A stretch of DNA of 64,000 nt, from the IMG/VR virus record IMGVR_UViG_3300045973_000169, positions 77,000 through 140,999 of that record. One strand, written 5' to 3'. Shown here in pieces: positions 1-64,000 of this stretch. Below the pieces are notes generated by a model, which saw only the letters and a program-made list of their open reading frames with translations, made no database searches and was not told the DNA's origin. This DNA is from a virus. The position numbers were made by a program, and so were the translations under genes. The number at the start of each line of letters is the position of its first letter. Within the stretch, counting starts at the first letter, position 1.

Positions 1-21
1 GAGGGAAATGCAAGTCGTGGT

Positions 22-56
22 AAGGTTTATTTTACTGCTGACTTGCATTAGTTAAT
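22..56 (+). pseudogene. 5' part of metallophosphoesterase, out of frame with the rest
   Basis: Read from base 22, this stretch encodes KVYFTADLH, the expected first beta strand and D-x-H metal motif of a calcineurin-like phosphoesterase, then meets TAG at 49. The expected continuation LGHSNIIRYCNRPF starts at base 57 in another frame. The two halves are separated by 8 extra bases, TAGTTAAT. The frame stays open to the left window edge, so the true start is not visible. The 8 bases resemble the TAGTTATTAAC found at the endonuclease insertion points elsewhere in the window, which suggests an excision scar. This is inference. Confidence 0.6.
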
Positions 57-113
57 TTAGGTCATAGTAACATTATCCGTTATTGCAATAGACCTTTTAA
101 GAGTGCAGAAGAA

Positions 114-539
114 ATGGATGATACTATTATCAAAAATTTTAATGCTATTCTTAAACCTAATGATGAGTTATATATTCTAGGAGATACTTGCTTTACTGGA
201 AGAGATCTTCGTGGATATATGGCTAATATACCAGGTCAAAAGTTTTGTATTCTTGGGAATCATGACCCTAAACAATTTGATAGTAATATCTTCGCTTGGG
301 TTAAAGATGTTAAGATGATTAAAGTTGGAGAGCAACATATATTCTTATCTCATTATGCACATAGACAATGGCCTCAGTCTCATTATGGAGCTTGGCATTT
401 ATATGGACATGATCATGGGACTCTAGAGGATTTTGGAATGTCAACAGATGTAGGTGTGGATTCTTGGGATTATAAGCCTGTGTCTTTTGATCAATTAAAA
501 GAAAGATTTAAAGGGCGTGAGCCCCGCAAACATCACTAA
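114..539 (+). CDS. Calcineurin-like metallophosphoesterase (N-terminus frameshifted)
   Basis: Product of 141 residues from the first in-frame ATG; the frame is open back to base 57. Visible motifs are ILGDTC (GD), ILGNHD (GNH), LSHYAH (His) and YGHDHG (GHxH), the standard order for binuclear metallophosphoesterases, which hydrolyse phosphomonoesters or phosphodiesters. The first motif, D-x-H, is encoded upstream in a different frame (22-48), so a product starting at 114 lacks one metal-ligand pair. Either the gene is broken, or the ribosome bypasses 8 bases, or the truncated form has another role. It is followed after 15 bases by the Hc1-like gene. Confidence 0.8.
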   Translation: MDDTIIKNFNAILKPNDELYILGDTCFTGRDLRGYMANIPGQKFCILGNHDPKQFDSNIFAWVKDVKMIKVGEQHIFLSHYAHRQWPQSHYGAWHLYGHDHGTLEDFGMSTDVGVDSWDYKPVSFDQLKERFKGREPRKHH

Positions 540-554
540 AGAAAGGGAATCGTA

Positions 555-734
555 ATGCAAACATTTGATAAAATTAAAGAATTAATTGCTGATGCTGAAG
601 CTGATGTAGCCAAGGTTGATAAAGGGCAGAAAGCTGCTGCTAAACGTGTAAGGAAATTTCTTCAAGCTTTGATTAAAGCTGCTAAAGAAGCACGAGTAGA
701 AGCTCTAGCAACTTATCGTCCGCCAACAGCTTAA
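555..734 (+). CDS. Histone H1-like (Hc1-type) small DNA-binding protein
   Basis: A 59-residue basic protein preceded by a GGGAA purine-rich site. The pattern ELIADAEADVAKVDKGQKA followed by KAAAKRVRKFLQAL and an Ala/Lys-rich tail matches the Hc1 family of small histone H1-like proteins known from chlamydiae and many phages. Such proteins bind DNA without sequence preference and are thought to compact it. It is helical throughout with no membrane segment. Family assignment is from remembered sequence pattern only; the role in the phage is inferred. Confidence 0.65.
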   Translation: MQTFDKIKELIADAEADVAKVDKGQKAAAKRVRKFLQALIKAAKEARVEALATYRPPTA

Positions 735-840
735 GTAAATTATGGGGAAGGTATATATATGGTCCGTAGGGTTTATACCGTGCTATTAAGTTGGTGTTAG
801 GATAGCAAACTGATTATTGTTTAGATAATCTTTTAAAAGA

Positions 841-929
841 AAAGCAGGACATCAACGTGCTCTTTCCTGCAAATGGGTTTCGAAAAGCATAAAACCCAAA
901 AGCAGGAATGATCCCATCGCTCTCCTGCT
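841..929 (+). repeat. Two related hairpins flanking a third (GCAGGA/TCCTGC)
   Basis: Three stem-loops in a row. The first pairs GCAGGA (844) with TCCTGC (865). The second pairs GGGTTT (875) with AAACCC (892). The third pairs AGCAGGA (901) with TCCTGCT (923). The outer two have the same arms and similar loops, so they look like copies of one element. They sit at the left border of the GC-rich island and could be RNA hairpins or DNA cruciforms. Confidence 0.6.
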
Positions 930-1099
930 GGGCCCTGGTCCCTGGACAAAAGGACCTGGTAAGGACCTGGCTGCGGTGGATCTGCAGCTCAGGATCCTGA
1001 AACCGGATCCGTCAAATACGGCGGATCCTCGAAGCACGAGCACTCGAGACCGGGTGCTGCAGCTGGCCGGCGCTAGCGCTCTCCGCCTGCTGCGACGTC
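930..1099 (+). repeat. Cluster of six-base palindromes (restriction-site-like island)
   Basis: Within 170 bases there are GGGCCC (930), CTGCAG (982 and 1057), GGATCC (992, 1005 and 1023), CTCGAG (1043), CAGCTG (1060), GCCGGC (1066), GCTAGC (1072, inside the 10-base palindrome GCGCTAGCGC at 1070-1079), AGCGCT (1075) and GACGTC (1094). There are also direct repeats of GGACCTGG. Such density of GC-rich perfect palindromes is out of keeping with the AT-rich surroundings. It resembles a polylinker but could be a structured RNA, a GC-cluster mobile element or a protein-binding array. Function unknown. Confidence 0.7.
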
Positions 1100-1116
1100 C
1101 CCAGTCTCCTCTCTCG

Positions 1117-1164
1117 AATTATAGTCCTCTACTAGGAATTGGCCTAGTAGGGGCTCCTATAATT
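1117..1164 (+). other. Long two-segment hairpin before gene at 1190
   Basis: Outer arms AATTATAG (1117-1124) and CTATAATT (1157-1164), inner arms CTACTAGG (1129-1136) and CCTAGTAG (1143-1150), loop AATTGG. All 16 pairs are Watson-Crick. There is no T-run after it, so it is not a standard terminator. It may be a leader hairpin, an RNA-processing site or a cruciform. Confidence 0.7.
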
Positions 1165-1189
1165 AACTAACAAAATAAAGGAAGTATTA

Positions 1190-1801
1190 ATGGATACTTT
1201 AAAGTTTGTTCTTATAGAAGATACTACTGAAATAAAAAATATTTTAACAATTCTTGAATCTCAAAGTGATATCCAAATTAGCTTTATTAGTTTGGAATCT
1301 TTTAATAATAATTTTCCTAGATTCAGTGATATATTATATGAATATGCTCATCAAATTAAATCATTATACTGTCCTGTTATTGGAAATGTATTTGAAGATA
1401 GTGTTACTATTCTTAGTACATTAGAAGATATACTAGAAATTCCTATTAATCATATTGTTGTAGAGTCGAAACTGTATGATGATATTAAACAGTTAGTTGA
1501 TTTTTATCATGATGATTTACAAGATGGAAGTCTGAATATAAGTATCTATTGCAGTGCTTGGAATGAATCTAATGATGAGCTACATGGACCTATTGATTGT
1601 ATAGCTTATATTGAACGTAATAAACTACAAGGTGTTTATGTAAGTTTAGATACAGATGATTTTAATGGAATGCATATGTCTGCTGCTTTTAAATATACAG
1701 ACATTATATATGTAAAAGGAAAAGATTATTATACTGAACCATATACGAAAGGCTATATTGAATATAGATTTAATAAATGGTTAGTGGAGACTTTTGTATG
1801 A
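1190..1801 (+). CDS. Hypothetical protein, 203 residues
   Basis: Starts at ATG after AAAGGAAG. The protein is acidic and soluble, with alternating beta and helix segments and no membrane span or recognisable catalytic motif. The stop overlaps the ATG of the next gene (ATGA), so the two are translationally coupled. I do not recognise the family. Confidence 0.8.
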   Translation: MDTLKFVLIEDTTEIKNILTILESQSDIQISFISLESFNNNFPRFSDILYEYAHQIKSLYCPVIGNVFEDSVTILSTLEDILEIPINHIVVESKLYDDIKQLVDFYHDDLQDGSLNISIYCSAWNESNDELHGPIDCIAYIERNKLQGVYVSLDTDDFNGMHMSAAFKYTDIIYVKGKDYYTEPYTKGYIEYRFNKWLVETFV

Positions 1802-2016
1802 GTTGGTATGGATTAGTATCTGAAGATGGGAAAGATGTTTCAATCGGAAGATGTTCATTCTGGATAGTGTTAGGTTTGATGATTTGGTTTTGGTTATTTA
1901 GTGTTTCAGCTATACCACCAACATTAATTACAGCATTTGAATGGGTTATGAGTTATAATTTTGGGAAGAAAGTATTATCAACTGCATCTACAGTTGTAAC
2001 AGCTATAAAAGGATAA
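1798..2016 (+). CDS. Small membrane protein, 72 residues
   Basis: The ATG at 1798 overlaps the upstream stop (ATGA) and is preferred over an in-frame GTG-type start further upstream. One strong hydrophobic segment (about residues 20-42, WIVLGLMIWFWLF) predicts a single membrane span, followed by a moderately hydrophobic tail. No family recognised. Confidence 0.65.
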   Translation: MSWYGLVSEDGKDVSIGRCSFWIVLGLMIWFWLFSVSAIPPTLITAFEWVMSYNFGKKVLSTASTVVTAIKG

Positions 2017-2020
2017 AGAA

Positions 2021-2179
2021 ATGAAACCACATAATAAGAAAAAAGTAGAACATGTAAAAGATGGAAATGAATTCTTTAGAGTTCGTATTGTTGAGCAGTG
2101 TTGTTCCGATGCAAGAAAATTAGTTAATTTAATGTTAGTTCTTAACAAGTATAATTTACAGTTAGCATCTTACGTCTAA
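2021..2179 (+). CDS. Small hypothetical protein, 52 residues
   Basis: ATG at 2021, TAA at 2179, preceded by GGATAAAGAA. The basic N-terminus (MKPHNKKKVEHVKDG) is followed by a hydrophobic helix near the C-terminus (LVNLMLVLNKYNLQL). It fills the gap between two coding genes in the same direction. No homologue recognised. Confidence 0.55.
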   Translation: MKPHNKKKVEHVKDGNEFFRVRIVEQCCSDARKLVNLMLVLNKYNLQLASYV

Positions 2180-2192
2180 AAAGGAGGGCCTT

Positions 2193-3431
2193 ATGGCTAG
2201 TGGTAAAATTGCTGCTCGTCAGGCAGCAGAAGCTGAACGAAATGAAAAGTTGAAAGCAATATTACAAAATGAAACAAGAAAAATTGAAGAAGCTAAAGCC
2301 GCTAAAGGCCCAAAGAAGAAAGATGGATTTGCTTTATTAAATAGACTTTCACATAAAGCTATGGGTAAAGCAATTAGAAGTATTGCTACATATAAGCCAA
2401 AGTCTTATAATCCTGATAAACAATTAATTGATTTTATTAAACATTTATTCGTGAAGTATCCTGTTCCATATTTTATGTTTCAATGTATGGTTGAACAAGG
2501 TCCTATCAAATATGGAGAACCTGCAACTCATCGTAGAGGAGATGTTTACTTTGGTAGAGGACAGAATTATAAACCTGATGAATTTCTTTATTTACATGAT
2601 ATTTATAGAGATTGGTTTTTCTGTATTGCTCAAGGTGGATCTTTTCAGAAATTAACTAAGAGTGTCTTTACGAAGAAAGAAGCTGTGTTATTTTTGAAAG
2701 CTCCATTTAATGAGAAAGAAATCCATATAAATATCTGGTGGGCTAAAATGAAAGCTCTTGATATCCCTAATTATATGATTCCTAGTCTTATTGATAAACT
2801 ATTTAGGAATAGACATATCTTTAGTGATGATGGACGGTTTATGGAAATATTACATTTCTTTGCTAATCATCATGCTGAAATAGAGAAACAAGAGTTTGAT
2901 GAGATTACTGATTTTATTGATTGGAAGCTTAGACATGAGCCAGAGTTCCGTTATAAAGGCAGAACTGTCTCTTCTATGATTAAGCTTTCAAATGAATGGC
3001 ATGCTGCTCTTCAAAAAGCTAAACTTGGAAGTAATGTATCTTGGGCTGGATTTATGCATGAAATTTGGAAGCATGATGAAAAAGATTTTACTTGTGAAGT
3101 TGTTGAGCTTACATCTAATAAGCTTCTTTATAGTGAAGGAAGGAAACAAAAGCATTGTGTTTACTCTTATGTAGATAGATGTGCTAATGGACATTGTTCT
3201 ATTTTTTCATTTCGTGTTTATAAGAAATTCCTTCAAGGTGTTGATGCAGATAATAAACCTATATGGGATAAAGGTGAAGAGATTAAGAGACTTACTATTG
3301 AAGTCAATATTAAAGATAGAAATATTGTTCAAGTTAGAGGATCATTAAACAGGTCTGCAGAGTCTGATGAAAAGAGAATACTTAATCTTTGGGCAGGAGC
3401 TAAAGGTTTTAGTTTTAGTAGATGGTTCTAA
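2193..3431 (+). CDS. PcfJ-like domain protein, 412 residues
   Basis: Good site AAAGGAGGG just before the start. The N-terminal 60 residues are Ala/Lys/Glu-rich and probably helical. The C-terminal third carries the PcfJ-family pattern: QKHCVYSYVDRCANGHCSIF, then RLTIEV, then IVQVRGSLNR. PcfJ proteins are found on conjugative plasmids and in many large phages; their biochemical role is not established. The conserved Cys/His-rich 'KHCV' patch suggests an active or metal site. It is followed by a 2H-phosphoesterase-like gene with its start one base after the stop. Confidence 0.7.
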   Translation: MASGKIAARQAAEAERNEKLKAILQNETRKIEEAKAAKGPKKKDGFALLNRLSHKAMGKAIRSIATYKPKSYNPDKQLIDFIKHLFVKYPVPYFMFQCMVEQGPIKYGEPATHRRGDVYFGRGQNYKPDEFLYLHDIYRDWFFCIAQGGSFQKLTKSVFTKKEAVLFLKAPFNEKEIHINIWWAKMKALDIPNYMIPSLIDKLFRNRHIFSDDGRFMEILHFFANHHAEIEKQEFDEITDFIDWKLRHEPEFRYKGRTVSSMIKLSNEWHAALQKAKLGSNVSWAGFMHEIWKHDEKDFTCEVVELTSNKLLYSEGRKQKHCVYSYVDRCANGHCSIFSFRVYKKFLQGVDADNKPIWDKGEEIKRLTIEVNIKDRNIVQVRGSLNRSAESDEKRILNLWAGAKGFSFSRWF

Positions 3432-3432
3432 T

Positions 3433-3864
3433 ATGAAAGAGTTTCATTTTAAAAGTAAAGGTAGAATAGAGTATAATCCTGCTAGAGGGAATCTTAAGAA
3501 GAAACCTGATTGGTGGGCTATATTACATTGTAGTGAAGAGATAACTCGATATTATAGATATTGGGTCTATAAGAGATATCATATTCCTTTAAGTAAACCA
3601 TCATGGGGCTCTCATATTTCGATTATAAGAGGTGAGAAACCTTATGATGATCAGATGCATTTCTGGAAGAAGTATGATGGCTTAGAGGTTGAATTTGAGT
3701 ACTCTCATAACGTAAGACAGAGTGGTGATACTACTGGTTGGGATAGACCTGATAGTTATTGGTTTGTGGATGTTAAATGTGATTTTCTTATTGATATAAG
3801 GAAAGAGCTTAATTTAAAATATGATTATGGTTTACATATGACTATAGGGAGAACTTGGTTATGA
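3433..3864 (+). CDS. 2H phosphoesterase-like protein (T4 gp57B-like)
   Basis: 143 residues from the ATG at 3433. Two H-x-(S/T) motifs, SHISIIRGE and LHMTIGRTW, about 85 residues apart, are the signature of the 2H phosphoesterase superfamily (2'-5' RNA ligase / cyclic phosphodiesterase fold). The surrounding sequence WGSHISIIRGEKP is reminiscent of phage T4 gp57B. The likely chemistry is hydrolysis or ligation of 2',3'-cyclic or 2'-5' phosphodiesters. The biological substrate is unknown. The stop overlaps the next start (ATGA). Confidence 0.65.
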   Translation: MKEFHFKSKGRIEYNPARGNLKKKPDWWAILHCSEEITRYYRYWVYKRYHIPLSKPSWGSHISIIRGEKPYDDQMHFWKKYDGLEVEFEYSHNVRQSGDTTGWDRPDSYWFVDVKCDFLIDIRKELNLKYDYGLHMTIGRTWL

Positions 3865-4103
3865 AATGTCCTTATGGATATCACTTTGCTGTGGACTGGG
3901 GAATGTTTCCTGAGTGTGATAGCGTATGCCCTAATCCAGAGTACCATTACTGTAAGACTGTTAGAAGTGAATGTACTCATAAAGCTGATTTTGGATCAGA
4001 GATTATAGCAAATAGAGAAGCTAGGCTTCTATCAAATGAAAAAAGAAATTTTAATGGCTATCAGTGCAGTTACTGTGGTGGGTGGCATATAGGTCGTGGT
4101 TAA
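3861..4103 (+). CDS. Small Cys/His-rich zinc-binding-type protein, 80 residues
   Basis: The ATG overlaps the upstream stop. It has two Cys clusters, an N-terminal MKCPYGYH...CDSVC...YHYC segment and a C-terminal QCSYCGGWHIGRG. The final CxxCGGWHIG motif recurs in small phage proteins of unknown function. It probably binds zinc. Downstream, a stub of the next gene precedes an inserted endonuclease. Confidence 0.65.
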   Translation: MKCPYGYHFAVDWGMFPECDSVCPNPEYHYCKTVRSECTHKADFGSEIIANREARLLSNEKRNFNGYQCSYCGGWHIGRG

Positions 4104-4125
4104 AAGTTTTTCTAAGCGGAACTGA
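4100..4125 (+). pseudogene. 5' stub of nucleoside deoxyribosyltransferase gene
   Basis: Read in the frame of 4103 this encodes LKVFLSGTE, which is the usual N-terminus of the deoxyribosyltransferase-like family (K-V-F-x-x-GTCNGS). The stub stops at the GTTATTAACA module at 4126. The intact gene resumes after the endonuclease as MLAALMGTCNGSLWR (4732). So the endonuclease split the gene after the GT of GTCNGS and a new start replaced the lost strand. Confidence 0.6.
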
Positions 4126-4160
4126 GTTATTAACATATGTGCTAATGGAGGGCATATGTT
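4126..4160 (+). promoter_or_regulatory. GTTATTAACA motif plus RBS-enclosing hairpin (copy 1)
   Basis: GTTATTAACA at 4126-4135. Perfect 8-bp arms AACATATG (4132-4139) and CATATGTT (4153-4160) enclose the ribosome site GGAGG in the loop and end directly at the ATG. In a transcript that starts upstream, this fold would hide the start. A transcript starting at or after the 10-mer would lose the left arm and be translated. Confidence 0.75.
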
Positions 4161-4760
4161 ATGATAGGAATATATTTTATAAAGAATAAAATAAATAATA
4201 AAATGTATATAGGGCTTAGTACTAATATAGAAAATCGTTTTTTATTTCATAAACGAAGACTTTTAAGTAATACTCATAAAAATTCTCATTTTCAGTCATC
4301 TTTTAATGAAAATGGAATTGAAAATTTTGAATTTGGAATATTAGAAGAATGCATTGAAGTTATTCTATCTGAACGTGAGAAATATTGGATTTCTTTTTAT
4401 AGGAGCCACAATCGAGAGTTTGGATATAATAAAACTTTTGGTGGGGAGTTTGGTAAAATGTCTGATGAAATCAATGAAAGAAGAAGGCAAAAACTTAAAT
4501 TGCAAACTATTCCACAAGAAATGCGTGATAGAATCAGTAAAACATTAACTGGCAGAAAACAACCTAAAGAAGTAGTTGATAATAGGGCAAAGTCTTGTAG
4601 AAAATGTAATGATGAAATTGAGCAAAAAATAATAGATTTATATATTAATAAAAAATTAAATACTAAACAAATTTCTGAATTGTTGAATATAAAAAGAACA
4701 ACAGTTATTAGTATAGTTAAAAGGAATAAAAATGCTAGCAGCCCTAATGGGAACGTGTAA
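4161..4760 (+). CDS. GIY-YIG homing endonuclease
   Basis: 199 residues. The N-terminal GIY-YIG nuclease domain starts with GIYFIKNKINNKMYIG and has the downstream Arg and Glu positions (NIENRF, LSEREKYWI). Residues about 115-135 form a NUMOD3-type DNA-binding motif (RDRISKTLTGRKQPKE). The C-terminus is a helix-turn-helix (TKQISELLNIKRTTVISIVKR). Such free-standing enzymes cut an allele lacking them and spread by repair. The gene's last 29 bases overlap the start of the interrupted target gene. Confidence 0.9.
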   Translation: MIGIYFIKNKINNKMYIGLSTNIENRFLFHKRRLLSNTHKNSHFQSSFNENGIENFEFGILEECIEVILSEREKYWISFYRSHNREFGYNKTFGGEFGKMSDEINERRRQKLKLQTIPQEMRDRISKTLTGRKQPKEVVDNRAKSCRKCNDEIEQKIIDLYINKKLNTKQISELLNIKRTTVISIVKRNKNASSPNGNV

Positions 4761-5145
4761 TGGTAGTCTTTGGAGAGATGAATTAATCCCCCAATTAGAA
4801 GTTGATTATTTTAATCCTGTGGTTGCAGATTGGACTCCAGAATGTCAAGATGTTGAGCTTCAAAAAAGAGAAGAAGCGGATTTTGTTATCTATGTTATTA
4901 CTCCTAAAATGAAAGGCTTCTACTCTATTGCAGAAGCTGTTCATGATAGCTGTGATCAACCTTGGAAAACTATCTTTTGCTTCTTAATTGAAGACGAAGG
5001 TGAAACTTTTGATAAACATCAGATTAAATCTTTGGAAGCAACTGCTGCTCTTATATTAAGAAACGGTGGATTTATTGCTAAAGATCTTGCTGAAATTGCT
5101 TTTTGTGTTAATGCGGTAGCTAAAGCCTATGTCCAAAACAGTTAA
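4732..5145 (+). CDS. Nucleoside 2-deoxyribosyltransferase-like protein
   Basis: 137 residues. The motif GTCNGSLWRDELIPQL, then DYFNP and DWTPECQ, then EEADFVIYVITP and a Glu in SIAEAVHDS, fit the 'Nuc_deoxyri_tr2'-type branch of nucleoside deoxyribosyltransferases, which exchange the base of deoxynucleosides. The first six residues (MLAALM) are encoded within the end of the upstream endonuclease gene and substitute for the KVFLS strand left as a stub at 4100. The new N-terminus is still hydrophobic, so the protein may work. Confidence 0.75.
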   Translation: MLAALMGTCNGSLWRDELIPQLEVDYFNPVVADWTPECQDVELQKREEADFVIYVITPKMKGFYSIAEAVHDSCDQPWKTIFCFLIEDEGETFDKHQIKSLEATAALILRNGGFIAKDLAEIAFCVNAVAKAYVQNS

Positions 5146-5152
5146 GCTAATA

Positions 5153-5189
5153 ATGATCACACCAGAGAACAAACTATATTAACTATGTA
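5153..5189 (+). pseudogene. 5' stub of WGR/PARP gene
   Basis: ATG at 5153 begins MITPENKLY then meets TAA. In the next frame the DNA reads on to tat-gta (Tyr-Val) just before GTTATTAACA. The intact WGR gene starts MANSRTVKLIYVNG (5979). Aligning AAACTATATTAACTATGTA with AAGTTAATTTATGTA shows both encode K-L-x-Y-V. The stub has gained a frameshift, as expected for a discarded 5' end. Confidence 0.55.
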
Positions 5190-5229
5190 GTTATTAACAG
5201 TTACCATAATTAATAATTGGAGAACTGTT
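5190..5229 (+). promoter_or_regulatory. GTTATTAACA motif plus RBS-enclosing hairpin (copy 2)
   Basis: GTTATTAACA at 5190-5199. Arms AACAGTT (5196-5202) and AACTGTT (5223-5229) pair perfectly over 7 bp, with TTGGAG in the loop against the right arm and the ATG directly after. Same geometry as copy 1 although the arm sequence differs, so pairing rather than sequence is conserved. Confidence 0.75.
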
Positions 5230-6000
5230 ATGCAAGATAGAGAATATATAATTTATTGTTTTTTAGATGAGAATAATAAACCTTATTATGTTGGACAAAC
5301 TTATAATCTTAAGATGAGATTAAATGCCCATAATCAATTTATTTTAGATATTGAAGAAAAAAGATTACCATCTAAATACCCATATTATCGTAAGGCTAGA
5401 GATTTATTTAAAAATGGTATAGGATTAAAAGTAAATATATTAGAAAATAATCTTACCAAAAAAGAAGCAGACTTAAAAGAGTCTGAATATATTAGTAAGT
5501 TTAGAAATGATATTTCCTGTAAGTTATTAAATATTTTAGCTGGTGGTGAATTTAATCAAAGAAATAAATTTGTGTCTGATGAAACAAAAAAGAAAATAAG
5601 TGAATCTAAAAAAGGGAAAAAACTTACAGAAAAACATAAAGAGTCTTTAAGAAATTGTGATAGGAAACAAAGGAACTGGACAGAAGAAGATAAAATTAAA
5701 TATGCTAAAATGGCAAAAATAAATTTATTGAATAAACAAACTCCAGAGAGTATTGAAAAGATGCGTCAGTCTAAAGTTGGGCAAAAACATTCTGAAGAAA
5801 CTAAAAGTAAAATAGCAAGATTTGGGAAAGATCATAAAAGAGCAAAGCACTATTTGATTATTGCCCCAGATGGGACTAATTACGATATTCATGGACTTTC
5901 TTCTTTTTGTAAAGAATTTGATTTAAACCAAAGTGGACTATGGCATGCTCTTAATAAAGGAAATGGTAAATATAAGGGATGGCAAATTCAAGAACTGTAA
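5230..6000 (+). CDS. GIY-YIG homing endonuclease with NUMOD3 repeats
   Basis: 256 residues. The variant GIY-YIG core is YIIYCFLDENNKPYYVGQT, with the catalytic-type Arg in LKMRLNAH and Glu in KESEYISKF. Two NUMOD3 motifs follow (DETKKKISESKKGKKLTE and SEETKSKIARFGKDH). The C-terminal domain (HGLSSFCKEFDLNQSGLWHAL) is a NUMOD1-like DNA-binding helix-turn-helix. Its last 22 bases encode, in another frame, the new N-terminus of the PARP gene. Only distantly similar to the GIY-YIG enzyme at 4161, despite the shared upstream module. Confidence 0.88.
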   Translation: MQDREYIIYCFLDENNKPYYVGQTYNLKMRLNAHNQFILDIEEKRLPSKYPYYRKARDLFKNGIGLKVNILENNLTKKEADLKESEYISKFRNDISCKLLNILAGGEFNQRNKFVSDETKKKISESKKGKKLTEKHKESLRNCDRKQRNWTEEDKIKYAKMAKINLLNKQTPESIEKMRQSKVGQKHSEETKSKIARFGKDHKRAKHYLIIAPDGTNYDIHGLSSFCKEFDLNQSGLWHALNKGNGKYKGWQIQEL

Positions 6001-7169
6001 AGTTAATTTATGTAAATGGGATTGGGGCTAACAATAATAAGTTCTATGATATGATCGATACAGAAGACGGATATTTTACTATTAAATATGGTCGAGTAGG
6101 ATCTACTGAAACTGTAGATAAGAAAGCTATTGGTAAATGGGATTCTGTATATAGAGAGAAGACTCGTAAGGGTTATAAAGATATTACTAAGTTGTATATA
6201 GAAGAGAAAGTGGATGTAGTTGATTTTGCTGATATTAGTGATTATGCTATTAAAGAGATAATTGCTAAATTGCAAGCTTATTCTAAGAAACAAGTAACTA
6301 CATTCTATACTATCTCTGCTGAAAAAGTAACTAAGAAACAAGTAGATGAAGCTCAAACTATTTTAGATGGATTGATCCCATGTAAAGATGTTGAGTGTGC
6401 CAATAAGCTACTTATTGATTTATACTCTGTTATACCTAGAGCTATGAGTCATGTTAAGCATCATTTACTTTCTAGTTTTGAACAGAAAACTCTTGATAAT
6501 ATGATAGCTAGAGAACAATCTATTCTTGACTCAATGGCTTCTTCTGTTAAGCAGGTTGAACTTGTAAGAGAGAATATAGATTCTAGTAAGACTTTACTTG
6601 ATGCTCTTGGTGTAGAAGTATATCAAACAATGCCTAGTGATGTAGATCTTATTAAAATGAAATTAGATAACTTAGTTGATAGATATTTGAACTCATTTAG
6701 AGTAGTTAACAAAAAGACTCAGGTTAAGTTTGATAATTTTGTAAATAAAATTGATAACAAAAAGACAGAGTTATTCTGGCATGGGAGTAGAAATGAAAAC
6801 TGGATTTCAATACTTGAAACTGGTTTGGTCTTACGTCCGACCAATGCTGTTATTTCTGGGAAGATGTTTGGGTATGGCACCTACTTCGCAGACAAGGCTC
6901 AAAAATCCCTAGGATATACCTCTTCTTATGGTTCACTGTGGGCTAAAGGAAGTTCTAATGAAGCCTATATGTCATTGTTTGATGTCCATGTTGGGAATCA
7001 ATATATAGTTGAACAGAGTGAATCTAACCTTGATGCACAAAAGTTAAAGGCTAAAGGTAACTTTCATTCTACTTTTGCTAAAGCTGGTAGATCATTAATG
7101 AACAATGAATATATTGTTTATGATGAAGATCAATCTACAATTAAATATCTTGTACAATTAAAAGGATAA
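5979..7169 (+). CDS. WGR-domain PARP-like ADP-ribosyltransferase
   Basis: 396 residues. Residues about 8-75 form a WGR domain (KLIYVNG...NKFYDMID...YFTIKYGRVGSTE). A helical region (about 100-245) corresponds to the PARP regulatory domain. The C-terminal catalytic domain has FWHGSR (His), GYGTYFADKAQKSLGY (Tyr) and a Glu in NEYIVYD, giving the H-Y-E triad of true poly/mono-ADP-ribosyltransferases. It should use NAD+ to modify protein or nucleic acid, possibly sensing DNA ends through WGR. It starts inside the upstream endonuclease gene; its original 5' end is left at 5153. Confidence 0.85.
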   Translation: MANSRTVKLIYVNGIGANNNKFYDMIDTEDGYFTIKYGRVGSTETVDKKAIGKWDSVYREKTRKGYKDITKLYIEEKVDVVDFADISDYAIKEIIAKLQAYSKKQVTTFYTISAEKVTKKQVDEAQTILDGLIPCKDVECANKLLIDLYSVIPRAMSHVKHHLLSSFEQKTLDNMIAREQSILDSMASSVKQVELVRENIDSSKTLLDALGVEVYQTMPSDVDLIKMKLDNLVDRYLNSFRVVNKKTQVKFDNFVNKIDNKKTELFWHGSRNENWISILETGLVLRPTNAVISGKMFGYGTYFADKAQKSLGYTSSYGSLWAKGSSNEAYMSLFDVHVGNQYIVEQSESNLDAQKLKAKGNFHSTFAKAGRSLMNNEYIVYDEDQSTIKYLVQLKG

Positions 7170-7172
7170 TAA

Positions 7173-7406
7173 ATGGCAATTAAAACTAAATCTATAAATA
7201 TAATTGAAGTACAAGATTGGGATGCTTTAGTTGAAGAGACTTATGGTAAGCCATACTCATTTCAACAACAAGATGATTGTAAACCTCGTGGGACGAAAAG
7301 TTGCTCAGAAACCTTTACTCTTCTGAATTTAATGGAGACCCAAACGAAGGATATGTTGTTAGAGTCAGAGATGGATTCTCTTATGGAGATTTCCGAAAAA
7401 GCGTAG
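7173..7406 (+). CDS. N-terminal fragment of a conserved phage protein, frame-changed tail
   Basis: 77 residues. The first 40 (IIEVQDWDALVEETYGKP, then FQQQDDCKPRGT) look like the start of a small protein found in several large phages whose role is unknown. After CKPRGT the sequence becomes KSCSETFTLLNLMETQ, which is an out-of-frame reading of an RNA ligase tail. A deletion seems to have joined the front of one gene to the back of another around 7290-7300. Confidence 0.5.
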   Translation: MAIKTKSINIIEVQDWDALVEETYGKPYSFQQQDDCKPRGTKSCSETFTLLNLMETQTKDMLLESEMDSLMEISEKA

Positions 7407-7495
7407 CTAAATATGTTAGACCTGGACATGTACAAACAGTTAAGCACTGGATGCATGGACAAGCCGTAATTAAAAATGGATTAAAGGAAAAATAA
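7301..7495 (+). pseudogene. C-terminal remnant of an RNA ligase
   Basis: The frame is open from about 7289 and contains only the end of a nucleotidyltransferase-type RNA ligase: GDPNEGYVVRVRDGFSYGDF (motif IV E-G-x-V-V-R) and KSVAKYVRPGHVQTVKHWMH, the typical C-terminal segment in phage RNA ligases. The catalytic lysine motif and the rest of the adenylation domain are absent. The listed start is TTG. It overlaps the preceding fragment in another frame and is unlikely to be active. Confidence 0.6.
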
Positions 7496-7496
7496 A

Positions 7497-7919
7497 ATGA
7501 AGAAATTAAGTATTGATGTAGTAGCAATAGTTGCAAATTATCTGATCTTAGTGTATGGTTCAACTACTACATTAGATGTTAAAGACAATCTTAGAAACCT
7601 AGGATTTAAAGCTAATCAGGAAGAAGTCAGTTCTTTCCTAGCTGAATATCAGGAAGCTTTTGAAGCTCAGAACTTTGTATTTGAAAGTGATGAGAAAGAC
7701 TTTACTCTTGTCTATGAAGTAATTGCTCAAGGACGTAAGTCTTTTAGACGTTATTCTTTTGAAGAAGTAGTTGAAGATGTAGTTGATGGAACAGATCTTG
7801 ATCCTAAAACTTATATTGCAGCTCATATGAATGATAATTCTGCTGATCTTGCAACTAAGCTTGGTATCTCTAAAGGTTCAGTTATTGCTTATAAAAGCAA
7901 CATTACAATGGGCCGTTAA
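7497..7919 (+). CDS. Hypothetical protein with C-terminal helix-turn-helix, 140 residues
   Basis: ATG follows AAAGGAAAAATAAA. The C-terminus (SADLATKLGISKGSVIAYKSNI) reads like a helix-turn-helix. The N-terminal part is helical (SIDVVAIVANYLILVYGS) and the middle is acidic. It may be a small DNA-binding protein. No specific family is recognised. Confidence 0.65.
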   Translation: MKKLSIDVVAIVANYLILVYGSTTTLDVKDNLRNLGFKANQEEVSSFLAEYQEAFEAQNFVFESDEKDFTLVYEVIAQGRKSFRRYSFEEVVEDVVDGTDLDPKTYIAAHMNDNSADLATKLGISKGSVIAYKSNITMGR

Positions 7920-7971
7920 TAACAATTAAAAATCCTAGAAATAGGTTGGTGCAGAAAGATTGGTAGTCAAA

Positions 7972-8283
7972 ATGACTCCGAGATGGAAAGCAAAAGAAGT
8001 AAGGAAACTTGCAAAGAATAAACAATATAACTATACATATTCATGTTTTCACTGGTTTGAAACTGAAGACAATAGAAAATTTGTTTATGCTAAAAGTGGT
8101 GAATGGAATAAAGATACTAAATTTTATATTGTTAAAAGGACAAATGAGCCTAATGATGTAGACTTTAAGTATTGGATTTATCCTATTCCACAAGAGCAAG
8201 CAATTAATAACAAATATAGAGAACCATGCATTAATTGGTTTGGTGGTCCTCGATATGTTATTGTTGAATTAAATACTAGATAA
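7972..8283 (+). CDS. Hypothetical protein, 103 residues
   Basis: Basic N-terminus (MTPRWKAKEVRKLAKNKQ), then aromatic-rich beta-like segments (SCFHWFETEDNRKFVY, YWIYPIPQEQ, INWFGGPRYVIVEL). There is no clear ribosome site before the ATG at 7972; an in-frame TTG at 7960 is an alternative start. Function unknown. A gene-free region follows. Confidence 0.6.
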   Translation: MTPRWKAKEVRKLAKNKQYNYTYSCFHWFETEDNRKFVYAKSGEWNKDTKFYIVKRTNEPNDVDFKYWIYPIPQEQAINNKYREPCINWFGGPRYVIVELNTR

Positions 8284-8518
8284 TTAAAACCATTCCAAAC
8301 CAGAAAGCGAACTGGGACAGTGTGGGCACGAAATAGGAAACTATGGATACTTAGGATCGGGAAACAAAGCTATACGGGAGTTCAATGGTCTCCTAGCAAT
8401 CTAGTATTAAAATGCTACACACGCATACTATTCTAGGTAGTGAATTGTGTTAGTTATAGTTTAGAATAAACTAAAATTGGTTGAGGAATCTAGAATACAA
8501 TTAAAAGGGAGATCACAA
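8284..8518 (+). other. Gene-free region with hairpins
   Basis: 235 bases with no supported gene. It contains possible stems such as GGAG/CTCC around 8381-8396 and CTAGTAT near 8400 pairing with ATACTA near 8427. The base composition is slightly more GC-rich than the neighbouring genes, as expected for structured RNA. It could be a 5' leader of the next gene or a non-coding RNA. I cannot assign a class. Confidence 0.4.
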
Positions 8519-8743
8519 ATGAAAACTCTAATGATTACACTATTCTCGTTCCTCGCAACGACCACTCAAGCTCTGGCCGCTACGGGGTTACGAGAAGATA
8601 ACAGTGGTATTTTTGTATGGGTATTTTTGGGCTTTTGTTCATTAATAGTTTTAATGCAAATGGTACCTGCATTCATCCTTGGTTCAAGTATGTTGCGAGC
8701 TGCTATCTCAAGTACCAAAGAGCAAACTGTTAAAAATAGTTGA
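8519..8743 (+). CDS. Small secreted/membrane protein with signal peptide, 74 residues
   Basis: ATG follows AAAGGGAGATCACAA. The signal peptide MKTLMITLFSFLATTTQALA has a cleavage-like A-L-A-A end. The mature part has one membrane span (FVWVFLGFCSLIVLMQMVPAFIL) with two Met and a Pro. It resembles small bacterial inner-membrane proteins of unknown role, so it may be host-derived. A Gram-negative-style export signal supports such a host. Confidence 0.7.
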   Translation: MKTLMITLFSFLATTTQALAATGLREDNSGIFVWVFLGFCSLIVLMQMVPAFILGSSMLRAAISSTKEQTVKNS

Positions 8744-8815
8744 TAAAACTTATAGCTTAGTTTCCTAGATAAACTAAGTTGTAATATTAAGAAACATAGG
8801 TTAATAAGTATTATA

Positions 8816-8867
8816 GTTATTAACATTTATAAAGGGTCAAACATACCCTAAACTAAAGGAATATATT
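8816..8867 (+). promoter_or_regulatory. GTTATTAACA motif without an endonuclease (copy 10)
   Basis: GTTATTAACA at 8816-8825, preceded by TATA, followed by a small hairpin AGGGT (8833-8837) / ACCCT (8845-8849) and then AAAGGAATATATT before an ATG at 8868. The downstream ORF is not an endonuclease and its transcript would end at a strong terminator (9006-9037). This copy suggests the 10-mer is a promoter or other general signal, not just an endonuclease border. Confidence 0.5.
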
Positions 8868-8975
8868 ATGCAAGTCCTACGCCAGTTACATTGTGATTAT
8901 AGTAAACAACTCATTAATAATGAGAATTGGACAACTGTATCCTATGTATTTGCAGGACCAGGTACAACCACATAA
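8868..8975 (+). CDS. Small hypothetical protein, 35 residues
   Basis: ATG preceded by AAAGGAA at good spacing. Product MQVLRQLHCDYSKQLINNEN..., ending VFAGPGTTT. It is bounded by the GTTATTAACA motif upstream and a perfect stem-loop terminator downstream, so it looks like a small independent transcription unit. No homologue recognised. Confidence 0.45.
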   Translation: MQVLRQLHCDYSKQLINNENWTTVSYVFAGPGTTT

Positions 8976-9005
8976 TATAAATCCCGACATTTAAAAGATA
9001 CTTAC

Positions 9006-9037
9006 AAAGGCTCTAACTAAATGTTGGGGCCTTTTTT
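9006..9037 (+). terminator. Strong intrinsic terminator
   Basis: A 12-bp stem, AAAGGCTCTAAC against GTTGGGGCCTTT (three G-T wobbles), loop TAAAT, followed by a run of T. It ends the transcription unit before the tRNA region. Confidence 0.85.
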
Positions 9038-9102
9038 CGTTGCTGTTTCGGCAACATTTATTTTAGTAGTTTTTCGTGGCTCCATTAAGAAGGCACCGGA
9101 TA

Positions 9103-9174
9103 TTAGATTTTACAGACTCCACGCTATTGATTGAATCTGAATTCAATCATATCGCGTAGCCCTTAAAAATCTAA
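9103..9174 (+). ncRNA. Structured RNA candidate (nested long hairpin)
   Basis: Three nested helices: TTAGATTTT (9103-9111) with AAAATCTAA (9166-9174); ACGC (9121) with GCGT (9154); and TGATTGAAT (9128-9136) with ATTCAATCA (9141-9149). No coding potential. It lies just upstream of the first tRNA and could be a processed leader or a small RNA. No known class recognised. Confidence 0.5.
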
Positions 9175-9193
9175 GATCCTAGCCTTATTAAAA

Positions 9194-9241
9194 GATCCCC
9201 GATGTAAAGCCCAGTAGAGCTTATCTACTACTTTACGGATC
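9194..9241 (+). promoter_or_regulatory. Hairpin abutting tRNA-Tyr, with competing pairing
   Basis: GTAAAG (9204) pairs with CTTTAC (9231), and AGTAGA (9213) pairs with TCTACT (9224). The helix can extend by GATCC (9194-9198) with GGATC (9237-9241), but the latter bases are also the 5' acceptor strand of tRNA-Tyr. The two folds exclude each other, so this may affect tRNA maturation. Confidence 0.5.
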
Positions 9242-9319
9242 ATGAGGAGCATAGGTGACTCTAGACGGCTGTAACCCGTTGCCTCACGGTACCCTGTTCG
9301 AACCGGGGATGATCCACCA
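9237..9319 (+). tRNA. tRNA-Tyr (GTA)
   Basis: Acceptor GGATCAT pairs with ATGATCC. Anticodon stem GACGG/CCGTT holds loop CTGTAAC, anticodon GTA. A long variable arm is present, as normal for bacterial tRNA-Tyr. The T loop is TTCGAAC. ACCA is encoded at the end. First gene of the tRNA cluster. Confidence 0.88.
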
Positions 9320-9329
9320 ATAATATTAA

Positions 9330-9403
9330 CAGTGTGTACCGGGAGTCTGGTCCCCGCCTTGCCTTGGACGCAAGAAACGCAGGTTCAAATCCTGCCGCAC
9401 TGA
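9330..9403 (+). tRNA. tRNA-Pro (TGG)
   Basis: Acceptor CAGTGTG pairs with CGCACTG; the initial C is typical of tRNA-Pro. Anticodon stem CTTGC/GCAAG encloses CTTGGAC, anticodon TGG. T arm GCAGGTTCAAATCCTGC. CCA is not fully encoded (ACA follows). Confidence 0.88.
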
Positions 9404-9443
9404 CATTGCCTTTTGACCCAATCATAGGGTTTAGACCAAAGTA

Positions 9444-9481
9444 GTTATTAACAATTAGAAATAAATTCTAGGAGTTATATT
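9444..9481 (+). promoter_or_regulatory. GTTATTAACA motif plus leader hairpin (copy 3)
   Basis: GTTATTAACA at 9444-9453, preceded by TA. The short stem TAGAA (9456) / TTCTA (9466) lies just before AGGAG, so here the hairpin flanks the ribosome site and does not enclose it. Upstream, 9405-9443 is non-coding and may be a target stub, but I could not match it convincingly to what follows the endonuclease. Confidence 0.6.
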
Positions 9482-10078
9482 ATGCTGTGTTACTATGGTT
9501 GTGGTCAAGAGGCCGGGTTTGAATTAAAGAATGGAAGACATATATGTTCTTCATCATCAAATCAATGTCCAGTACAAAAAAAGAAAAATTCAGAGAATAG
9601 TAATAATAGATATTTTAAAATTAATGCCTCTGCTATTAAAAGTAAATGTAAGTTCTGTAACAAAGAGATTTCATCTACTAGTATTAAAGTTCATGAATTA
9701 AATTGTTTTCTTAATCCAGAAAATATTAAATTATGTCCTGTATGTAATAAGCCAATTAAAAATTTTAGAAAATCAAATACATGCTCTTATGGTTGTTCGA
9801 ATACATTTTTTAGAAGCGGTAAAGATCATCCAAATTGGAAAGAGGATATAGATTGTGGATATAGAAAAATATGTTTTAGTGTCCATAAAAAAGAATGTAT
9901 TATATGTGGAGAAGTTAAAATAGTTGCAGTACATCATTTTGATGAAAATAAAAATAATAATAATATTGATAATTTAATTCCTTTATGTCCTACACACCAT
10001 GTATATTGGCATTCAGGATATAAAAATGAAATTGAACAAAAAGTAATTGATTATAGAAATAAATTTAAATCTGCTTAA
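9482..10078 (+). CDS. HNH homing endonuclease with Cys-rich N-terminus
   Basis: 198 residues. The N-terminal half has several CxxC-like zinc motifs (CYYGCGQ, CKFCNKEI, CPVCNKPI, CSYGC). The C-terminal HNH core is ECIICGEVKIVAVHHFDENK, with NNIDNLIPLCPTHHVYWHSG giving the N and last H with two zinc Cys pairs. Nothing in it suggests a host metabolic role. It sits between tRNA-Pro and a CAT-anticodon tRNA within the tRNA cluster and carries the standard GTTATTAACA module. Confidence 0.85.
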   Translation: MLCYYGCGQEAGFELKNGRHICSSSSNQCPVQKKKNSENSNNRYFKINASAIKSKCKFCNKEISSTSIKVHELNCFLNPENIKLCPVCNKPIKNFRKSNTCSYGCSNTFFRSGKDHPNWKEDIDCGYRKICFSVHKKECIICGEVKIVAVHHFDENKNNNNIDNLIPLCPTHHVYWHSGYKNEIEQKVIDYRNKFKSA

Positions 10079-10174
10079 GTTCCAGTACATTCAATTATGC
10101 TGGGGAACGAGCACTAAAGAAGTGTAAGCTGAGTCTAAGAATGAGAGGTAGGTTGGCAGATTTAATAATAATGT
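10079..10174 (+). other. Gene-free gap with two stem-loops after the HNH gene
   Basis: GTTCCAG (10079-10085) can pair with CTGGGGAAC (10099-10107), and CACT (10112) with AGTG (10121). No tRNA could be folded. If the upstream insertion follows the pattern of the others, this could hold the start of the rebuilt target, perhaps another small RNA. Confidence 0.35.
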
Positions 10175-10247
10175 TGCGGATTGTAAGTAATGGTTAACGA
10201 AAAGGCTCATAACCTTCTTCTTGTGAGTTCGAGTCTCGCATCCGCTA
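10175..10247 (+). tRNA. tRNA with CAT anticodon (Met, initiator or Ile2)
   Basis: Acceptor TGCGGAT/ATCCGCT pairs except for a T-T at position 1-72. Anticodon arm AAAGG-CTCATAA-CCTTC, anticodon CAT. T arm GAGTTCGAGTCTC. An unpaired 1-72 position is an initiator feature, but the three G-C pairs of initiator anticodon stems are missing. An isoleucine tRNA with lysidine is also possible. CCA is not encoded. Confidence 0.75.
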
Positions 10248-10270
10248 CTATGTTATTTTAGAGGAGGAAT

Positions 10271-10603
10271 ATGGAAAAGGCTTGTAAACATCATGGATTA
10301 ACTAAGTTTAGTCTACAAAAGTCAAATGGCAGAGAAACTTATTATTGTGTTAAATGTTATATGGAAAGACAGAATCGTACAAGGAATAATAAGAAAGAAC
10401 AAGCTTTAACCTATAAAGGTGGTAAATGTTCAATCTGTGGGTATGATAAATGCAGTGCTGCTTTAGATTTCCATCATCTTAATCCTCTAGAAAAAGAAAG
10501 TAAAAATGATTTAAGAAATCTATCATGGGATAGATTAAAGATTGAACTTGATAAATGCATTCTTGTATGTGCTAATTGTCATAGAGAAATACATTTTAAA
10601 TAA
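10271..10603 (+). CDS. HNH endonuclease, compact
   Basis: 110 residues, ATG after GAGGAGGAAT. N-terminal zinc-like CKHHG...YYCVKCYMERQ, then HNH core KCSICGYDKCSAALDFHHLNP and ILVCANCHREIH. This is the common phage HNH type with two CxxC pairs. It has no GTTATTAACA module and no hairpin, unlike its relative at 11598. It lies between tRNA genes, and its role is probably homing. Confidence 0.85.
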   Translation: MEKACKHHGLTKFSLQKSNGRETYYCVKCYMERQNRTRNNKKEQALTYKGGKCSICGYDKCSAALDFHHLNPLEKESKNDLRNLSWDRLKIELDKCILVCANCHREIHFK

Positions 10604-10608
10604 GATAT

Positions 10609-10683
10609 GCACCGTGGGACGGCAGGAGTGGTCAGTAGCCTTTCACGCTACTCAGATGGGTTCGATACCCATACGGTGTACCA
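10609..10683 (+). tRNA. tRNA-Glu (TTC)
   Basis: Acceptor GCACCGT/ACGGTGT, anticodon arm GTAGC-CTTTCAC-GCTAC with anticodon TTC, T arm ATGGGTTCGATACCCAT, and encoded ACCA. Confidence 0.9.
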
Positions 10684-10687
10684 ATAA

Positions 10688-10765
10688 GCGGATGTACAGG
10701 TGAAGGGGCCACCAGGAGCCTTCCAAGCTTCAGATCGCGGGGTTCGACTCCCCACATCCGCTCCA
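10688..10765 (+). tRNA. tRNA-Gly (TCC)
   Basis: Acceptor GCGGATG/CATCCGC, anticodon arm GGAGC-CTTCCAA-GCTTC with anticodon TCC, T arm CGGGGTTCGACTCCCCA, discriminator T and CCA, as expected for tRNA-Gly. Confidence 0.88.
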
Positions 10766-10769
10766 AATT

Positions 10770-10845
10770 GCCTTTATAGCTCAGTGTGTAGAGCGTAGCC
10801 CTGAAGAGGCTAGCGTCCGGGGTTCGAATCCCTGTGAAGGCACCA
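10770..10845 (+). tRNA. tRNA-Phe (GAA)
   Basis: Acceptor GCCTTTA/TGAAGGC, anticodon arm TAGCC-CTGAAGA-GGCTA with anticodon GAA, normal T arm (GGGGTTCGAATCCCT), ACCA encoded. Confidence 0.9.
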
Positions 10846-10850
10846 TTAAT

Positions 10851-10931
10851 GCCCTAGTAGCCACCGAAACTACGAATTTCGAGTTAGGTAATGGACTGCA
10901 AATGCTAGTTCGAATCTAGTCTGGGGCTCCA
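10851..10931 (+). tRNA. Aberrant tRNA-like sequence, perhaps former tRNA-Cys (GCA)
   Basis: Acceptor GCCCTAG/CTGGGGC and T arm GCTAG-TTCGAAT-CTAGT fold well and TCCA ends the gene, so it belongs to the tRNA cluster. The middle does not form a normal cloverleaf. A Cys-type anticodon loop CTGCAAA (about 10897) has lost its 3' stem and variable loop, and the D region is about 15 bases too long. It may be a decayed or unusually folded tRNA. Confidence 0.45.
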
Positions 10932-10937
10932 AAATAT

Positions 10938-11024
10938 AGTACGGTGTCCGAGTGGCTGAAGGAACTGGTCTCCAAAACCAGAGAGATGACTCCAACGTGG
11001 GTTCGAATCCTACCCGTACTGCCA
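10938..11024 (+). tRNA. Class II tRNA with Trp anticodon (CCA) on a Ser-like body
   Basis: Acceptor AGTACGG/CCGTACT. D region TGTCCGAGTGGCTGAAGGA is almost that of bacterial tRNA-Ser. Anticodon stem CTGGT/ACCAG with 7-base loop CTCCAAA gives anticodon CCA. A 16-base variable arm follows, then a normal T arm and discriminator G with CCA. Long variable arm and G73 suggest seryl-tRNA synthetase, which does not read the anticodon, while the anticodon reads the Trp codon UGG. Confidence 0.8.
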
Positions 11025-11042
11025 AATTAAAAAGGAAATAAA

Positions 11043-11420
11043 ATGCAAAAATTGGTTAGTAGTAAAGAAGAATATGTAAATATGAATGACTTTGTTTATG
11101 ATAAAAAGAAAATTTATGTTTATAGGCAGATAACTCCTAAGTTTGATAACTCAAGTGAGAAAGAAGTAAAATGGGGAATATTCTCTGAACATGCTGGTGA
11201 GTATGGTGGATATGGATTCATCATGTTAGGTAATTGTTCTAATGGATGGACATCTAAGCCAGAATGGAATAAAGATGTTAAAGAATATTTTTCTAAGATG
11301 ATTAAAAATAGCGGTTGTACTATAAGTGATATTTTAATTTTTAAAGATCTTAAAGATTTTTTAGGTTGGATGTCATATGAAGTTGGTGGTACAATTGGTT
11401 ATTTAAAATATTGTGAATAG
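11043..11420 (+). CDS. Hypothetical protein, 125 residues
   Basis: ATG after AAAAAGGAAATAAA. Soluble, rich in aromatic and glycine residues in the middle (EHAGEYGGYGFIMLGNCSNGW). No recognised motif. It lies between two class II tRNA genes; a stand-alone protein gene in this position is likely cargo of unknown role. Confidence 0.65.
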   Translation: MQKLVSSKEEYVNMNDFVYDKKKIYVYRQITPKFDNSSEKEVKWGIFSEHAGEYGGYGFIMLGNCSNGWTSKPEWNKDVKEYFSKMIKNSGCTISDILIFKDLKDFLGWMSYEVGGTIGYLKYCE

Positions 11421-11425
11421 TAAAT

Positions 11426-11521
11426 GGAAGAGCTGACCTCAAAGGCAGCGGGGCCCAGTCTTGAAAACTGGTAGCCGTCAGCAATGGCGGCGTGAGGGTT
11501 CGAATCCCTACTCTTCCTCCA
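11426..11521 (+). tRNA. tRNA-Ser (TGA)
   Basis: Acceptor GGAAGAG/CTCTTCC, anticodon arm CCAGT-CTTGAAA-ACTGG with anticodon TGA, long variable arm with a GCCGTC...GGCGGC stem, T arm GAGGGTTCGAATCCCTA, discriminator T and CCA. Confidence 0.88.
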
Positions 11522-11526
11522 TTAAA

Positions 11527-11560
11527 TAGAAGGTTACCCAAGAGGACAAAGAGAAGTTCC
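11527..11560 (+). pseudogene. 5' half of a tRNA-Ser, cut in the anticodon arm
   Basis: AGAAGGTTACCCAAGAGGAC followed by AAAGAGAAGTTCC has the length and D-arm pattern of a class II tRNA 5' half and stops at GTTATTAACA (11561). Its first bases match the acceptor of the complete tRNA-Ser (GCT) that follows the endonuclease (12107). It has no 3' half, so it is a stub left by the insertion. Confidence 0.55.
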
Positions 11561-11597
11561 GTTATTAACACTTAGGTATAATCTAAGGAGTTAATAT
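11561..11597 (+). promoter_or_regulatory. GTTATTAACA motif plus RBS hairpin (copy 4)
   Basis: GTTATTAACA at 11561-11570. Arms CTTAG (11571-11575) and CTAAG (11583-11587); the right arm overlaps the ribosome site AAGGAG (11585-11590). The ATG follows at 11598. Confidence 0.65.
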
Positions 11598-12116
11598 ATG
11601 AAAATCTGCTTAAAATGTAATAAAGAGTTTAAGTCTTCTGGTATTATAGATGGCACTAAAAAGAAATTTGGGAATAGAAAATATTGTCTTGAGTGTTCTC
11701 CATGGGGAAAGCATAATACACAGCCTCTTATAGAAACTGGGAAAATTAAAGAAGAGATAAGTGAACGTAGATGTTCAAGGTGCAATGAGGCAAAAGATAT
11801 ATCTAGTTTTTATAGAAGTGGAGAAAAGCTTCTATCTATTTGTAAAGAATGCCATAAGAAATTAAGTAAAAAACTCTATGATGCTAAGATTGCTTCAATG
11901 GATGAGTATAAGGCTAATTTAGGATGCTCAAAATGTGGGGATAAGAGACCTTATGTTTTAGATTTTCATCACAAAGATCCTCAAGAAAAAGAATTTTCTA
12001 TTTCTGATAAAGCCAGAGCGTCATTAGTTGTATTGTCAAAAGAACTTGAGAAATGTGTTTGTTTGTGTGCTAATTGCCATAGAGAAGAACATTATTTACT
12101 AAAAATGGAAGGGTAG
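11598..12116 (+). CDS. HNH homing endonuclease in a tRNA-Ser gene
   Basis: 172 residues. Two N-terminal zinc-like pairs (CLKCNKEF, YCLECSPWG), a second CxxC pair (CSRCNEAKDI, ICKECHKK), then the HNH core GCSKCGDKRPYVLDFHHKDP and CVCLCANCHREEH. The C-terminal half resembles the HNH protein at 10271. The stop TAG at 12114-12116 lies inside the acceptor stem of the following tRNA-Ser, so the endonuclease and the rebuilt tRNA share bases. Confidence 0.88.
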   Translation: MKICLKCNKEFKSSGIIDGTKKKFGNRKYCLECSPWGKHNTQPLIETGKIKEEISERRCSRCNEAKDISSFYRSGEKLLSICKECHKKLSKKLYDAKIASMDEYKANLGCSKCGDKRPYVLDFHHKDPQEKEFSISDKARASLVVLSKELEKCVCLCANCHREEHYLLKMEG

Positions 12117-12194
12117 CCTAATTGGTAGGGAAGCTGTTTGCTAAACAGTCGGGATGTAAAAGTTCTGCGGGTTCAAGTCCCGCTCCTTCCTCCA
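12107..12194 (+). tRNA. tRNA-Ser (GCT)
   Basis: Acceptor GGAAGGG/TCCTTCC (last pair G-T), anticodon loop TTGCTAA with anticodon GCT, long variable arm, T arm GCGGGTTCAAGTCCCGC, TCCA end. The first ten bases are also the last codons of the HNH endonuclease. It is the rebuilt partner of the stub at 11527. Confidence 0.88.
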
Positions 12195-12213
12195 GCCTTC
12201 TGCCAAAAGTTTT

Positions 12214-12292
12214 GGTCTGTTAGTTTAGTCTGGCCTAAAGCACCTGCCTGTCGAGCAGGTTATCATCGGTTCAAATCCGATACAGACCGCCA
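12214..12292 (+). tRNA. tRNA-Asp (GTC)
   Basis: Acceptor GGTCTGT/ACAGACC, anticodon arm CCTGC-CTGTCGA-GCAGG with anticodon GTC, G discriminator and CCA, as usual for tRNA-Asp. Confidence 0.9.
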
Positions 12293-12300
12293 TACATTTA

Positions 12301-12376
12301 GGGGAATTAGCTCATTTGGTAGAGCAGGGGCTTTGCAAGTCTCAGGTGATCAGTTCGACTCTGATATTCTCCACCA
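12301..12376 (+). tRNA. tRNA-Ala (TGC)
   Basis: Acceptor GGGGAAT/ATTCTCC, D arm GCTCATTTGGTAGAGC, anticodon arm GGGGC-TTTGCAA-GTCTC with anticodon TGC, ACCA. The acceptor lacks the usual G3-T70 identity pair of tRNA-Ala (G3 pairs with C here; a G-T pair lies at position 4), which is worth noting. Confidence 0.85.
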
Positions 12377-12382
12377 TAATAA

Positions 12383-12580
12383 AAGGGGTTAGTCCAGCGT
12401 GGTCAAAATTGCTTTAACATAAGGAGACATCCTAGTTCTAGTAAGATTTGATATTTTGAAATATGAGAATATTAGTAACCTTGGATCGTATGCCAATGAA
12501 GTGCTAAAAAGGTAATAAAGTAGACTTAAGACATTTACATTAAATTGTAATGAACATTGGTTAGAGTCCAGTACCCTTTG
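12383..12580 (+). pseudogene. tRNA split by about 120 bases, probably an insertion relic
   Basis: The 5' end AAGGGGT pairs with 3' ACCCTTT (12573-12579), and ATTGG-TTAGAGT-CCAGT before it resembles a T arm. Between them, after a D-arm-like stretch, lie about 120 AT-rich bases starting GCTTTAACATAAGGAG, which looks like a decayed GTTATTAACA plus ribosome site. No CCA or intact anticodon arm is visible. It may be a tRNA whose endonuclease insertion has been largely deleted; an unknown intron is the alternative. Confidence 0.35.
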
Positions 12581-12588
12581 TCGAATTT

Positions 12589-12663
12589 GTTTGTCTGGCC
12601 TGATTGGGAAGCACCTCCCTTACAAGGAGGCATATATAGGTTCGAATCCTATGACAAATACCA
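12589..12663 (+). tRNA. tRNA-Val (TAC)
   Basis: Acceptor GTTTGTC/GACAAAT, anticodon arm CCTCC-CTTACAA-GGAGG with anticodon TAC, T arm ATAGGTTCGAATCCTAT, ACCA. Confidence 0.88.
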
Positions 12664-12664
12664 T

Positions 12665-12740
12665 AGTCTCATAGCTCAATTGGTAGAGCACCGCCCTGAT
12701 AAGGCGGAGGTCGACGGTTCGAATCCATCTGAGGCTACCA
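12665..12740 (+). tRNA. tRNA-Ile (GAT)
   Basis: Acceptor AGTCTCA/TGAGGCT, D arm GCTCAATTGGTAGAGC, anticodon arm CCGCC-CTGATAA-GGCGG with anticodon GAT, ACCA. It starts one base after the previous tRNA ends plus a T. Confidence 0.9.
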
Positions 12741-12744
12741 TTAT

Positions 12745-12820
12745 TGCCTCTTAGCTCAGTTGGTAGAGCATCAGATTTTGATTCTGAGTGTCGTGTGTTC
12801 GAATCACACAGGGGCTTCCA
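12745..12820 (+). tRNA. tRNA-Gln (TTG)
   Basis: Acceptor TGCCTCT/AGGGGCT with an unpaired T-T at 1-72 (weak first pairs are normal in tRNA-Gln), anticodon arm TCAGA-TTTTGAT-TCTGA with anticodon TTG, T arm GTGTGTTCGAATCACAC, TCCA. Confidence 0.88.
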
Positions 12821-12825
12821 AAATG

Positions 12826-12900
12826 CCGGTGTAGCTCAGTCGTTAGAGCGCCTCCCTTGTAAGGAGGATGTCGCGGGTTAGATTCCTGTCTCCGGCTCCA
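12826..12900 (+). tRNA. tRNA-Thr (TGT)
   Basis: Acceptor GCCGGTG/CTCCGGC with one T-T mismatch, anticodon arm CCTCC-CTTGTAA-GGAGG with anticodon TGT. The T loop reads TTAGATT where TTCGA is usual. TCCA end. Confidence 0.85.
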
Positions 12901-12910
12901 AAATATGTGG

Positions 12911-12994
12911 TGACTTAACGCAACGTGGATAGCGGTTCGACTGTGACTCGAATGCCGAAAGGATTACCGAGTTCGAATCTCGGAGGTCACACCA
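12911..12994 (+). tRNA. tRNA with His anticodon (GTG) and long variable arm
   Basis: Acceptor GTGACTT/AGGTCAC, anticodon arm TTCGA-CTGTGAC-TCGAA with anticodon GTG, T arm CCGAGTTCGAATCTCGG, ACCA. A G lies at the -1 position, but the discriminator is A where bacterial tRNA-His has C. The variable region is 14 bases (with GCC-GAAA-GGA), giving a class II shape, which tRNA-His never normally has. Confidence 0.78.
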
Positions 12995-13012
12995 AATTAA
13001 AAAGGAAATAAA

Positions 13013-13150
13013 ATGAGAAATATTAAAATCTCACATATTGCAAGTAATCATGTTGACTTTACATGTTGGAATTGTTATACATCTTTTGACTTAGAAGTTG
13101 GAGATGAAGTTATATGTCCTAAATGTAAAAATGTTCCTAGGGGAAAATAA
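13013..13150 (+). CDS. Small zinc-ribbon protein, 45 residues
   Basis: ATG after AAAAAGGAAATAAA, the same leader as the gene at 11043. Two Cys pairs, TCWNCY and ICPKCK, about 20 residues apart make a zinc ribbon. Its end is followed directly by the next start. Function unknown. Confidence 0.6.
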   Translation: MRNIKISHIASNHVDFTCWNCYTSFDLEVGDEVICPKCKNVPRGK

Positions 13151-13151
13151 A

Positions 13152-13376
13152 ATGAATTATAGAATTGAACCAGTAGAATTTGTTAGACCTCGAAGTTGGG
13201 GGGATGTAGATCCTGTTACAAAAGAATTAACTGGTAGATATAAAGGGAAAACTCCTGGAGCATGTCAACCTGATGAATCTGTTATAACAGAAGAAAATGG
13301 ATTTACTGATATAGTTGTGCTAGGGCCTGGATTTAGTCCTGCAGAATATATTAGAAATAAAGAATTAAATAAGTAG
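13152..13376 (+). CDS. Hypothetical protein, 74 residues
   Basis: ATG at 13152 with GGGGAAAATAA upstream, chosen over a longer reading that would overlap the zinc-ribbon gene. Sequence MNYRIEPVEFVRPRSWGDVD, with charged and Gly/Pro-rich parts. No recognised family. Confidence 0.6.
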   Translation: MNYRIEPVEFVRPRSWGDVDPVTKELTGRYKGKTPGACQPDESVITEENGFTDIVVLGPGFSPAEYIRNKELNK

Positions 13377-13382
13377 TTTGTG

Positions 13383-13417
13383 GCTGGGTGGCGGAATGGT
13401 AGACGCAGCAGCCTATG
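13383..13417 (+). pseudogene. 5' half of a tRNA-Leu, cut in the anticodon loop
   Basis: GCTGGGTGGCGGAATGGTAG followed by ACGCAGCAGCCTATG is a textbook tRNA-Leu 5' half (acceptor, D arm, anticodon 5' strand). It breaks off at GTTATTAACA (13418) with no 3' half. A complete tRNA-Leu lies just beyond the inserted HNH gene (13900). Confidence 0.75.
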
Positions 13418-13455
13418 GTTATTAACATGTATCCCTAAATCAAGAGGTACATGTG
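13418..13455 (+). promoter_or_regulatory. GTTATTAACA motif plus RBS/start hairpin (copy 5)
   Basis: GTTATTAACA at 13418-13427. Perfect arms ACATGTA (13425-13431) and TACATGT (13448-13454) enclose AGAGG; the right arm overlaps the GTG start at 13453. An ATG at 13451 is followed directly by TGA, which fixes GTG as the start. Confidence 0.75.
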
Positions 13456-13896
13456 AGAATTGATATACTAGAAAGAAAAAATGAAATTTTAATATGGATT
13501 TCAGAAAATAAATCAAAAGAATTTATCGCTAGAAAACTTAATTGTAAAAATGAAACATTAACCTCATATCTTAAAAAAATGGGGATTGAATATTATGGGA
13601 ATAAATCTGGCAAAGGTATGGCAGATTTAAAGACTAGGAAAAGTGCATTAGAATATCTCAAAGGCACTTATATTAAATCCCATCTTCTTAAATTAAAATT
13701 AATAGAAGACAAAATAAAAGAACATAAATGCGAAAGATGCTTAATTTCTACATGGTTTGAACAATTGATTCCTTTAGAATTACATCATAAAGATGGAAAC
13801 CATTATAACAATGAATTAATAAATCTTGAATTATTATGCCCAAATTGCCATGCACAGTGTGATAATAATTCAGGGAAAGCAGTAAGAAAGAAATAA
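13453..13896 (+). CDS. HNH homing endonuclease in a tRNA-Leu gene (GTG start)
   Basis: 147 residues. An N-terminal helix-turn-helix (KEFIARKLNCKNETLTSYLKKM) is followed by an HNH core: CERCLISTWFEQLIPLELHH, KDGNHYNNELINLELLC and PNCHAQC. It lies between a tRNA-Leu 5' half and a complete tRNA-Leu that begins four bases after its stop. The right arm of the leader hairpin covers its start. Confidence 0.88.
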   Translation: MRIDILERKNEILIWISENKSKEFIARKLNCKNETLTSYLKKMGIEYYGNKSGKGMADLKTRKSALEYLKGTYIKSHLLKLKLIEDKIKEHKCERCLISTWFEQLIPLELHHKDGNHYNNELINLELLCPNCHAQCDNNSGKAVRKK

Positions 13897-13899
13897 TTT

Positions 13900-13985
13900 G
13901 CCGGAGTGGTGGAATGGCAGACACCCCAGACTTAGAATCTGGTGTCCGTAAGGGCGTACTGGTTCGAGTCCAGTCTTCGGTACCA
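13900..13985 (+). tRNA. tRNA-Leu (TAG)
   Basis: Acceptor GCCGGAG/CTTCGGT, anticodon arm CCAGA-CTTAGAA-TCTGG with anticodon TAG, long variable arm (TGTCCGTAAGGGCGT), T arm ACTGGTTCGAGTCCAGT, ACCA. It is the complete partner of the stub at 13383, but its acceptor differs from that stub. Confidence 0.9.
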
Positions 13986-14103
13986 AATAAATAAGAGAAG
14001 TTACAGCAAACATTATATAAACTTTGACTTTAACTCAAACATAAAATAAATACTTCTCTGTCTTTTTTAATGGATAATGTTTAGTTATCTAGTTTTTAAC
14101 TCT

Positions 14104-14161
14104 GTGGAGTGCTCGGTAATCCGTTGAATTCTCAACCGCTTAAATCGCACTCCTTCCACCA
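14104..14161 (+). other. tRNA-like stem-loop ending in CCA
   Basis: GGAGTGC (14106) pairs with GCACTCC (14147). Inside are small hairpins CGG-TAAT-CCG and GTTGA-ATTC-TCAAC. The 3' end reads TTCCACCA. It is too short (58 bases) and lacks a T arm for a standard tRNA. It may be a decayed tRNA or a tRNA-like RNA. Confidence 0.35.
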
Positions 14162-14179
14162 TAACAAGCCATGGTGGAA
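14154..14179 (+). repeat. Inverted repeat TTCCACCAT/ATGGTGGAA
   Basis: A perfect 9-bp inverted repeat with an 8-base loop. It follows the tRNA-like element and overlaps its CCA end, so it could be a processing hairpin. No T-run follows directly. Confidence 0.6.
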
Positions 14180-14186
14180 ATAAGAG

Positions 14187-14209
14187 ATAGGAGTAATCCT
14201 ATTTTTTTT
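14187..14209 (+). terminator. Intrinsic terminator inside tRNA cluster
   Basis: ATAGGA pairs with TCCTAT around loop GTAA and is followed by eight T. The stem is short and AT-rich, so it may be partial, letting some transcripts reach the last tRNA. Confidence 0.6.
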
Positions 14210-14225
14210 ATAATTTTTAAAATAT

Positions 14226-14312
14226 TCCTCAGTGGTGAAATTGGTAGCCACAGCACACTGTTAATGTGCCGACGAAAGTCAACTGCTCGTTCGAGTCGGG
14301 CCTGGGGAGCCA
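14226..14312 (+). tRNA. Class II tRNA with Asn anticodon (GTT) on a Leu-like body
   Basis: Acceptor TCCTCAG/CTGGGGA. The D region TGGTGAAATTGGTAGCCAC is characteristic of tRNA-Leu. Anticodon arm GCACA-CTGTTAA-TGTGC gives anticodon GTT (Asn). A long variable arm (CGACGAAAGTC stem-loop) follows, with G discriminator and CCA. True tRNA-Asn has a 5-base variable loop, so the anticodon and body do not match. Confidence 0.8.
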
Positions 14313-14323
14313 CATTGTTTCAA

Positions 14324-14344
14324 ATAATACTGTTTTGGTATTAT
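14324..14344 (+). terminator. Hairpin after last tRNA
   Basis: ATAATAC pairs with GTATTAT around TGTTTTG. AT-rich and without a following T-run, so it is more likely a processing or stabilising hairpin than a terminator. Confidence 0.35.
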
Positions 14345-14496
14345 ACATTAGACTAGCCTCCTCTTTTAGGAAAGGCTCGTCGGCTTACTGCCTTTGATCT
14401 GGACTGATCAAAGCGTGAATAATTTAGTGGGAGAACCTTTCTCCCCATTATATCTTTTAGAGTTATAGGGCCTTCCTATAGCTCTTTTTCTTTTTG
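14345..14496 (+). ncRNA. Candidate small RNA: hairpin series ending in a terminator
   Basis: After the last tRNA come several stem-loops: AGCCT (14355) with AGGCT (14374), TTTGATC with GATCAAA (14393-14412), GGGAGAA with TTCTCCC (14429-14445), and the terminator stem below. There is no open reading frame. The layout (stems plus terminator, no CDS) suits a stable phage RNA, but no known class is recognised. Confidence 0.35.
14459..14495 (+). terminator. Strong intrinsic terminator at end of tRNA cluster
   Basis: AGAG-T-TATAGG pairs with CCTATA-G-CTCT, loop GCCTT, followed by TTTTCTTTTT. It separates the tRNA cluster from the next coding block. Confidence 0.85.
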
Positions 14497-14601
14497 TAAT
14501 ATCCTCTTTTGTAGTCCCTCTTGTTTTAAAACCCACCTCTTAGTAGTACCCCTTTATTAACACAACCTCTCTTGCAGTACACTAAAAATTTAGTAGGTAA
14601 T

Positions 14602-14790
14602 ATGTATATAAAATTAATTTTAAATAAAGAAGATTTAACTGGAACTTGTAAAGACTATCCTATAGACCAAATAACCTGTTCAAGTTTCAAATCCAGAGTA
14701 TGCTTAAAGATATTAGAAGCTAACTATGTAGTATATCTCCCTGGAGATTTTGACGGAGATGAAGTTAAGATACTTAAGGATAGACCATGA
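14602..14790 (+). CDS. Hypothetical protein, 62 residues
   Basis: ATG at 14602 after GTAGGTAAT, preferred over an upstream in-frame start without a ribosome site. Upstream, TTTATTAACA (14552) is one base off the recurrent 10-mer, and ACTAAA/TTTAGT can pair before the ribosome site. Product MYIKLILNKEDLTGTCKDYP is small and probably beta-rich. Function unknown. Confidence 0.6.
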   Translation: MYIKLILNKEDLTGTCKDYPIDQITCSSFKSRVCLKILEANYVVYLPGDFDGDEVKILKDRP

Positions 14791-15089
14791 TAGCATATAA
14801 ATTGTTCCGTCAACTTAAAAACGGTGAGATAGCTCCATTATTTATAAATAAAAAACTTAGACTTTCTCAGAATGTATGGTATAATGCTGAATCTCATCGT
14901 ACTAAAGGATTTGCTTTTAGACCAGGATTCCATGTAACATCTAAACCAGTAGCTCCTCATCTATCTGAAAAGGATAGAGTATGGAAACAAGTAGAAATAG
15001 AAGATTATGTAGAAATTAAACGTCCAGATTCACAAGGTGGATTATGGATGCTTGCACAACGTATGAAAGTACTAGACTCCACAATCTAA
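14787..15089 (+). CDS. Hypothetical phage protein, 100 residues
   Basis: Overlaps the upstream stop (ATGA). Sequence features: YKLFRQLKNGEIAPLFINK, RTKGFAFRPGFHVTSKP, and a C-terminus GGLWMLAQRMKVLDSTI. The block 'fRpGfH...p.aphl' is seen in small conserved phage proteins of unknown role. The end of the gene is imitated by a short ORF beyond the inserted endonuclease (16035), so this gene's 3' end seems to have been duplicated at the insertion. Confidence 0.7.
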   Translation: MIAYKLFRQLKNGEIAPLFINKKLRLSQNVWYNAESHRTKGFAFRPGFHVTSKPVAPHLSEKDRVWKQVEIEDYVEIKRPDSQGGLWMLAQRMKVLDSTI

Positions 15090-15094
15090 CTATG

Positions 15095-15129
15095 GTTATT
15101 AACAGATAGAGCAATGGGGGCTCTGTCTT
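15095..15129 (+). promoter_or_regulatory. GTTATTAACA motif plus RBS hairpin (copy 6)
   Basis: GTTATTAACA at 15095-15104. AGATAGAGC (15104-15112) pairs with GCTCTGTCT (15120-15128), one G-T wobble, around a G-rich loop containing the ribosome site. The ATG follows at 15130. Confidence 0.7.
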
Positions 15130-15894
15130 ATGAATAAATTAACACAAGAACAATGGATTGATAAAGCTAATAAAATCCACAATTATAAATATGATTATTC
15201 TAAATTAAAATATACTCATAATAAAAATAAAGTTTCTATTACATGTAAAAAACATGGGATATTTCAACAGCTTGCTAGAAATCATATTTTAGGTTCTGGT
15301 TGTAAAGAATGTATGAAAGATTCTCTTTCTGATAAATTTGCATTATCAAAAGAAGAATTTATTAATAAATCAAATAAATTGCATAATAATAAATATGATT
15401 ATAGTAAAGTTAAATATAAAAATTATAATAGTATAATTTGTATCATTTGTCCTGAGCATGAAGAATTTTGGCAAGAAGCCAGTAATCATTTATGTGGCAA
15501 TGGTTGTCCAGCATGCAATGAATCTAAAGGTGAAGTGAAAATTAGATTATTTTTAAATAAATATAAATTTAATTATACTGTTCAAGAATGGTTTAAGAAT
15601 TCTAATATTCAATGTAAAAATCCACAAACAAATACTAAGATGCCTTTTGATTTCTATCTCCCAGACTGCAATACTTGTATTGAATATGATGGTGAACAAC
15701 ATTATAAACCACATTCTTTTGGAGCTGATAAATCAATTGAAACAAAAGAAAAAAATTTAAAAATAATGCAATATAGGGATAGTATTAAGACCTTATATTG
15801 TTTAGAAAATAAAATAAAATTAATTAGAATACCATATGTTATGTTTAATAATATAGATATTATTTTAATGAAAGAATTATTAAATGAGAAATAA
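15130..15894 (+). CDS. Vsr-like (PD-(D/E)XK) homing endonuclease with zinc repeats
   Basis: 254 residues. Two copies of a repeat, KANKIHNYKYDYSKLKY and KSNKLHNNKYDYSKVKY, each followed by a Cys-rich segment (CKKHGIF...GCKECMK; CPEHEEF...GCPACNE), make DNA-binding zinc modules. The C-terminus is a very-short-patch-repair-like nuclease: PFDFYLPDCNTCIEYDGEQH, then an L-R-I-P-like end. Free-standing endonucleases of this design are common in large phages. A near relative is on the other strand at 52452. Confidence 0.85.
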   Translation: MNKLTQEQWIDKANKIHNYKYDYSKLKYTHNKNKVSITCKKHGIFQQLARNHILGSGCKECMKDSLSDKFALSKEEFINKSNKLHNNKYDYSKVKYKNYNSIICIICPEHEEFWQEASNHLCGNGCPACNESKGEVKIRLFLNKYKFNYTVQEWFKNSNIQCKNPQTNTKMPFDFYLPDCNTCIEYDGEQHYKPHSFGADKSIETKEKNLKIMQYRDSIKTLYCLENKIKLIRIPYVMFNNIDIILMKELLNEK

Positions 15895-16045
15895 ATGTAC
15901 TAAAGAAATTCCAATGATAAAAGATGCTATGGGTCAATGGGAACATGAAGGGGCTAAATGTATTGGTTCTAACTTTGATGATACTAAAGAGTATTGGGAA
16001 TGTTCTGATTGTGGTACTAAATGGAATATATATTATGAAAATTAA
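15884..16045 (+). CDS. Small zinc-ribbon protein, 53 residues
   Basis: ATG overlaps the last codons of the endonuclease in another frame. Sequence MRNKCTKEIPMIKDAMGQWE, ending EYWECSDCGTKWNIYYEN, with the CxxC pair near the end typical of a zinc ribbon. Starting inside the endonuclease, it matches the behaviour of the rebuilt target genes elsewhere. The upstream stub, if any, would lie in the end of the gene at 14787; I see only weak similarity. Confidence 0.55.
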   Translation: MRNKCTKEIPMIKDAMGQWEHEGAKCIGSNFDDTKEYWECSDCGTKWNIYYEN

Positions 16046-16091
16046 AGCTTATGGACTATGGTACTTAGCTAATAGAATGAAGGTATTATAA
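16035..16091 (+). pseudogene. 18-codon fragment matching the 3' end of the gene at 14787
   Basis: Encodes MKIKAYGLWYLANRMKVL and stop, against GGLWMLAQRMKVL at the end of the 14787 product; 9 of 12 positions from the shared Gly-Leu-Trp on match. DNA similarity is also clear. It lies beyond the inserted Vsr-like endonuclease and zinc-ribbon gene, so it is probably what remains of the original 3' end. Confidence 0.6.
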
Positions 16092-16363
16092 TGGAAACTA
16101 TAATTGAGTTTGAACGTATTGGATATAAATGTAAAACAATTTCTTCAATCCAAACAATATATAAAACAAAAAAAGAATTTAGTGATAATTATACTATAGA
16201 AGAAGCTTTATCTGGAGAAGAGAAGGTTGGCTATCATTATAAATTTTATCTTGAAGATAATATTAAATATACATCGTCAATCGAAATTACATCATTAGAA
16301 AAAATTATATTTAAAGAAGATGCTAAGTATGAAATTAAAATACTTATTAAAGAGTTGGGATAA
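16091..16363 (+). CDS. Hypothetical protein, 90 residues
   Basis: Start overlaps the preceding fragment's stop (TAATG). Lys/Glu-rich, alternating beta segments. No recognised family or membrane segment. Confidence 0.65.
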   Translation: METIIEFERIGYKCKTISSIQTIYKTKKEFSDNYTIEEALSGEEKVGYHYKFYLEDNIKYTSSIEITSLEKIIFKEDAKYEIKILIKELG

Positions 16364-16366
16364 ATA

Positions 16367-16585
16367 ATGATAGTAGTTTATGAAGATACAATACTCGAGA
16401 AAATTAATAAAATAATTGTTGATAATAAGAGACCAATTTCATATATAGAATTAACTGATGTGGAATTTCTTCAATTTAGTGTTTTCTCTGGGCTTGGGAC
16501 TCCAAAAATTATTAAAGATAAAAATGGAGATAACCATATTGGTCTATTTTATAAAGGTACAATTATCCGAAAGGAAAGAGTCTAA
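16367..16585 (+). CDS. Hypothetical protein, 72 residues
   Basis: Starts three bases after the upstream stop; its stop overlaps the next start (TAATG). Mixed beta/helix, no recognisable motif. Coupled with its neighbours by overlap. Confidence 0.65.
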   Translation: MIVVYEDTILEKINKIIVDNKRPISYIELTDVEFLQFSVFSGLGTPKIIKDKNGDNHIGLFYKGTIIRKERV

Positions 16586-17046
16586 TGATTAATTACGATC
16601 AATGTAAGAAGGAAACTGAAGATCATATTAGGAATGTAACTTTTTGGATTAATAAGCTTAATAAGATTATTGAACAGAGAGGACCTAATCATGATAGGAG
16701 TAAATTATATTCTCCAGAGATAGATGGTTTTGCTGCTATTGATAGACATACATTAGATACTAAGTTTGGAACTGCTGAATATCAGGAGAACTTAGATAAA
16801 CTTAAACCAGTATTAGCTAATCACTACGCTAAAAATAGACATCATCCTGAACATTATCCTAATGGGATTAAAGGTATGAATCTAATAGATATAGTTGAAA
16901 TGCTATGTGATTGGAAAGCTTCTACTCAGAGATATAAAGAAGGAAATATTTTGACTAGTATTGATATTAATGTTAAGAGATTTGGTATCTCAGATGATTT
17001 AGCTCAGATACTTAGAAATACAGCAGAACTATTTGAATTAGTATGA
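16585..17046 (+). CDS. DUF5662-type phage protein, 153 residues
   Basis: Sequence features match a conserved phage family: NHDRSKLYSPEIDGF, then ANHYAKNRHHPEHYP, GMNLIDIVEMLCDWKA. The His/Asp-rich pattern (HDRSK...HxxxNRHHPEHY...D) suggests a metal-dependent HD-like hydrolase. Biochemical activity is not known. It precedes a nucleotide-hydrolase-like gene and may belong to nucleotide or signalling metabolism. Confidence 0.7.
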   Translation: MINYDQCKKETEDHIRNVTFWINKLNKIIEQRGPNHDRSKLYSPEIDGFAAIDRHTLDTKFGTAEYQENLDKLKPVLANHYAKNRHHPEHYPNGIKGMNLIDIVEMLCDWKASTQRYKEGNILTSIDINVKRFGISDDLAQILRNTAELFELV

Positions 17047-17053
17047 GGGATTA

Positions 17054-17404
17054 ATGAAAGAAAAGAAAATTGAAAAAGATCCACATGGCAAAGATGCTCA
17101 TGAGGTAGGTAGTAAATTAGATCATGGTAAAGTTAAAGTGAGATTATTGTTTAATGATTTTCCAAGAGCCCTTTTAGCAGTCTCTAGGATTGCTACTTTT
17201 GGAGCTAATAAGTATACTGAACATGGTTGGCTTGAGGTTCCTAATGGAATTGAGAGATATGATGATGCTAAGGATAGACATATTCTTTATGGAGCTATTG
17301 ATCCAGTTGACCCTGATAGTGGGGAACTACATGCTGCACATGAAGCCTGGAATGCTTTAGCCAAGCTTGAACTTATGCTAAGGGAGATGGAAAAGAATGG
17401 ATGA
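17054..17404 (+). CDS. dATP/dGTP diphosphohydrolase-like protein
   Basis: 116 residues. SKLDHGKVKVRLL, then FGANKYTEHGWLEVPNGIER, AKDRHI and DSGELHAAHEAWNALAKLE, is the pattern of the small MazG-related phage family linked to removal of dATP/dGTP (MazZ-type). In phages with 2-aminoadenine DNA such enzymes prepare the nucleotide pool; no PurZ-like gene is seen in this window, so here the role may be only pool control. The stop overlaps the next start. Confidence 0.7.
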   Translation: MKEKKIEKDPHGKDAHEVGSKLDHGKVKVRLLFNDFPRALLAVSRIATFGANKYTEHGWLEVPNGIERYDDAKDRHILYGAIDPVDPDSGELHAAHEAWNALAKLELMLREMEKNG

Positions 17405-17564
17405 TATTAGCGTCTATTGGGACCCACAACTAAGGAAATGGATAGCTGAATATGATGATGGAAAGTTTAATATTAAAGTTTCTAATGATGAGATTGAAAA
17501 AGCTCAGAAATCAATGACTAGATTAGTTAAAGCAGCTAAAGAAATAAATGGAGTTTTAAAATGA
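17397..17564 (+). CDS. Small hypothetical protein, 55 residues
   Basis: ATG at 17397 overlaps the end of the diphosphohydrolase-like gene by eight bases. Product MDDISVYWDPQLRKWIAEYD, then a Lys-rich amphipathic helix. The stop overlaps the next ATG. Unknown function. Confidence 0.6.
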   Translation: MDDISVYWDPQLRKWIAEYDDGKFNIKVSNDEIEKAQKSMTRLVKAAKEINGVLK

Positions 17565-17737
17565 ATATAACAACGTGTGCCCCACCTTCTTGCTCTTGCT
17601 TTGGTCTTGAGACTTATGATGATATTGATGGTAACAAGATGGTTGCTATTACAGATTCAACAGGTGGAGTAGTAATTGATACAGTAGAAGCTTTCCATAA
17701 ACTTGTTGGGCTTTATATGATTGAGTGTGTAAAATAA
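17561..17737 (+). CDS. Small hypothetical protein, 58 residues
   Basis: ATG overlaps the upstream stop (ATGA). A cysteine cluster near the N-terminus (CAPPSCSCFG) is followed by a beta-rich part. The stop overlaps the next start (TAATG). Unknown. Confidence 0.6.
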   Translation: MNITTCAPPSCSCFGLETYDDIDGNKMVAITDSTGGVVIDTVEAFHKLVGLYMIECVK

Positions 17738-18120
17738 TGGGATTAGCAGATATACTTAATTTTGCTATATCTTACATTATATTTACATTAACAGTATTTG
17801 CTATTTCAAGTGGATTGCTTTATAGCGAAGGTCCTAGAACTATTAGAGATTGGTGGTTAAGGAAATTTAAAGGGAAGAAGATTGAACATTTATTTATATG
17901 TCAGCTATGCCAAAGCTTTTGGATAGCAATGGCTTTACATTCTTTCTTTTTACCTTTTAGATTTATTATCCATTATATCTTAGTTTGTTTCTCTGTTGCA
18001 GGATGTAGTTGGTTGTTAGGAGGAGCTACTTTATTCTTCTTGAATGGAAAGTATGCATTTGAGCAATATGCTAAGTATAGACAAATGGAATTCAAAAGGA
18101 GACAAGATGATCTTCGATAA
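17737..18120 (+). CDS. Membrane protein with CxxC motif, 127 residues
   Basis: ATG at 17737 overlaps the upstream stop. Two to three hydrophobic segments (residues about 6-28, 60-78, 80-105). FICQLCQSFWIAMALH gives a CxxCxxFW motif as in DUF1360-type bacterial membrane proteins. The charged C-terminus (YRQMEFKRRQDD) would be cytoplasmic. Function unknown. Confidence 0.65.
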   Translation: MGLADILNFAISYIIFTLTVFAISSGLLYSEGPRTIRDWWLRKFKGKKIEHLFICQLCQSFWIAMALHSFFLPFRFIIHYILVCFSVAGCSWLLGGATLFFLNGKYAFEQYAKYRQMEFKRRQDDLR

Positions 18121-19084
18121 GAAACTTTTCTTCACCGCTGGTGATAATGATGGATGTGCTTATTATAGGGCTAAATTACCTGCAGAGTTTCTAGGATATG
18201 ATTATAATTATGGGTTTCCAGTTCAGGATACAACAAAATTAGATGAAGCAGATATTATATTTATCCAAAGAGCTACACATGAAGAGTTCTTAAATATAAT
18301 TCCTAGTTTAAAAAAAGCAGGGAAGAAAGTAGTTTATGAAGTAGATGATAACTTATGGGAGATCCCAGCATCTAATTCTGCTCATAGAGGATTTAATACT
18401 AAGGTATTAAAACTTATGGTCAAGATTATTAGATTATGTGATGCTGTTACTGTATCTACAATTCCATTAAGAAATTATTTTATTAATAATCTATTTCATG
18501 ATAATGTACATGTAATCCCTAACTTTATTCCTGATGTATTTCCTAAGAGAACTAACTTTAATGCTAAGACAACTATTGGATTTTGTGGTACTCCTACACA
18601 TAGATGGGACTTTGATAACCATTTAGTAAAAGCTTTAAGGTCTCTTAAAGAGAAATGTAGATTAGTTTTTGTTGGATATAATCCTATCCAAAATGATGCT
18701 GATGAATTCATTAAATGGATTCCTTCTAATGAATACCATGAAACTATCAATAATCTGAACTTTGATATTACAGTTGCTCCTTTATTAGATAATGAATTTA
18801 ATAGATGTAAGAGTAATATTAAGTTTCTTGAGTTTGGAGCCATGGGAACTTGTTTTATTGGATCAAAAGTATATCCTTATAGTGAGACTGTTAAACCTGA
18901 TAATGGGTTTCTCATAAATTATAATAAAGATTGGTTTGAATTACTAGATACTTTAGTAGAAAATTTTGGAGCTACTTTACAAGTTGGCGAAAATGCTAGA
19001 GAATTTGTTAAAGACAATTTCACATATAAATATAATGGTCAATTTATAATTGACAAATATAAAGAACTATTGGATACATTATGA
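18107..19084 (+). CDS. GT-B type glycosyltransferase
   Basis: 325 residues from the ATG at 18107, preceded by AAAGGAGACAAG inside the end of the previous gene. The N-terminal part (DNDGCAYYRAKLPAEFL, DIIFIQRAT, VVYEVDDNLWEI) and C-terminal part (TIGFCGTPTHRWD, NFDITVAPLLDNEFNRCKS, KFLEFGAMG) form the two Rossmann-like halves of a GT4-family-like enzyme, with the Glu-x7-Glu-like region around KFLEFGAMGT. It could glycosylate phage DNA, virion or host surface sugar. It forms an overlapping block with a methyltransferase and radical-SAM gene. Confidence 0.75.
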   Translation: MIFDKKLFFTAGDNDGCAYYRAKLPAEFLGYDYNYGFPVQDTTKLDEADIIFIQRATHEEFLNIIPSLKKAGKKVVYEVDDNLWEIPASNSAHRGFNTKVLKLMVKIIRLCDAVTVSTIPLRNYFINNLFHDNVHVIPNFIPDVFPKRTNFNAKTTIGFCGTPTHRWDFDNHLVKALRSLKEKCRLVFVGYNPIQNDADEFIKWIPSNEYHETINNLNFDITVAPLLDNEFNRCKSNIKFLEFGAMGTCFIGSKVYPYSETVKPDNGFLINYNKDWFELLDTLVENFGATLQVGENAREFVKDNFTYKYNGQFIIDKYKELLDTL

Positions 19085-19707
19085 GTTTAATGCAATACCA
19101 AGGTGTAAAAACATACAAAGGATCAAAAGTGCCGAATTCATTAGAATTGTTTATAAATTATTGTACTACGATTGAATTGCCAAGAGTGTTAGAGCTTGGT
19201 GTATATCAATCAATGCCTGGTAGAAGTACTATGCATAAGACATGGGTACCACATGCAACTGTATTCCATGGGACAGATATTGAAGCTGGAGAAGATGTAG
19301 ACTTTGTTGCTGATGTCCATAAACTTTCTGAGGTATGTGGAGAAAAGTCATATGATGTTATCATTAGTTGTTCTACTTTTGAACATTTTAAATATCCACA
19401 TATTGCTGCTCTTGAGATATCAAAAGTATTAAGTGATAAAGGGGCTATATTTATTCAGACACATTCTACATTTCCTATTCATGCTTATCCATATGATTAT
19501 TTCAGATTTACTGAAGAAGCTCTATCTGGATGTTTTGGTACATTAAATGGGATACAAGTTAAGAATACAGATTATACTTTCCCTGCCACAATTAGTTCTG
19601 CTGCAGATGGTGGTCCTCATCCAGCTTGGCTTAATGTTAATTTATTTGGGATTAAAACACATGAGACTCCAAAAGATTATTTATATGAATTGGATACAGA
19701 ACTATGA
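19081..19707 (+). CDS. SAM-dependent class I methyltransferase
   Basis: 208 residues. RVLELGVYQSMPG fits the SAM-binding motif I, DVDFVADVHKLSEV motif II/III, and SYDVIISCSTFEHFKYP motif IV/V, followed by KVLSDKGAIFIQTHSTFP. This is the class I fold seen in small-molecule and sugar methyltransferases. The substrate is unknown. It overlaps both neighbours by four bases, so it is co-translated with the glycosyltransferase and radical-SAM protein. Confidence 0.7.
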   Translation: MSLMQYQGVKTYKGSKVPNSLELFINYCTTIELPRVLELGVYQSMPGRSTMHKTWVPHATVFHGTDIEAGEDVDFVADVHKLSEVCGEKSYDVIISCSTFEHFKYPHIAALEISKVLSDKGAIFIQTHSTFPIHAYPYDYFRFTEEALSGCFGTLNGIQVKNTDYTFPATISSAADGGPHPAWLNVNLFGIKTHETPKDYLYELDTEL

Positions 19708-20432
19708 GCTTTGTGTTAGTTGATGATTCTGGAAAAGGACAGCTTTGTTGTTCTAAGAGTATAGATCTAGAACGTGGATGTAAGAATAAATGTATTGGCT
19801 GTTATGGGACTAAGACTAGTCTTATGGGAGCTGATAAATACTATAATCATATAGTACCAAAGGAATTTGATGAAAAGAAATTTAGAACCTCTGTCAAGAA
19901 TACGGTTAGAAAAGGTTTCAAATTTGCTAGACTCGGGAAGCATAGCGATGCAGCAAATATCGAAAACTATGATACACTTAAGTCAGTTCTTAAGATTACT
20001 GGTGAAGGAGGTTTAAGACTAGTATTTGTATCAAAAAGTTTAAAATTTGATAAAGAAATAGCTAGACTTTTAAGAGACAAAGAGCATATATTACATATGA
20101 GTTTAGGTATGATTTCTGATGCTCAAAGTAATGAACAGAGAATAAAAGTATATAAACAGTATAGAGATTTTGATATTCGTGCACATTTAAGAATCACAGA
20201 AGATGTAACTAAGCCAGTCCCATTATATTTTAAAGGATATTCTGGTATTATTACTCCAATGAGATTTAGTTCTTTGTTTATTGCAAACTTATATGATGTA
20301 GATATGAGTAAATATGAATTTGTCCATGGATATTATAAACCTAAAGTTATAGATCCTTCTTGGTCGACACATACTAATTGGTGTGGAGAAATCAATGGTG
20401 AAATTAAATGTTGTAAATGTATGGGAGAATAG
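19704..20432 (+). CDS. Radical SAM-like protein, 242 residues
   Basis: The motif CKNKCIGCYG (residues about 27-36) gives the CxxxCxxC [4Fe-4S] ligand set with a following aromatic Gly. The rest is consistent with a partial TIM-barrel (FARLGKHSDAANIENYD, LRLVFVSKSLKF, HMSLGMISDA). C-terminal Cys (WCGEINGEIKCCKCMGE) may bind a second cluster or zinc. The reaction is unknown, perhaps DNA or peptide modification with the neighbouring transferases. Confidence 0.7.
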   Translation: MSFVLVDDSGKGQLCCSKSIDLERGCKNKCIGCYGTKTSLMGADKYYNHIVPKEFDEKKFRTSVKNTVRKGFKFARLGKHSDAANIENYDTLKSVLKITGEGGLRLVFVSKSLKFDKEIARLLRDKEHILHMSLGMISDAQSNEQRIKVYKQYRDFDIRAHLRITEDVTKPVPLYFKGYSGIITPMRFSSLFIANLYDVDMSKYEFVHGYYKPKVIDPSWSTHTNWCGEINGEIKCCKCMGE

Positions 20433-20435
20433 AAA

Positions 20436-20732
20436 GTGATTGAGTTTACTAAACCTAAACTAGAGATTAAAGCCTATTATGAATGGGAAGAAGTAGAAAA
20501 TTGGTTAGATAGTTCCTTTAATGATGCTATGTATGTTGTGGCTGATATTAAAGCTATGCTATTTACTGATGAGAAACTAGGACCACAAACAGGGTTTAGG
20601 CTTATTAGTTTAGATAAAGAATATACACATGAAGATAAAAGAGTAATCAATGTCTATAGACATATGATGAAACATCTTCCTATTAATGATGAATCATTCT
20701 GGATTTATGTTGAACCGGAGAAAAGTAAATGA
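20436..20732 (+). CDS. Hypothetical protein, 98 residues (GTG start)
   Basis: GTG at 20436 after AGAATAGAAA. Acidic and soluble with EWEEVENWLDSSFND; no motif recognised. Four-base overlap with the next gene. Confidence 0.6.
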   Translation: MIEFTKPKLEIKAYYEWEEVENWLDSSFNDAMYVVADIKAMLFTDEKLGPQTGFRLISLDKEYTHEDKRVINVYRHMMKHLPINDESFWIYVEPEKSK

Positions 20733-21388
20733 GTTGTGAAAAACACAAACTAAGAAAAAGAAAAGATTGTCCAGATTGCTTCCCTAATGGAGACACTGTA
20801 TTTCGTGTTGGGGCTACATTACCTGAAAATTTAAGTGAAAAAGCTATTGAGCAATTAACTACTGGAACTTGCCCACAGGTTGCTATTGATCTTGCTGAGA
20901 AGGTTTCCGACCATCTACTTAAAAACAAACTTGAGAAGAAAGGATTGAAGATAGTTCCTATCGAAGATCCTATTGCTGAGAAATTAACAGAGATTCTGAT
21001 TGAAGGATTTGACCCTGGTCTTCCTATAGGTCATGATGGATTAATACAGCAAGTACCTAATCTAGATGACTATTATGCTTTTAAAACAGATGAGATTAAG
21101 AAACAATTAGATGAGATATTAGCATCTAAAGTTAAGTCTCTTACTAAGGAAATCAATAGTATTGTTTCTATTAAGTATGAAGCTCTTGATATTCCATTGA
21201 CTAGATTTAGTTTAAAGGTATTAGACTCTTTGCTTAATGATGGTTGGAAGATGATTAGTATTCTTACTAAGGAAGTAGCTAAAGTATCTGGACTTAAAGA
21301 GGATGGAGTTATATTCCAAAGAATAAGATGTACTTCTTGGAAGAAGACTCTTGAACAATGTAAGGAATTGTATAAGGGAACTAAATGA
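20729..21388 (+). CDS. Hypothetical protein with N-terminal Cys motif, 219 residues
   Basis: N-terminus MSCEKHKLRKRKDCPDCFPN looks like a small zinc knuckle (C...CxxC), then a Pro-rich helix-rich body (LEKKGLKIVPIEDPIAEKL). The middle SLTKEINSIVSIKYEALDI is amphipathic. Function unknown. Overlaps both neighbours. Confidence 0.65.
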   Translation: MSCEKHKLRKRKDCPDCFPNGDTVFRVGATLPENLSEKAIEQLTTGTCPQVAIDLAEKVSDHLLKNKLEKKGLKIVPIEDPIAEKLTEILIEGFDPGLPIGHDGLIQQVPNLDDYYAFKTDEIKKQLDEILASKVKSLTKEINSIVSIKYEALDIPLTRFSLKVLDSLLNDGWKMISILTKEVAKVSGLKEDGVIFQRIRCTSWKKTLEQCKELYKGTK

Positions 21389-21804
21389 AATTGTTTAGTT
21401 TAGACAATATCAAAAAACTGCTTGAAGAAAAAAGGAAAAATGAAATGGCAATTGGAATCATTGGTAATATTACCACAAAGAAAATTTTAAGTGTTGAAAA
21501 AGGGAATGTTGATAAGCCAGGTGTTACTGGACAGAGAGTTGTTGCTTTTACTCTTGATGGAGATAATGATGTTAAAATCAAAATCTTACTTAAAGATAAA
21601 ATAGCAGTGACTGTCTATAATATGTTTCTTAAAGATACAAAGACTAAACATGCAACTATTGATCATGATGGAGTGATTGTTGACAAAGAAGTTTATGTTT
21701 CATTTACAGAAGCTGACATTAGAGAAGTTCGTGCTAATAAAGAAATAGTATGTCAGAATCCTAAGAACCTACAATTTACATTTGACTATTTGGTACTTGG
21801 TTAA
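21385..21804 (+). CDS. Hypothetical protein, 139 residues
   Basis: After a Lys-rich N-terminal helix, the sequence is beta-rich: AIGIIGNITTKKILSVEKG, VTGQRVVAFTLDGDNDVKI, VSFTEADIREVRANKEIVC. An OB-fold-like nucleic-acid-binding protein is possible but no signature is clear. The TTG start is not needed; ATG at 21385 overlaps the upstream stop. Confidence 0.6.
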   Translation: MKLFSLDNIKKLLEEKRKNEMAIGIIGNITTKKILSVEKGNVDKPGVTGQRVVAFTLDGDNDVKIKILLKDKIAVTVYNMFLKDTKTKHATIDHDGVIVDKEVYVSFTEADIREVRANKEIVCQNPKNLQFTFDYLVLG

Positions 21805-21805
21805 T

Positions 21806-22603
21806 ATGTATGATGTACTTGATTTAATCAAACCAAAGAGATTAGCTGAGGATAAAAGAGCTATATTATCGAAAGATTTTATAGCTCTAGATTTCTCTGA
21901 TACACTTATTTATAAGCCATGTGAGACTAAGTTCCCTTTATGTGAGATATCTATAAAGGATTTATATTCAAGTAATTTTGATGAAGCTAATGAGATCAAT
22001 GATTTCACTTTCAAATTACCTGAACTAGAGTATACTGAAATAAGTATTAATGCTGGAGACGTTGCAGTTTTAAGTTCGATAAGCGCTGCTGGAGAAGATA
22101 TATTCTTTTGTGGTTATATTGGATTTAGAATGAATTTATTATCATTCCTTACTTCTGGTTTAGTTTACTATAATGAATATAGAATTACTAAAGAAATTAT
22201 CCCAATGCGTAATATAGATAATCAATGGATAGATTATTCTGTATATTACTATTTGTTTCAAATGTTTAAGAATCTCTCTGGAAAGAAAACTGACTTATTA
22301 TTAGTAGCTAAAAAAGATGATAAGCTTTATTTAACTAATAAAGATAAAGACTTTTATATTATAAGTAAAGAGCCAAGTAAATTTAAAACAGATAGTTTTG
22401 CTTCTATTAATAAGTTTTATACAGAACAAAAGTTCGGTAAAGAAACTGCAATTATAAAGAAAGAATGGATAGAAGGTAAAGATTCTTTTATAAAGCATCT
22501 TATTAGACCATTAGATGATGTTTGCATGACTAAAGATTCTCCTAGTGTAATTAAATTAAGTAGTAATGGATATGAATTATTTATAAATAAGGAAAAACAA
22601 TGA
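21806..22603 (+). CDS. Hypothetical protein, 265 residues
   Basis: ATG at 21806 just after the upstream stop; an in-frame upstream start is not favoured. Rich in aromatic and charged residues; no membrane spans or catalytic motif recognised. Overlaps the following gene by four bases. Confidence 0.6.
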   Translation: MYDVLDLIKPKRLAEDKRAILSKDFIALDFSDTLIYKPCETKFPLCEISIKDLYSSNFDEANEINDFTFKLPELEYTEISINAGDVAVLSSISAAGEDIFFCGYIGFRMNLLSFLTSGLVYYNEYRITKEIIPMRNIDNQWIDYSVYYYLFQMFKNLSGKKTDLLLVAKKDDKLYLTNKDKDFYIISKEPSKFKTDSFASINKFYTEQKFGKETAIIKKEWIEGKDSFIKHLIRPLDDVCMTKDSPSVIKLSSNGYELFINKEKQ

Positions 22604-23124
22604 GTGAAGAAGTACAAGAAGTCATTGAAGACATAGAGCTTGAAGAAATTGAAGGACTAGATACTATTGAGTATCATGGTAAAAGCTTAGATGAATGGGT
22701 TACTATATTAACTATAGATCTTCCAAAATTGCCCTGTGGAGCACATGAAATGGGGAATGCAGTTATCTCTATTACTAATGCTTATGGGAAGGCTTATAAT
22801 GCCTTTAATACTCTTCTGGTACTATGTTCTAAAGCAGAGAATCAATATAAAGCTGAGAAGTTTAGATTGATAGATGTATATCTTGTTGATTGTAAGAAAA
22901 AGAATCTTAAGCCTCCATCAAAAGAGAATGTTGAGATTATTGTTATAAATCAAGATAAAAATAAAAAAGTAAGAATGCTTATGGAAAGATATAAGATCTA
23001 TGATATGATAAAAAGCTTCTTTGAAAATAATACAAAAAAACTTGAGAAGACTCTATCTGCTGCAAAGGAACTCCTTTATATAAGTGGAGCCCATAGTAGA
23101 GTAGAACATAAAGGTAATATATGA
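22600..23124 (+). CDS. Hypothetical helical protein, 174 residues
   Basis: An acidic N-terminus (EVQEVIEDIELEEIEGLD), then SLDEWVTILTIDLPKLPCGA and a long helical C-terminal part. The pattern 'sLdeWi..L...L.kLp' occurs in small phage proteins encoded near recombination genes; a recombination-mediator-like role is possible but unproven. Stop overlaps the next start. Confidence 0.55.
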   Translation: MSEEVQEVIEDIELEEIEGLDTIEYHGKSLDEWVTILTIDLPKLPCGAHEMGNAVISITNAYGKAYNAFNTLLVLCSKAENQYKAEKFRLIDVYLVDCKKKNLKPPSKENVEIIVINQDKNKKVRMLMERYKIYDMIKSFFENNTKKLEKTLSAAKELLYISGAHSRVEHKGNI

Positions 23125-23771
23125 TATCGATTGGTGTTATTGGACGGAATTTAAACCATCTTAATTTTAAAAGTATCTTTGATATATTAGACCAAGGAGT
23201 TGAAGCTAATTTTTGGACATATAATAGATATTCGTTAGACAATGGGAAAACATATAATGGGTCTGATGATAAATATCTTATATTTCTAGCAACGACCCCT
23301 AAAGCTGAGAATGATAAAGACTTTGTAAAGTTCTCTGGAAAACCAAGTGAAGAAGAGATTGCAGAAGTAATGCAAGATTTCGTATATAGGATATGTAATG
23401 AAAATGATAATACTGAAAATACTGACGACTCTAATCCTATTACCATCACTGATTCAGTTGTGGATATTCAGGAAGTGGAAGAAGAAAAATTAAATGATGA
23501 CGTGGTTAGCAATTATGCTCCTGATTTATCTGATACTAACGATGTAGATGAAGAATATATGATCTCTGCTATAGAAGAAGGATTAGTAGAAAAGCCTACT
23601 GAAACTTGGTGGGAGCCATCATTAGTTGAGACTAAGAATCTTAATGGGATCATTGTTGAGTTTAATAATAAGACTGCTTATCTTGGGCTAGAAGATGCTG
23701 CAAGATTAAATGAATTACTTGTCCATATGAATACTAATGGATTAAAAATTGTTGATATTGTATGCGGGTAA
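23121..23771 (+). CDS. Hypothetical acidic protein, 216 residues
   Basis: The N-terminal 90 residues are mixed beta/helix (SIGVIGRNLNHLNFKSIFDI); the middle (about 95-165) is very acidic and low complexity. C-terminus NGIIVEFNNKTAYLGLEDAA. Probably a binding or scaffold protein; no family recognised. Confidence 0.6.
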   Translation: MISIGVIGRNLNHLNFKSIFDILDQGVEANFWTYNRYSLDNGKTYNGSDDKYLIFLATTPKAENDKDFVKFSGKPSEEEIAEVMQDFVYRICNENDNTENTDDSNPITITDSVVDIQEVEEEKLNDDVVSNYAPDLSDTNDVDEEYMISAIEEGLVEKPTETWWEPSLVETKNLNGIIVEFNNKTAYLGLEDAARLNELLVHMNTNGLKIVDIVCG

Positions 23772-24649
23772 CAATCCCTAAAGGACATGAATTGTTTGTT
23801 GTCTTCTGGTATAATAAGAGTACATCTTACCAGTTTGTTCCTATTGAAGATTTCCCTAAACTTGAATCACGACTTCCAGTTGGATGTAGATTCCATGTTC
23901 TAAGTGAATCATATGATAAATTAAGGTGGAGTCCTTGTAAGTTGAATAGTAATTCTGAACAAGAGATTAAACTACATAGGCATAAATATTCTCTTACTAA
24001 TGAATCAATTCTTACTAATGTTGAATATGGGATAGAAAAGAAATCTTCTGATTTTGGTAAATTCTTTTGGAGAATTACTAATAGAAAAAACTTTATTAAG
24101 AATATTGCTATTAGTTGTTTGGCACTAGGATATAATGTTAAAGTTACACAGAAGCAATTATATGTGAATGAATTCAAAATTAGTAGGGCTTTTGTAAGAG
24201 ATTTTATTAATGATATTAAAAGTTATATAATTTATAATAATCTATTCCCTTATGACTATATGTTATTTGAGAAAATGCTAAGTAATAAAATACTTACTAC
24301 TTTAATTATCAGTAAGCAACTTGATTTAAATGATCTTGCAAAAGATGGGATTCTAGAAGTTCCTGTATTGTTAAATAAACTATTATTTTTCTTATATGGT
24401 AAGACATATAAGATTCAAAGTTTTGCTGATAATAATGGGAAGAAAGAAAGATGGGGCCTTGATCATCTTATTAAGTTAGCCCCAAGACGACAAAAGAAAA
24501 AGATTATGTATGCTGGTGTTGGTTATGATTTTTGTTCATTCAAAGGTACTCCTATACTATTTGTAAATGGGATTACAATAACATATCATCGACGGAGTAA
24601 AGGAATTAATAATGGTGAAAACAAAATTAGCAATAGTATCAGTCCCTGA
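23762..24649 (+). CDS. Hypothetical protein, 295 residues
   Basis: ATG overlaps the upstream stop by ten bases. Basic, rich in Lys/Ile/Tyr; no recognised motif. It overlaps the start of the next small gene by 38 bases. Confidence 0.6.
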   Translation: MRVTIPKGHELFVVFWYNKSTSYQFVPIEDFPKLESRLPVGCRFHVLSESYDKLRWSPCKLNSNSEQEIKLHRHKYSLTNESILTNVEYGIEKKSSDFGKFFWRITNRKNFIKNIAISCLALGYNVKVTQKQLYVNEFKISRAFVRDFINDIKSYIIYNNLFPYDYMLFEKMLSNKILTTLIISKQLDLNDLAKDGILEVPVLLNKLLFFLYGKTYKIQSFADNNGKKERWGLDHLIKLAPRRQKKKIMYAGVGYDFCSFKGTPILFVNGITITYHRRSKGINNGENKISNSISP

Positions 24650-24791
24650 TAAGAATAAACACTTTGTTGTTCAGAGTACTGAAGAAGAAAGATGGATTAT
24701 GGTTGGGGCAATTAGTATATCTGGTTCTATTGTTGGGATTGGTAGTACATATGAAGAAGCAGTTAAAGTTCTTGATAACTTAAAGGATTAA
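24612..24791 (+). CDS. Small hypothetical protein, 59 residues
   Basis: ATG at 24612 after AAAGGAATTAAT, inside the end of the previous gene. Beta-rich (MVKTKLAIVSVPDKNKHFVV) with SISGSIVGIGSTYEEAVKVL, a small alpha/beta protein. Unknown function. Confidence 0.6.
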   Translation: MVKTKLAIVSVPDKNKHFVVQSTEEERWIMVGAISISGSIVGIGSTYEEAVKVLDNLKD

Positions 24792-24793
24792 AA

Positions 24794-24970
24794 ATGAAAA
24801 GATATATGGTAGTAAAAGAAGTTAAACTTATCGCAGTAGATCAATATATGCTTAGAGATAATCTCTATGCTCTGACACATGCAATATCAACAGAGAATTT
24901 ATCCTGGTCTATAAGGAAAGTAGCAGAAGAAAAAGTAAGACAAATAATTTTAAATTTAAGGACATACTAA
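24794..24970 (+). CDS. Small hypothetical protein, 58 residues
   Basis: Two bases after the previous stop, with AAAGGATTAAAA as ribosome site. Sequence MKRYMVVKEVKLIAVDQYML then a helical C-terminus. Unknown. Confidence 0.55.
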   Translation: MKRYMVVKEVKLIAVDQYMLRDNLYALTHAISTENLSWSIRKVAEEKVRQIILNLRTY

Positions 24971-24971
24971 A

Positions 24972-25142
24972 ATGGCAAAAAATAAAACTGAATTAACTCC
25001 AAAAGATATTCTTATTGTATTAAGTGAAGTTGGAGCTGTTGTTAACAATAATGCTTTAAGCACATACTTCTCTAAAAAAGGTGTTGTTATTAGCGCCAAT
25101 TCAATTAGAGCTATTAAATCACATATCACGAGAAATGCATAA
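24972..25142 (+). CDS. Small hypothetical protein, 56 residues
   Basis: ATG one base after the previous stop, with AAGGACATACTAA before it. MAKNKTELTPKDILIVLSEV followed by a helix-turn-helix-like stretch (NNNALSTYFSKKGVVISANS). Possibly a small DNA-binding protein. Confidence 0.55.
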   Translation: MAKNKTELTPKDILIVLSEVGAVVNNNALSTYFSKKGVVISANSIRAIKSHITRNA

Positions 25143-25150
25143 GGATTAAT

Positions 25151-25423
25151 ATGATAGGGATTTTAGCAACTATACTAACAATTGGATCTATATTACCCCA
25201 AATAAAAAAGACATGGGAATCAAAATCAGTTGATGATTTATCTCTATGGCAAATGGTAATCCTTACAATAGGAATATTGTTTTGGTTACTATATGGTATT
25301 CAGATTCATGATACTGTTGTTATAGTTGCTAACTCTATTAGCTTATTGCTTCAGTTATTTATGATTGGAATGAAACAAATATATGGAAGTAAGGAATACA
25401 AATGTCTAAAACACTTAAGATGA
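25151..25423 (+). CDS. SemiSWEET/PQ-loop membrane protein
   Basis: 90 residues with three hydrophobic segments. The first has ILPQIKKTWESKSVDDLSLW, the PQ-loop motif of SemiSWEET and MtN3 sugar-type transporters, and the second WQMVILTIGILFWLLYGI. SemiSWEETs work as dimers in the inner membrane and move small sugars. The last codons overlap the stub of the P-loop ATPase gene (25402), so the tail may have been altered by the nearby insertion. Confidence 0.8.
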   Translation: MIGILATILTIGSILPQIKKTWESKSVDDLSLWQMVILTIGILFWLLYGIQIHDTVVIVANSISLLLQLFMIGMKQIYGSKEYKCLKHLR

Positions 25424-25454
25424 TTAACCTATACGACTCGGTATGCAATAACAA
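25402..25454 (+). pseudogene. 5' stub of P-loop ATPase gene
   Basis: ATG at 25402 encodes MSKTLKMINLYDSVCNNKL. Aligned without gaps to KKLKIVNLFAGPGAGKS of the intact gene (26000), K-x-L-K-x-x-N-L matches and the lysine of the P-loop stays in place although the glycines have mutated. The stub ends at the GTTAATAACA module (25455). Confidence 0.7.
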
Positions 25455-25493
25455 GTTAATAACATATATCTGAATTAAGTTGAGGTAAATGTT
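25455..25493 (+). promoter_or_regulatory. GTTAATAACA motif plus RBS hairpin (copy 7)
   Basis: GTTAATAACA (25455-25464), the reverse complement core of the usual GTTATTAAC. TAACAT (25460-25465) pairs with ATGTTA (25489-25494) across GAGG; the last base is the A of the start codon. Confidence 0.65.
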
Positions 25494-26033
25494 ATGAAAA
25501 TTTGTGGGAAATGTAAAGAAGAGAAAGATAGTTGTGAGTTTGCTAGTAATGTGTCAGCCAAAGATAAGCTTTCTAATTGGTGTAAAAAATGCATAAAAGA
25601 TAATGTGAAAAGAATTAAATTAGAAAAAGAAAAAGGGATTTATATACCAAAGGTTAGAAAGCCAAGACTAACAGAAGAAGATAGAATTAAAAGAAATGAA
25701 GAATTAAAAAGATATCATAGTAACTATAGATTAGATAATTTTGAACGTATACAAAAAGTTAAAAAAGAATATAGAGATAATATAAAAATAGAAGGAATTA
25801 TTGCTTATGGCGGGAAATGTTCTTGCTGTGGAGAGTCTGCCTATGAATTTTTAACTATTGAACATTTAAAAGGAAGAGACCCAAACGAGAAGAGACTCAC
25901 TGGAAAGAAAATGTGGGCTAAGGCAAAAGCTGAAAATTACCCTGATAAATATACTGTTCTTTGTTTTAATTGTAATTGTGCTAAAGGAGCATTTGGAATA
26001 TGTCCACACCAGAATATAGTAACAAAAAATTAA
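25494..26033 (+). CDS. HNH homing endonuclease
   Basis: 179 residues. The N-terminal zinc pair CGKCKEEKDSCEF...WCKKC is followed by a Lys/Arg-rich linker (residues 45-95) and an HNH core: GGKCSCCGESAYEFLTIEH, KMWAKAKAENYP, then VLCFNCNCAKGAFGICPH. It precedes and overlaps the new start of the P-loop ATPase gene (26000). Confidence 0.85.
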   Translation: MKICGKCKEEKDSCEFASNVSAKDKLSNWCKKCIKDNVKRIKLEKEKGIYIPKVRKPRLTEEDRIKRNEELKRYHSNYRLDNFERIQKVKKEYRDNIKIEGIIAYGGKCSCCGESAYEFLTIEHLKGRDPNEKRLTGKKMWAKAKAENYPDKYTVLCFNCNCAKGAFGICPHQNIVTKN

Positions 26034-26542
26034 AGATCGTAAATTTATTTGCGGGGCCAGGCGCTGGCAAATCTACAACTGCTGCTGGTCTATTCTACCT
26101 TATGAAAATTGAAGGGTTTAGTGTTGAACTAATTACTGAATATGCTAAAGAAAAAGTTTATGAAGGGCATTTTGGAACCTTATCAGACCAAATTTATATA
26201 TTTGGGAAACAACAAAGACGTGCGAAGAAGCTAATTGGTCATGTAGAATATGCTATAACCGATAGTCCACTTATGCTGTCTACCCTTTACAACAAAGACC
26301 TTAGTGACTCTTTTGAAGACCTAGTTTATGAAACATATAGTTCATATGAAAATATTAACTTCTTTATTAATAGATGTAAGCCTTATGTTAAAATAGGGAG
26401 AGAACAAGATGAATCAGAAGCTATTGCATTAGATAATAAACTAATTAGGCTACTATCTAATTGGGCTATTGACTATGAGAAGATAGATGGTTTATCTACA
26501 GCACCACAAACAATACTTGACCATATTAAAGGGATTAGATAA
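26000..26542 (+). CDS. P-loop ATPase/kinase-like phage protein
   Basis: 180 residues. Walker A FAGPGAGKSTTAAGLFYLM, a Walker B-like AITDSPLMLSTL, and FIHRC-like arginine region (FFINRCKPYVKIGREQDE). This compact single-domain P-loop protein recurs in T4-like phages; it may be a nucleotide or RNA kinase-type enzyme but its substrate is unknown. Its start is within the last 34 bases of the endonuclease; the first 12 residues replace those left at 25402. Confidence 0.75.
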   Translation: MSTPEYSNKKLKIVNLFAGPGAGKSTTAAGLFYLMKIEGFSVELITEYAKEKVYEGHFGTLSDQIYIFGKQQRRAKKLIGHVEYAITDSPLMLSTLYNKDLSDSFEDLVYETYSSYENINFFINRCKPYVKIGREQDESEAIALDNKLIRLLSNWAIDYEKIDGLSTAPQTILDHIKGIR

Positions 26543-26646
26543 TGATTAAATTTTTAGCTAGATTTTTTAGCAATATATTAACAAGCAAATGGTTCTTCCC
26601 TTGCTTACAACTTTTGGCTCTTTTAATTGGAGCATTAGGGATTTAA
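26542..26646 (+). CDS. Small membrane peptide, 34 residues
   Basis: ATG overlaps the upstream stop. One hydrophobic segment (WFFPCLQLLALLIGALGI). A small membrane protein of unknown role. Confidence 0.5.
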   Translation: MIKFLARFFSNILTSKWFFPCLQLLALLIGALGI

Positions 26647-26647
26647 T

Positions 26648-26758
26648 GTGAGAATTGAAAGATGTAATGTATGTAATAGATGGATGGAAATAGATGAGAA
26701 TAATGAACTGTTTTGTCCATATTGTCTTGATGAGACTGATATTTGGAATACACTATAG
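26648..26758 (+). CDS. Small zinc-ribbon peptide, 36 residues (GTG start)
   Basis: GTG at 26648, two bases after the previous stop. CNVCNRW...FCPYCLDE gives two CxxC pairs, a minimal zinc ribbon. Unknown role. Confidence 0.5.
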   Translation: MRIERCNVCNRWMEIDENNELFCPYCLDETDIWNTL

Positions 26759-26766
26759 AGGGAATA

Positions 26767-26934
26767 ATGTTAGATAAATTAAAGAAAATTAAAAGTGATA
26801 TTGAGAAATTGATATTAAAAATGGACTCAGAAGGGATCTATGGACCTATTGGGTTCCTTGAAAGTTGCCTTGATGAGATTGAAATGGCAGTAGAAGAAGT
26901 TAATCTATTCTTTGCTGATGAGGAAGCAGAGTAA
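26767..26934 (+). CDS. Small helical protein, 55 residues
   Basis: ATG at 26767 after AGAGGGAATA. Sequence MLDKLKKIKSDIEKLILKMD is a coiled-coil-like helix; the end is acidic. Stop overlaps the ThyX start. Unknown. Confidence 0.6.
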   Translation: MLDKLKKIKSDIEKLILKMDSEGIYGPIGFLESCLDEIEMAVEEVNLFFADEEAE

Positions 26935-27722
26935 TGAAAGTTAAGTTAATTCATGCTACTCCATTAGATATCTTAGTTCAGGCTATCCGTAAATGCTATG
27001 ATAGTGGAAGTAAAAGTGATTCTGGATACTTTGAAAAGAATGAACAACTATTAGTTAATGAGAAGTATAAGTATAGATTAGGCGAGAAAGATGAAGCTCT
27101 CATTAAGAGAGTAATTGAAGCTGGACATACATCTACTCTTGAACATATTAATTTTACATTTGACCTAGGTGGATACAGCAGAGCTTTATTGCAAGAGAAA
27201 TCACGTCATCGTCATGCTGCTGTAAGTGAACGTTCAACTAGATATTGTTTAAAGAAGCTCAAGGATATTAAGTCTTTAGTTACTGTACAAAGATTTCCAT
27301 CTGGACAAGAAATCTTTATGTGTAATAAGCAAGAAGCTGCAAAGTATCTTGTTCTTACTGGAGATGAGGATGTAGACAATCTTTCTATTGAGGCTCTTGA
27401 TAGACTAAGACAATTGCTTGTTCGTAAACCTGAGCTTCGTAATGATGTAGCTAAATATCCTATTCCTGATTCATTGAGAACAGAATGTATCTTTACTATT
27501 AATGCTAGGAGTCTAAGGAATTTATTTAGTCTTAGGATCAGTAAACAGGCTTTATGGGAATTCCAAAAGTTATGTTGCTATATGTATGAATCAATCCCTT
27601 TCCCATATAAATTTCTAGTTGATGATTTAGTTAATAAAGAGATATATGAATTCTGGATGGGTAGTGACAAACCAGCAGATGGTGGTCATGCTAACTTGTT
27701 TGAGAGGTATTATAGAGTATGA
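26934..27722 (+). CDS. thyX: FAD-dependent thymidylate synthase ThyX
   Basis: 262 residues. The ThyX motif RHRHAAVSERSTRY (R-H-R-x7-S) is intact, with EAGHTSTLEHINFTFDL upstream and LRNLFSLRISKQALWEF downstream. ThyX makes dTMP from dUMP with FAD, NADPH and methylene-tetrahydrofolate in the cytoplasm, and needs no separate dihydrofolate reductase step. It heads the replication/nucleotide block and overlaps the polymerase gene that follows. Confidence 0.92.
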   Translation: MKVKLIHATPLDILVQAIRKCYDSGSKSDSGYFEKNEQLLVNEKYKYRLGEKDEALIKRVIEAGHTSTLEHINFTFDLGGYSRALLQEKSRHRHAAVSERSTRYCLKKLKDIKSLVTVQRFPSGQEIFMCNKQEAAKYLVLTGDEDVDNLSIEALDRLRQLLVRKPELRNDVAKYPIPDSLRTECIFTINARSLRNLFSLRISKQALWEFQKLCCYMYESIPFPYKFLVDDLVNKEIYEFWMGSDKPADGGHANLFERYYRV

Positions 27723-28891
27723 GTACTTGTGTCCCGCTTCATGTTCATTCTGAAGGTTCAGTAAGAGATAGCATTAATAAAATATCAAATTATGTACAAA
27801 AATGTGTTGAACTAAAATATACTGCTGCTAGTATTTCAGATCATGGATTCATGGGATATAATTATAAGTTCTATAAAGAATGTAAAAAGTATAATATAAA
27901 ACCTATTCTTGGACAAGAATTCTATTATACCCATGATAGAGCTGATAAGGGGTTAAATTATCATTTAGTCTTATACGCCATGAATGAGAAAGGGTATCAG
28001 AACCTATGTAAATTAAGTTCTGACGCGTTTATTAATGGATTCTATAGGAAGGCTAGGACAGATAAAACAATCCTTGCAGAGTACTCTGAAGGCTTAATTT
28101 GCACTCCTGCTTGCTGCTTTGGTATGGCACAACAATATATTGTAAATGGTGAGATGGATAATGCAATCCAAGAAGTAAAAGATTTACAATCTATCTTTAA
28201 AGAGAATTTCTATCTTGAGATTCATGATCATGGGATTGAAGATGAAATTAAAATTAAGGATGAGTTTCGTAATATAGGGAATGACTTAAATATTAAAGTA
28301 GTCCCTGGAATTGATGTCCATTATACTAATAAAGAAGATCAGAAGATTCATGGTATCTTTAAGAATATTGCTTATGCTTCTGGAGGAGAAAAGGATAGTT
28401 CCTTTAATGGGACTGATTTCCATGTTCTATCTCCTGAAGAGATGGCAGTTAAATTTACTAAAGAAGAATTAGATAATACTCTTGAAATAGCAGATAAGTG
28501 TAATGTAGATTTTAAATTTACTGGTTACTTCTTACCTACATATGATATTCCTGAAAAAGAGTTTGATACATATGAATATCTTAGAACTATATGCTTCAGA
28601 GAACTTAAAAAGAAAGGTTTAGATTCTAACCCTCTATATGTAGAGAGATTAGAGTTTGAACTTAATATGCTCCATCTGGCTGACTTAGAGAACTATCTTC
28701 TTATAGTGTCTGACTATTGTAATTGGGCTAAGAATAATGATGTCCCTGTTGGACCTGGACGAGGATCTATGGGTGGTTCTATTGTAAGTTGGTTAACCAA
28801 TATTACAGGAGTTGATCCTTTGAAATATGACTTACTTTTTGCAAGAGCTATCAACCCAGGTAGAAGTTTACAATTTGATTTTGGAGTCTAA
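27719..28891 (+). CDS. DNA polymerase III alpha, N-terminal half (PHP and palm)
   Basis: 390 residues. An N-terminal PHP domain (VPLHVHSEGSVRDSI, SISDHGFMGYNYKFY, GQEFYYTH, and later GIDVHYTNKED) holds the usual metal-binding positions. Then the polymerase part (YCNWAKNNDVPVGPGRGSMG, LKYDLLFARAINPGRS). The protein stops at FDFGV, exactly where the catalytic PDFDxD motif should come. The rest of the polymerase is encoded separately at 30540. This half would have to assemble with it. Confidence 0.85.
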   Translation: MSTCVPLHVHSEGSVRDSINKISNYVQKCVELKYTAASISDHGFMGYNYKFYKECKKYNIKPILGQEFYYTHDRADKGLNYHLVLYAMNEKGYQNLCKLSSDAFINGFYRKARTDKTILAEYSEGLICTPACCFGMAQQYIVNGEMDNAIQEVKDLQSIFKENFYLEIHDHGIEDEIKIKDEFRNIGNDLNIKVVPGIDVHYTNKEDQKIHGIFKNIAYASGGEKDSSFNGTDFHVLSPEEMAVKFTKEELDNTLEIADKCNVDFKFTGYFLPTYDIPEKEFDTYEYLRTICFRELKKKGLDSNPLYVERLEFELNMLHLADLENYLLIVSDYCNWAKNNDVPVGPGRGSMGGSIVSWLTNITGVDPLKYDLLFARAINPGRSLQFDFGV

Positions 28892-28893
28892 TT

Positions 28894-29205
28894 ATGTCTA
28901 ATAATCATAAATATTATGGTTGGTCTGGAAACGTTAGTTATAGAACAAATGTAATTAAAGCAACAAAAGAATGTGTATGTAATATTTGTAATACTACTAT
29001 AAGAGAAGATGATCCAATGATTAAGTCTAATTTGTGGGTTAAATTCATGCCAACTTATCAAAAGAGTATTAAATCTTGTATTAAATGTGCTTCTGATCCC
29101 GTGGGCTTTATTTTTACTATAACTACTTTAATGAGAGAATTTATGGAAAAAGATAATATCCCAGATAAAAAACCGAAAAAGGTAAATAAAAATGGTAACA
29201 ATTAA
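28894..29205 (+). CDS. Hypothetical zinc-finger protein, 103 residues
   Basis: Two Cys pairs, CVCNICNTTI and SCIKCASDP, about 45 residues apart, suggest a zinc-binding fold. The C-terminus is Lys-rich. It is the first of five genes lying between the two polymerase halves. Confidence 0.6.
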   Translation: MSNNHKYYGWSGNVSYRTNVIKATKECVCNICNTTIREDDPMIKSNLWVKFMPTYQKSIKSCIKCASDPVGFIFTITTLMREFMEKDNIPDKKPKKVNKNGNN

Positions 29206-29377
29206 AGATTTTACTAACCAAGAGTTAATTAATGCAATAGCAAAATGGTTAAACGAAGAATCTATATTAGAAGATAATAAATTTATTTCTTTTATATACA
29301 ATGATATTGCAGATAGACTTAAGTCTAATGAATGGTTAGAAAATATAAATGATAAATTAAAAAAGGAAAATAAATAA
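29192..29377 (+). CDS. Hypothetical protein, 61 residues
   Basis: ATG overlaps the previous gene's end. Helical, Asn/Lys/Glu-rich (ELINAIAKWLNEESILEDNK). Stop overlaps the next ATG. Unknown. Confidence 0.55.
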   Translation: MVTIKDFTNQELINAIAKWLNEESILEDNKFISFIYNDIADRLKSNEWLENINDKLKKENK

Positions 29378-29619
29378 TGGCAAGTCAAAAATATTGTAAG
29401 GTACAAGTAACGCTAGGAATTGGAAATCGTAAATCACAGGTAACTGATCCCATTGAAGTAGATGATGCAGTAAATACATTTGATGGAGAACTTAACACTC
29501 TGTTGCTCAATGTAGAAGATGCAATTAAAGCTCTCCCATGTAGTGATGGTAATTATACAAAAGTAAATATTGTAGATGCATTATGTACACTATATGGTCT
29601 ACAAAGGGTTCCAGCATAA
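29377..29619 (+). CDS. Hypothetical protein, 80 residues
   Basis: Start overlaps the upstream stop. Sequence VQVTLGIGNRKSQVTDPIEV and a helical end. Stop overlaps the von Willebrand A gene's start. Unknown. Confidence 0.6.
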   Translation: MASQKYCKVQVTLGIGNRKSQVTDPIEVDDAVNTFDGELNTLLLNVEDAIKALPCSDGNYTKVNIVDALCTLYGLQRVPA

Positions 29620-30296
29620 TGAAAGATAATTACACTCATATACATTTTGTATTAGACCGTTCTGGTTCTATGGAGTCTGTTTGGAATGATACAATCGGTG
29701 GATTTAATACATTTCTAAAGACACAAAAAGAAGCTGTTGGAGAAGCTACATTCTCATTAATTCAATTTGACCATGAAGTTATTACTGACTATTCATTTAT
29801 CAATATCCAAGAGGTAAAAGAACTTGATAGAGAATCATTTGTTCCTCGTGGAATGACTGCTATGAATGATGCTATTGGGGTTGCTATTAATGATTGTGGT
29901 AAAGCTCTTGCTCTATTAGATGAGAGTGAAAGACCTGATAAAGTTATTTTTGTTATCTTAACTGATGGCGGAGAGAATGCTTCTAAAACATTTAGCCGTA
30001 GTAAAATTAAAGAAATGATTGAACATCAGAATCTTGTTTACAGTTGGGCTTTTATGTTCTTAGGTGCTAATATTGATGCATCTAAAGTTGGAGCTACACT
30101 TGGTGTTGATGCTGATTTTACTTCAGGGTTTGAAGCGAGTACTCGTGGTGTTTCCAATACATTTGGAACATTAGGGAATAAACTAGGAAATATGCGTAGT
30201 TCTGCTGGTCCATTATATTGTATGGGCGTAAAGTCTCCTATTGCTAAAGCTTCTTCTTATACTGTTGCTGAACGTGAAGAGATGAATCAAAAATGA
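29619..30296 (+). CDS. von Willebrand factor type A domain protein
   Basis: 225 residues from the ATG at 29619. The MIDAS motif DRSGSM (D-x-S-x-S) near the N-terminus, the Thr in RGMTAMNDAIG and the Asp in ILTDGGENASK define a vWA metal-dependent adhesion site. Many large phages encode such cytoplasmic vWA proteins near replication genes; the partner is not known. No signal peptide or membrane span. Confidence 0.8.
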   Translation: MKDNYTHIHFVLDRSGSMESVWNDTIGGFNTFLKTQKEAVGEATFSLIQFDHEVITDYSFINIQEVKELDRESFVPRGMTAMNDAIGVAINDCGKALALLDESERPDKVIFVILTDGGENASKTFSRSKIKEMIEHQNLVYSWAFMFLGANIDASKVGATLGVDADFTSGFEASTRGVSNTFGTLGNKLGNMRSSAGPLYCMGVKSPIAKASSYTVAEREEMNQK

Positions 30297-30547
30297 TTAA
30301 ATGTCTAGACTGTGACTGGATGGAAATTAATTCTGGTTATCATGGATGCTATCATAATTGTACTCATGAATCATGTTTTGAAAATAGAGAATATGAAGGA
30401 TCTTGTTCTGAAAAAGCATTGAGTGGAGTAGACTCATTCTTTAGAGTAGTGCGTATAACTAACTTTGAAGTTAAGAATTGCAATCATGATTGTGTAGATT
30501 TTAAAAAGAAAAGATCAATATTAGATAGGATATTTTTACGTGATTAA
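30293..30547 (+). CDS. Cys-rich hypothetical protein, 84 residues
   Basis: Start overlaps the vWA stop. At least eight Cys and four His (CLDCDWMEINSGYHGCYHNC, then CNHDC), probably a zinc protein. Its end overlaps the second polymerase gene. Confidence 0.6.
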   Translation: MIKCLDCDWMEINSGYHGCYHNCTHESCFENREYEGSCSEKALSGVDSFFRVVRITNFEVKNCNHDCVDFKKKRSILDRIFLRD

Positions 30548-32894
30548 ATACCATATAGATAGACCTATAGTTGAATATGTACAAGCTAATGAACGTTTTT
30601 TAGAATTAGATGATAATGAACATATTACACTATATAATGAAATTAAAAATGCTGTTCTTCAAGGAATAGACGATAAAATATTAAGTAAAGTATTTGATGA
30701 AGCTCCCTATATGAATGATAGCAGTATTAATTCCTATCTATTATGGGTACTCCATTTGACAAAAGATAAGCCTACTGGATTACAGAAGATTAAATCTCCT
30801 GGATCTTATTGTGATATCGACTTAGACTTCTCTCAAGAGAAGAGAGAAAAAGTATTTGATTATCTTGCTGAGAAATATGGCTCTACTAGAGTAAGTCATA
30901 TTGCTACATTTGGAACTATGGGAGCCAAGGCTGCTATCAGAAACTCTGCTAGGGCCTTGAGCTACCCAACTGAACTCCAGAATAAAGTAGCTAAATTTAT
31001 ATCAGATGAACCTAAAGCAACTATTCAAGGGAGTATTGATGCTTCTAAAGAATTCCAAGATATGATTAAGAAATCTGAACAAGTTCAACATATTATATCT
31101 GTTGCAAAGAAGCTGGAAGGATTACCTAATTCACTTAGTGTCCATGCTTCTGCTGGTATTATATCTGATGTTGCAACTACTGATAGAGTTCCGATGATGG
31201 TATCTGCTAAGAAGAATGATCCTATCACTGGGATTAGTGGATCTAAAGTTGTTTCTCAATTTGATATGAAAGATGTTGAAAATGCTGGTTTATTAAAATA
31301 TGATATTCTTGGTCTTAAGACTCTTGATATTATAAATGAAACAGTTAAGATAATTAAAAGGAATAAGGATATAGATATCGATATTGAATCGATTGATATG
31401 AATGATCCTGGAATCTATAAACTTCTTAATGCTGGACATGTAACTATAGTATTCCAATTTGATGGAACTGCTGCTGCATATCTACCTAAGATTAAACCTC
31501 AAAATATAGATGAAATATCAGACTTAACTTCAATACTCCGTCCCGGACCGATGAGCATGGGAATGGTTGAGAGGTATGCTGAAGCTAAATTTGAGAATAA
31601 GAAATATGAATATGAATTGAAAGATCAAGCTCTTATTGCTAAAGTTTGGGAAATATGTTATCGTTCATATGGATTAATGATATACCAAGAACAAACAATT
31701 AAATGTTTTGTTGAGATAGCAGGATTCAATGAAATCGCTGCTGATAATGCTAGAAGAGCTATGGGTAAAAAGTTACCTGAAGAGATGGCTAAATTAGAAG
31801 GAGCGTTTGTTGAAGGTGGAATTAAAAAAGGCTATAACGAGAATGACCTTAAGACTTTATTTAAAGGGATCGCTGGATTTGCAGAATATGGGTTTAATGC
31901 ATCGCATGCAGTATGTTATTCTTTTATTACTTGTCAAACTGCTTGGTTATCCCATTATTATCCGTTAGAGTTCTTTACTGCTGCTATGACTATTGATGCA
32001 GGGAATACTGATGATATTAGACGTTATATCAAATCAGCTAAAGAAAGAAATATAATTCTTTCACCTCCTGATATTAATAAATCTGATAGTATGTTTACTA
32101 TTAAAGACGAATCTATTGTTTTTGGACTTAATGCTATTAAAGGTGTTGGTCCATCTACATCGAAAAAGATTATGGCTCGTAGACCTAAAAAAGGATATAC
32201 TTCTCTTGGTCATTTTATTAGGCGTAATCTCGATTTGATTAATTCAAAGATACTTGAATCATATACGAAAGCTGGATGTTTTAAATCATTTGGTTATAAT
32301 AAGCAATCTGTTTTAAATAGTATCCAGAATATATTGGATTTTATTAGTGTCTTGAAAGAGTATGATAAGTACAATACTTTCTTTGATCTTTGTAACATCT
32401 CACTTGACAATTTTATAGATTCATGTATAATGAAAGATTCCCAAAAAGAAGACACATTATCTTATGAGATTGATTCTTTAGGTCTTTATATTAGTAAACA
32501 TCCTATGGATGTATATGATCTTAAAGGAATGAATGATCCTTCTTTTGTAGAATATTATGAGAATGAAGATGAATTTATCACTATAGGGTGTCTATCTGGA
32601 ATAGAAGTTAGAAAGACTAAAGCCAAACTAAATATGTGTAAGTTTAATATTGCATCTAGCATGTATAATCTTCCATGTATTATATTTCCTAAAGCATATT
32701 CTAAATATGTTAATGACCCTACTATCGCTGAAGGTAGAATGGTATGTGTCCAAGGAAGAATAAAAATTTCTGATACTGGTAGAGAATTAATTGTGAATGA
32801 TATTCATGATAATATCGATAGGTATCTTGTTAGAAAAGTAATTAATAAAAATGAGTTTCCAATAAACTCCAAATTAACATTTATATTAGGATAA
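30540..32894 (+). CDS. DNA polymerase III alpha, C-terminal half (catalytic)
   Basis: 784 residues, GTG start overlapping the upstream gene. The first 90 residues are not polymerase-like. Then CDIDLDFSQEKREKVFDYL matches the catalytic Asp motif (E. coli PDFDVDFCMEKRDQVIEHV), and fingers motifs (FGTMGAKAAIRNSA, ILRPGPMSMGMV, YGLMIYQEQTIK, FAEYGFNASHAVCYS) follow. A helix-hairpin-helix region (AIKGVGPSTSKK) and an OB-fold-like tail are present. Together with the 27719 product it makes one replicase. Confidence 0.88.
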   Translation: MIKYHIDRPIVEYVQANERFLELDDNEHITLYNEIKNAVLQGIDDKILSKVFDEAPYMNDSSINSYLLWVLHLTKDKPTGLQKIKSPGSYCDIDLDFSQEKREKVFDYLAEKYGSTRVSHIATFGTMGAKAAIRNSARALSYPTELQNKVAKFISDEPKATIQGSIDASKEFQDMIKKSEQVQHIISVAKKLEGLPNSLSVHASAGIISDVATTDRVPMMVSAKKNDPITGISGSKVVSQFDMKDVENAGLLKYDILGLKTLDIINETVKIIKRNKDIDIDIESIDMNDPGIYKLLNAGHVTIVFQFDGTAAAYLPKIKPQNIDEISDLTSILRPGPMSMGMVERYAEAKFENKKYEYELKDQALIAKVWEICYRSYGLMIYQEQTIKCFVEIAGFNEIAADNARRAMGKKLPEEMAKLEGAFVEGGIKKGYNENDLKTLFKGIAGFAEYGFNASHAVCYSFITCQTAWLSHYYPLEFFTAAMTIDAGNTDDIRRYIKSAKERNIILSPPDINKSDSMFTIKDESIVFGLNAIKGVGPSTSKKIMARRPKKGYTSLGHFIRRNLDLINSKILESYTKAGCFKSFGYNKQSVLNSIQNILDFISVLKEYDKYNTFFDLCNISLDNFIDSCIMKDSQKEDTLSYEIDSLGLYISKHPMDVYDLKGMNDPSFVEYYENEDEFITIGCLSGIEVRKTKAKLNMCKFNIASSMYNLPCIIFPKAYSKYVNDPTIAEGRMVCVQGRIKISDTGRELIVNDIHDNIDRYLVRKVINKNEFPINSKLTFILG

Positions 32895-32897
32895 ACA

Positions 32898-33125
32898 ATG
32901 TCATATAATCTTGCACGTAGAGTATTAAGAGCAGAAAAGAAAGAATTTGTAACATCTTGGAAAAAGAAAAATAAAGTTAGTGATCAAAGCATAGCTAAAT
33001 ATATCTCGAATAAAAATAAGAAAATGAGTCTTGAAAATCAATATGAAGCGATTCTTGAGATTACATTTAATGCCTTGCAGAAGCAGGCAGAAGCAGCTAA
33101 AACTCCTAGTGAAGAGGTAATTTAA
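32898..33125 (+). CDS. Small basic hypothetical protein, 75 residues
   Basis: Lys/Arg-rich N-terminal half (LARRVLRAEKKEFVTSWKKK), then a helical acidic end. Lies between polymerase and RecA. Unknown; might be a small nucleic-acid-binding protein. Confidence 0.6.
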   Translation: MSYNLARRVLRAEKKEFVTSWKKKNKVSDQSIAKYISNKNKKMSLENQYEAILEITFNALQKQAEAAKTPSEEVI

Positions 33126-34243
33126 TGGCTCCAAAAAAAGAGAAAGCAACTGTAAAAACATCTGGATTAACTTACGAAGAAGCAGTCAAGGTTGTTAAAG
33201 CAGCAAAAGGGTCACAAAGTATTATTGGATCTGAAATCCCTGAGTATTGTTCTGTTAGGAAAATTAGGACTGGTATCCCAACCCTAGATTATGAATTAGG
33301 TGGTGGTATCAGTGAAGGTCGTATTACTATTATGGGTGGTAAACCTAGTTCTGCTAAGACTACCACTACCCTACAAGGTCCGGTTTCAGCTCTTATTAAT
33401 GAGATCAAAGCTAGTGGCGAAACAAAATTTGGACTTATTGTAGATTCAGAAGGCGGATATGATTCTCCTTATGCTAGAGCATTAGGTGTAGATGAAAAGT
33501 ATCTTATTATTAAACGTAAGAAAGTTATTGAAGATGCATTCCAAGAGATAGATGATCTGATTTCTATGGGACTTATTAAGTTTCTTGTTATAGATTCATT
33601 GGATACAATGGTTTCGAAGAAAGGTGATGATAATAAGTATGCTGCTACAATGGGTGGTACTGCTGGAGCTTTGGCTCAACATCTCCCTGTTTTATATGAA
33701 AAGATTATGGAATGGAATGTTACAACAATTATTATTAAACAAGCTCGTGTTAAGATTGGTGGTTTTAATCCAACTGGGAATGAGATAATTCAACTATCTG
33801 GTGGTTATGCACTAAAGCATCTAGCTGATAGTATTTTCATTGTAAACAGATTATCTAACAAGAATCTATCTTATACTCCTATCCAATTAAAAGCAGTTAA
33901 GACTAGAAGCTCTAGACTTGGACTTATTATGGATATGCCTTTAGGCTCATGTGGGATTGATGTTGTTCATGATGCTATTGCTCTTGCTATTGGACATGGA
34001 TTGATTACTACGGGTGGCGGTGGTTGGACTCAGTTAGATGATGACCAAGGAAAGATCCTAGTCAGAGAACAAGGACTTGATAAATTTGTTGCTAAGATTA
34101 AAGATAGTGCTACATTAACCCAATCACTTATAGATAGTGTTTATCTTAATATTATTGATACTGCACTTGTTGGTAGGAATACTACTGAAGGTGGAGATCT
34201 TATTTCCGATATTGAAAATGAGAAAGAAAAAGTAGAAGAATAA
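33125..34243 (+). CDS. RecA/UvsX-like recombinase
   Basis: 372 residues. Core ATPase: RTGIPTLDYELGGGISEGRI, Walker A IMGGKPSSAKTTTTLQG, IVDSEGGYDSPYARALG, and Walker B FLVIDSLDTMV. The residue before the Walker A lysine is Ala where RecA has Gly. UvsX-type phage recombinases also vary there. It should drive strand exchange in phage repair and recombination-dependent replication, and would also serve the repair that homing needs. Followed directly by the stub of the next gene. Confidence 0.85.
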   Translation: MAPKKEKATVKTSGLTYEEAVKVVKAAKGSQSIIGSEIPEYCSVRKIRTGIPTLDYELGGGISEGRITIMGGKPSSAKTTTTLQGPVSALINEIKASGETKFGLIVDSEGGYDSPYARALGVDEKYLIIKRKKVIEDAFQEIDDLISMGLIKFLVIDSLDTMVSKKGDDNKYAATMGGTAGALAQHLPVLYEKIMEWNVTTIIIKQARVKIGGFNPTGNEIIQLSGGYALKHLADSIFIVNRLSNKNLSYTPIQLKAVKTRSSRLGLIMDMPLGSCGIDVVHDAIALAIGHGLITTGGGGWTQLDDDQGKILVREQGLDKFVAKIKDSATLTQSLIDSVYLNIIDTALVGRNTTEGGDLISDIENEKEKVEE

Positions 34244-34284
34244 TGGCTATCGCAAAGCAATATGCAACACGTAATAAAAATTAG
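34243..34284 (+). pseudogene. 5' stub of radical-SAM gene
   Basis: ATG overlapping the RecA stop encodes MAIAKQYATRNKN then TAG. The intact gene past the endonuclease begins MKKKQYCTRMLLNN (35038); K-Q-Y-x-T-R is shared. The stub runs straight into TTATTAACA, the TAG being provided by the junction. Confidence 0.7.
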
Positions 34285-34325
34285 TTATTAACATATGTAA
34301 TTAACTATTTATGGAGTTACATATG
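34284..34325 (+). promoter_or_regulatory. GTTATTAACA motif plus start-codon hairpin (copy 8)
   Basis: GTTATTAACA at 34284-34293. Perfect 9-bp arms CATATGTAA (34292-34300) and TTACATATG (34317-34325) enclose GGAG, and the ATG at 34323 is itself inside the right arm. The strongest hairpin of the set. Confidence 0.78.
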
Positions 34326-35075
34326 AAACAAAAAATTAATTTATTAAATATAAGATTTGGCAGACTCCTGGTAATACAGGAGTCTGAAAAAACATCTTAT
34401 AATAGAACACAATGGCTTTGTAAGTGTGATTGTGGGAATGAAGTTAAAGTTGCTACAACAAGCTTACAATCGGGAGCTACTGTATCATGTGGTTGCTTTA
34501 GGATAGAGCAATGCAGTAAAAAACTTTCATTAGATTTAATTGGTAAAAAATTTGGGAAATTACTTGTTTTGGAAAGAAAAGGATCTCAAAAACTTAATGG
34601 AGAAAATTATAAATATGCAAGGTCAGTATGGCTTTGTTTGTGTGATTGTGGGAAAACTTATGAAGTTACAGGGCAATTACTTATATTAAATAAAGTTTGT
34701 TCATGTGGCTGTGCTTCAGTTATAAGTGGCGAAAAACATCATAATTGGAATCCAAATAAAACGGATGAAGAAAGGTTACAACATCGAGATACCAAAGAGT
34801 ATTTTAAATGGCGTAAATCTATATTCAATAAATTTAATTGGACATGCCAATGTTGTAAAGTTAAGAGACATTTAGGACTAAATGCACATCATATCCAAAA
34901 TTACTCAAATCATAAAGAATTAAGATTTAATATTGATAATGGTTTACTATTATGTAGATATTGTCATAGAAAATTTCATAAAGAATATGGTAGAAAAAAT
35001 AATAATATTTCTCAATTAAAGGAATTTTTACAAAATAATGAAAAAGAAACAGTACTGCACAAGGATGCTTCTTAA
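34323..35075 (+). CDS. HNH homing endonuclease with duplicated zinc-ribbon repeats
   Basis: 250 residues from the ATG at 34323, which has GGAG at good spacing; a start 12 bases upstream would put the ribosome site inside the gene. Two copies of an N-terminal repeat (IRFGRLLVIQES...WLCKCDCGNEV; KFGKLLVLERKG...WLCLCDCGKTYEV), each with zinc Cys pairs, precede the HNH core WTCQCCKVKRHLGLNAHHI and GLLLCRYCHRKFH. The last 38 bases overlap the rebuilt radical-SAM gene. Confidence 0.87.
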   Translation: MKQKINLLNIRFGRLLVIQESEKTSYNRTQWLCKCDCGNEVKVATTSLQSGATVSCGCFRIEQCSKKLSLDLIGKKFGKLLVLERKGSQKLNGENYKYARSVWLCLCDCGKTYEVTGQLLILNKVCSCGCASVISGEKHHNWNPNKTDEERLQHRDTKEYFKWRKSIFNKFNWTCQCCKVKRHLGLNAHHIQNYSNHKELRFNIDNGLLLCRYCHRKFHKEYGRKNNNISQLKEFLQNNEKETVLHKDAS

Positions 35076-35958
35076 TAATGCTTGCTATATGGCTAAAGAT
35101 TATAGCTATTTTATAAATGGAAAGTGTTCTAATTGCCATTGGTGTTATAGGTATTGTTATAACTATAAACCAAAGACTTATCTTTCAAGATGGATACATG
35201 AAGAATTAAAATATAATGATGACTTGTATATGGCTCCAATATTTATTAGTAGGTATTGTGAGCCATTCTTGTCACCAAATTATAGAAAACATTCCTTATA
35301 TGTAGCTAATAACTTTATAGAAAATGGTAGTCAAGTTATATTTAATACTTTAGGTGGAGAGCATTTTGATAACATAGAGGTTATAGATTTCATAAAGAAA
35401 AATAACTCAAAGATTATGTTACAGTTTAAGATGTTTAATACTGATAATACTGAAGCTGGTAAGATTATAAGAAATTCTTTTTCTCCTAATATGGAGAATA
35501 GATTTGATACAATTAAGAAATTTGATTTTGTTGATAGAGTAATAGTCATTGATCCATTAATCTTAGGGGTTAATGATATTGATTTTAAAAATATAATAAT
35601 TAAAGTAAATGAAATTGGAATAAAAAAAGTTATTATAAAACAACTATTCTCAACTGATTACTTTAAACATTACCTTGAATTACATACTGGGAAAAGTAGT
35701 TTCTTATCTGAACAAGTAGGGAAGTTTTGGACTTATAATAATCATGGACTCTTAAAATCATTGCTTGATGGATTAGAATTATGCTATAAGTATAATATAG
35801 ATGTTCAATTCTGTAATAATAGAGAATTAAATAAAGTATTAAATAATAAAAAATACAATAACTGCTGTATGCTAGAAAATCCTATTGGACTATACGATAT
35901 AGATAAACCCAAAATGGATAGAAAAGGCAGTAGTATAATTAGGTTTAATAATGAATGA
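35038..35958 (+). CDS. Radical SAM protein, 306 residues (SPL-like family)
   Basis: The cluster CSNCHWCYRYCYN provides CxxCxxCY iron-sulphur ligands. FISRYCEPFLSPN recalls the radical-SAM branch related to spore photoproduct lyase. Middle and C-terminus read as a TIM-barrel (LQFKMFNTDNTEAGK, VDRVIVIDPLILG). The reaction is unknown; DNA lesion repair is one option. The N-terminal 13 residues replace the stub at 34243. Confidence 0.7.
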   Translation: MKKKQYCTRMLLNNACYMAKDYSYFINGKCSNCHWCYRYCYNYKPKTYLSRWIHEELKYNDDLYMAPIFISRYCEPFLSPNYRKHSLYVANNFIENGSQVIFNTLGGEHFDNIEVIDFIKKNNSKIMLQFKMFNTDNTEAGKIIRNSFSPNMENRFDTIKKFDFVDRVIVIDPLILGVNDIDFKNIIIKVNEIGIKKVIIKQLFSTDYFKHYLELHTGKSSFLSEQVGKFWTYNNHGLLKSLLDGLELCYKYNIDVQFCNNRELNKVLNNKKYNNCCMLENPIGLYDIDKPKMDRKGSSIIRFNNE

Positions 35959-36877
35959 AAAAAAATGCTATATAATGGATTATAGTTTTTATATATATAA
36001 TGGGGCTTTTGCTTACCCTGATTTACAAAATAAAGCAGGATTTAAAACAGGAGCCTTGTATCATGTATCTAATTATTTAGTACCTAAATTACGTGAGAAC
36101 TATGAGACTATCCTTATATTTGATCCTCCAAAAGCAGACTTAGATAGAACACAAATGCTTGCTGATTATAAAGGTAATAGACCTCCTACTCCTGAGTATA
36201 TAAAGAATCAGATGTTGTTAGGGCAAGAACTATTCCCTCTGACAGATAAAGTATTATGCTATGCATCTGAAACAGAAGAGTCTGATGATGTAATGGCTAC
36301 TATTGCTATTAGTAAAGCAAGGGATGGATATAAAGTTGTTGTTGGGTCTGATGATAAAGATATGTTTCCATTATTAGGATACAAGAATATAACCCTATTT
36401 AGACAAAAACAATACTTTACAAAAGAACATTTTGGCCCTTACATGAAAAAGAAACACAATATTGATTTCACTGACCCTTCTAGGTTTGATGAATTCTTAG
36501 CTATAATTGGAGATTCAGCCGATAACTATAATGTTATAAAAGGACTTGGACCAAAAGCTGCTGAGTATTTTCTTACTAAGTATAATCATATACTTGACCT
36601 ATGGGATGACTGGGATAATGTCGAAGAAAAATATAGAAAAAAACTATTGAAAAGTTGTAGTGGTTATAATTGTAAGAAATGTAAATCATGCGATATTAAA
36701 GGTACTGATTTAATTAAACTAAAAGATGAATTGAATCTTAGTTTACAATTAGCACAATTAAACACTAAAGCAAAATATAAATTATTAAATGTAAAGTCTG
36801 ATAAATCAGCTTTTATTGATAAGATATATGAATTAGAATTAAGGCATTTAATGAATAATGCCCAACTGTTTTTCTGA
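35951..36877 (+). CDS. 5'-3' exonuclease / flap endonuclease (FEN)
   Basis: 308 residues. YKGNRPPTPEYI, ETEESDDVMATIA, VVGSDDKDMFPLL and IGDSADNYNVIKGLGPKAA are the metal-binding and helix-hairpin-helix motifs of the T4 RNase H / T5 exonuclease family. It should remove RNA primers and 5' flaps at the replication fork. A C-terminal insert holds Cys motifs (CSGYNCKKCKSC) that may bind zinc, which is unusual for the family. Confidence 0.88.
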   Translation: MNEKKCYIMDYSFYIYNGAFAYPDLQNKAGFKTGALYHVSNYLVPKLRENYETILIFDPPKADLDRTQMLADYKGNRPPTPEYIKNQMLLGQELFPLTDKVLCYASETEESDDVMATIAISKARDGYKVVVGSDDKDMFPLLGYKNITLFRQKQYFTKEHFGPYMKKKHNIDFTDPSRFDEFLAIIGDSADNYNVIKGLGPKAAEYFLTKYNHILDLWDDWDNVEEKYRKKLLKSCSGYNCKKCKSCDIKGTDLIKLKDELNLSLQLAQLNTKAKYKLLNVKSDKSAFIDKIYELELRHLMNNAQLFF

Positions 36878-36884
36878 GGAATAA

Positions 36885-37049
36885 ATGAATTTTTTTAAAA
36901 ATAAGACTAACCTACAAAAGATTAGTGTATGTCTAGGTATTATAAAAGGCTGTATCTCTTTAGCTCTTTTAACTAATCTTGGCAACCCTGATTTTAAACA
37001 ATACGATCAAAAAGTACAAGACAACAATAGATTTGGAAGGAAGTTTTAA
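36885..37049 (+). CDS. Small membrane-like protein, 54 residues
   Basis: ATG after TCTGAGGAATAA. A hydrophobic helix (ISVCLGIIKGCISLALLT) then a polar end. Stop overlaps the next start (TAATG). Unknown. Confidence 0.55.
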   Translation: MNFFKNKTNLQKISVCLGIIKGCISLALLTNLGNPDFKQYDQKVQDNNRFGRKF

Positions 37050-37348
37050 TGGAAATTAATAAAGATAATATTGAATTATTTATAACAAATCAAGGACTTA
37101 TAATTGGAGAAAGACAACGTGCTTTTTCTGAAGTTGTTAGATTAATAAATCCTTTACTTCTTATTAAGAATAATTCTGGTATTTATTTAACTGATCTCTT
37201 TATGGGAGAGCAATGGATTATAATCCCACACTCTTACTGTATGCAGATTTCAGTAAATGAAACAATTAAAGATGAATATATAAAAGAAGTAGAGAAAAAT
37301 AATAGCTCTATCATTCTTCCAAATGCAGATAAAAGGATCATTCTATAA
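37049..37348 (+). CDS. Hypothetical protein, 99 residues
   Basis: Start overlaps the upstream stop. Beta/alpha mixture (ME-INKDNIELFITNQGLII; QWIIIPHSYCMQISV). No family recognised. Confidence 0.6.
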   Translation: MEINKDNIELFITNQGLIIGERQRAFSEVVRLINPLLLIKNNSGIYLTDLFMGEQWIIIPHSYCMQISVNETIKDEYIKEVEKNNSSIILPNADKRIIL

Positions 37349-39802
37349 ATGATAACAGATATTCATGAGTTAATCGCTCAGTTAAAACTACGACTCCCAG
37401 ACTATTTAGCATTACATGGAGTAAGTGAACCAAATAAAAAGTTTCTCTGTTTATTCCCTGGACATACTGATCAGAACCCGTCTATGCAAATGCATAAATG
37501 TGGGACATTTGTTAATTGTTTTTCTGGCGGTCACCATGGAGATATCTTTACAGTAGCTAATTGGCTAGAAGATAAACCTCTTGACGGAGAAGACTTTATC
37601 AAAGATAATGTTTATTATCTAGCTGATCTACTTGGTATTAAATATAGTATCTGCTCTACTAATTCAGAGAAGATTGCATTAAAGAATAATTATCTTAGAG
37701 CATATAAGACTGTTGCATCTTATATTGAATTTACTGCTGATAAAACTCCAACTCCAGCTTTTGAAAAAGAGATGGTTAAAAGAGGCTGGGCAGTTAAGAA
37801 ATCAATAGGACTTGGACTAGGATGTGTCCATTCGTTTAAAGATGTATTGAACTTATTAAAAGCAAATGATTTTACTAATGAGTTTATTGATCTATGTGGA
37901 TTAATGAGAGCTGATTTGTTTAATCCAGATAATGTTCTCTTTACAATCTATGATGCTTATGGTAGACCAATTGCCTTTTATGCTAGAGATACAAAATTTG
38001 AAGAAAAGAAAAAGGCTTATGAAGCAAGAGACAAGATGGATATGTCTCATTCTAAAGTCCCAATGAAATTTAATTCAACTGCTAACTTTACTGGGATATA
38101 TGAAAAATCATTGAATCCATATGGTATTCATGATATTAAGAATTCACATACAGTAATTGTAGTTGAAGGACATGGATGTAAACATTCCCTTAGATTAGCT
38201 GAGATTGATAATGTTATAGCTCTTGGTGGCTTGGCTTTCAATGAACAGTTAGTTTCTAAGCTTTCTAGTTTAGGTGTAACTAAATTAGTCCTTACATTAG
38301 ATAATGATGATAAAGGAAAAGAAAAGCTTAAGTCTATTATTAGACAATATTATGGTAAACTCCCATTAGACTTATCTGTGTTAGATATGGCATCTGTTTA
38401 TAATGATGTTAAAGACCCAGATGAATTTTTAAGAAAATATAATGTTGAAGCCTTTAAACAAATACCTGAAAAGAATGCACTCGAATGGATTGCTATTACA
38501 GAGTTATTTGAAAAGGGTGATGCTTATGTAGTATTACAAGATCTACTTCCTTTGATTGCACTTGAAAGATCTCCTATTAATCGTAGGAGAATTGAAGGTT
38601 TAATCTCTGATATTACTGGAATTGATAAGAATGATATTCATGATGAGGTAGAACAAAAGATTACTCTTTCTAAAGACCGTAAAGGTGAGGTAGCACTCAA
38701 GATATTAGATGAGGCTAGAGAGCTTCTTATATCTAATCCTAGTGCCATTGATGCAGTAACTAATCTTATATCAAGTCGTCTTGGTAATATTAATAAAACA
38801 GATACAGATGAGGATCTATACTCTAGCAATGAAGTTCTAAGAAGTTTAGCTCTTCAGGAAGAAAGAGAAGACTCTGGAGTTATAGATCCTATTATTAGAA
38901 CTGGTTGGGAAGAGTTTGATTCTAAGATCCAACTTCCACAAGAAGAAGCATTCTGTTTAATTCCTGGTGCTCCTAATACTGGGAAGTCAAGTTTATGTTT
39001 GTGTGCTGCAAATGGTATTCTTGATAATGATCCTGATGCTATTGTTATCATTCATAGTACTGATGATAGTAGAGCTGTTTATTTTAATCGTCTTGTAGCT
39101 AATAAAGCTAAGATTAATATGAACTGGATTAAACGTCCTAATCATTATTTAGATGAGACTCTTGCTAGAAGAAGAAAAGATGCATATAAAGAATTGACAG
39201 AACATATTAGAAGTGGTAGACTTATCATTAAAGATGTTATGCATGGTGATACGGTAGAGTATCATGGTAAGTTAGTTCAGTATATAAGAGATAAGAATCC
39301 TAGCAAAAAGATATTTAGTGTATGTGATAACTTTCATAGACTAGGTACTGAAATTGGGTATGATGATAGTCGTGTAAAATATAAATATACATCTGGCTTA
39401 ATGAAATCATATACTACAAAATATGGGATTGTTGAATTTTGTACTGTTGAAATGAATAAGATGAGAATGTATGAGAGACATACAACTGCTGAAACTATTG
39501 CAGAAGCTGCAAGTTTACAGTTTGATGCTAACTTAATTATATTTTTATATAATGAAATTAATGCTTTAAGAGAAAATGCTAAAATGGTATTCCCTTCTAC
39601 AACAATGGACTATCATCCAGTTGCTGGATATTTACATAAGCCAACAACAAAACCTCTTATCGAAGCTTTAGTCCTAAAGAATAAAGTATCAGAATTCAAA
39701 GGTAGTTTATGGTTTAAGTTCCATCCAGAGCTAGCTAATTATGATCCTATCTCTTATGAGGAAGTTAAACAAATTACTGCTGATGGAGAAGAACAAGGCT
39801 AA
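37349..39802 (+). CDS. Primase-helicase fusion (CHC2 zinc, TOPRIM, DnaB-like)
   Basis: 817 residues. The N-terminal zinc part (FLCLFPGHTDQNPSMQMHKC, FVNCFSGGHHGDIF) resembles the CHC2 domain of DnaG primases. The TOPRIM region has VIVVEGHGCKHSLRLAEI and LVLTLDNDDKGKEKL. The C-terminal RecA-fold helicase has Walker A FCLIPGAPNTGKSSLCL and a long motor part. A single protein thus makes primers and unwinds DNA, as in T7 gp4. Neighbours (FEN, polymerase, RecA) fit a replisome block. Confidence 0.85.
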   Translation: MITDIHELIAQLKLRLPDYLALHGVSEPNKKFLCLFPGHTDQNPSMQMHKCGTFVNCFSGGHHGDIFTVANWLEDKPLDGEDFIKDNVYYLADLLGIKYSICSTNSEKIALKNNYLRAYKTVASYIEFTADKTPTPAFEKEMVKRGWAVKKSIGLGLGCVHSFKDVLNLLKANDFTNEFIDLCGLMRADLFNPDNVLFTIYDAYGRPIAFYARDTKFEEKKKAYEARDKMDMSHSKVPMKFNSTANFTGIYEKSLNPYGIHDIKNSHTVIVVEGHGCKHSLRLAEIDNVIALGGLAFNEQLVSKLSSLGVTKLVLTLDNDDKGKEKLKSIIRQYYGKLPLDLSVLDMASVYNDVKDPDEFLRKYNVEAFKQIPEKNALEWIAITELFEKGDAYVVLQDLLPLIALERSPINRRRIEGLISDITGIDKNDIHDEVEQKITLSKDRKGEVALKILDEARELLISNPSAIDAVTNLISSRLGNINKTDTDEDLYSSNEVLRSLALQEEREDSGVIDPIIRTGWEEFDSKIQLPQEEAFCLIPGAPNTGKSSLCLCAANGILDNDPDAIVIIHSTDDSRAVYFNRLVANKAKINMNWIKRPNHYLDETLARRRKDAYKELTEHIRSGRLIIKDVMHGDTVEYHGKLVQYIRDKNPSKKIFSVCDNFHRLGTEIGYDDSRVKYKYTSGLMKSYTTKYGIVEFCTVEMNKMRMYERHTTAETIAEAASLQFDANLIIFLYNEINALRENAKMVFPSTTMDYHPVAGYLHKPTTKPLIEALVLKNKVSEFKGSLWFKFHPELANYDPISYEEVKQITADGEEQG

Positions 39803-40506
39803 TGAACTTAATATATAAACAACATATAAATAACTATATCTTTTGTCCTTACTTGTATGCTAAGAATATTTTAGCAAATAAGTATGGGCAGAAGTCTGAA
39901 GGTGATTATAAAAAGTTTAAAGACTTTTTAAATGATACAGCTTCTTATGAAATGAAAAATAATACAAAAATGAATTTATCTGAATATAGAACTGGGTATA
40001 CAAATAGGTTCTATAGTAGTAAGTCTGATTTATTCAATAAAGATCTAACTGGATTAGTGTCTAAGTTAAATAATATCTTTTCTCCATTTTCTGATAATCT
40101 TTTTATTGGGTATAATCTTCCTGTTGAAATTGTTATTCCTGGAACTCAAAATGTCTATAAAGATACAATATCATATCTTATGACTGATCTTGAAGATACT
40201 AAGATTATAGCAATTGAGATAGAAGATCTATCAGGAGATAAATTCAATTTTTATAAAAAAATGCTAAAAGATTGGCCTCAGTATTATACATTATATTCTT
40301 ACTTAGCATATAAGTTTGATAGAATGGTTGAGGTTATTATTTTAGACCCTATCCTTAATGAGAAGATTGAAATGGTCTTTTTAAAAGATAGACATAAAGA
40401 TGACCTAAAAGAACTAGGTGATATCATAATGCCAATTGAAAAGAATATACTCTATAAGAATTTCTTTGCCTGTGGTAATTGTGAATTAATAGGAGATTGT
40501 AAATAA
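39802..40506 (+). CDS. Cas4/RecB-like PD-(D/E)XK nuclease with Cys cluster
   Basis: 234 residues. An N-terminal Cys in NNYIFCPYLY and a C-terminal CGNCELIGDCK make the four-Cys set of Cas4-type [4Fe-4S] nucleases, and IIAIEIEDL in the middle gives the PD-(D/E)XK-like core. Such enzymes resect or trim DNA ends. No CRISPR genes are nearby, so it probably works in replication or repair with the flanking helicase and resolvase. Confidence 0.65.
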   Translation: MNLIYKQHINNYIFCPYLYAKNILANKYGQKSEGDYKKFKDFLNDTASYEMKNNTKMNLSEYRTGYTNRFYSSKSDLFNKDLTGLVSKLNNIFSPFSDNLFIGYNLPVEIVIPGTQNVYKDTISYLMTDLEDTKIIAIEIEDLSGDKFNFYKKMLKDWPQYYTLYSYLAYKFDRMVEVIILDPILNEKIEMVFLKDRHKDDLKELGDIIMPIEKNILYKNFFACGNCELIGDCK

Positions 40507-40970
40507 TGGATTTAGTTACATGTAGTTGTGGTAGTACATTGTTTGAAAATATAATTACAATGGAGTTTGATAAAACAGACTTTAGGGTATGGAGCTATGC
40601 TTCAAAGTTAGTCCCTGCTGTTAGTTGTATCCCTGTTGCTAAGTGTCTTGCATGTGGTAGAATTACTATTCCTTCTACATCTATGATGGGCAAGCATAAT
40701 GGAGACCCAGAAGTTAAAGCTTATGCACAATTAATTGATATTGCAGATAAGATCAACAAAGCTATTAGTGATAGAGAATTAAATGTTGCAATTGATTTAG
40801 CTTTCTTTGCTAATATATCAAATAGACTAGATACACTTGAGAATAAAGTATGTGGCTGTAAAGCTCCTGAAATTACTCAAGAGCTTAAAGATCTACGTTC
40901 AGAAAAGGCGTCTAAATCTGCTGTTTCAAATGATACTCCTAAACCTAAAAGGTCTAAAAAAGGTGTCTAA
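40506..40970 (+). CDS. Zinc-ribbon protein, 154 residues
   Basis: Two Cys pairs, CSCGS and CLACGRI, form a zinc ribbon; the C-terminal third is helical and Lys-rich (NDTPKPKRSKKGV). Perhaps a recombination or DNA-binding accessory protein. Overlaps the next gene. Confidence 0.6.
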   Translation: MDLVTCSCGSTLFENIITMEFDKTDFRVWSYASKLVPAVSCIPVAKCLACGRITIPSTSMMGKHNGDPEVKAYAQLIDIADKINKAISDRELNVAIDLAFFANISNRLDTLENKVCGCKAPEITQELKDLRSEKASKSAVSNDTPKPKRSKKGV

Positions 40971-41334
40971 ACAACAAGTTGAAGTAGAAAGACTTTTATC
41001 TCTGTTATATAATGACTTAGAATCAGAGATAGATTTAAGTAAAATAACAAATGTTAAATTACATAAAGGGATTCGAGTTGATATTTGGATCCCTTCTATT
41101 AGATGTATTGTTGAAATACATGGTATACAACATCATAAACCAAGTGGATTTGGTAAAGATAAAGTTGAAACTCTTAATGTATTCAATAGACAGCTAGATA
41201 GAGACTCCAAATTAATTACTATATGTAATCGATTTGATATTAATTATGAACAAATAGACTATAACGAGAAAGTAGATTTTACTAGTCTTGTTAGGAGATT
41301 TAATAAATATGATGAGAGCAAAGTTGAAAGTTGA
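40963..41334 (+). CDS. Vsr-like PD-(D/E)XK endonuclease (GTG start)
   Basis: 123 residues from GTG at 40963. The core RVDIWIPSIRCIVEIHGIQH, then KPSGFGKDKVET and RDSKLITICNRF is a stripped-down version of the Vsr-type nuclease seen at 15130 and 52452, but without zinc repeats. It also lacks a GTTATTAACA module. It may be a phage repair or Holliday-type nuclease, or a domesticated homing enzyme. Confidence 0.7.
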   Translation: MSKQQVEVERLLSLLYNDLESEIDLSKITNVKLHKGIRVDIWIPSIRCIVEIHGIQHHKPSGFGKDKVETLNVFNRQLDRDSKLITICNRFDINYEQIDYNEKVDFTSLVRRFNKYDESKVES

Positions 41335-41545
41335 ATCTGTCACTAAAACAGAAGGCAACGAGATTTTAAAAATGAGAGCAGTATGTAAACTAGGTGGCTA
41401 TCCAAATGATGGAACAGATGAGGATAATACATTTGCTTTATGGACTCCTGGAGCAACATTAGAAATGTTTATCACTAATCCTGCTCTATATGGTAAGATT
41501 AAGCCAGGCCAGAAATTTTATGTTGATTTTACTTTGGCAGAATAA
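41309..41545 (+). CDS. Hypothetical protein, 78 residues
   Basis: ATG at 41309 after TAGGAGATTTAATAAAT (ATG at 41312 is also possible). Beta-rich, RAVCKLGGYPNDGTDEDNTF; small binding protein. Stop overlaps the RuvC-like start. Confidence 0.6.
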   Translation: MMRAKLKVESVTKTEGNEILKMRAVCKLGGYPNDGTDEDNTFALWTPGATLEMFITNPALYGKIKPGQKFYVDFTLAE

Positions 41546-42165
41546 TGTATATAGGAATCGATCTTGCTCTTCGTAATATAGGAGTTGTGGCACTTAGTAA
41601 AACTGGTAATCTTATTAACTTTAGATTAATTACATCTGATCCTAAGAAGATTAATGGTGAAGATCTACTTATGTCAAATAAGATTAGTTTAAATGGAGCT
41701 ATTTATTCATGCATTAATGCTAATAAAAGTGAAGTTTTAAATATAGGACTTGAAGGACTTGCCTTTGGTAGTCCAAGCGCACTAATAGATTTGATAGCAG
41801 CTAACCATTGGATAACTAGAATTGAAATAAAGAAAGATGGATTTCCATTAACTGTTATCCCTCCTAGGGCTTGGCTTAAAGAGTTTGTCACAAAAGATGT
41901 TCTAGCAGATTGGGCTAAACGATTCCCAGTAGTTAGAGCTAAAAAGAAAATGAAATTAACAAAAGAAGAAAAGGCTGCTAATACTAAATCAAAAGCTGCG
42001 ATTCGTAAAGAATCAAAAGAGATGATTTACAATAAGGTGCCTGCTAAGATAAGAGAGCAGTTCGAAGCTTATCTTGAAAAAAATAAATTACCTAAAGATG
42101 GGAAATTAGATTTATCTGATGCTTATCATTTAGCTAATTATATTAGGAAGAAAAATGGAACCTGA
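41545..42165 (+). CDS. RuvC-like Holliday junction resolvase
   Basis: 206 residues. The RNase H-fold acidic residues are visible: GIDLALRNIGVVAL (Asp), NIGLEGLAFGSPSAL (Glu), and KLDLSDAYHLANY (Asp). The order and spacing match RuvC-like resolvases, which cut four-way junctions during packaging and recombination. A basic insert (RAKKKMKLTKEEKAANTKSK) may bind DNA. It follows RecA, exonuclease and nuclease genes. Confidence 0.75.
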   Translation: MYIGIDLALRNIGVVALSKTGNLINFRLITSDPKKINGEDLLMSNKISLNGAIYSCINANKSEVLNIGLEGLAFGSPSALIDLIAANHWITRIEIKKDGFPLTVIPPRAWLKEFVTKDVLADWAKRFPVVRAKKKMKLTKEEKAANTKSKAAIRKESKEMIYNKVPAKIREQFEAYLEKNKLPKDGKLDLSDAYHLANYIRKKNGT

Positions 42166-43009
42166 GATATTAGAAGATGAAATTATAAATGAAATCTCTT
42201 TGACCAATATTCCATCTAACAAGACACGTAAAAAAGTAAGACAATTTAATGAGTTTAGTGTAGTAACTAAGCTTATTAAGAAGTATAAGCAAAAAGAAGA
42301 TGAGAAAGTATTATTAGAGATAATAAAAGCGTTAGAGGGAATCATAAATACATTTACTATCATAGTATGTCCAGGTGACCCTTCTCAACAGATATACCTT
42401 AACCCTTATATGAAAAAGTTTATTGGAATGTTCTTAACTAAAGAAGAACAGAACAGTACGACATATATGACTTATATGCAAGCTGTATATAGGATTAGAT
42501 GGGTTATGAGATATTGGACTTATGAAGATCTATATGCAGAATTAATTAAACTACTTGTTGATATAGTTAAGAAGATTAGAATCATTGGTGATTGTGATTG
42601 TATCTATTATATTCAGTTTGTTATGAAGTTTAAGATGCATGGGCTTGTAGTTAAAACTGCAAAGGATATTATGGTAGACATTAAAGAAATGCCTACTGAT
42701 TTCAATGCTACATCACAGAATGATGGCTATGAAGATACACTTGAAAGATTAACACTTGGACCAGATAATTATAAATATGAAGATAGACTTATTGAAAGTT
42801 TATATGATGAGATTGATTTAGATATTCTCACCAATAAAGAAGATGTATTTAAATATTTTTGTTCTTATGAAAAATATATTATTTATCTACATGAATATTT
42901 ACTATTGACACCTCAGAAGATTTCGTCTATACTTAAAGAATCTCTTGAGGAAGTAACCGACCGATTAGATGACATTAAATACAAGCTTGAACAATTCACA
43001 AGCAACTAA
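42155..43009 (+). CDS. Sigma-70-like RNA polymerase sigma factor candidate
   Basis: 284 residues. The central part (MRYWTYEDLYAELIKLLVD, then KIRIIGDCDCIYYI) is like sigma region 2, and the end YIIYLHEYLLLTPQKISSIL, KESLEEVTDRLDDIK is like the region 4 helix-turn-helix. No other sigma family protein is in the window. If true, it could direct host RNA polymerase to phage promoters, perhaps those with GTTATTAACA. Only the pattern supports this. Confidence 0.5.
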   Translation: MEPEILEDEIINEISLTNIPSNKTRKKVRQFNEFSVVTKLIKKYKQKEDEKVLLEIIKALEGIINTFTIIVCPGDPSQQIYLNPYMKKFIGMFLTKEEQNSTTYMTYMQAVYRIRWVMRYWTYEDLYAELIKLLVDIVKKIRIIGDCDCIYYIQFVMKFKMHGLVVKTAKDIMVDIKEMPTDFNATSQNDGYEDTLERLTLGPDNYKYEDRLIESLYDEIDLDILTNKEDVFKYFCSYEKYIIYLHEYLLLTPQKISSILKESLEEVTDRLDDIKYKLEQFTSN

Positions 43010-43023
43010 AGGAAGAATAACAC

Positions 43024-43251
43024 ATGAGCGTACAATTAGAAGACAAAGTAGTAAATCTTGAAAATCAGGCTTATATCACTTACTTACAAATCAATTCACT
43101 AATTAAACAACTAGCTGAATTAAAAGTAATTGAGACAGAAGCTCTGATCAAAGACATGGATGACCTTAACAGTAAGCTAGTTGAGGCTGTCGAAGCTGAG
43201 ATCGAGAAAAGCAAGACAGAAGAAACTGTAGAAGAAGTAGCGGCTTATTAA
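43024..43251 (+). CDS. Small coiled-coil protein, 75 residues
   Basis: Continuous heptad-like helix (DKVVNLENQAYITYLQINSL, IKQLAELKVI...LNSKLVEAVE). Its stop overlaps a terminator stem. Unknown. Confidence 0.65.
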   Translation: MSVQLEDKVVNLENQAYITYLQINSLIKQLAELKVIETEALIKDMDDLNSKLVEAVEAEIEKSKTEETVEEVAAY

Positions 43252-43265
43252 GCCGCTTTTCTTTT
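43239..43265 (+). terminator. Intrinsic terminator
   Basis: AGCGGCTT pairs with AAGCCGCT around ATT, followed by TTTTCTTTT. It overlaps the stop codon region of the coiled-coil gene. Separates it from the dUTPase operon. Confidence 0.8.
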
Positions 43266-43274
43266 GGAGAAAAG

Positions 43275-43724
43275 ATGACTGATAATTTTATGATTGTAAA
43301 ATTTAAGAAGTTATCACCAGAGGCTATTATCCCCCAGCAGACCATTGGGAATGCTGGGATGGATATGACTGCCATCTCTTTTAAAGAGACTGATGATTAC
43401 ACTGAATATGACACTGGCATTGCTGCAGAAATTCCTGAAGGATATGTAGGATTATTATTCCCAAGATCAAGTAACTCTAATATGGACTTACTGCTTTGTA
43501 ATAGCGTTGGTGTTGTGGATTCTGCTTATAGAGGGAGTATCCGTTTTAGATATAAACTTGTTGCAAATGATGAGAAAAAGAAAGTTTTCTATACTGTTTA
43601 TAATGTTGGCGATAGAGTAGGCCAACTAATAATTATGCCATATCCTACAATTAGATCATTAGAAGTAGATGAACTCTCTCCTACAGATCGTAATAATGGT
43701 GGCTTTGGGAGTACTGGTAAATGA
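43275..43724 (+). CDS. dut: dUTPase
   Basis: 149 residues. All five motifs of the trimeric dUTPase are present: NAGMDMTAI, LFPRSSNSN, NSVGVVDSAYRGSI, VGDRVGQLIIMP and RNNGGFGSTGK. It turns dUTP into dUMP, the ThyX substrate, and keeps uracil out of DNA. The next gene encodes a dUTPase-like relative lacking these motifs. Confidence 0.92.
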   Translation: MTDNFMIVKFKKLSPEAIIPQQTIGNAGMDMTAISFKETDDYTEYDTGIAAEIPEGYVGLLFPRSSNSNMDLLLCNSVGVVDSAYRGSIRFRYKLVANDEKKKVFYTVYNVGDRVGQLIIMPYPTIRSLEVDELSPTDRNNGGFGSTGK

Positions 43725-44083
43725 AACTAAGAGTTACTAAAGTAAGATATGATGCTGTTGTTACAAAAGGAGCTTTATTCTTTTGTGATGAAGAAGATAC
43801 AGTTGTTGCCCCTAATAGTGTTGTGCTATTAAAGACCGGAGTTAAAATTGCTGTTCCTTGTGAATATAAACTTGACATTAAGCTAATTGAAGATTTTATA
43901 GATAGTGATATCGTCCTTCTTGGAGATACTGTTGCTCCATTAAAAATGGGGGCTGAGTTAGGGCTTATTGTTTCTAATGTAGGTCGTAAACAATTAAGAA
44001 TAGATACAGGTACAAAGATCGCTACATATAATATAATCAAATATGAAGATTATGAATTAGAGGATTTAGATGGCGTTGACTGA
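43721..44083 (+). CDS. dUTPase-fold-like protein lacking the active-site motifs
   Basis: 120 residues; start overlaps the dUTPase stop. The series FFCDEEDTVVAPNSVVLLKT, GVKIAVP, GRKQLRIDTGTKIATYNII runs in the order of dUTPase strands, but the catalytic motifs are missing. It could be a structural paralogue, a regulator, or a different beta-barrel protein. Overlaps the ClpP-like gene. Confidence 0.5.
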   Translation: MKLRVTKVRYDAVVTKGALFFCDEEDTVVAPNSVVLLKTGVKIAVPCEYKLDIKLIEDFIDSDIVLLGDTVAPLKMGAELGLIVSNVGRKQLRIDTGTKIATYNIIKYEDYELEDLDGVD

Positions 44084-44666
44084 TAACATTAGAGAAGAGT
44101 TTGTTAAACATTGCTTAGAAGATAGAGTTCTTTTAATAAATGGACCTATAGAGGATAGCATAGTAGAAGATACTATTATGCAAATTATCCATTGGAATAA
44201 AGAAGATACTATCGAAGAAGTTGATTCGAAGACTTACAATCGTAAAGACTTCCCTATTAAATTATATATTAATTCTAATGGTGGAAGTGCAACTGAATGT
44301 TTCTCGTTGATAAATGCAATGCAATCTAGCAAGACACCTGTACTTACCTTTGCTTTAGGTAAAGTGTATTCTGCTGGATTCCTTATTTTTATTGCTGGAC
44401 ATCTTAGATTTGCTCAGAAATACAGTTCAATGATGTATCACCAGACCTCTTACATCAGAGGTGGAGAACAACAGTATCATGAAGAAATGCTTGAGTATGA
44501 TAAGCATGTTCAAAAAGTTGCAGAGGATATCGTTATGCAACATACTAAGTTCCCTAAAAAGAAGTTAGATGAGATTAAGAAATCTAAACAAGATTTCTAT
44601 TTCCTTGCTAGTCAAGAAGAAGATCTTTATAGATCAAAATATAAAGTATTTGATTTTTATTACTAA
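44070..44666 (+). CDS. ClpP-like Ser protease
   Basis: 198 residues. The nucleophile lies in GKVYSAGFLIFIAG (the equivalent of G-x-A-x-S-M), then the His in SSMMYHQTSYIRG and the Asp in KSKQDFYFLASQEED. IKLYINSNGGSATE precedes. ClpP-like proteases in phages may process capsid or host proteins. No ATPase partner is in the window. Confidence 0.85.
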   Translation: MALTDNIREEFVKHCLEDRVLLINGPIEDSIVEDTIMQIIHWNKEDTIEEVDSKTYNRKDFPIKLYINSNGGSATECFSLINAMQSSKTPVLTFALGKVYSAGFLIFIAGHLRFAQKYSSMMYHQTSYIRGGEQQYHEEMLEYDKHVQKVAEDIVMQHTKFPKKKLDEIKKSKQDFYFLASQEEDLYRSKYKVFDFYY

Positions 44667-44702
44667 ACCAACAATATAATGTTATGGAGTATTTAATATA
44701 GT

Positions 44703-46913
44703 ATGAATGAATATAAATTAAAAGGTATTCAAAAAGAAATTTGGATTAAAAAGTATAAAGCCGATACAGATTTATGTATAGAAGATACTTGGAGACGTGT
44801 AGCTAAATGGGCTGCATCTGCTGAAGAGCCTTTACTTAGAGCTGAATGGGAAGAAAAGTTCTATAGTATACTCTATGACTTTGTATTTATCCCTGGTGGA
44901 AGAATTACTGAAGCTGCTGGTACAAAAAATAGTTATGCAAATAATTGTTTTGTATTAGACATTGAAGATAATTTAGAAGAAATATTTGAAACAGTTAAAC
45001 GTACTGCTATGATCTCTAAGAAGAATGGTGGCACAGGGATTTGTTTTGATAAGATTAGACCAGCCAATGCCCCATTATCTGGTGGTGGCGTTGGTTCTGG
45101 TGTTGTATCATTCATGAGAGTCTTTGATGTATCATGTGATGTAATTAAAACTGGTAGTAAAAATAGACGTGCTGCTCTTATGGGAATTCTTGGAGTACAA
45201 CATCCTGAGATCTTTGAGTTTATTGATGCTAAGAGACAGCAAGGTGTTCTTACTAACTTTAATATCAGTGTTTCAATTACTGATGATTTCATTGAAGCTG
45301 TTAAGAATGATGCTGATTGGGATTTAGTATTTGGTGGAGTTGTTTACAGGACAGTTAAAGCTAAAGACCTATGGAATAAACTTTGTTATTCAGGTTGGAT
45401 GTTTAATGACCCAGGTATCTTCTTTAAAGATACAACAAATAAGTATAATAATCTTTATTACATAATGGATTTTAGTTGTACTAATCCTTGTGGAGAGTTA
45501 CCTTTATTCCCTTGGGGAGCTTGCTGTTTAGGCAATGTTAATATGACTAAGTTTATCATTAACCCATTTTCAGATAATCCTGAATTTGATTTAGGTAAAT
45601 ATTATGGTGTATTGGCTATTGCTACTAGATTCTTGGATAATATCTTAGATGTCACTCAGTATCCATATGAACAAAATAAAGAAATAGCTTTACGTGATAG
45701 ACGTATTGGACTTAATCCTTTTGCTGGATTGGGTGATACATTAGCAATGATGAAGCTTCCTTATGATAGTAGCAAAGCAAGACAATTTGCTAAACAAATA
45801 GCTAAACAAGCTTGTGAAACAGTTTATTTAGCAAGCATTGATTTGGCTAAAGAGAAAGGTGTATTCCCTTCTTTTGATAAAGAAAAGTATTTAAATTCTA
45901 ATTTCATATTTAATCGCTTTGGAGAAAACTCTAAAGTCCTTTATGGTCTTGAGAATGTTGGTCCACGTAACTCTGCAGCACTTACATTGCCTCCAGTTGG
46001 GACAGGATCTATCTTAGCTTATAATATATCATCTGGTATGGAACCTATCTTTGCTAGAGAATATTGGAGAGATTTCTTGCAGCCAGATGGAACTAAAGAC
46101 AAAGAACTAATGGAAGATTATGCTTGGGGGCTTTGGAAGAAATTAAATCCAAATTCATATGTCCAAGAGGATCTAAACTCTACTGATAAAAAATGGAATG
46201 TTCCTGATTACTTTAAGACTTCTATGGAAATCGATCCTAAAGATCATATCTTGATGCAAGCTACTCTTCAGACTTATGTAGATGGCTCTATCAGTAAGAC
46301 TGCTAATCTGCCTGCTGAGTATACATTAGAGGACTATAAAGAACTCTTAATGTTTGCTTGGGATAATGGATTGAAAGGCTTCACAACATTCCGTGATGGA
46401 ACTCGTGAAGGTGTCTTATCAACTACAAATGATAAGGCTAAAGAAACCCCTGTAAGAGAAACATCTATTAAGCCTAAGAGACCACGTAAGCTTAAAGGCG
46501 AAACATATCAGATCCCTGAGCATGATGGTAATAATACTTACTGTACTATTAATCAGAATGAAGGTAAGCCTTGGGAAATATTCTTTAACTCTAGTGGACA
46601 GAACTATGAATGGTTTGCTGCTATTGGAAGATTAGCTTCTAGGATTATGCGTAAGACTGGAGATATTGATTCTGTTATTGGTGAATTAAAACAAATCAAG
46701 GGTGAAGGATTCTTTACTCAAGATTATGGTTTTGTAGAATCGAGACCACAACTGGTTGGGCTTATGTTAGAAGAATATTACAAAGGTCTCACTGGTGAAA
46801 TTAAAACTGAATCTATCATAGGTCAGTGTGAAATCTGTGGTGGTAATCTAGTTAAACGTGGTGGTTGTGTTCAATGTGAAGCTGGCTGTGTAGAATCATA
46901 TAAGTGTGGATAA
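44703..46913 (+). CDS. nrdJ: Class II (B12-dependent) ribonucleotide reductase
   Basis: 736 residues. NCFVLDIEDNLEEIFETVKR, KKNGGTGICFDKIRP, GSKNRRAALMGIL, then FSCTNPCGELPLFPWGACCL contain the conserved Cys pair and N-x-C-x-E radical site, and the end GQCEICGGNLVKRGG has the redox Cys. The long C-terminal TSCPT-type region is typical of class II enzymes that use adenosylcobalamin. It makes dNTPs or dNDPs without a small subunit. A separate B12 source from the host is implied. Confidence 0.88.
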   Translation: MNEYKLKGIQKEIWIKKYKADTDLCIEDTWRRVAKWAASAEEPLLRAEWEEKFYSILYDFVFIPGGRITEAAGTKNSYANNCFVLDIEDNLEEIFETVKRTAMISKKNGGTGICFDKIRPANAPLSGGGVGSGVVSFMRVFDVSCDVIKTGSKNRRAALMGILGVQHPEIFEFIDAKRQQGVLTNFNISVSITDDFIEAVKNDADWDLVFGGVVYRTVKAKDLWNKLCYSGWMFNDPGIFFKDTTNKYNNLYYIMDFSCTNPCGELPLFPWGACCLGNVNMTKFIINPFSDNPEFDLGKYYGVLAIATRFLDNILDVTQYPYEQNKEIALRDRRIGLNPFAGLGDTLAMMKLPYDSSKARQFAKQIAKQACETVYLASIDLAKEKGVFPSFDKEKYLNSNFIFNRFGENSKVLYGLENVGPRNSAALTLPPVGTGSILAYNISSGMEPIFAREYWRDFLQPDGTKDKELMEDYAWGLWKKLNPNSYVQEDLNSTDKKWNVPDYFKTSMEIDPKDHILMQATLQTYVDGSISKTANLPAEYTLEDYKELLMFAWDNGLKGFTTFRDGTREGVLSTTNDKAKETPVRETSIKPKRPRKLKGETYQIPEHDGNNTYCTINQNEGKPWEIFFNSSGQNYEWFAAIGRLASRIMRKTGDIDSVIGELKQIKGEGFFTQDYGFVESRPQLVGLMLEEYYKGLTGEIKTESIIGQCEICGGNLVKRGGCVQCEAGCVESYKCG

Positions 46914-46917
46914 AAAT

Positions 46918-47709
46918 ATGAAATTTTTAATACAAAAAGACTTCCCTACACAAAAAGATGCTGAAGAGATATTAGATATTGTTAGCCATTATCCTTATGA
47001 GATATTAGATGTTGATCCATTTTCAAATGATACTTTATTTAATCTTAATGATAAAAACTATATTCCTTACTGTTCTACTTTTTTATTTGAAACATTATTC
47101 AAGTTAAATGTAATTGGATTAAACTACAATTTAAATACAGCAAGTTATGAAGTATTTACTTCTAATAGAAATGATATGCTTAATAATAATGTTTATAATA
47201 TTAAAGATGCTATTGAATTTTTATCTATTCAGCAAAAAGGAAAACTCTGGTTCTGTAAACCAGCTGAAAAAGCTAAGATCTTTACTGGTTCAGTTGAAGC
47301 TTCTGAAGAATGGGTTGAGTTTTTACAAGATAAAGTTGAATGCAAAAGCTCTGGATCATATAAATTAGAACTAGATACTAAACTAGTCTTAGATACTCCA
47401 AAAGTAATTTATTCTGAATACAGATGGTTTATCGTAGATAAAAAGATTATTTCTGGGAGTATGTATAAGAAGAATGGACAGTTGTTTTCTGAAGAAATTC
47501 TAGATCGAGATATGACTAAAGAGGCTCAAGAATTTGCAAACAAATGGTTGCCTAATGATAATTGTGTTATGGATTTAGCTTTAACTAAAGAAGGATTAAA
47601 AGTAGTAGAATTCAATTGTATAAATAGTTCAGGTTTTTATAAATGCAGTAAGTACAAAGTATTTAAAGCCTTATGGGGATACTTTAGTACTGGAGAAAAT
47701 AATGGTTAA
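46918..47709 (+). CDS. ATP-grasp domain protein (DUF4343-like)
   Basis: 263 residues from the ATG at 46918, four codons inside a longer reading. EYRWFIVDKKIISGSMYKKN, then NDNCVMDLALTKEGLKVVEF and NCINSSGF carry the nucleotide/Mg-binding residues of the ATP-grasp fold in the phage DUF4343-type group. It probably joins a carboxylate to an amine; no substrate is known. Confidence 0.7.
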   Translation: MKFLIQKDFPTQKDAEEILDIVSHYPYEILDVDPFSNDTLFNLNDKNYIPYCSTFLFETLFKLNVIGLNYNLNTASYEVFTSNRNDMLNNNVYNIKDAIEFLSIQQKGKLWFCKPAEKAKIFTGSVEASEEWVEFLQDKVECKSSGSYKLELDTKLVLDTPKVIYSEYRWFIVDKKIISGSMYKKNGQLFSEEILDRDMTKEAQEFANKWLPNDNCVMDLALTKEGLKVVEFNCINSSGFYKCSKYKVFKALWGYFSTGENNG

Positions 47710-49081
47710 AAAATTTGTATTAGATACATCGGTTCTATTACATGAACCAAATAGTATTTTTAAATTTGGGAACAATGAAGTTATTCTTCCTATAACAGTT
47801 ATCGAAGAACTAGATAACTTTAAAAAAGATCAACGTGAGGTGGGCAGAAATGCCCGCCAGATCGCTCGAATATTAAATAAGCACCTAGATGACGGTAGCA
47901 TTAAGAATGGCGTTGTAATCAATGATGAAGGCGGAATTCTTCGTGTTGATATTAGATACTCACTTGAAGCACACAATGTAGATTTACCTTTAGACTATTC
48001 AGTTAATGACAATAGAATTATTAACTGTGCTTATATCAATGATGCTATAATCGTTTCAAGAGATGTTAATTTGAGAATTAAAGCTTCTGCTTATAACATT
48101 CCATCTGAAGATTATAAGAATGATAAGTTAGATGTAGATGATTCATTTACTGGGCATGGAATATTAGATGTGTCACAGGCAATGATTGATCAAATCTATG
48201 AAACTAATTTCTTACCTTTAAATGATCCTAATGTTGAAGTCTATCCTAATAAGTGTTTCTTATTAAGAAGTACAAGTAACAGTAAACAATCTGCTTTAGC
48301 TAGATACTATGCTCCTCTTAAAGAGCTTAGATTACTAGCTCAAGATCAGAAGACTATGGGACTACTGCCTAGAAACAAAGAGCAGCAATATGCATTAGAC
48401 GTATTGACAGATCCTGATATTAAATTAGTCACTTTGGTTGGTAAAGCTGGATGTGGTAAGTCCCTTATGGCTTTAGCTGCAGGTCTTGAATGTGTAGCTG
48501 GTCAGAAGCTATATAAGAAACTATTAGTATATCGTCCAATCGTTCCTATGGGAAATGATATCGGTTTCCTTCCAGGAGACATGGATGAGAAACTAGGTCC
48601 TTGGATGCAACCTATCGCTGATAATATTGATTTTATTATGGGAGATATTACACCAGAGGATAAGCCTAAGATTAAGAAACCAAAAGTTAATAAAGCTGAT
48701 GGTATCCCTAATCTAGATAAAGGTGAGAAAGCAGCAGGGAAAATCTCTCCTACACAAGAGTTAAAGCAATGGGGTCTATTAGAACTCGGAGCTGGTACAT
48801 ATATAAGAGGGAGAAGTATCCCTGGACAATTTATTATCTTAGATGATGCACAGAACTTTTCTATTCATGAGATTAAGACTTTTATTACTCGTGTTGGAGA
48901 AGGAACTAAGATTATTCTAACTGGAGACCCAGCTCAGATTGATGCACCTTATTTAGATGCAACAAACAATGGGCTTACTTATGTAGCTGAAAGAGCTAAA
49001 CACTATGAGAATGCAGCTCATATTACTTTTAGTAAGAGTGAAAGATCTGAGTTAGCAGAATGGGCAGCTAATAACCTATGA
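47702..49081 (+). CDS. PIN-PhoH family protein (PhoH2-like)
   Basis: 459 residues. The N-terminal PIN domain (FVLDTSVLLHEPNSIFKFG, ITVIEELDNFKKD, IVSRDVNLR) has the acidic residues of an RNase. The C-terminal PhoH ATPase has Walker A LVGKAGCGKSLMALAAG, FIILDDAQNFSIHEIK and LTGDPAQIDAPYL. PIN-PhoH proteins are RNA helicase-nucleases. The gene overlaps the ATP-grasp gene. Confidence 0.9.
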   Translation: MVKKFVLDTSVLLHEPNSIFKFGNNEVILPITVIEELDNFKKDQREVGRNARQIARILNKHLDDGSIKNGVVINDEGGILRVDIRYSLEAHNVDLPLDYSVNDNRIINCAYINDAIIVSRDVNLRIKASAYNIPSEDYKNDKLDVDDSFTGHGILDVSQAMIDQIYETNFLPLNDPNVEVYPNKCFLLRSTSNSKQSALARYYAPLKELRLLAQDQKTMGLLPRNKEQQYALDVLTDPDIKLVTLVGKAGCGKSLMALAAGLECVAGQKLYKKLLVYRPIVPMGNDIGFLPGDMDEKLGPWMQPIADNIDFIMGDITPEDKPKIKKPKVNKADGIPNLDKGEKAAGKISPTQELKQWGLLELGAGTYIRGRSIPGQFIILDDAQNFSIHEIKTFITRVGEGTKIILTGDPAQIDAPYLDATNNGLTYVAERAKHYENAAHITFSKSERSELAEWAANNL

Positions 49082-49290
49082 CAAGAATAGAAGAATTAGA
49101 GAGAGAGGTTGAGCTAATTTCTAAGTTAGTTGAACTATATCAAACACTTAATACTTTAAAACAACCAGTTCAGACATATCAACCTTATATCTATCCATAT
49201 TATCCTACTATAAGTTATAGTGGAGGAGTTTGTAATCCGACTGATGGACCTGTACTTAGCAATAAGATAACTCGAACAGGTGGTTGTTAA
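49078..49290 (+). CDS. Hypothetical protein, 70 residues
   Basis: Overlaps the PhoH stop. N-terminal coiled coil (IEELEREVELISKLVELYQ) then a Tyr/Pro-rich tail (TYQPYIYPYYPTISYSGGVC). Last gene on this strand before the convergent terminator. Confidence 0.65.
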   Translation: MTRIEELEREVELISKLVELYQTLNTLKQPVQTYQPYIYPYYPTISYSGGVCNPTDGPVLSNKITRTGGC

Positions 49291-49320
49291 GTAACAAAAG
49301 AATACTATATTGCAATTGAA

Positions 49321-49350
49321 AAGGGGCTTCAAAAGAGGCCCCTTACTTTT
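49321..49350. terminator. Bidirectional terminator between convergent gene blocks
   Basis: AAGGGGC pairs with GCCCCTT around TTCAAAAGAG, with A-run on the left and T-run on the right, so it works for both strands. Marks the join between the replication and late blocks. Confidence 0.85.
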
Positions 49351-49861
49351 ACTTATTCATTTCTTTTAATAAATCGATTATTCTATTGATGTTATCTTGC
49401 ATGTCGTTTCTTATCTCAATACGAAGATCACGTATCATATTCTCTAACCTATTTGTTATTCCACCTATGTCAACACGATGCTGTTCTGTGAATTTATCAT
49501 ATTCAGCTCTTGTCACATAGTTTACAGGCAAAGACCGATTGCACAAATTATGTTCTGCTTCAAACTTATCTACTCTCTCTTTTAACGCTTTTATCTCTAC
49601 TTCTTTAGAATCTAATTCAGCCTTAAATGCTTTATCTTCTTGTTCTTCAATTCTTTTAGTTTTATCATCTATAGCTTTTTGATTCTTGTCTAAAAGCATT
49701 TTCCCATAGAAAGCAACTCCAGGTCCCAGCGTAAACATAAGTGCTAGTATCAAACCAGCATGTTCCATTATTCCTGCTGTAAAGTCTACTTGTGATCCTA
49801 ATGCGAAAGCGCTTACTGGTACTGCAACTAATAACAATCCATAAAATAACAATTTAAACAT
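49349..49861 (-). CDS. Membrane-anchored coiled-coil protein, 170 residues
   Basis: Signal-like N-terminus (FKLLFYGLLLVAVPVSAFAL), a second hydrophobic stretch (HAGLILALMFTLGPGVAFYG), then a long Lys/Glu/Asp coiled coil (KNQKAIDDKTKRIEEQEDKA). Possibly a lysis accessory or structural protein. Its function is not recognised. Confidence 0.65.
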   Translation of the reverse strand: MFKLLFYGLLLVAVPVSAFALGSQVDFTAGIMEHAGLILALMFTLGPGVAFYGKMLLDKNQKAIDDKTKRIEEQEDKAFKAELDSKEVEIKALKERVDKFEAEHNLCNRSLPVNYVTRAEYDKFTEQHRVDIGGITNRLENMIRDLRIEIRNDMQDNINRIIDLLKEMNK

Positions 49862-49883
49862 TTGATTCTCCAGTAAGGTATTT

Positions 49884-50297
49884 TTATTTTAATGCAAACA
49901 TACCACCTAGTATCAAAGTAAGAGCTGATACTACTCCAATAGTCAACCAAGTTAATCTTGATGGGGTGTTTGCTTTCTGCTTAACTAATTCATCACTAGT
50001 GGTCTGATAGAGATTTCTGAATTGGTCTGATTGGCTTTTATAAACAAAGACTTGTGTATTTAAATTTGTTATTAACGTTTTAGCGTTAGTGTCTTTTAGC
50101 TGTAACAAATCTCTTTGTTGAGTAACTACAGGTAGTGCTTTCTTACAATAGTCATACTGAAGTAAGTCACTAGCTGCGTTCCTAGCAGACGATAAGTTAC
50201 TGAAGCAAACCTGTTGGTTGGCCTGTAACGGTTGTACTGTAGCCAAGCTTATTAAAAGTATTACTAATAGCTTTAGCATCATCTTTTTTAATCTCAT
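49884..50297 (-). CDS. Outer spanin-like or lysis-associated protein, 137 residues
   Basis: N-terminal signal (LLVILLISLATVQPLQANQQ), coiled middle (QQRDLLQLKDTNAKTLITN) and a C-terminal membrane span (LTIGVVSALTLILGGMFAL). It begins inside the previous gene's 3' end, overlapping by about 100 bases, the classical Rz/Rz1 layout, but a lipobox Cys is not obvious. Probably part of the lysis cassette. Confidence 0.5.
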   Translation of the reverse strand: MRLKKMMLKLLVILLISLATVQPLQANQQVCFSNLSSARNAASDLLQYDYCKKALPVVTQQRDLLQLKDTNAKTLITNLNTQVFVYKSQSDQFRNLYQTTSDELVKQKANTPSRLTWLTIGVVSALTLILGGMFALK

Positions 50298-50592
50298 TTA
50301 ATTGCTCCTGAGTAGGAGGTTTAATTCCTGCTTCCTCTTTATATAATGAGGCAAGTTTCTTGTCTATACTTTCCATCTTCTTAACAATAACTAAATTCTG
50401 CTGTTCTGTCTTTTCTAGAAGAGCTTGATTTTTTTGTTGTATACCAGCAATTGTTTGGTCCGCTTTGTATTGCTGTTCTATTTGTGCTCTTACTTTTTTC
50501 TCAGTATCCCATTTAGTATATATAGTAAATGTAGATATTGTAACCAAAGCGATTATTACATACAGAATTATCTTGTGTAATTTATCATTCAT
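50197..50592 (-). CDS. Inner spanin-like (Rz-type) protein, 131 residues
   Basis: N-terminal membrane anchor (IILYVIIALVTISTFTIYT), then periplasmic coiled coil (EKKVRAQIEQQYKADQ...). This is the shape of an i-spanin that spans from inner to outer membrane and fuses them. Overlaps the next gene in the transcription order, as Rz and Rz1 do. The assignment rests on architecture alone. Confidence 0.55.
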   Translation of the reverse strand: MNDKLHKIILYVIIALVTISTFTIYTKWDTEKKVRAQIEQQYKADQTIAGIQQKNQALLEKTEQQNLVIVKKMESIDKKLASLYKEEAGIKPPTQEQLNEIKKDDAKAISNTFNKLGYSTTVTGQPTGLLQ

Positions 50593-51212
50593 TCTCTAAA
50601 CCTCACCCATCCCTTTATCGTAAGACTAGGAGTATCAACAAACGGTCTTATCTTACCATTATATACCCCTCCCTTATTCTTACTACTCTTCGTCTGTTCC
50701 CTCTGTTCCCCTGATAAGTTAGACCCAGTTGTATTCCCTTCGATATTCTTAGTTCCACTTAAGTTAACTAATTGCTCTATAGTAAATGCTGTATGTCCAT
50801 GAGTAAAATTTAGGTTAGATGAAAATAGTTCTATATCACCTAGTTTCAATTTCTCGGATCCAAGTTTTACTAAACGAGGTTTAATGAATTTATATCTCAT
50901 AGGATTTGCAAGAGCCGCTCTATATACTTCTGCAGTAGCTCCTGATTTATATGCTGGATTTTTTATATGAAGTGTCTCTGATGCTTCTTTATACCAAGTA
51001 TAAACTGAAGCTGCACAGTAAGGTGAGTATCTTGGTATCCCTACATTCTTGCAATACTCATCTATTCTAGGATGGTCATTTGAATTAGTTCTCTCTATCA
51101 CAGGAAGAGCTGCATCTCTAGCAGCTACTTTATACGCTTCTTCTTGTAGCGTCCCTGCGAATAGTAGAGTAGGGATTAATAGTATGAGTAAAGCCCTTAT
51201 AAGAGAATACAC
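50589..51212 (-). CDS. Cys-peptidase-like endolysin candidate with signal, 207 residues
   Basis: N-terminal signal-like segment (SLIRALLILLIPTLLFAGTL). RYSPYCAASVYTWYKEASE has a likely catalytic Cys, and NFTHGHTAFTIEQL has a His, in the order of CHAP/NlpC-type peptidoglycan hydrolases. GDIELFSSNL before the His fits a beta strand of that fold. A secreted endolysin would fit with the holin- and spanin-like neighbours. Confidence 0.65.
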   Translation of the reverse strand: MYSLIRALLILLIPTLLFAGTLQEEAYKVAARDAALPVIERTNSNDHPRIDEYCKNVGIPRYSPYCAASVYTWYKEASETLHIKNPAYKSGATAEVYRAALANPMRYKFIKPRLVKLGSEKLKLGDIELFSSNLNFTHGHTAFTIEQLVNLSGTKNIEGNTTGSNLSGEQREQTKSSKNKGGVYNGKIRPFVDTPSLTIKGWVRFRE

Positions 51213-51517
51213 GCTGCACCACCAGCAATCATTGATGCTAGGATAATGGCTAATGCTATGTTATTTTCTTCTAAGATCTCTTTCATTACATCAAGTTTCT
51301 TTGCTCCAAGATACTTCATCAAGGAAACAGTATACATCATAAATGTTGAAAGCTTTAACCCTCTATTAGACATCTCTTGTAAATTAGCATCGCCATACTT
51401 ATAAGCCAGAAAAGTAAGTCCTGCCGTAATAGCCATTACTACAACTGTTAGAAATCCCTCATCGAAATTATCAATCCCAGTAATAAGCTTTGTAAATATT
51501 GATTTAATAAAATTCAT
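51197..51517 (-). CDS. Holin-like membrane protein, 106 residues
   Basis: Two clear membrane segments (FLTVVVMAITAGLTFLAYKY and ALAIILASMIAGGAACILL) separated by a charged loop. A stretch of amphipathic sequence lies at the N-terminus. The size and position before the endolysin-like gene suggest a holin. The overlap with the next gene is 16 bases. Confidence 0.55.
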   Translation of the reverse strand: MNFIKSIFTKLITGIDNFDEGFLTVVVMAITAGLTFLAYKYGDANLQEMSNRGLKLSTFMMYTVSLMKYLGAKKLDVMKEILEENNIALAIILASMIAGGAACILL

Positions 51518-51518
51518 A

Positions 51519-51722
51519 TTACTTTCCTTTTCTTGCTTTAGCTACTCTGCGAAATGTTTGAGCTAGTCTTGCTCTACGTTTAGTGGTTTGACTTGCCTTT
51601 GATCCTTTACTCAAGACCTTCTTTGCAAATCCTCCTACAGTCATTCCTGCTCTCTTCGCTTGTGCAGTAAATGCTCCTGGCTTTTTTACAGCCGTTTGCA
51701 TCCATTTACTTTTAGCTGCCAT
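51519..51722 (-). CDS. Small basic protein (Lys/Arg-rich), 67 residues
   Basis: Sequence WMQTAVKKPGAFTAQAKRAG followed by GGFAKKVLSKGSKASQTTKR. This 'KKPGAFTAKAK..G' protein recurs in phages as a small basic structural or DNA-bound protein. Unknown exact function. Confidence 0.7.
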   Translation of the reverse strand: MAAKSKWMQTAVKKPGAFTAQAKRAGMTVGGFAKKVLSKGSKASQTTKRRARLAQTFRRVAKARKGK

Positions 51723-51723
51723 A

Positions 51724-51789
51724 TTAGCACTTACCTTTCTTAGGCATTTTTGGTGCTTTTGGTTTTTCTGTCTTAGTTGATTTTGCCAT
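51724..51789 (-). CDS. Tiny basic peptide, 21 residues
   Basis: MAKSTKTEKPKAPKMPKKGK plus C. Preceded by an AGGAAT-like site. It resembles the start of the 53225 product (MAKAPVKASN) and looks like one of several short basic peptide genes in this stretch. Weak support. Confidence 0.4.
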   Translation of the reverse strand: MAKSTKTEKPKAPKMPKKGKC

Positions 51790-51855
51790 TAACGTATTCC
51801 TCATTCTTTCCTAGATTTAATAGGCCCTTCATCCCCGACCTCCCACCCTCGTAAC

Positions 51856-51966
51856 TTAGATATATTTCTCAGTTACTATCGGACAAAGCATAAACTTTCT
51901 TTTAACACAATTTATATAACAACATTCATCGTTAAAATAATCTTGACATAAATCTAACTCTTCCAT
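51856..51966 (-). CDS. Small peptide, 36 residues
   Basis: MEELDLCQDYFNDECCYINC then a basic end. ATG is preceded by AGGAATTAC. Cys-rich, maybe metal-binding. Unknown. Confidence 0.4.
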   Translation of the reverse strand: MEELDLCQDYFNDECCYINCVKRKFMLCPIVTEKYI

Positions 51967-51974
51967 TGTAATTC

Positions 51975-52148
51975 CTATTGTGGGTATATTAACCCTGGAT
52001 TTTGAGGTCTGCTATCAAAAGGATTGAAGGCTTGTTTTGGCATAGTTGAACTGTCAAGTTGGTCTTTTACTGATCCTTTTTTTCTTGGTTTTGGCATCCC
52101 TTTTTTGTTTACTAACTTTACTTTCTTTCCCGCTGGTTTTTTTGGCAT
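51975..52148 (-). CDS. Small basic protein, 57 residues
   Basis: MPKKPAGKKVKLVNKKGMPK then FNPFDSRPQNPGLIYPQ. It starts inside the 3' end of the HNH gene (52054-52455) in another frame, the position where rebuilt target genes begin in the other insertions. A shorter start at 52043 is possible. It may be the functional partner of the basic protein fragment upstream of the insertion. Confidence 0.5.
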   Translation of the reverse strand: MPKKPAGKKVKLVNKKGMPKPRKKGSVKDQLDSSTMPKQAFNPFDSRPQNPGLIYPQ

Positions 52149-52455
52149 TAGGATTATTCTCCAAGTGCCACGAAAGGAATAGCATTAATTCCTTAGTGGT
52201 CACGCTAGTTGGTTTCTTGAATACAAATCTTATATAATTAGAATGGAGTAGAGCATGACAATATAAACAAACAACTAATGCATTCTTATCATCAAACATT
52301 AAATCAGGATATTCACTCTTAGGCTTAACATGATGGCAGTGCATAAATCTTTTGTCTAAACTATACCCACATTTTTTGCAGGTATAGTTCGATTTCTCTT
52401 TATTGCGTCGGCTCCATTCATACAATAGAGTCCTTAAATCTTTTATTTTTTTCAT
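52054..52455 (-). CDS. HNH endonuclease, tandem with a Vsr-like one
   Basis: 133 residues. The HNH core: SNYTCKKCGYSLDKRFMHCH, HVKPKSEYPDLMF, then LVVCLYCHALLHSN. The C-terminal tail is Lys-rich. Its start overlaps the stop of the Vsr-like gene by four bases; together they form a two-gene endonuclease insertion. The 3' end overlaps the small basic protein gene at 51975. Confidence 0.85.
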   Translation of the reverse strand: MKKIKDLRTLLYEWSRRNKEKSNYTCKKCGYSLDKRFMHCHHVKPKSEYPDLMFDDKNALVVCLYCHALLHSNYIRFVFKKPTSVTTKELMLFLSWHLENNPNAKKTSGKESKVSKQKRDAKTKKKRISKRPT

Positions 52456-53189
52456 ATTATCTCTTGTTTTAATATATTATTGATTCTATTAATATCAGAA
52501 TGTTTTATTCTTAATAGTCTTATATTATTACTAGAGCAATATTGTGTTTTTATATTATCTCTTTGTTGTATTATTTCAAAATTTTTTAATTTAGTTTCAT
52601 CTGACTTATCTGAACTAAAAGAATATGGCACAGAGTGCTGTTTCCCATCAAACTCAATACAAATATTTAAATCTGGAATATAGAAATCAAATAAAAGTCT
52701 TTTATTTTTATTGCTTAAACATCCATTAAAATATTTTTGCTCTTCAAACTTTATAGATTTTTCTAACAGCCATTCTCTAATTATTTTTTCACCAATTGAT
52801 GTCTTACATTTAGGACATCCACATTTATCAAGATGTGTATTTGGAGTTTGTTCAAATTCTCCATGCTTATTACAAATTATAATTACTTTAATTGAATTTC
52901 TCTTATATTCGACCTTACTATAATTATACTTATTGCCATGGATATTTTTAGCTTTTTCTATAAATCTTTCTGTTGTCAATTTTTGATTATCGAATTTGCA
53001 TAATTTACAACCATAACCGTTAAGATGATCTATGGCTCTTTGATTAAACTCTTTGTGAATTTTGCATATTATTGTAAGCTTTGTCTTTGCATTGATATAA
53101 ACAGTTTTAGAATAATCATATTTAAAATTATGTATTTTATTTGCTCTTTTTATAAATTCATCTAAAGTCAATTTTTGTTTTGTTATCAT
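52452..53189 (-). CDS. Vsr-like homing endonuclease with zinc repeats
   Basis: 245 residues from the ATG at 53189, which has GGAG in front; a start 15 bases upstream would sit on top of it. Like the 15130 product it has repeats (RANKIHNFKYDYSKTVY; KAKNIHGNKYNYSKVEY), zinc motifs (GCKLCKFD, GCPKCKT) and a nuclease core LLFDFYIPDLNICIEFDGKQ. Presence on both strands shows that the element inserts in either gene block. Confidence 0.87.
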   Translation of the reverse strand: MITKQKLTLDEFIKRANKIHNFKYDYSKTVYINAKTKLTIICKIHKEFNQRAIDHLNGYGCKLCKFDNQKLTTERFIEKAKNIHGNKYNYSKVEYKRNSIKVIIICNKHGEFEQTPNTHLDKCGCPKCKTSIGEKIIREWLLEKSIKFEEQKYFNGCLSNKNKRLLFDFYIPDLNICIEFDGKQHSVPYSFSSDKSDETKLKNFEIIQQRDNIKTQYCSSNNIRLLRIKHSDINRINNILKQEII

Positions 53190-53224
53190 ATTTAGGAACT
53201 CCATTTATCCTAAGTGTTAATAAC
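53190..53224 (-). promoter_or_regulatory. GTTATTAACA motif plus RBS hairpin (copy 9, minus strand)
   Basis: On the minus strand, GTTATTAACA lies at 53224-53215, TTAGGA (53213-53208) pairs with TCCTAA (53197-53192) around GGAG (53202-53199). The ATG at 53189 follows. The only minus-strand copy before an endonuclease. Confidence 0.72.
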
Positions 53225-53386
53225 TCAACGTCCTTTGCGTTCTCGTACTGCATTTTTAGAGTTCTTCCTTGTGTTTCTAGACTTGCCTATAGCAGTTACT
53301 TTAGTCCCTGATTGAGTCTTACCTTTCTTTTCTGTATCGCCTTTTTTAGCTTTTACATTGCTTGCTTTAACTGGGGCCTTAGCCAT
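53225..53386 (-). CDS. Small basic protein, 53 residues, possibly cut by the insertion
   Basis: MAKAPVKASNVKAKKGDTEK... ending VRERKGR, Lys/Arg-rich. Its stop lies right at the GTTATTAACA of the Vsr-like element. It could be a complete small protein or the stub of a basic protein whose rebuilt copy is the 51975 product (also Lys-rich with MPKKPAGKK start). Confidence 0.5.
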   Translation of the reverse strand: MAKAPVKASNVKAKKGDTEKKGKTQSGTKVTAIGKSRNTRKNSKNAVRERKGR

Positions 53387-53423
53387 AATATACCTCTGGT
53401 AAATATTTTAATATTACGTTTAT

Positions 53424-53433
53424 TGTTATTAAC
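53424..53433 (-). promoter_or_regulatory. GTTAATAACA site before the basic protein gene
   Basis: The minus strand reads GTTAATAACA, the same variant as at 25455, 38 bases before the ATG at 53386 and no endonuclease hairpin. If the motif is a promoter, it would transcribe the basic protein after the tail fibre gene ends at 53442. Confidence 0.4.
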
Positions 53434-53441
53434 TACTATTA

Positions 53442-56400
53442 TTAAACAGTATATCCTATTGCATGATAAGCGCCATCTGATGTAAAGGTTATTGTCCCTT
53501 GAACTAATGTGTCTTGGACTTTCCCTGCATTAGCAGCAGATAATAGAACTATCACGTCTCCAATATCTATAATACCACTTGGGGCTGGTATTCCACTAAC
53601 TATTGGAGCAACATCCATTTTAGCCCATGTAGGGTTTAAAGCAACTGTAAAGTCGCCAGACCCTGAAGAAGCAGCAGTAGTTAATGTCAAATTTGTCTCA
53701 AGTCCAGTAATTAATCCGTCCCCATCTAAGTCACCTGTTGATACAGAAGGACCTCCTGGATATAGAGTAGTTATTAAATTATCTGATGCTGTTCCATAGT
53801 GGTATAGAGATTTTATTGTTACCCCTGGAGTTATTCTTACTACTTGTCCTGATGTAACATTAAATCTTCTCCAGAATGCTCCACTGCTATAAGGTAAAGA
53901 TGATATTACAATTGCAGAACCATTAACTGTTATAGTAGGTGCTGGTGCTCCTTGACTCCATTCTACATAAAATTGATTTACTGGCCTTCCAACTGGTTGT
54001 TTATTTTTGGTAATTAATTCCATTAGTGTTGCTATATTATATCCATTAAGAGTAGTAGCTTCTACATTCCCTCTTACGGTAGCATTGTTAAATTCTACTG
54101 ATCCATCAGGAGATATTCTAAATCCTTTTCCACCACCACCTGATACAAAGTCAACACTTTGTATAGTACCTGCATTTATTAATGTTGCATTTAATGTTCC
54201 TGATTCAATTAAATCTGCATTTACTTTAGCAGATATAACTGCATTTGCTCCAACTGTCCCAGTAAAGATAAAATTACTTCCTATAGTTGTACTTAGCCCT
54301 CTTGTCCCGAGAAAACTAACCAATGACGATGTTGTTACTCCATCAACCAATGCAGGTCCTTGCACCTTTACCCAATTATAATAAGCTTTATTGTTAGTAT
54401 TACCAGTCCCTTCAGCTTCAGTAGATGAATAAGACCCTAAGTAAATACTATCAGCTTGAGGAGTAGTAGTCATCCCTGTACCATCAGCATTAGCAGAGTA
54501 TCTTACATGTAAGAATACTGTAGCTCCTGTTAGTCCATTTGTTCCATCTTTACCAGGTTTCAATCCTATCATAGACATGATATCTGTTGCAATGACTACT
54601 GCTCCTACAGAACCTTCTCTTATCTCAAGCACTAATTGCTGTGGCATCGAAATATAGTTTACCTGTGGAGTATATACATATGTATTAGATGTTGTATGTT
54701 GTTTTTCTACCCCATTGACAAGGAATCTATAATAGACTGTTCCTGATGTATTATAAGCAGTTGCAGTTACTGTTGCAGTAGATGGTAGTGGGGTAAGACC
54801 TGTATCAGCTAAGTAAGAAAATACCTGTGATGTAGTTGATAGTCCTACTGTTTTCCCTGGAGCACCTGTATTGCCAGTTAAGCCTGTTCTGCTTTTTGAT
54901 ATTGAATATATTTTATCTATATTCGTTCCCTTATAATTTGCTCTAAATGTTACATATCCTGTATCTGTAGGGACTAATGTTATATTGTAAACACCGGTTG
55001 TAGCATTTATATTTGCAGAAATAGTAGGAGTTCCTACTATTGAATAGGTTGTAGGTCCAGCAACTCCAGTTTTATCTACTACTCCTTCAAATACAGAGAA
55101 TGTACCACCAGTACCTGCAAGACTTGGTACTGTCCCATCCATCATTGCTGCTACTACTACAGATTCATTTGTTAGGAAACCTGTTACAGCAGAAGCCCCT
55201 GTTGCGCCAGTAGAACCTTTTATTGCAAATGGTGCACCCCAAATTCCAGAAGTTGCATTAGCAGCAACTTTCTGACTCATCCATATAACGGCTGCTGTTG
55301 GGGCTGTATGCCATCCTCCAGTTGTACCATCTCCAGTTGGGATTGAAGGTGGGCTTAATAATGCATTGTCATTATAAGTTATATAAACATTAAGACCATC
55401 TATTCCATTCGTACCATTAGTCCCATCATTCCCATCAGCGACCATTAATACCCAAGAAACACCATCCCAAAGATAAACTAAACCATTATCAGTATCCTTA
55501 TAGACCCAGTTAACTGCTGGATTAGCTGGTGGATTAGCTGACTCACCTTTCCAAACGATACTTAATCCGTTAGTCCCATTTGTTCCATTGGCTCCATTGA
55601 CTCCATCTACGGTCATTTGATACCAAGTGCCAGATTGATATACATAACTCTTTTTAGTAGTTGTGTTATAGTAAGCCCAGCCATTAGATGGTAACGTAGG
55701 AGCTGTTGCGAATGATCCCCTAAATTCAATAGAAGTACCATTTACTCCTGCTGCTCCATTAATACCATCAGTTCCATCGGTTCCTGCATAACCAATAGGG
55801 TATGCAGTTGTACTATTCCATGTAGCTACCGATGTTGCAGTAGTTAGTAAATCAGACACTGATACTGAGATCCCATATAATGTCCAACCTGGTGTTGCTG
55901 CTCCAGGTACTAAAGCCCATCCATTCGGAGTAGTAGGAGCTGTAAAAGCTCCAGTTGCCCAAGTATATTGTGATGTACCTGCTGGATAAGTTGTAGGTGC
56001 ACTAGGAGCCCATTTATAAATCTCTAGAACTCCTACCCTTTGTCCATTAGCTCCATTTGAACCATTTGCTCCTGCAGCGCCTGAAACAAAAGCAGTTGTT
56101 GTATTCCATAATATATCAGTAAATGCTGTTGTAAGTGTATCTGCGTAAACAGTATAACATACCCATAGTGTCTGTCCTGCAACAGGAGGTAAAGGAATAG
56201 CTGACCAACCATTTAGAGTAGCTGGAGAAGTGAACTGTCCTGTACTCCAAGTATAGCGAGATGTTCCAGTAGGAAATGTTGTAGGAGTTGTTGCAGACCA
56301 TTTGTACAGTTCAAGTATAGCTGTTCTTGTTCCATTAACTCCATTGGTACCGTTAGTCCCATTTACTCCATCTACTCCTCTTATTGCAAAAGGGACACTC

Positions 56401-59400
56401 CATGTTCCTGTAGTCGCAGATGATGATACCTTTTGGCTCATCCAATTAACTGCGGTAGTTGGGTTAGTGTGCCATCCAGCCCATGTCCCATCACCTGTAG
56501 GAGTAGCTGGATAAGCATTTAGAGGACTATCATTATAAGTTATGAATACACTTAACCCATCTGTCCCATTGGTCCCGTCGATTCCATCATTCCCATCTAA
56601 GACCATTAAAGCCCATGCTGTACCATTCCAGATATAAACTAATCCATTGTCTGTATCTCTATAAACCCAATTCAAAACTGGGTTAGCAGGAGGATTAGCA
56701 GATTCACCTTTCCAAACAATCGAAAGTCCATTAGTTCCATTAGTCCCGTTAGCCCCAGCTATACCATCAACAGTCATTTGGTACCATGCACCAGATTGGT
56801 AAACATAGCTTTTCTTATCTGTTGTATTGTAATAAGCCCAACCATTTGAAGGTGAGGCAGGAGCAATAGAAAAAGAACCCTTGAATTCGATTGATGTCCC
56901 GTTAACACCAACAGCACCATTAACTCCATTTGTACCATTAGTACCGGAAGCTCCCTTGATAACAAAAGGTGTTCCCCAAGTTCCAGAAGAAGAATCTAAT
57001 GCAACTTTCTGACTCATCCAATTAACTGATGTTGTTGATGAAGTATGCCAACCACCTGTTGTCCCACTTGCAGTAGGTAATGCAGGAGGAGCTGTTATAG
57101 CATTGTCATGATAGGTAATAAATACACTAAGACCATTCGATCCAGGTAATCCATTTGTTCCATCAATACCGTCATTACCATCAACAACCATTACATCCCA
57201 AGTGGTGCCATTATAAATATATACCCAACCATTAACTGTATTCTTATATACCCAATTTATAGATGGTGATATCGGAGGAGCAGCTAATTCACCTCTCCAT
57301 GAAATACTTAGTCCATTCGATCCTGGAGTTCCATTAGTACCATTTATTCCGTTCGATACAAATAAAGTTGGGGTAGACCATACAGCTTCTTGTGGAGCTA
57401 ATCCATCAGATGTAAACTTTCTTGATGTTACATATATTGGGTTTGTCCCTGAAGGGATTCCATTAGTCCAGCCTGTAGCTACTGGATTGGAGAATGATCC
57501 TCCGGTTGGAGTGCTTGGAGTAGATGGATATCTTAAGAAAGAATATCCAGTCATTACTATTTGTTGTCTTGCTCCAGAAGATAATGCATTCTGTGTCTCA
57601 GTGGTTAAGTTAGACCAAGAGATAACTGCATTTGCTCCCATTGTTACCTTATCTCCAACTACTAATTCCCCAGCTTTTATATTAGCAGCAGTGATACTAT
57701 TAGCAGCAATCTCATTAGCTGTTATTGCACCTACTCCTATTTTCCCTGCAGTCACTGATCCAGCAGCTAACTCAGTAGAAGAAATAGAACCTGCAGCAAT
57801 CTCTCTTGCAGTGATAGAGTCAACAGTTAATTTATCCCCAGTTATACTATTAGCAGATATTCTATCTGCAGATATGACTCCTGTCTTTAAGTCACTAGCA
57901 TCAAGCTTACCTCTAATAGTTAATGTATTGGCAGTAGTTACACCCCAATCAATTCTGTTATTTAGGTCAGTACCTGAGAAGTAAAATTTACCAGTGTTAT
58001 CTAAGTAATTCTTCCATACACCATTCTCAATAAAACCTATCATTCTATTGTTTGCAAATAGCCCTGACCCTAGATAAGATGGCGAAGCCAATATTGAAGG
58101 AGGTGTTATACCAGACCCAAAAGAGTTCCCTAATATAGAATTAGTGCTAGATGTAGTATCAGGGAGTAAGCCATATTGCCATACTTCACATGTAGATATG
58201 TTATGTCCTACTATAGGACTTGTTGTTATCTTTCCAATAACTGCACAGTTTGCATCCATTTGAAATTGGATCCATTGGTTGCTATTATTGTCATATTGCC
58301 AAGACATCCCAGAAACTTTTTGAACAAATACCATATTAACTGGAGATCCAGAAACAACAAATCTATTTGCGAAACTAAGATCTATTAATATATATCCAGT
58401 AACATTCTGTTTACTTGTAAACACAGGGGCTTTAGGGATATTATATTCTACATTAAGATCTTGACCATTATTCGAACCATATAGGATCTTACCACTTACA
58501 TCTGCTGGTGCTCCAGCACTATCGAATCCATGGATATAAGCTTGCCCTAGTTGAGGAGTTGTATAGTTAATATAATTCTTTTTAATAGCGATTCTTTGTA
58601 TAGTGCTTGAAGGAATATCACTTAGTGTATTATAACCAATTCCTCCAGCAATAGTAAGTTGACCTTTTATATCTAGTGAGCCAGTGCTTTCTCTATAAGT
58701 AATACTATTTCCAGCAGGGTCACCAAGACTGAAACTATTTAATCCATTAATATCTTTCCCTAAGAAGAAGCCTTTCCCAGTATTGAAGGCTGTCTGTCCG
58801 GACATTATACTATTACCAGATGCCAGAGATAGATTCCCTACTAAGTTTATTGAACTCCCATCCCATGTAAATCTATTCCCAGCAGAATCTCCTATAGAGA
58901 ACCTAGGGACTCCTGAGATCATTCCTAACCAGAATCCTTGCCCAACGTTGAATGCACTTTGTCCTGATCTTAAGTAACTATTATTTCCTAATATTGTTAA
59001 TGGTCCAGTTTCTATTTCTCCAGCGTTACCACCGATAGAAGATAGAGTTGAACTTGTAGTACATATAATAGGAGCTGAGTAAGCTGAATAGTTCCCAGTT
59101 CTATCAAACGATCTTACATATATATAGTAACTTGTCTTAGGCATTAACCTAATCAAAGCTGAGTTCTTTATAACAATAGCAACTCTTGTAGTCGTATTAA
59201 TAGGAGGTCCAATATCAGTTTTAGCATATACTTCATATCCAGCTAAGTCACTAGCATTTACATCATCCCAATTGATTAAGGCATCTGATAGACCAGCAGA
59301 TTGAGTCACGTTTTGTGGAATCCCAGGAGCAGTAGTATCATTATTAATACTACGTGGCATAGCAGTACACCATGCAGATGCATTCCCTTGTTTACTTACA

Positions 59401-59954
59401 GACATTACTTTTATATTCCAAGTAGTATTTGGTAGTAGATTAGAGAATGTATATGAAGGTAATGCTGTACTATATTGTTGAGTAATAGCTGGGCCACTAG
59501 TGCTTGCTATTTGCACAATGAATCTATCAAATGCAGGGAAAGAACCACTTATCCCATCCCATGTAGCTGTGAATGAATAAAGATTTATCTGACCATTATA
59601 TTGTTGTGTATTAGCAGATAGAGATAGATTAGTTGGGACTGGTGGAGTGATACCATCTTCTGATCTTACAAATCCAGTAACTAAACTAGCCATATTTTCT
59701 TCATCTATTAATGTTACATAGTCAGATGAATTACCAATATTTCTCTTTTTAAACTTAAGAATATTCCAATTAAGATCATACCAAAGAGACCCAGTTGCAA
59801 AACCAGTTGGCATTGAGTATGACTTATGTGAATTAGTTATGTCTAGCAGTATTGCATCTAACTTATCAAAGTTACTATTGATAGGCAGATCCCATGTACC
59901 ACTATATTCTCCTCTAAAAGGAGTTTCTAAATTGTAGTTAGGAGTAAATGACAT
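53442..59954 (-). CDS. Giant modular tail fibre/host-specificity protein, 2170 residues
   Basis: N-terminus (TPNYNLETPFRGEYSGTWDL) is a tail attachment part. Residues about 105-300 are two fibronectin type III domains. Later (about 680-780) comes a tail-tip protein J-like segment (DRISANSITGDKLTVDSITA and AANSITAANIKAGELV). From about 860 to 1600 are collagen-like linkers (GTNGTNG) joining repeated 45-65-residue modules of four types in the order A-B-C-A-B-D-D-C-A-B. Near the C-terminus GDLDGDGLITGLE is a calcium-loop-like (dockerin) motif. Probably a trimeric fibre that sets host range. Confidence 0.85.
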   Translation of the reverse strand: MSFTPNYNLETPFRGEYSGTWDLPINSNFDKLDAILLDITNSHKSYSMPTGFATGSLWYDLNWNILKFKKRNIGNSSDYVTLIDEENMASLVTGFVRSEDGITPPVPTNLSLSANTQQYNGQINLYSFTATWDGISGSFPAFDRFIVQIASTSGPAITQQYSTALPSYTFSNLLPNTTWNIKVMSVSKQGNASAWCTAMPRSINNDTTAPGIPQNVTQSAGLSDALINWDDVNASDLAGYEVYAKTDIGPPINTTTRVAIVIKNSALIRLMPKTSYYIYVRSFDRTGNYSAYSAPIICTTSSTLSSIGGNAGEIETGPLTILGNNSYLRSGQSAFNVGQGFWLGMISGVPRFSIGDSAGNRFTWDGSSINLVGNLSLASGNSIMSGQTAFNTGKGFFLGKDINGLNSFSLGDPAGNSITYRESTGSLDIKGQLTIAGGIGYNTLSDIPSSTIQRIAIKKNYINYTTPQLGQAYIHGFDSAGAPADVSGKILYGSNNGQDLNVEYNIPKAPVFTSKQNVTGYILIDLSFANRFVVSGSPVNMVFVQKVSGMSWQYDNNSNQWIQFQMDANCAVIGKITTSPIVGHNISTCEVWQYGLLPDTTSSTNSILGNSFGSGITPPSILASPSYLGSGLFANNRMIGFIENGVWKNYLDNTGKFYFSGTDLNNRIDWGVTTANTLTIRGKLDASDLKTGVISADRISANSITGDKLTVDSITAREIAAGSISSTELAAGSVTAGKIGVGAITANEIAANSITAANIKAGELVVGDKVTMGANAVISWSNLTTETQNALSSGARQQIVMTGYSFLRYPSTPSTPTGGSFSNPVATGWTNGIPSGTNPIYVTSRKFTSDGLAPQEAVWSTPTLFVSNGINGTNGTPGSNGLSISWRGELAAPPISPSINWVYKNTVNGWVYIYNGTTWDVMVVDGNDGIDGTNGLPGSNGLSVFITYHDNAITAPPALPTASGTTGGWHTSSTTSVNWMSQKVALDSSSGTWGTPFVIKGASGTNGTNGVNGAVGVNGTSIEFKGSFSIAPASPSNGWAYYNTTDKKSYVYQSGAWYQMTVDGIAGANGTNGTNGLSIVWKGESANPPANPVLNWVYRDTDNGLVYIWNGTAWALMVLDGNDGIDGTNGTDGLSVFITYNDSPLNAYPATPTGDGTWAGWHTNPTTAVNWMSQKVSSSATTGTWSVPFAIRGVDGVNGTNGTNGVNGTRTAILELYKWSATTPTTFPTGTSRYTWSTGQFTSPATLNGWSAIPLPPVAGQTLWVCYTVYADTLTTAFTDILWNTTTAFVSGAAGANGSNGANGQRVGVLEIYKWAPSAPTTYPAGTSQYTWATGAFTAPTTPNGWALVPGAATPGWTLYGISVSVSDLLTTATSVATWNSTTAYPIGYAGTDGTDGINGAAGVNGTSIEFRGSFATAPTLPSNGWAYYNTTTKKSYVYQSGTWYQMTVDGVNGANGTNGTNGLSIVWKGESANPPANPAVNWVYKDTDNGLVYLWDGVSWVLMVADGNDGTNGTNGIDGLNVYITYNDNALLSPPSIPTGDGTTGGWHTAPTAAVIWMSQKVAANATSGIWGAPFAIKGSTGATGASAVTGFLTNESVVVAAMMDGTVPSLAGTGGTFSVFEGVVDKTGVAGPTTYSIVGTPTISANINATTGVYNITLVPTDTGYVTFRANYKGTNIDKIYSISKSRTGLTGNTGAPGKTVGLSTTSQVFSYLADTGLTPLPSTATVTATAYNTSGTVYYRFLVNGVEKQHTTSNTYVYTPQVNYISMPQQLVLEIREGSVGAVVIATDIMSMIGLKPGKDGTNGLTGATVFLHVRYSANADGTGMTTTPQADSIYLGSYSSTEAEGTGNTNNKAYYNWVKVQGPALVDGVTTSSLVSFLGTRGLSTTIGSNFIFTGTVGANAVISAKVNADLIESGTLNATLINAGTIQSVDFVSGGGGKGFRISPDGSVEFNNATVRGNVEATTLNGYNIATLMELITKNKQPVGRPVNQFYVEWSQGAPAPTITVNGSAIVISSLPYSSGAFWRRFNVTSGQVVRITPGVTIKSLYHYGTASDNLITTLYPGGPSVSTGDLDGDGLITGLETNLTLTTAASSGSGDFTVALNPTWAKMDVAPIVSGIPAPSGIIDIGDVIVLLSAANAGKVQDTLVQGTITFTSDGAYHAIGYTV

Positions 59955-59965
59955 ATTGGGCTCTC

Positions 59966-61033
59966 TTAGTTAGTATGTTTAAATAGAAAATAAAATCTAC
60001 AAAATGCTGGCATATTAAGATGGGCCCAGCCACGAGTTTCAAATTCTTTTGTAGCTAAAATTGACCCTGACCCACCTTGTTTTGAGTCTGCATCATAAGG
60101 GAATGTTCCTAATAATGCCCCGGCCCCATATCGTACCTGGTCATCTCCTTGGTATGAGTGACTATGTGATGGTAGTTCTGCTGCTGTTAATACATGATAG
60201 TTTTCACCACTTCTATGGTGATCACCTTCTACAAAATTAACAGAACCAGATCTATGAACAGGGTCTCCATAATATGCACCAGTAGGAAATCTATTAACCA
60301 TATTGACGCCTACGGAACTCCCACTTTCATCAATGTGGATTGGAGCATTTGGTCCACCTGTATATCCATTAAGGACTCTCCACTTTAAAAATGCTCCTTT
60401 GCCTATTCCATTAGCATCGAAAAGATCTTCATATTTATTACCAGTTAATCCTAAATCATACCACATTATAACTGACCCAATAGGGAATCCATCCATTGCT
60501 TCAAGTTTTGCTTTTTCTGTAGGTGTAAGTAATCCTGAATGTTGTGATGTAGCATTGCCTATAGCAATATTTGGTGTAGTTGTAGATGTTGTAATTGTTA
60601 CTGCAGGTGTATCTGATGTTACATTATAAACAGTTCCCTTAGCAGCTAATAGTCCATTAAGAACTGCATTAGTTGGCAAGTCATTTAACTTAGTCCAATG
60701 AGCACTCGACATTGATCCTGGAATAGTTGCAGAAGAAGCATCAATCCCAATTATAGGAGCCGTTATAGTCCCTGTCTTTGTTATAGGAGCAGTTGCAGTT
60801 AAACTTAAAATACCATTGGTTTCAGCTATCAAAGTTGAAACAACATCAAAGTGTGTCTTTGACATAAACCCATGGTTAGTTGAACTAGCTAATGGGTGGC
60901 ATAAAGATGAGGCTCCTCCACCTCCATGAACATTTATATGAGCATCGAGATAGCTTCTTATCTCTTCAATATGTATTTTTCTTATACGTGTAATTAATGC
61001 CTGTATTGGCTCTTGAGTCCATGTTAATGCCAT
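59966..61033 (-). CDS. Tail fibre / tail collar-like protein, 355 residues
   Basis: N-terminus with IQALITRIRKIHIEEIRSYL. C-terminal block PIGSVIMWYDLGL, then NYHVLTAAELPSHSHSYQG is a phage tail collar-like domain as in many fibre adhesins. Middle Thr/Ala-rich region is a beta-rich shaft. It lies next to the giant fibre gene and probably forms part of the same tail structure. Confidence 0.8.
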   Translation of the reverse strand: MALTWTQEPIQALITRIRKIHIEEIRSYLDAHINVHGGGGASSLCHPLASSTNHGFMSKTHFDVVSTLIAETNGILSLTATAPITKTGTITAPIIGIDASSATIPGSMSSAHWTKLNDLPTNAVLNGLLAAKGTVYNVTSDTPAVTITTSTTTPNIAIGNATSQHSGLLTPTEKAKLEAMDGFPIGSVIMWYDLGLTGNKYEDLFDANGIGKGAFLKWRVLNGYTGGPNAPIHIDESGSSVGVNMVNRFPTGAYYGDPVHRSGSVNFVEGDHHRSGENYHVLTAAELPSHSHSYQGDDQVRYGAGALLGTFPYDADSKQGGSGSILATKEFETRGWAHLNMPAFCRFYFLFKHTN

Positions 61034-61044
61034 CTCAAAACTCC

Positions 61045-62655
61045 TTATATACTAAATTCTATTATTGTTGAAGTTGATGCATCAAGGTTTTTTGAAAGTA
61101 TATCATTAACCTTTTTTATATAATTACTACTATAATCATCAGGAGTTATAATAGTACCCTGTTTTGTGTATCTTATAAGCCCATTTGAAATTGGTTTTTG
61201 TAAATTAACACATGCAACTAATGTATCATTTGTTGGGATAATGACATCTCCATTTATAATATCATTATATACTACATCAATGTTTGCTTTACATGCATTA
61301 TTCTTATCAATTATTTTATTACCGTAAGCTGATAATTCAATGAACTCACTACTGTTATTAAAAGTATATGGATTGATTGTCGTTAATATTGCTACAGTGA
61401 AATAATTATTAACTACTGCATCAAATTCATAATCTTCTATTGTCCTGAATACATTTAAGTCAGTAGAATTATATCCTATCAAAGCATGTGATATTGACTT
61501 CCCTGTATCTATAACATTAGGCTTAATGTAAATAGCAACATAGTCAACATTATTATTAAATATATTCTTAATATCAATCCCTTTATACTCAAAGTAATAC
61601 TCATCTGTATAGTGGGATGAATAGACTACATCTGTTTCTAATAATTTAATTGGTAATTCAATAACTCCATCAATATTAAAATTATTAATTAATGAATATA
61701 GAACTCCATCCTTATATTCTGTCCCACTCAATACTTCATTAGATGTAAATGCATACTTAAGAATCTTTGTATAGAAATCATACACATAAATAAAGATATT
61801 TTCTAATGCATTCTTAGCTATTGGGTATTGAGTTTGAATGAAGTTTTCTAATAATTTCTTACATTTCTTATCACTTATCTTCTTATATCTAAAGTCAGTA
61901 TCAAGATCTTGGAGATAAAACTCTGGGACCCAATACTTATATTTTGAACTAAGAGTAAAGCTTGAATTCAATATACCTACATACCAAGGATTGTCTAAAT
62001 TGCCATAAGGGTATCTAAATAATTTAGTATCAGATAGATATGCTATATATAATTCTTTATCGTAAGAGGTCGAGATTATATCATTTATATAAATATACTT
62101 CTTAGTATCAAGAGTTTTATTTAAAACATTTATCCAAGAAGATTCTTCATACACTGGAATCAAACTTAAAAGAACTTTCTTTACACTATTCAAAGTAGAA
62201 GTATATTCTAAGAAAAGAATCTTATTTTGTTTATTAATATAGATGTTTGTTATATCCTGCTGTTTATCTACTATATATAAATCTTTACTAATTACAGCTC
62301 CAAAGAAGTCAATGATCTTTATAGCATCATCTTCTACGGCTTCACTTATTATATGCTTATAAAACAAAGGAACTGTTGTCCCATCGATAGCTGAATACTT
62401 TACTACATCTGTAATAATGAATGTATCACTCTTTGGATTATGTATCTCGGGCCCATTAACGATTTCATAGCCACCAGATAGGAACTCTTTAGGAAAGTAT
62501 CCAGATGAAGCACTTATAAAATCAGATGGGAATAAGTCAATAGAATTATCTTTATGATATATTAATGGGATAGAAGATGTTGGTATCTCAAACCCCTCTC
62601 TTATAAAAGATAATTTTATATTATTAGTAGTTGGAATCTCTAAGTCGAATCTCAT
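61045..62655 (-). CDS. Hypothetical structural (tail) protein, 536 residues
   Basis: Start on ATG after a purine-rich site. Large, Asn/Tyr/Ile/Ser-rich, beta-rich throughout, with no enzyme motifs. Position between tail genes suggests baseplate or fibre. No family is recognised. Confidence 0.65.
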   Translation of the reverse strand: MRFDLEIPTTNNIKLSFIREGFEIPTSSIPLIYHKDNSIDLFPSDFISASSGYFPKEFLSGGYEIVNGPEIHNPKSDTFIITDVVKYSAIDGTTVPLFYKHIISEAVEDDAIKIIDFFGAVISKDLYIVDKQQDITNIYINKQNKILFLEYTSTLNSVKKVLLSLIPVYEESSWINVLNKTLDTKKYIYINDIISTSYDKELYIAYLSDTKLFRYPYGNLDNPWYVGILNSSFTLSSKYKYWVPEFYLQDLDTDFRYKKISDKKCKKLLENFIQTQYPIAKNALENIFIYVYDFYTKILKYAFTSNEVLSGTEYKDGVLYSLINNFNIDGVIELPIKLLETDVVYSSHYTDEYYFEYKGIDIKNIFNNNVDYVAIYIKPNVIDTGKSISHALIGYNSTDLNVFRTIEDYEFDAVVNNYFTVAILTTINPYTFNNSSEFIELSAYGNKIIDKNNACKANIDVVYNDIINGDVIIPTNDTLVACVNLQKPISNGLIRYTKQGTIITPDDYSSNYIKKVNDILSKNLDASTSTIIEFSI

Positions 62656-62664
62656 AAGGCTCTC

Positions 62665-63930
62665 TTAATTATCGTAAACTGCGACATGTTCTGATGCATC
62701 GACAGGGACAGGTAAATTTACTAGTCCTAGGATGTCATAAATTAGATCTAAGAAGCCATAGTTCCCACCAAGGACAATATACCTTTTTGGATTTCCTTCG
62801 CCTACAGCGACCTCTGAGGTGTCTTGAATATAGAAGATATCTCCTCTTATAGATCCATTCACTCCGCCAGCAGAAAATAGATTTGTGAGATACTTCATTG
62901 TTGCTGAACTGTTTTCAGTATCATATATAATGCATTGGTTCGGTGGTATTAGTGTATTGAGTGTTTCATTATGCATATGGAATGGCTTATACATGATAGC
63001 ATATTGGTTATACTTTGTTAATAGTGGTGATTGAACTGTAAAATAAGTTGACTTAATATCATGGGTATCAGTAACAGGAGTATAAGTAATAGGCATCCTT
63101 GTTCCTGAGTTGAGCCAATAAGCTCCACCATTATCACCAACTGATTCCCAGTTAGCATTTAGTATAAAGCATTTAGGTTGCCCTGTAGTAAAATCATATG
63201 AATGACCAATACAATATTCACACGTTCTTCTTTCACAGGTTTGTGAACCAGATGCAGACGATGAATATATACATGGAGTCTTTATAGTCCAGTATGAATT
63301 ATTCTCTAATGGGAGTGCATAAGCTTTATTATAAATCCCATCATAAATATTTGGGTCAGCAGCATACATAGACTTAATTGAGAATGATATAGAAGGAGAT
63401 GCTTTCTTAATCTTGAGGTATCTAATAGTTCCGGTGATAGGCAACGAAACCCATTTATAAGTTCCACCAGTATCAGGTAAATCTACCCAAGTATTGGCTA
63501 ACCCATTTAGGTTAAATACTTGCCCTGCTCCATTATAATAAACTCCAAACTCATATCCATTATAAGCATTGACTGGGATACCTACATTAATAAGATCAGT
63601 TGGGAAATCTAATATCCCTGTTGTAGAATTATATGCAGTAGCATCAAGTCCCCATACCATATCTATAAATTGGAGAGATGGTATTAAATTCATTGGTTTA
63701 TATAACTTATCTGTTCTGCCTATAGCACTAGAGATATTAAAAAGCATTTTTCTATTTTCATCTTTAGTGACATGATAGTCAACGCCATTCCCTAGGAAAG
63801 ACTCTAGCATAGAGAATGCAGTTTCTAACTGTGCAAATGTCCCACTAAATTTAGTAGGAGAAGGATTCTCTGCAGTTAAGAATCTAGTTTGCTTAGGTAA
63901 GAATTGTGGGAATAATTGTGTTTCTGACAT
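62665..63930 (-). CDS. Hypothetical structural (tail) protein, 421 residues
   Basis: Beta-rich with a CERRTCEYCIGHSYDF Cys cluster (residues about 230-245) that may bind metal. N-terminus MSETQLFPQFLPKQTRFLTA. Neighbouring tail genes suggest a baseplate or fibre protein. No family is recognised. Confidence 0.65.
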   Translation of the reverse strand: MSETQLFPQFLPKQTRFLTAENPSPTKFSGTFAQLETAFSMLESFLGNGVDYHVTKDENRKMLFNISSAIGRTDKLYKPMNLIPSLQFIDMVWGLDATAYNSTTGILDFPTDLINVGIPVNAYNGYEFGVYYNGAGQVFNLNGLANTWVDLPDTGGTYKWVSLPITGTIRYLKIKKASPSISFSIKSMYAADPNIYDGIYNKAYALPLENNSYWTIKTPCIYSSSASGSQTCERRTCEYCIGHSYDFTTGQPKCFILNANWESVGDNGGAYWLNSGTRMPITYTPVTDTHDIKSTYFTVQSPLLTKYNQYAIMYKPFHMHNETLNTLIPPNQCIIYDTENSSATMKYLTNLFSAGGVNGSIRGDIFYIQDTSEVAVGEGNPKRYIVLGGNYGFLDLIYDILGLVNLPVPVDASEHVAVYDN

Positions 63931-63942
63931 TCTATCTCTCCG

Positions 63943-64000
63943 TTAAGTTACTTGTAAAATAAATGGATTTACTATATGAGCATCTACGCCAGGACATCTA
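63943..64000 (-). CDS. 3' end of a further minus-strand gene (partial)
   Basis: The frame is open from the window edge to TAA at 63945-63943 and encodes the last 18 or so residues, ending VNPFILQVT. It precedes the 62665 gene in the same direction, so it is probably another tail gene cut by the window edge. Confidence 0.45.
   Translation of the reverse strand, partial: RCPGVDAHIVNPFILQVT

What the first reader, a model, noticed from the sequence alone, without database searches (positions are those of the whole stretch)
4100..5145. Deoxyribosyltransferase gene split and rebuilt with a new start by an endonuclease
The stub before the module (4100-4125) encodes LKVFLSGT, the normal N-terminus; after the endonuclease the gene resumes as GTCNGSLWRDE, but with its own ATG and the substitute MLAALM encoded in the endonuclease's 3' end. 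So insertion did not kill the gene. An intron would not need a second start. The duplicated GT codons (GGAACT/GGAACG) mark the join.
Basis: partly seen in the sequence, partly recalled or inferred. Interest (0 to 1): 0.72.

Follow-up and report, generated by a model that had tools for sequence, protein, structure and literature searches.

The report
Homing endonuclease carrying a replacement gene start
In this large virus a DNA-cutting mobile gene has jumped into the front of an enzyme gene and brought its own substitute front end, so the enzyme gene stays open; the same trick recurs in the next gene and in several unrelated phage genes, so it looks like a general way for such parasites to invade genes without killing them.

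Summary
Window 4100-4123 encodes LKVFLSGT, the start of a nucleoside-deoxyribosyltransferase-like gene. It is cut off by a 199-aa GIY-YIG endonuclease gene (4161-4760). The enzyme gene resumes at 4756 (CNGSLWRDE) behind a new ATG (4732) inside the endonuclease's 3' end, and MLAALMGT replaces the stub codon for codon. Uninterrupted homologues read KVFLGGTCN without a gap; none has MLAALM. A related 216-kb virus carries the same endonuclease (62% identical) at the same codon, with the same stub and new ATG, but its donated start is canonical (MQENQTIRVFLGGT), which identifies the new start as cargo. The next gene in the window (PARP/WGR) has the same architecture, and a relative of it keeps only the tail of a lost endonuclease. 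A survey of 112 endonuclease loci found four further target genes with a stub plus a duplicate start (primase, PTH2, connector, sulfotransferase-like) and weaker cases; most stub-to-donor differences are synonymous. No intron was detected. Weak point: MLAALMGT loses two nearly invariant residues of FLGGT, so activity of this particular enzyme is unproven. It is an N-terminal mirror of fungal mitochondrial mobile ORFs that replace C-termini; I found no description in phages in the library searched.

The parts
4100..4123 (+). Native 5' stub of the deoxyribosyltransferase-like gene (LKVFLSGT), without a start codon
   Evidence: matches KVFLGGT of homologues; 24 of 28 nt (4100-4127) shared with the stub in G001
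4132..4160 (+). RNA hairpin AACATATG/CATATGTT with the Shine-Dalgarno GGAGG (4147-4151) in its loop, just before the endonuclease ATG
   Evidence: -14.4 kcal/mol, z -5.5 (4124-4170); the G001 equivalent -21.9 kcal/mol, z -6.4
4161..4760 (+). GIY-YIG homing endonuclease gene (199 aa), C-terminal HTH-like region
   Evidence: 62% identical relative at the same site in G001
4732..4755 (+). Donated start MLAALMGT inside the endonuclease 3' end, with AAAGGA upstream of the ATG
   Evidence: predicted strand residues 2-6
4732..5145 (+). Rebuilt deoxyribosyltransferase-like gene (137 aa); native body from 4756
   Evidence: PF15891 27.6 bits (cut-off 30); AlphaFold pLDDT 95.4; PDB fold neighbours include deoxyribosyltransferases
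5129..5182 (+). Native 5' stub of the PARP/WGR gene (MSKTVKLIMITPENKLY*), second case of the architecture
   Evidence: the relative L042 reads MATRTAKLLMITPENNNKFYNM
5196..5229 (+). RNA hairpin AACAGTT...GGAGAACTGTT over the second endonuclease's ribosome-binding site
   Evidence: -10.3 kcal/mol, z -2.8
5230..6000 (+). Second GIY-YIG endonuclease gene (256 aa, NUMOD3 motifs)
5979..7169 (+). Rebuilt PARP/WGR gene with donated start MANSRTVKLIYVNGIGA...
   Evidence: footprint of the same element in L041

Best explanation
A free-standing GIY-YIG homing endonuclease gene has invaded the 5' coding region of a nucleoside-deoxyribosyltransferase-like gene and carries, in and just behind its own 3' end, a replacement start (ribosome-binding site, ATG and about 8 codons) for that gene. 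The old start remains upstream as an untranslated stub. Inferred mechanism: the endonuclease cuts the intact 5' coding region of an uninvaded co-infecting relative, and repair copies the endonuclease plus the differently coded start. That keeps the target gene translatable, destroys the homing site, and leaves too little identity between stub and donor for the element to be looped out. Shown by sequence: stub, endonuclease, new start, join at one codon, recurrence. Inferred: cutting, homing, immunity, and activity of the rebuilt enzyme.
For: Uninterrupted homologues run KVFLGGTCN without a gap, and L060 is an empty-site allele next to phoH. G001 has the same endonuclease, stub and ATG with the canonical donated start MQENQTIRVFLGGTCN. 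Endonuclease and enzyme body have diverged equally between the two viruses (61.7% and 61.2% aa, third positions least alike; endonuclease dN 0.30, dS 2.1), so both have been kept under constraint. The next gene has a second case. L041 keeps a stub joined to the last endonuclease codons and the donated start, with the endonuclease gone. Survey of 112 non-redundant loci: 6 score at least 40, against 0.09% of mismatched pairs. Stub versus donor over eight cases: 44 synonymous and 10 non-synonymous codon changes. AlphaFold places the donated residues as strand 1.
Against: The window's donated start has lost F and the first G of FLGGT, kept in nearly all homologues, so this copy may be impaired. 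Stub and MLAALM show no significant similarity. The window-to-G001 comparison cannot separate a single ancestral insertion from repeated homing. The target cut site is not known. The AlphaFold alignment pulls the model towards the family fold.
Confidence: 0.78

Rival explanations
1. The rebuilt gene is decaying. The insertion broke the enzyme gene, and the ATG at 4732 is a chance start that gives a non-functional or marginal product.
For: F4A and G6M in the nearly invariant motif; DDSNKRP is changed to HDSCDQPW; the window is less like L060 (62%) than G001 is (71%); Pfam score just below the cut-off.
Against: 137 codons stay open; the invariant E68 and most conserved residues are kept; first and second codon positions are far more conserved than third; the new ATG is homologous to the working-looking one in G001.
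Confidence: 0.3
2. The insert is removed at the RNA or translation level: a group I intron, trans-splicing, or a T4 gene 60-like ribosome hop between the matching GGA codons.
For: The stub ends and the gene resumes at matching GGA-AC codons; the stub is conserved between two viruses (24 of 28 nt).
Against: No Rfam intron match. The stub has no start codon in either virus. G001 carries a complete second FLGGT, so joining would duplicate it, and its codons there are GGC, not GGA. The insert is over 600 nt.
Confidence: 0.04
3. Tandem duplication: two copies of the gene lay side by side, the endonuclease landed between or in the first, and the first copy decayed to a stub.
For: A full duplicate start exists in several cases; L328 has both copies of a longer stretch.
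Against: In each N-terminal case only the 5' end remains and it stops at the endonuclease boundary; donors differ from stubs mostly at synonymous sites, as copies from different lineages would.
Confidence: 0.12

Closest known systems
Fungal mitochondrial mobile ORFs that replace gene C-termini (Allomyces atp6; Glomus atp6, atp9, cox2, nad3; PMC3630166)
   Same: An endonuclease gene carries a foreign, differently coded terminal piece of its target gene; the native piece stays behind as a remnant; the gene remains a hybrid.
   Different: There the 3' end is replaced and the upstream start is kept. Here the 5' end is replaced, so a new ribosome-binding site and start codon must be supplied. Phage, not mitochondria.
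mobE split of nrdA in Aeromonas phage Aeh1 and mobA at T4 gene 60 (PMC2988022)
   Same: A free-standing homing endonuclease inserted in a phage gene that stays functional.
   Different: There both pieces are translated and assemble as two polypeptides. Here the stub has no start codon and one rebuilt polypeptide is predicted.
Hairpin-sequestered ribosome-binding sites of I-TevI, segB and Aeh1 mobE (PMC2988022)
   Same: A stem-loop covers the endonuclease's Shine-Dalgarno.
   Different: Late promoters were not tested here.
T4 seg genes (free-standing GIY-YIG endonucleases)
   Same: GIY-YIG nuclease gene without an intron, targeting a neighbouring gene.
   Different: seg genes sit between genes; the passages read of the review describe none as donating a gene start.

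Membership tests
GIY-YIG homing endonuclease | GIY-YIG catalytic domain above the Pfam cut-off | tested here: met
   39.8 bits vs 22.6; GIY and YIG motifs in GIYFIKNKINNKMYIG
GIY-YIG homing endonuclease | C-terminal DNA-binding module | tested here: inconclusive
   HTH-type hits at residues 150-192 (E 3e-4) but below curated cut-offs
GIY-YIG homing endonuclease | Cuts the empty allele and is copied into it | not testable with these tools
   Needs a cleavage assay and a phage cross
Group I intron | Conserved ribozyme core | tested here: not met
   No Rfam intron hit in 3800-6200 even at E up to 5
Nucleoside 2-deoxyribosyltransferase-like (PF15891) | Profile match and conserved motifs | tested here: inconclusive
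   27.6 bits, E 3.8e-6, but cut-off 30; SIAE, WR and NPVV kept, FLGGT not; fold neighbours include deoxyribosyltransferases, all E above 0.001
Mobile ORF with replacement terminus (fungal type) | Endonuclease plus a replacement terminus of the target, native terminus left as remnant | tested here: met
   Met in mirror image (N-terminus): window twice, G001, L050, L169, L264, L284
Mobile ORF with replacement terminus (fungal type) | The hybrid gene is transcribed, the native remnant is not used | not testable with these tools
   Stub lacks a start codon here, but no RNA data
Genes-in-pieces split (Aeh1 nrdA type) | Both halves are separate translated genes | tested here: not met
   Stub starts TTA (window) and ATA (G001); no in-frame usual start in G001

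The most novel reading that the evidence does not exclude
Phage homing endonuclease genes commonly travel with a differently coded copy of the first codons of their target gene. It acts as a repair patch and immunity tag at once, and the element is in effect an N-terminus-swapping machine. The old start is kept as a non-coding site, possibly an operator by which the endonuclease represses itself, as I-TevI does at a mimic of its homing site.
Probability: 0.4. Interest if true: 0.78.

Novelty: new variant of a known kind. Interest (0 to 1): 0.62.

Why it matters
Free-standing endonucleases lack the splicing that lets introns and inteins enter coding sequence harmlessly, and are mostly described as sitting between genes or splitting them. 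Supplying a differently coded start would let them enter essential 5' coding regions, protect the invaded allele from cutting, and resist precise loss. It also swaps protein N-termini between viruses. Annotation software would call such genes intact and miss the event, so the pattern is probably under-reported, and it can be found by a simple scan.

Tried and rejected
Group I intron: Rfam at E up to 5 gave only chance matches. Ribosome hop or trans-splicing: rejected because of the missing start codon and the full second motif in G001. Direct DNA neighbours in phage GenBank: only one distant hit. PDB by sequence: nothing meaningful. Stub DNA pattern in IMG/VR: only G001. Genome collection scan with the endonuclease: only distant relatives. 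HNH endonucleases of this virus: no comparable stub stood out. Several survey hits at p about 0.01-0.05 (L184/L185, L054, L209, L316, L330) look like chance, with short or odd-frame ORFs. L044 has an endonuclease before PARP but no stub was recognised.

Full report
What is there. The window is positions 77000-140999 of a 206,638-base IMG/VR virus record. At 4100-4123 the sequence TTAAAAGTTTTTCTAAGCGGAACT reads LKVFLSGT and is then cut off. A short leader holds a hairpin with the Shine-Dalgarno sequence GGAGG in its loop (4132-4160; -14.4 kcal/mol, z -5.5). The endonuclease gene follows at 4161-4760, 199 aa, GIY-YIG at 39.8 bits against a cut-off of 22.6. The enzyme gene resumes as CNGSLWRDE at 4756, but its ATG lies at 4732, inside the endonuclease's 3' end, after AAAGGA. 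The product is MLAALMGTCNGSLWRDE..., 137 aa.

Is the stub the old start? Yes. Homologues from viral contigs and phages begin (M)KVFLGGTCN... without interruption. In the aligned set, F4 and G6 of the motif are conserved in at least 90% of sequences, and the window departs at both (F4A, G6M). No homologue has MLAALM. The closest empty site is L060, where the gene follows phoH directly and starts ATGAACGGAAAAGTTTTCTTAGGCGGGACATGTAAC. The stub replaces eight codons by eight codons, and the shared GGAAC doublet marks the join.

The key relative. A 215,974-base virus (G001; L046) has the same endonuclease, 62% identical, in the same codon of the same gene. The stub there is ATAAAAGTCTTCCTAAGAGGAACTGAGT, 24 of 28 bases identical to window 4100-4127. 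It is again followed by a strong hairpin (-21.9 kcal/mol, z -6.4). The enzyme gene restarts inside the endonuclease's 3' end at the corresponding ATG (AAAAATGC in both), but with a complete canonical start, MQENQTIRVFLGGTCND. The unit has different genes on its left in the two viruses. Endonuclease and enzyme body have diverged alike (61.7% and 61.2% aa), with third codon positions least conserved. The simplest reading is an old insertion, with both genes kept under constraint since.

A second case next door. The following gene is a PARP with a WGR domain. Its old start is still visible at 5129: ATGTCCAAAACAGTTAAGCTAATAATGATCACACCAGAGAAC, MSKTVKLIMITPEN, to be compared with MATRTAKLLMITPENNNKFYNM in the uninterrupted relative L042. 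Then come a hairpin over the ribosome-binding site, a second GIY-YIG endonuclease (5230-6000), and an overlapping restart at 5979, MANSRTVKLIYVNGIGANNNKFYDM. In another relative, L041, the endonuclease is gone. A stub (MAKMIKLI) is joined directly to the last codons of the endonuclease (NGKYKGWTIKIL, window NGKYKGWQIQEL), and the PARP gene starts inside that remnant (MDYKNIIKLIYVGAENNNNKYY). The donated start therefore appears to have outlived its endonuclease.

Is it general? I collected GIY-YIG loci from IMG/VR and asked whether the sequence before the endonuclease encodes the first residues of the gene behind it. In 112 non-redundant loci with a downstream frame, 6 scored at least 40, against 0.09% of 6,664 mismatched pairs. 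Two of those six are near-copies (L284/L285), and one is a longer duplication of the opposite, C-terminal kind (L328). The clear N-terminal ones are L169 (DnaG-type primase), L050 (PTH2), L284 (gp6-like connector) and L264 (sulfotransferase family), with family names. L154 (an unnamed 717-aa gene), G001 and the window's PARP score 32-36 and are supported by position and codon pattern. L314 and L291 are weaker. In L050, L154, L264 and L284 the stub is fused in frame to the endonuclease, which thus uses the target's own start. Stub and donor encode nearly the same residues with different codons: over eight cases, 20 codons identical, 44 synonymous, 10 non-synonymous. These loci were chosen by similarity, so this is not a frequency estimate.

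How it probably works (inference). The endonuclease cuts the intact 5' end of the gene in an uninvaded relative. Repair on the invaded genome copies the endonuclease and the alternative start. The differently coded start removes the homing site, keeps the gene readable, and gives little identity for deletion between stub and donor. The hairpin would delay endonuclease translation, as described for I-TevI, segB and Aeh1 mobE (PMC2988022). The stub is better conserved (24/28) than third positions of the endonuclease would predict (52%; P about 2e-4), although it has no start codon. One untested idea is that it serves as an operator, since I-TevI represses itself at a mimic of its homing site (PMC2988022).

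Does the window's own enzyme work? Open question. AlphaFold gives a confident model with the donated residues as strand 1 (pLDDT 95.4), and its best structural neighbours include deoxyribosyltransferases, though with weak E-values. Entry titles there name Y7F and A9S mutants of such an enzyme, which suggests (an inference from titles only) that the first strand borders the active site. The loss of F and G at this motif could change or weaken activity.

Known or new? Splitting of phage genes by endonucleases is known, but with both halves translated (Aeh1 nrdA, T4 gene 60). Replacement of a gene's end by endonuclease cargo is known for C-termini in fungal mitochondria (PMC3630166). I found no description of N-terminal replacement in phages in the papers searched. 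That library is open-access only, so the absence is weak evidence.

Noticed in passing
L041:2943-3010: Footprint of a lost endonuclease: stub MAKMIKLI joined by a short shared sequence to the last endonuclease codons, with the PARP gene starting inside the remnant.
   Followed up: yes
L328:1380-2480: Possible C-terminal version in a phage: about 50 residues (TELF.FE.TIANFFICGW.SAGTSYLLSM) occur both at the end of the gene before the endonuclease and, without a clear start, behind it.
   Followed up: partly
window 4100-4127 and L046:821-848: The untranslated stub is 24/28 identical between two viruses whose endonucleases share 66% of bases; both stubs also carry AGN instead of GGN at motif position 6, and the upstream gene's TAA stop overlaps the stub in both.
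   Followed up: partly
L041:2420-2842 (- strand): A frame resembling a Vsr-like or similar small nuclease (by eye only) lies just upstream of the PARP footprint, so the site may attract endonucleases.
   Followed up: no
window 9482-10078: A 198-aa frame with HNH-like cysteine/histidine motifs (by eye), probably another endonuclease; several HNH hits lie elsewhere in the record.
   Followed up: no
window 3434-3864: Frame with HISI...HMTIG motifs, looking like a 2'-5' RNA ligase/phosphoesterase (by eye).
   Followed up: no
G004:C1:5247-5498 (L052): A GIY-YIG match read through two TAG codons, perhaps a decayed gene or a virus with TAG reassigned.
   Followed up: no
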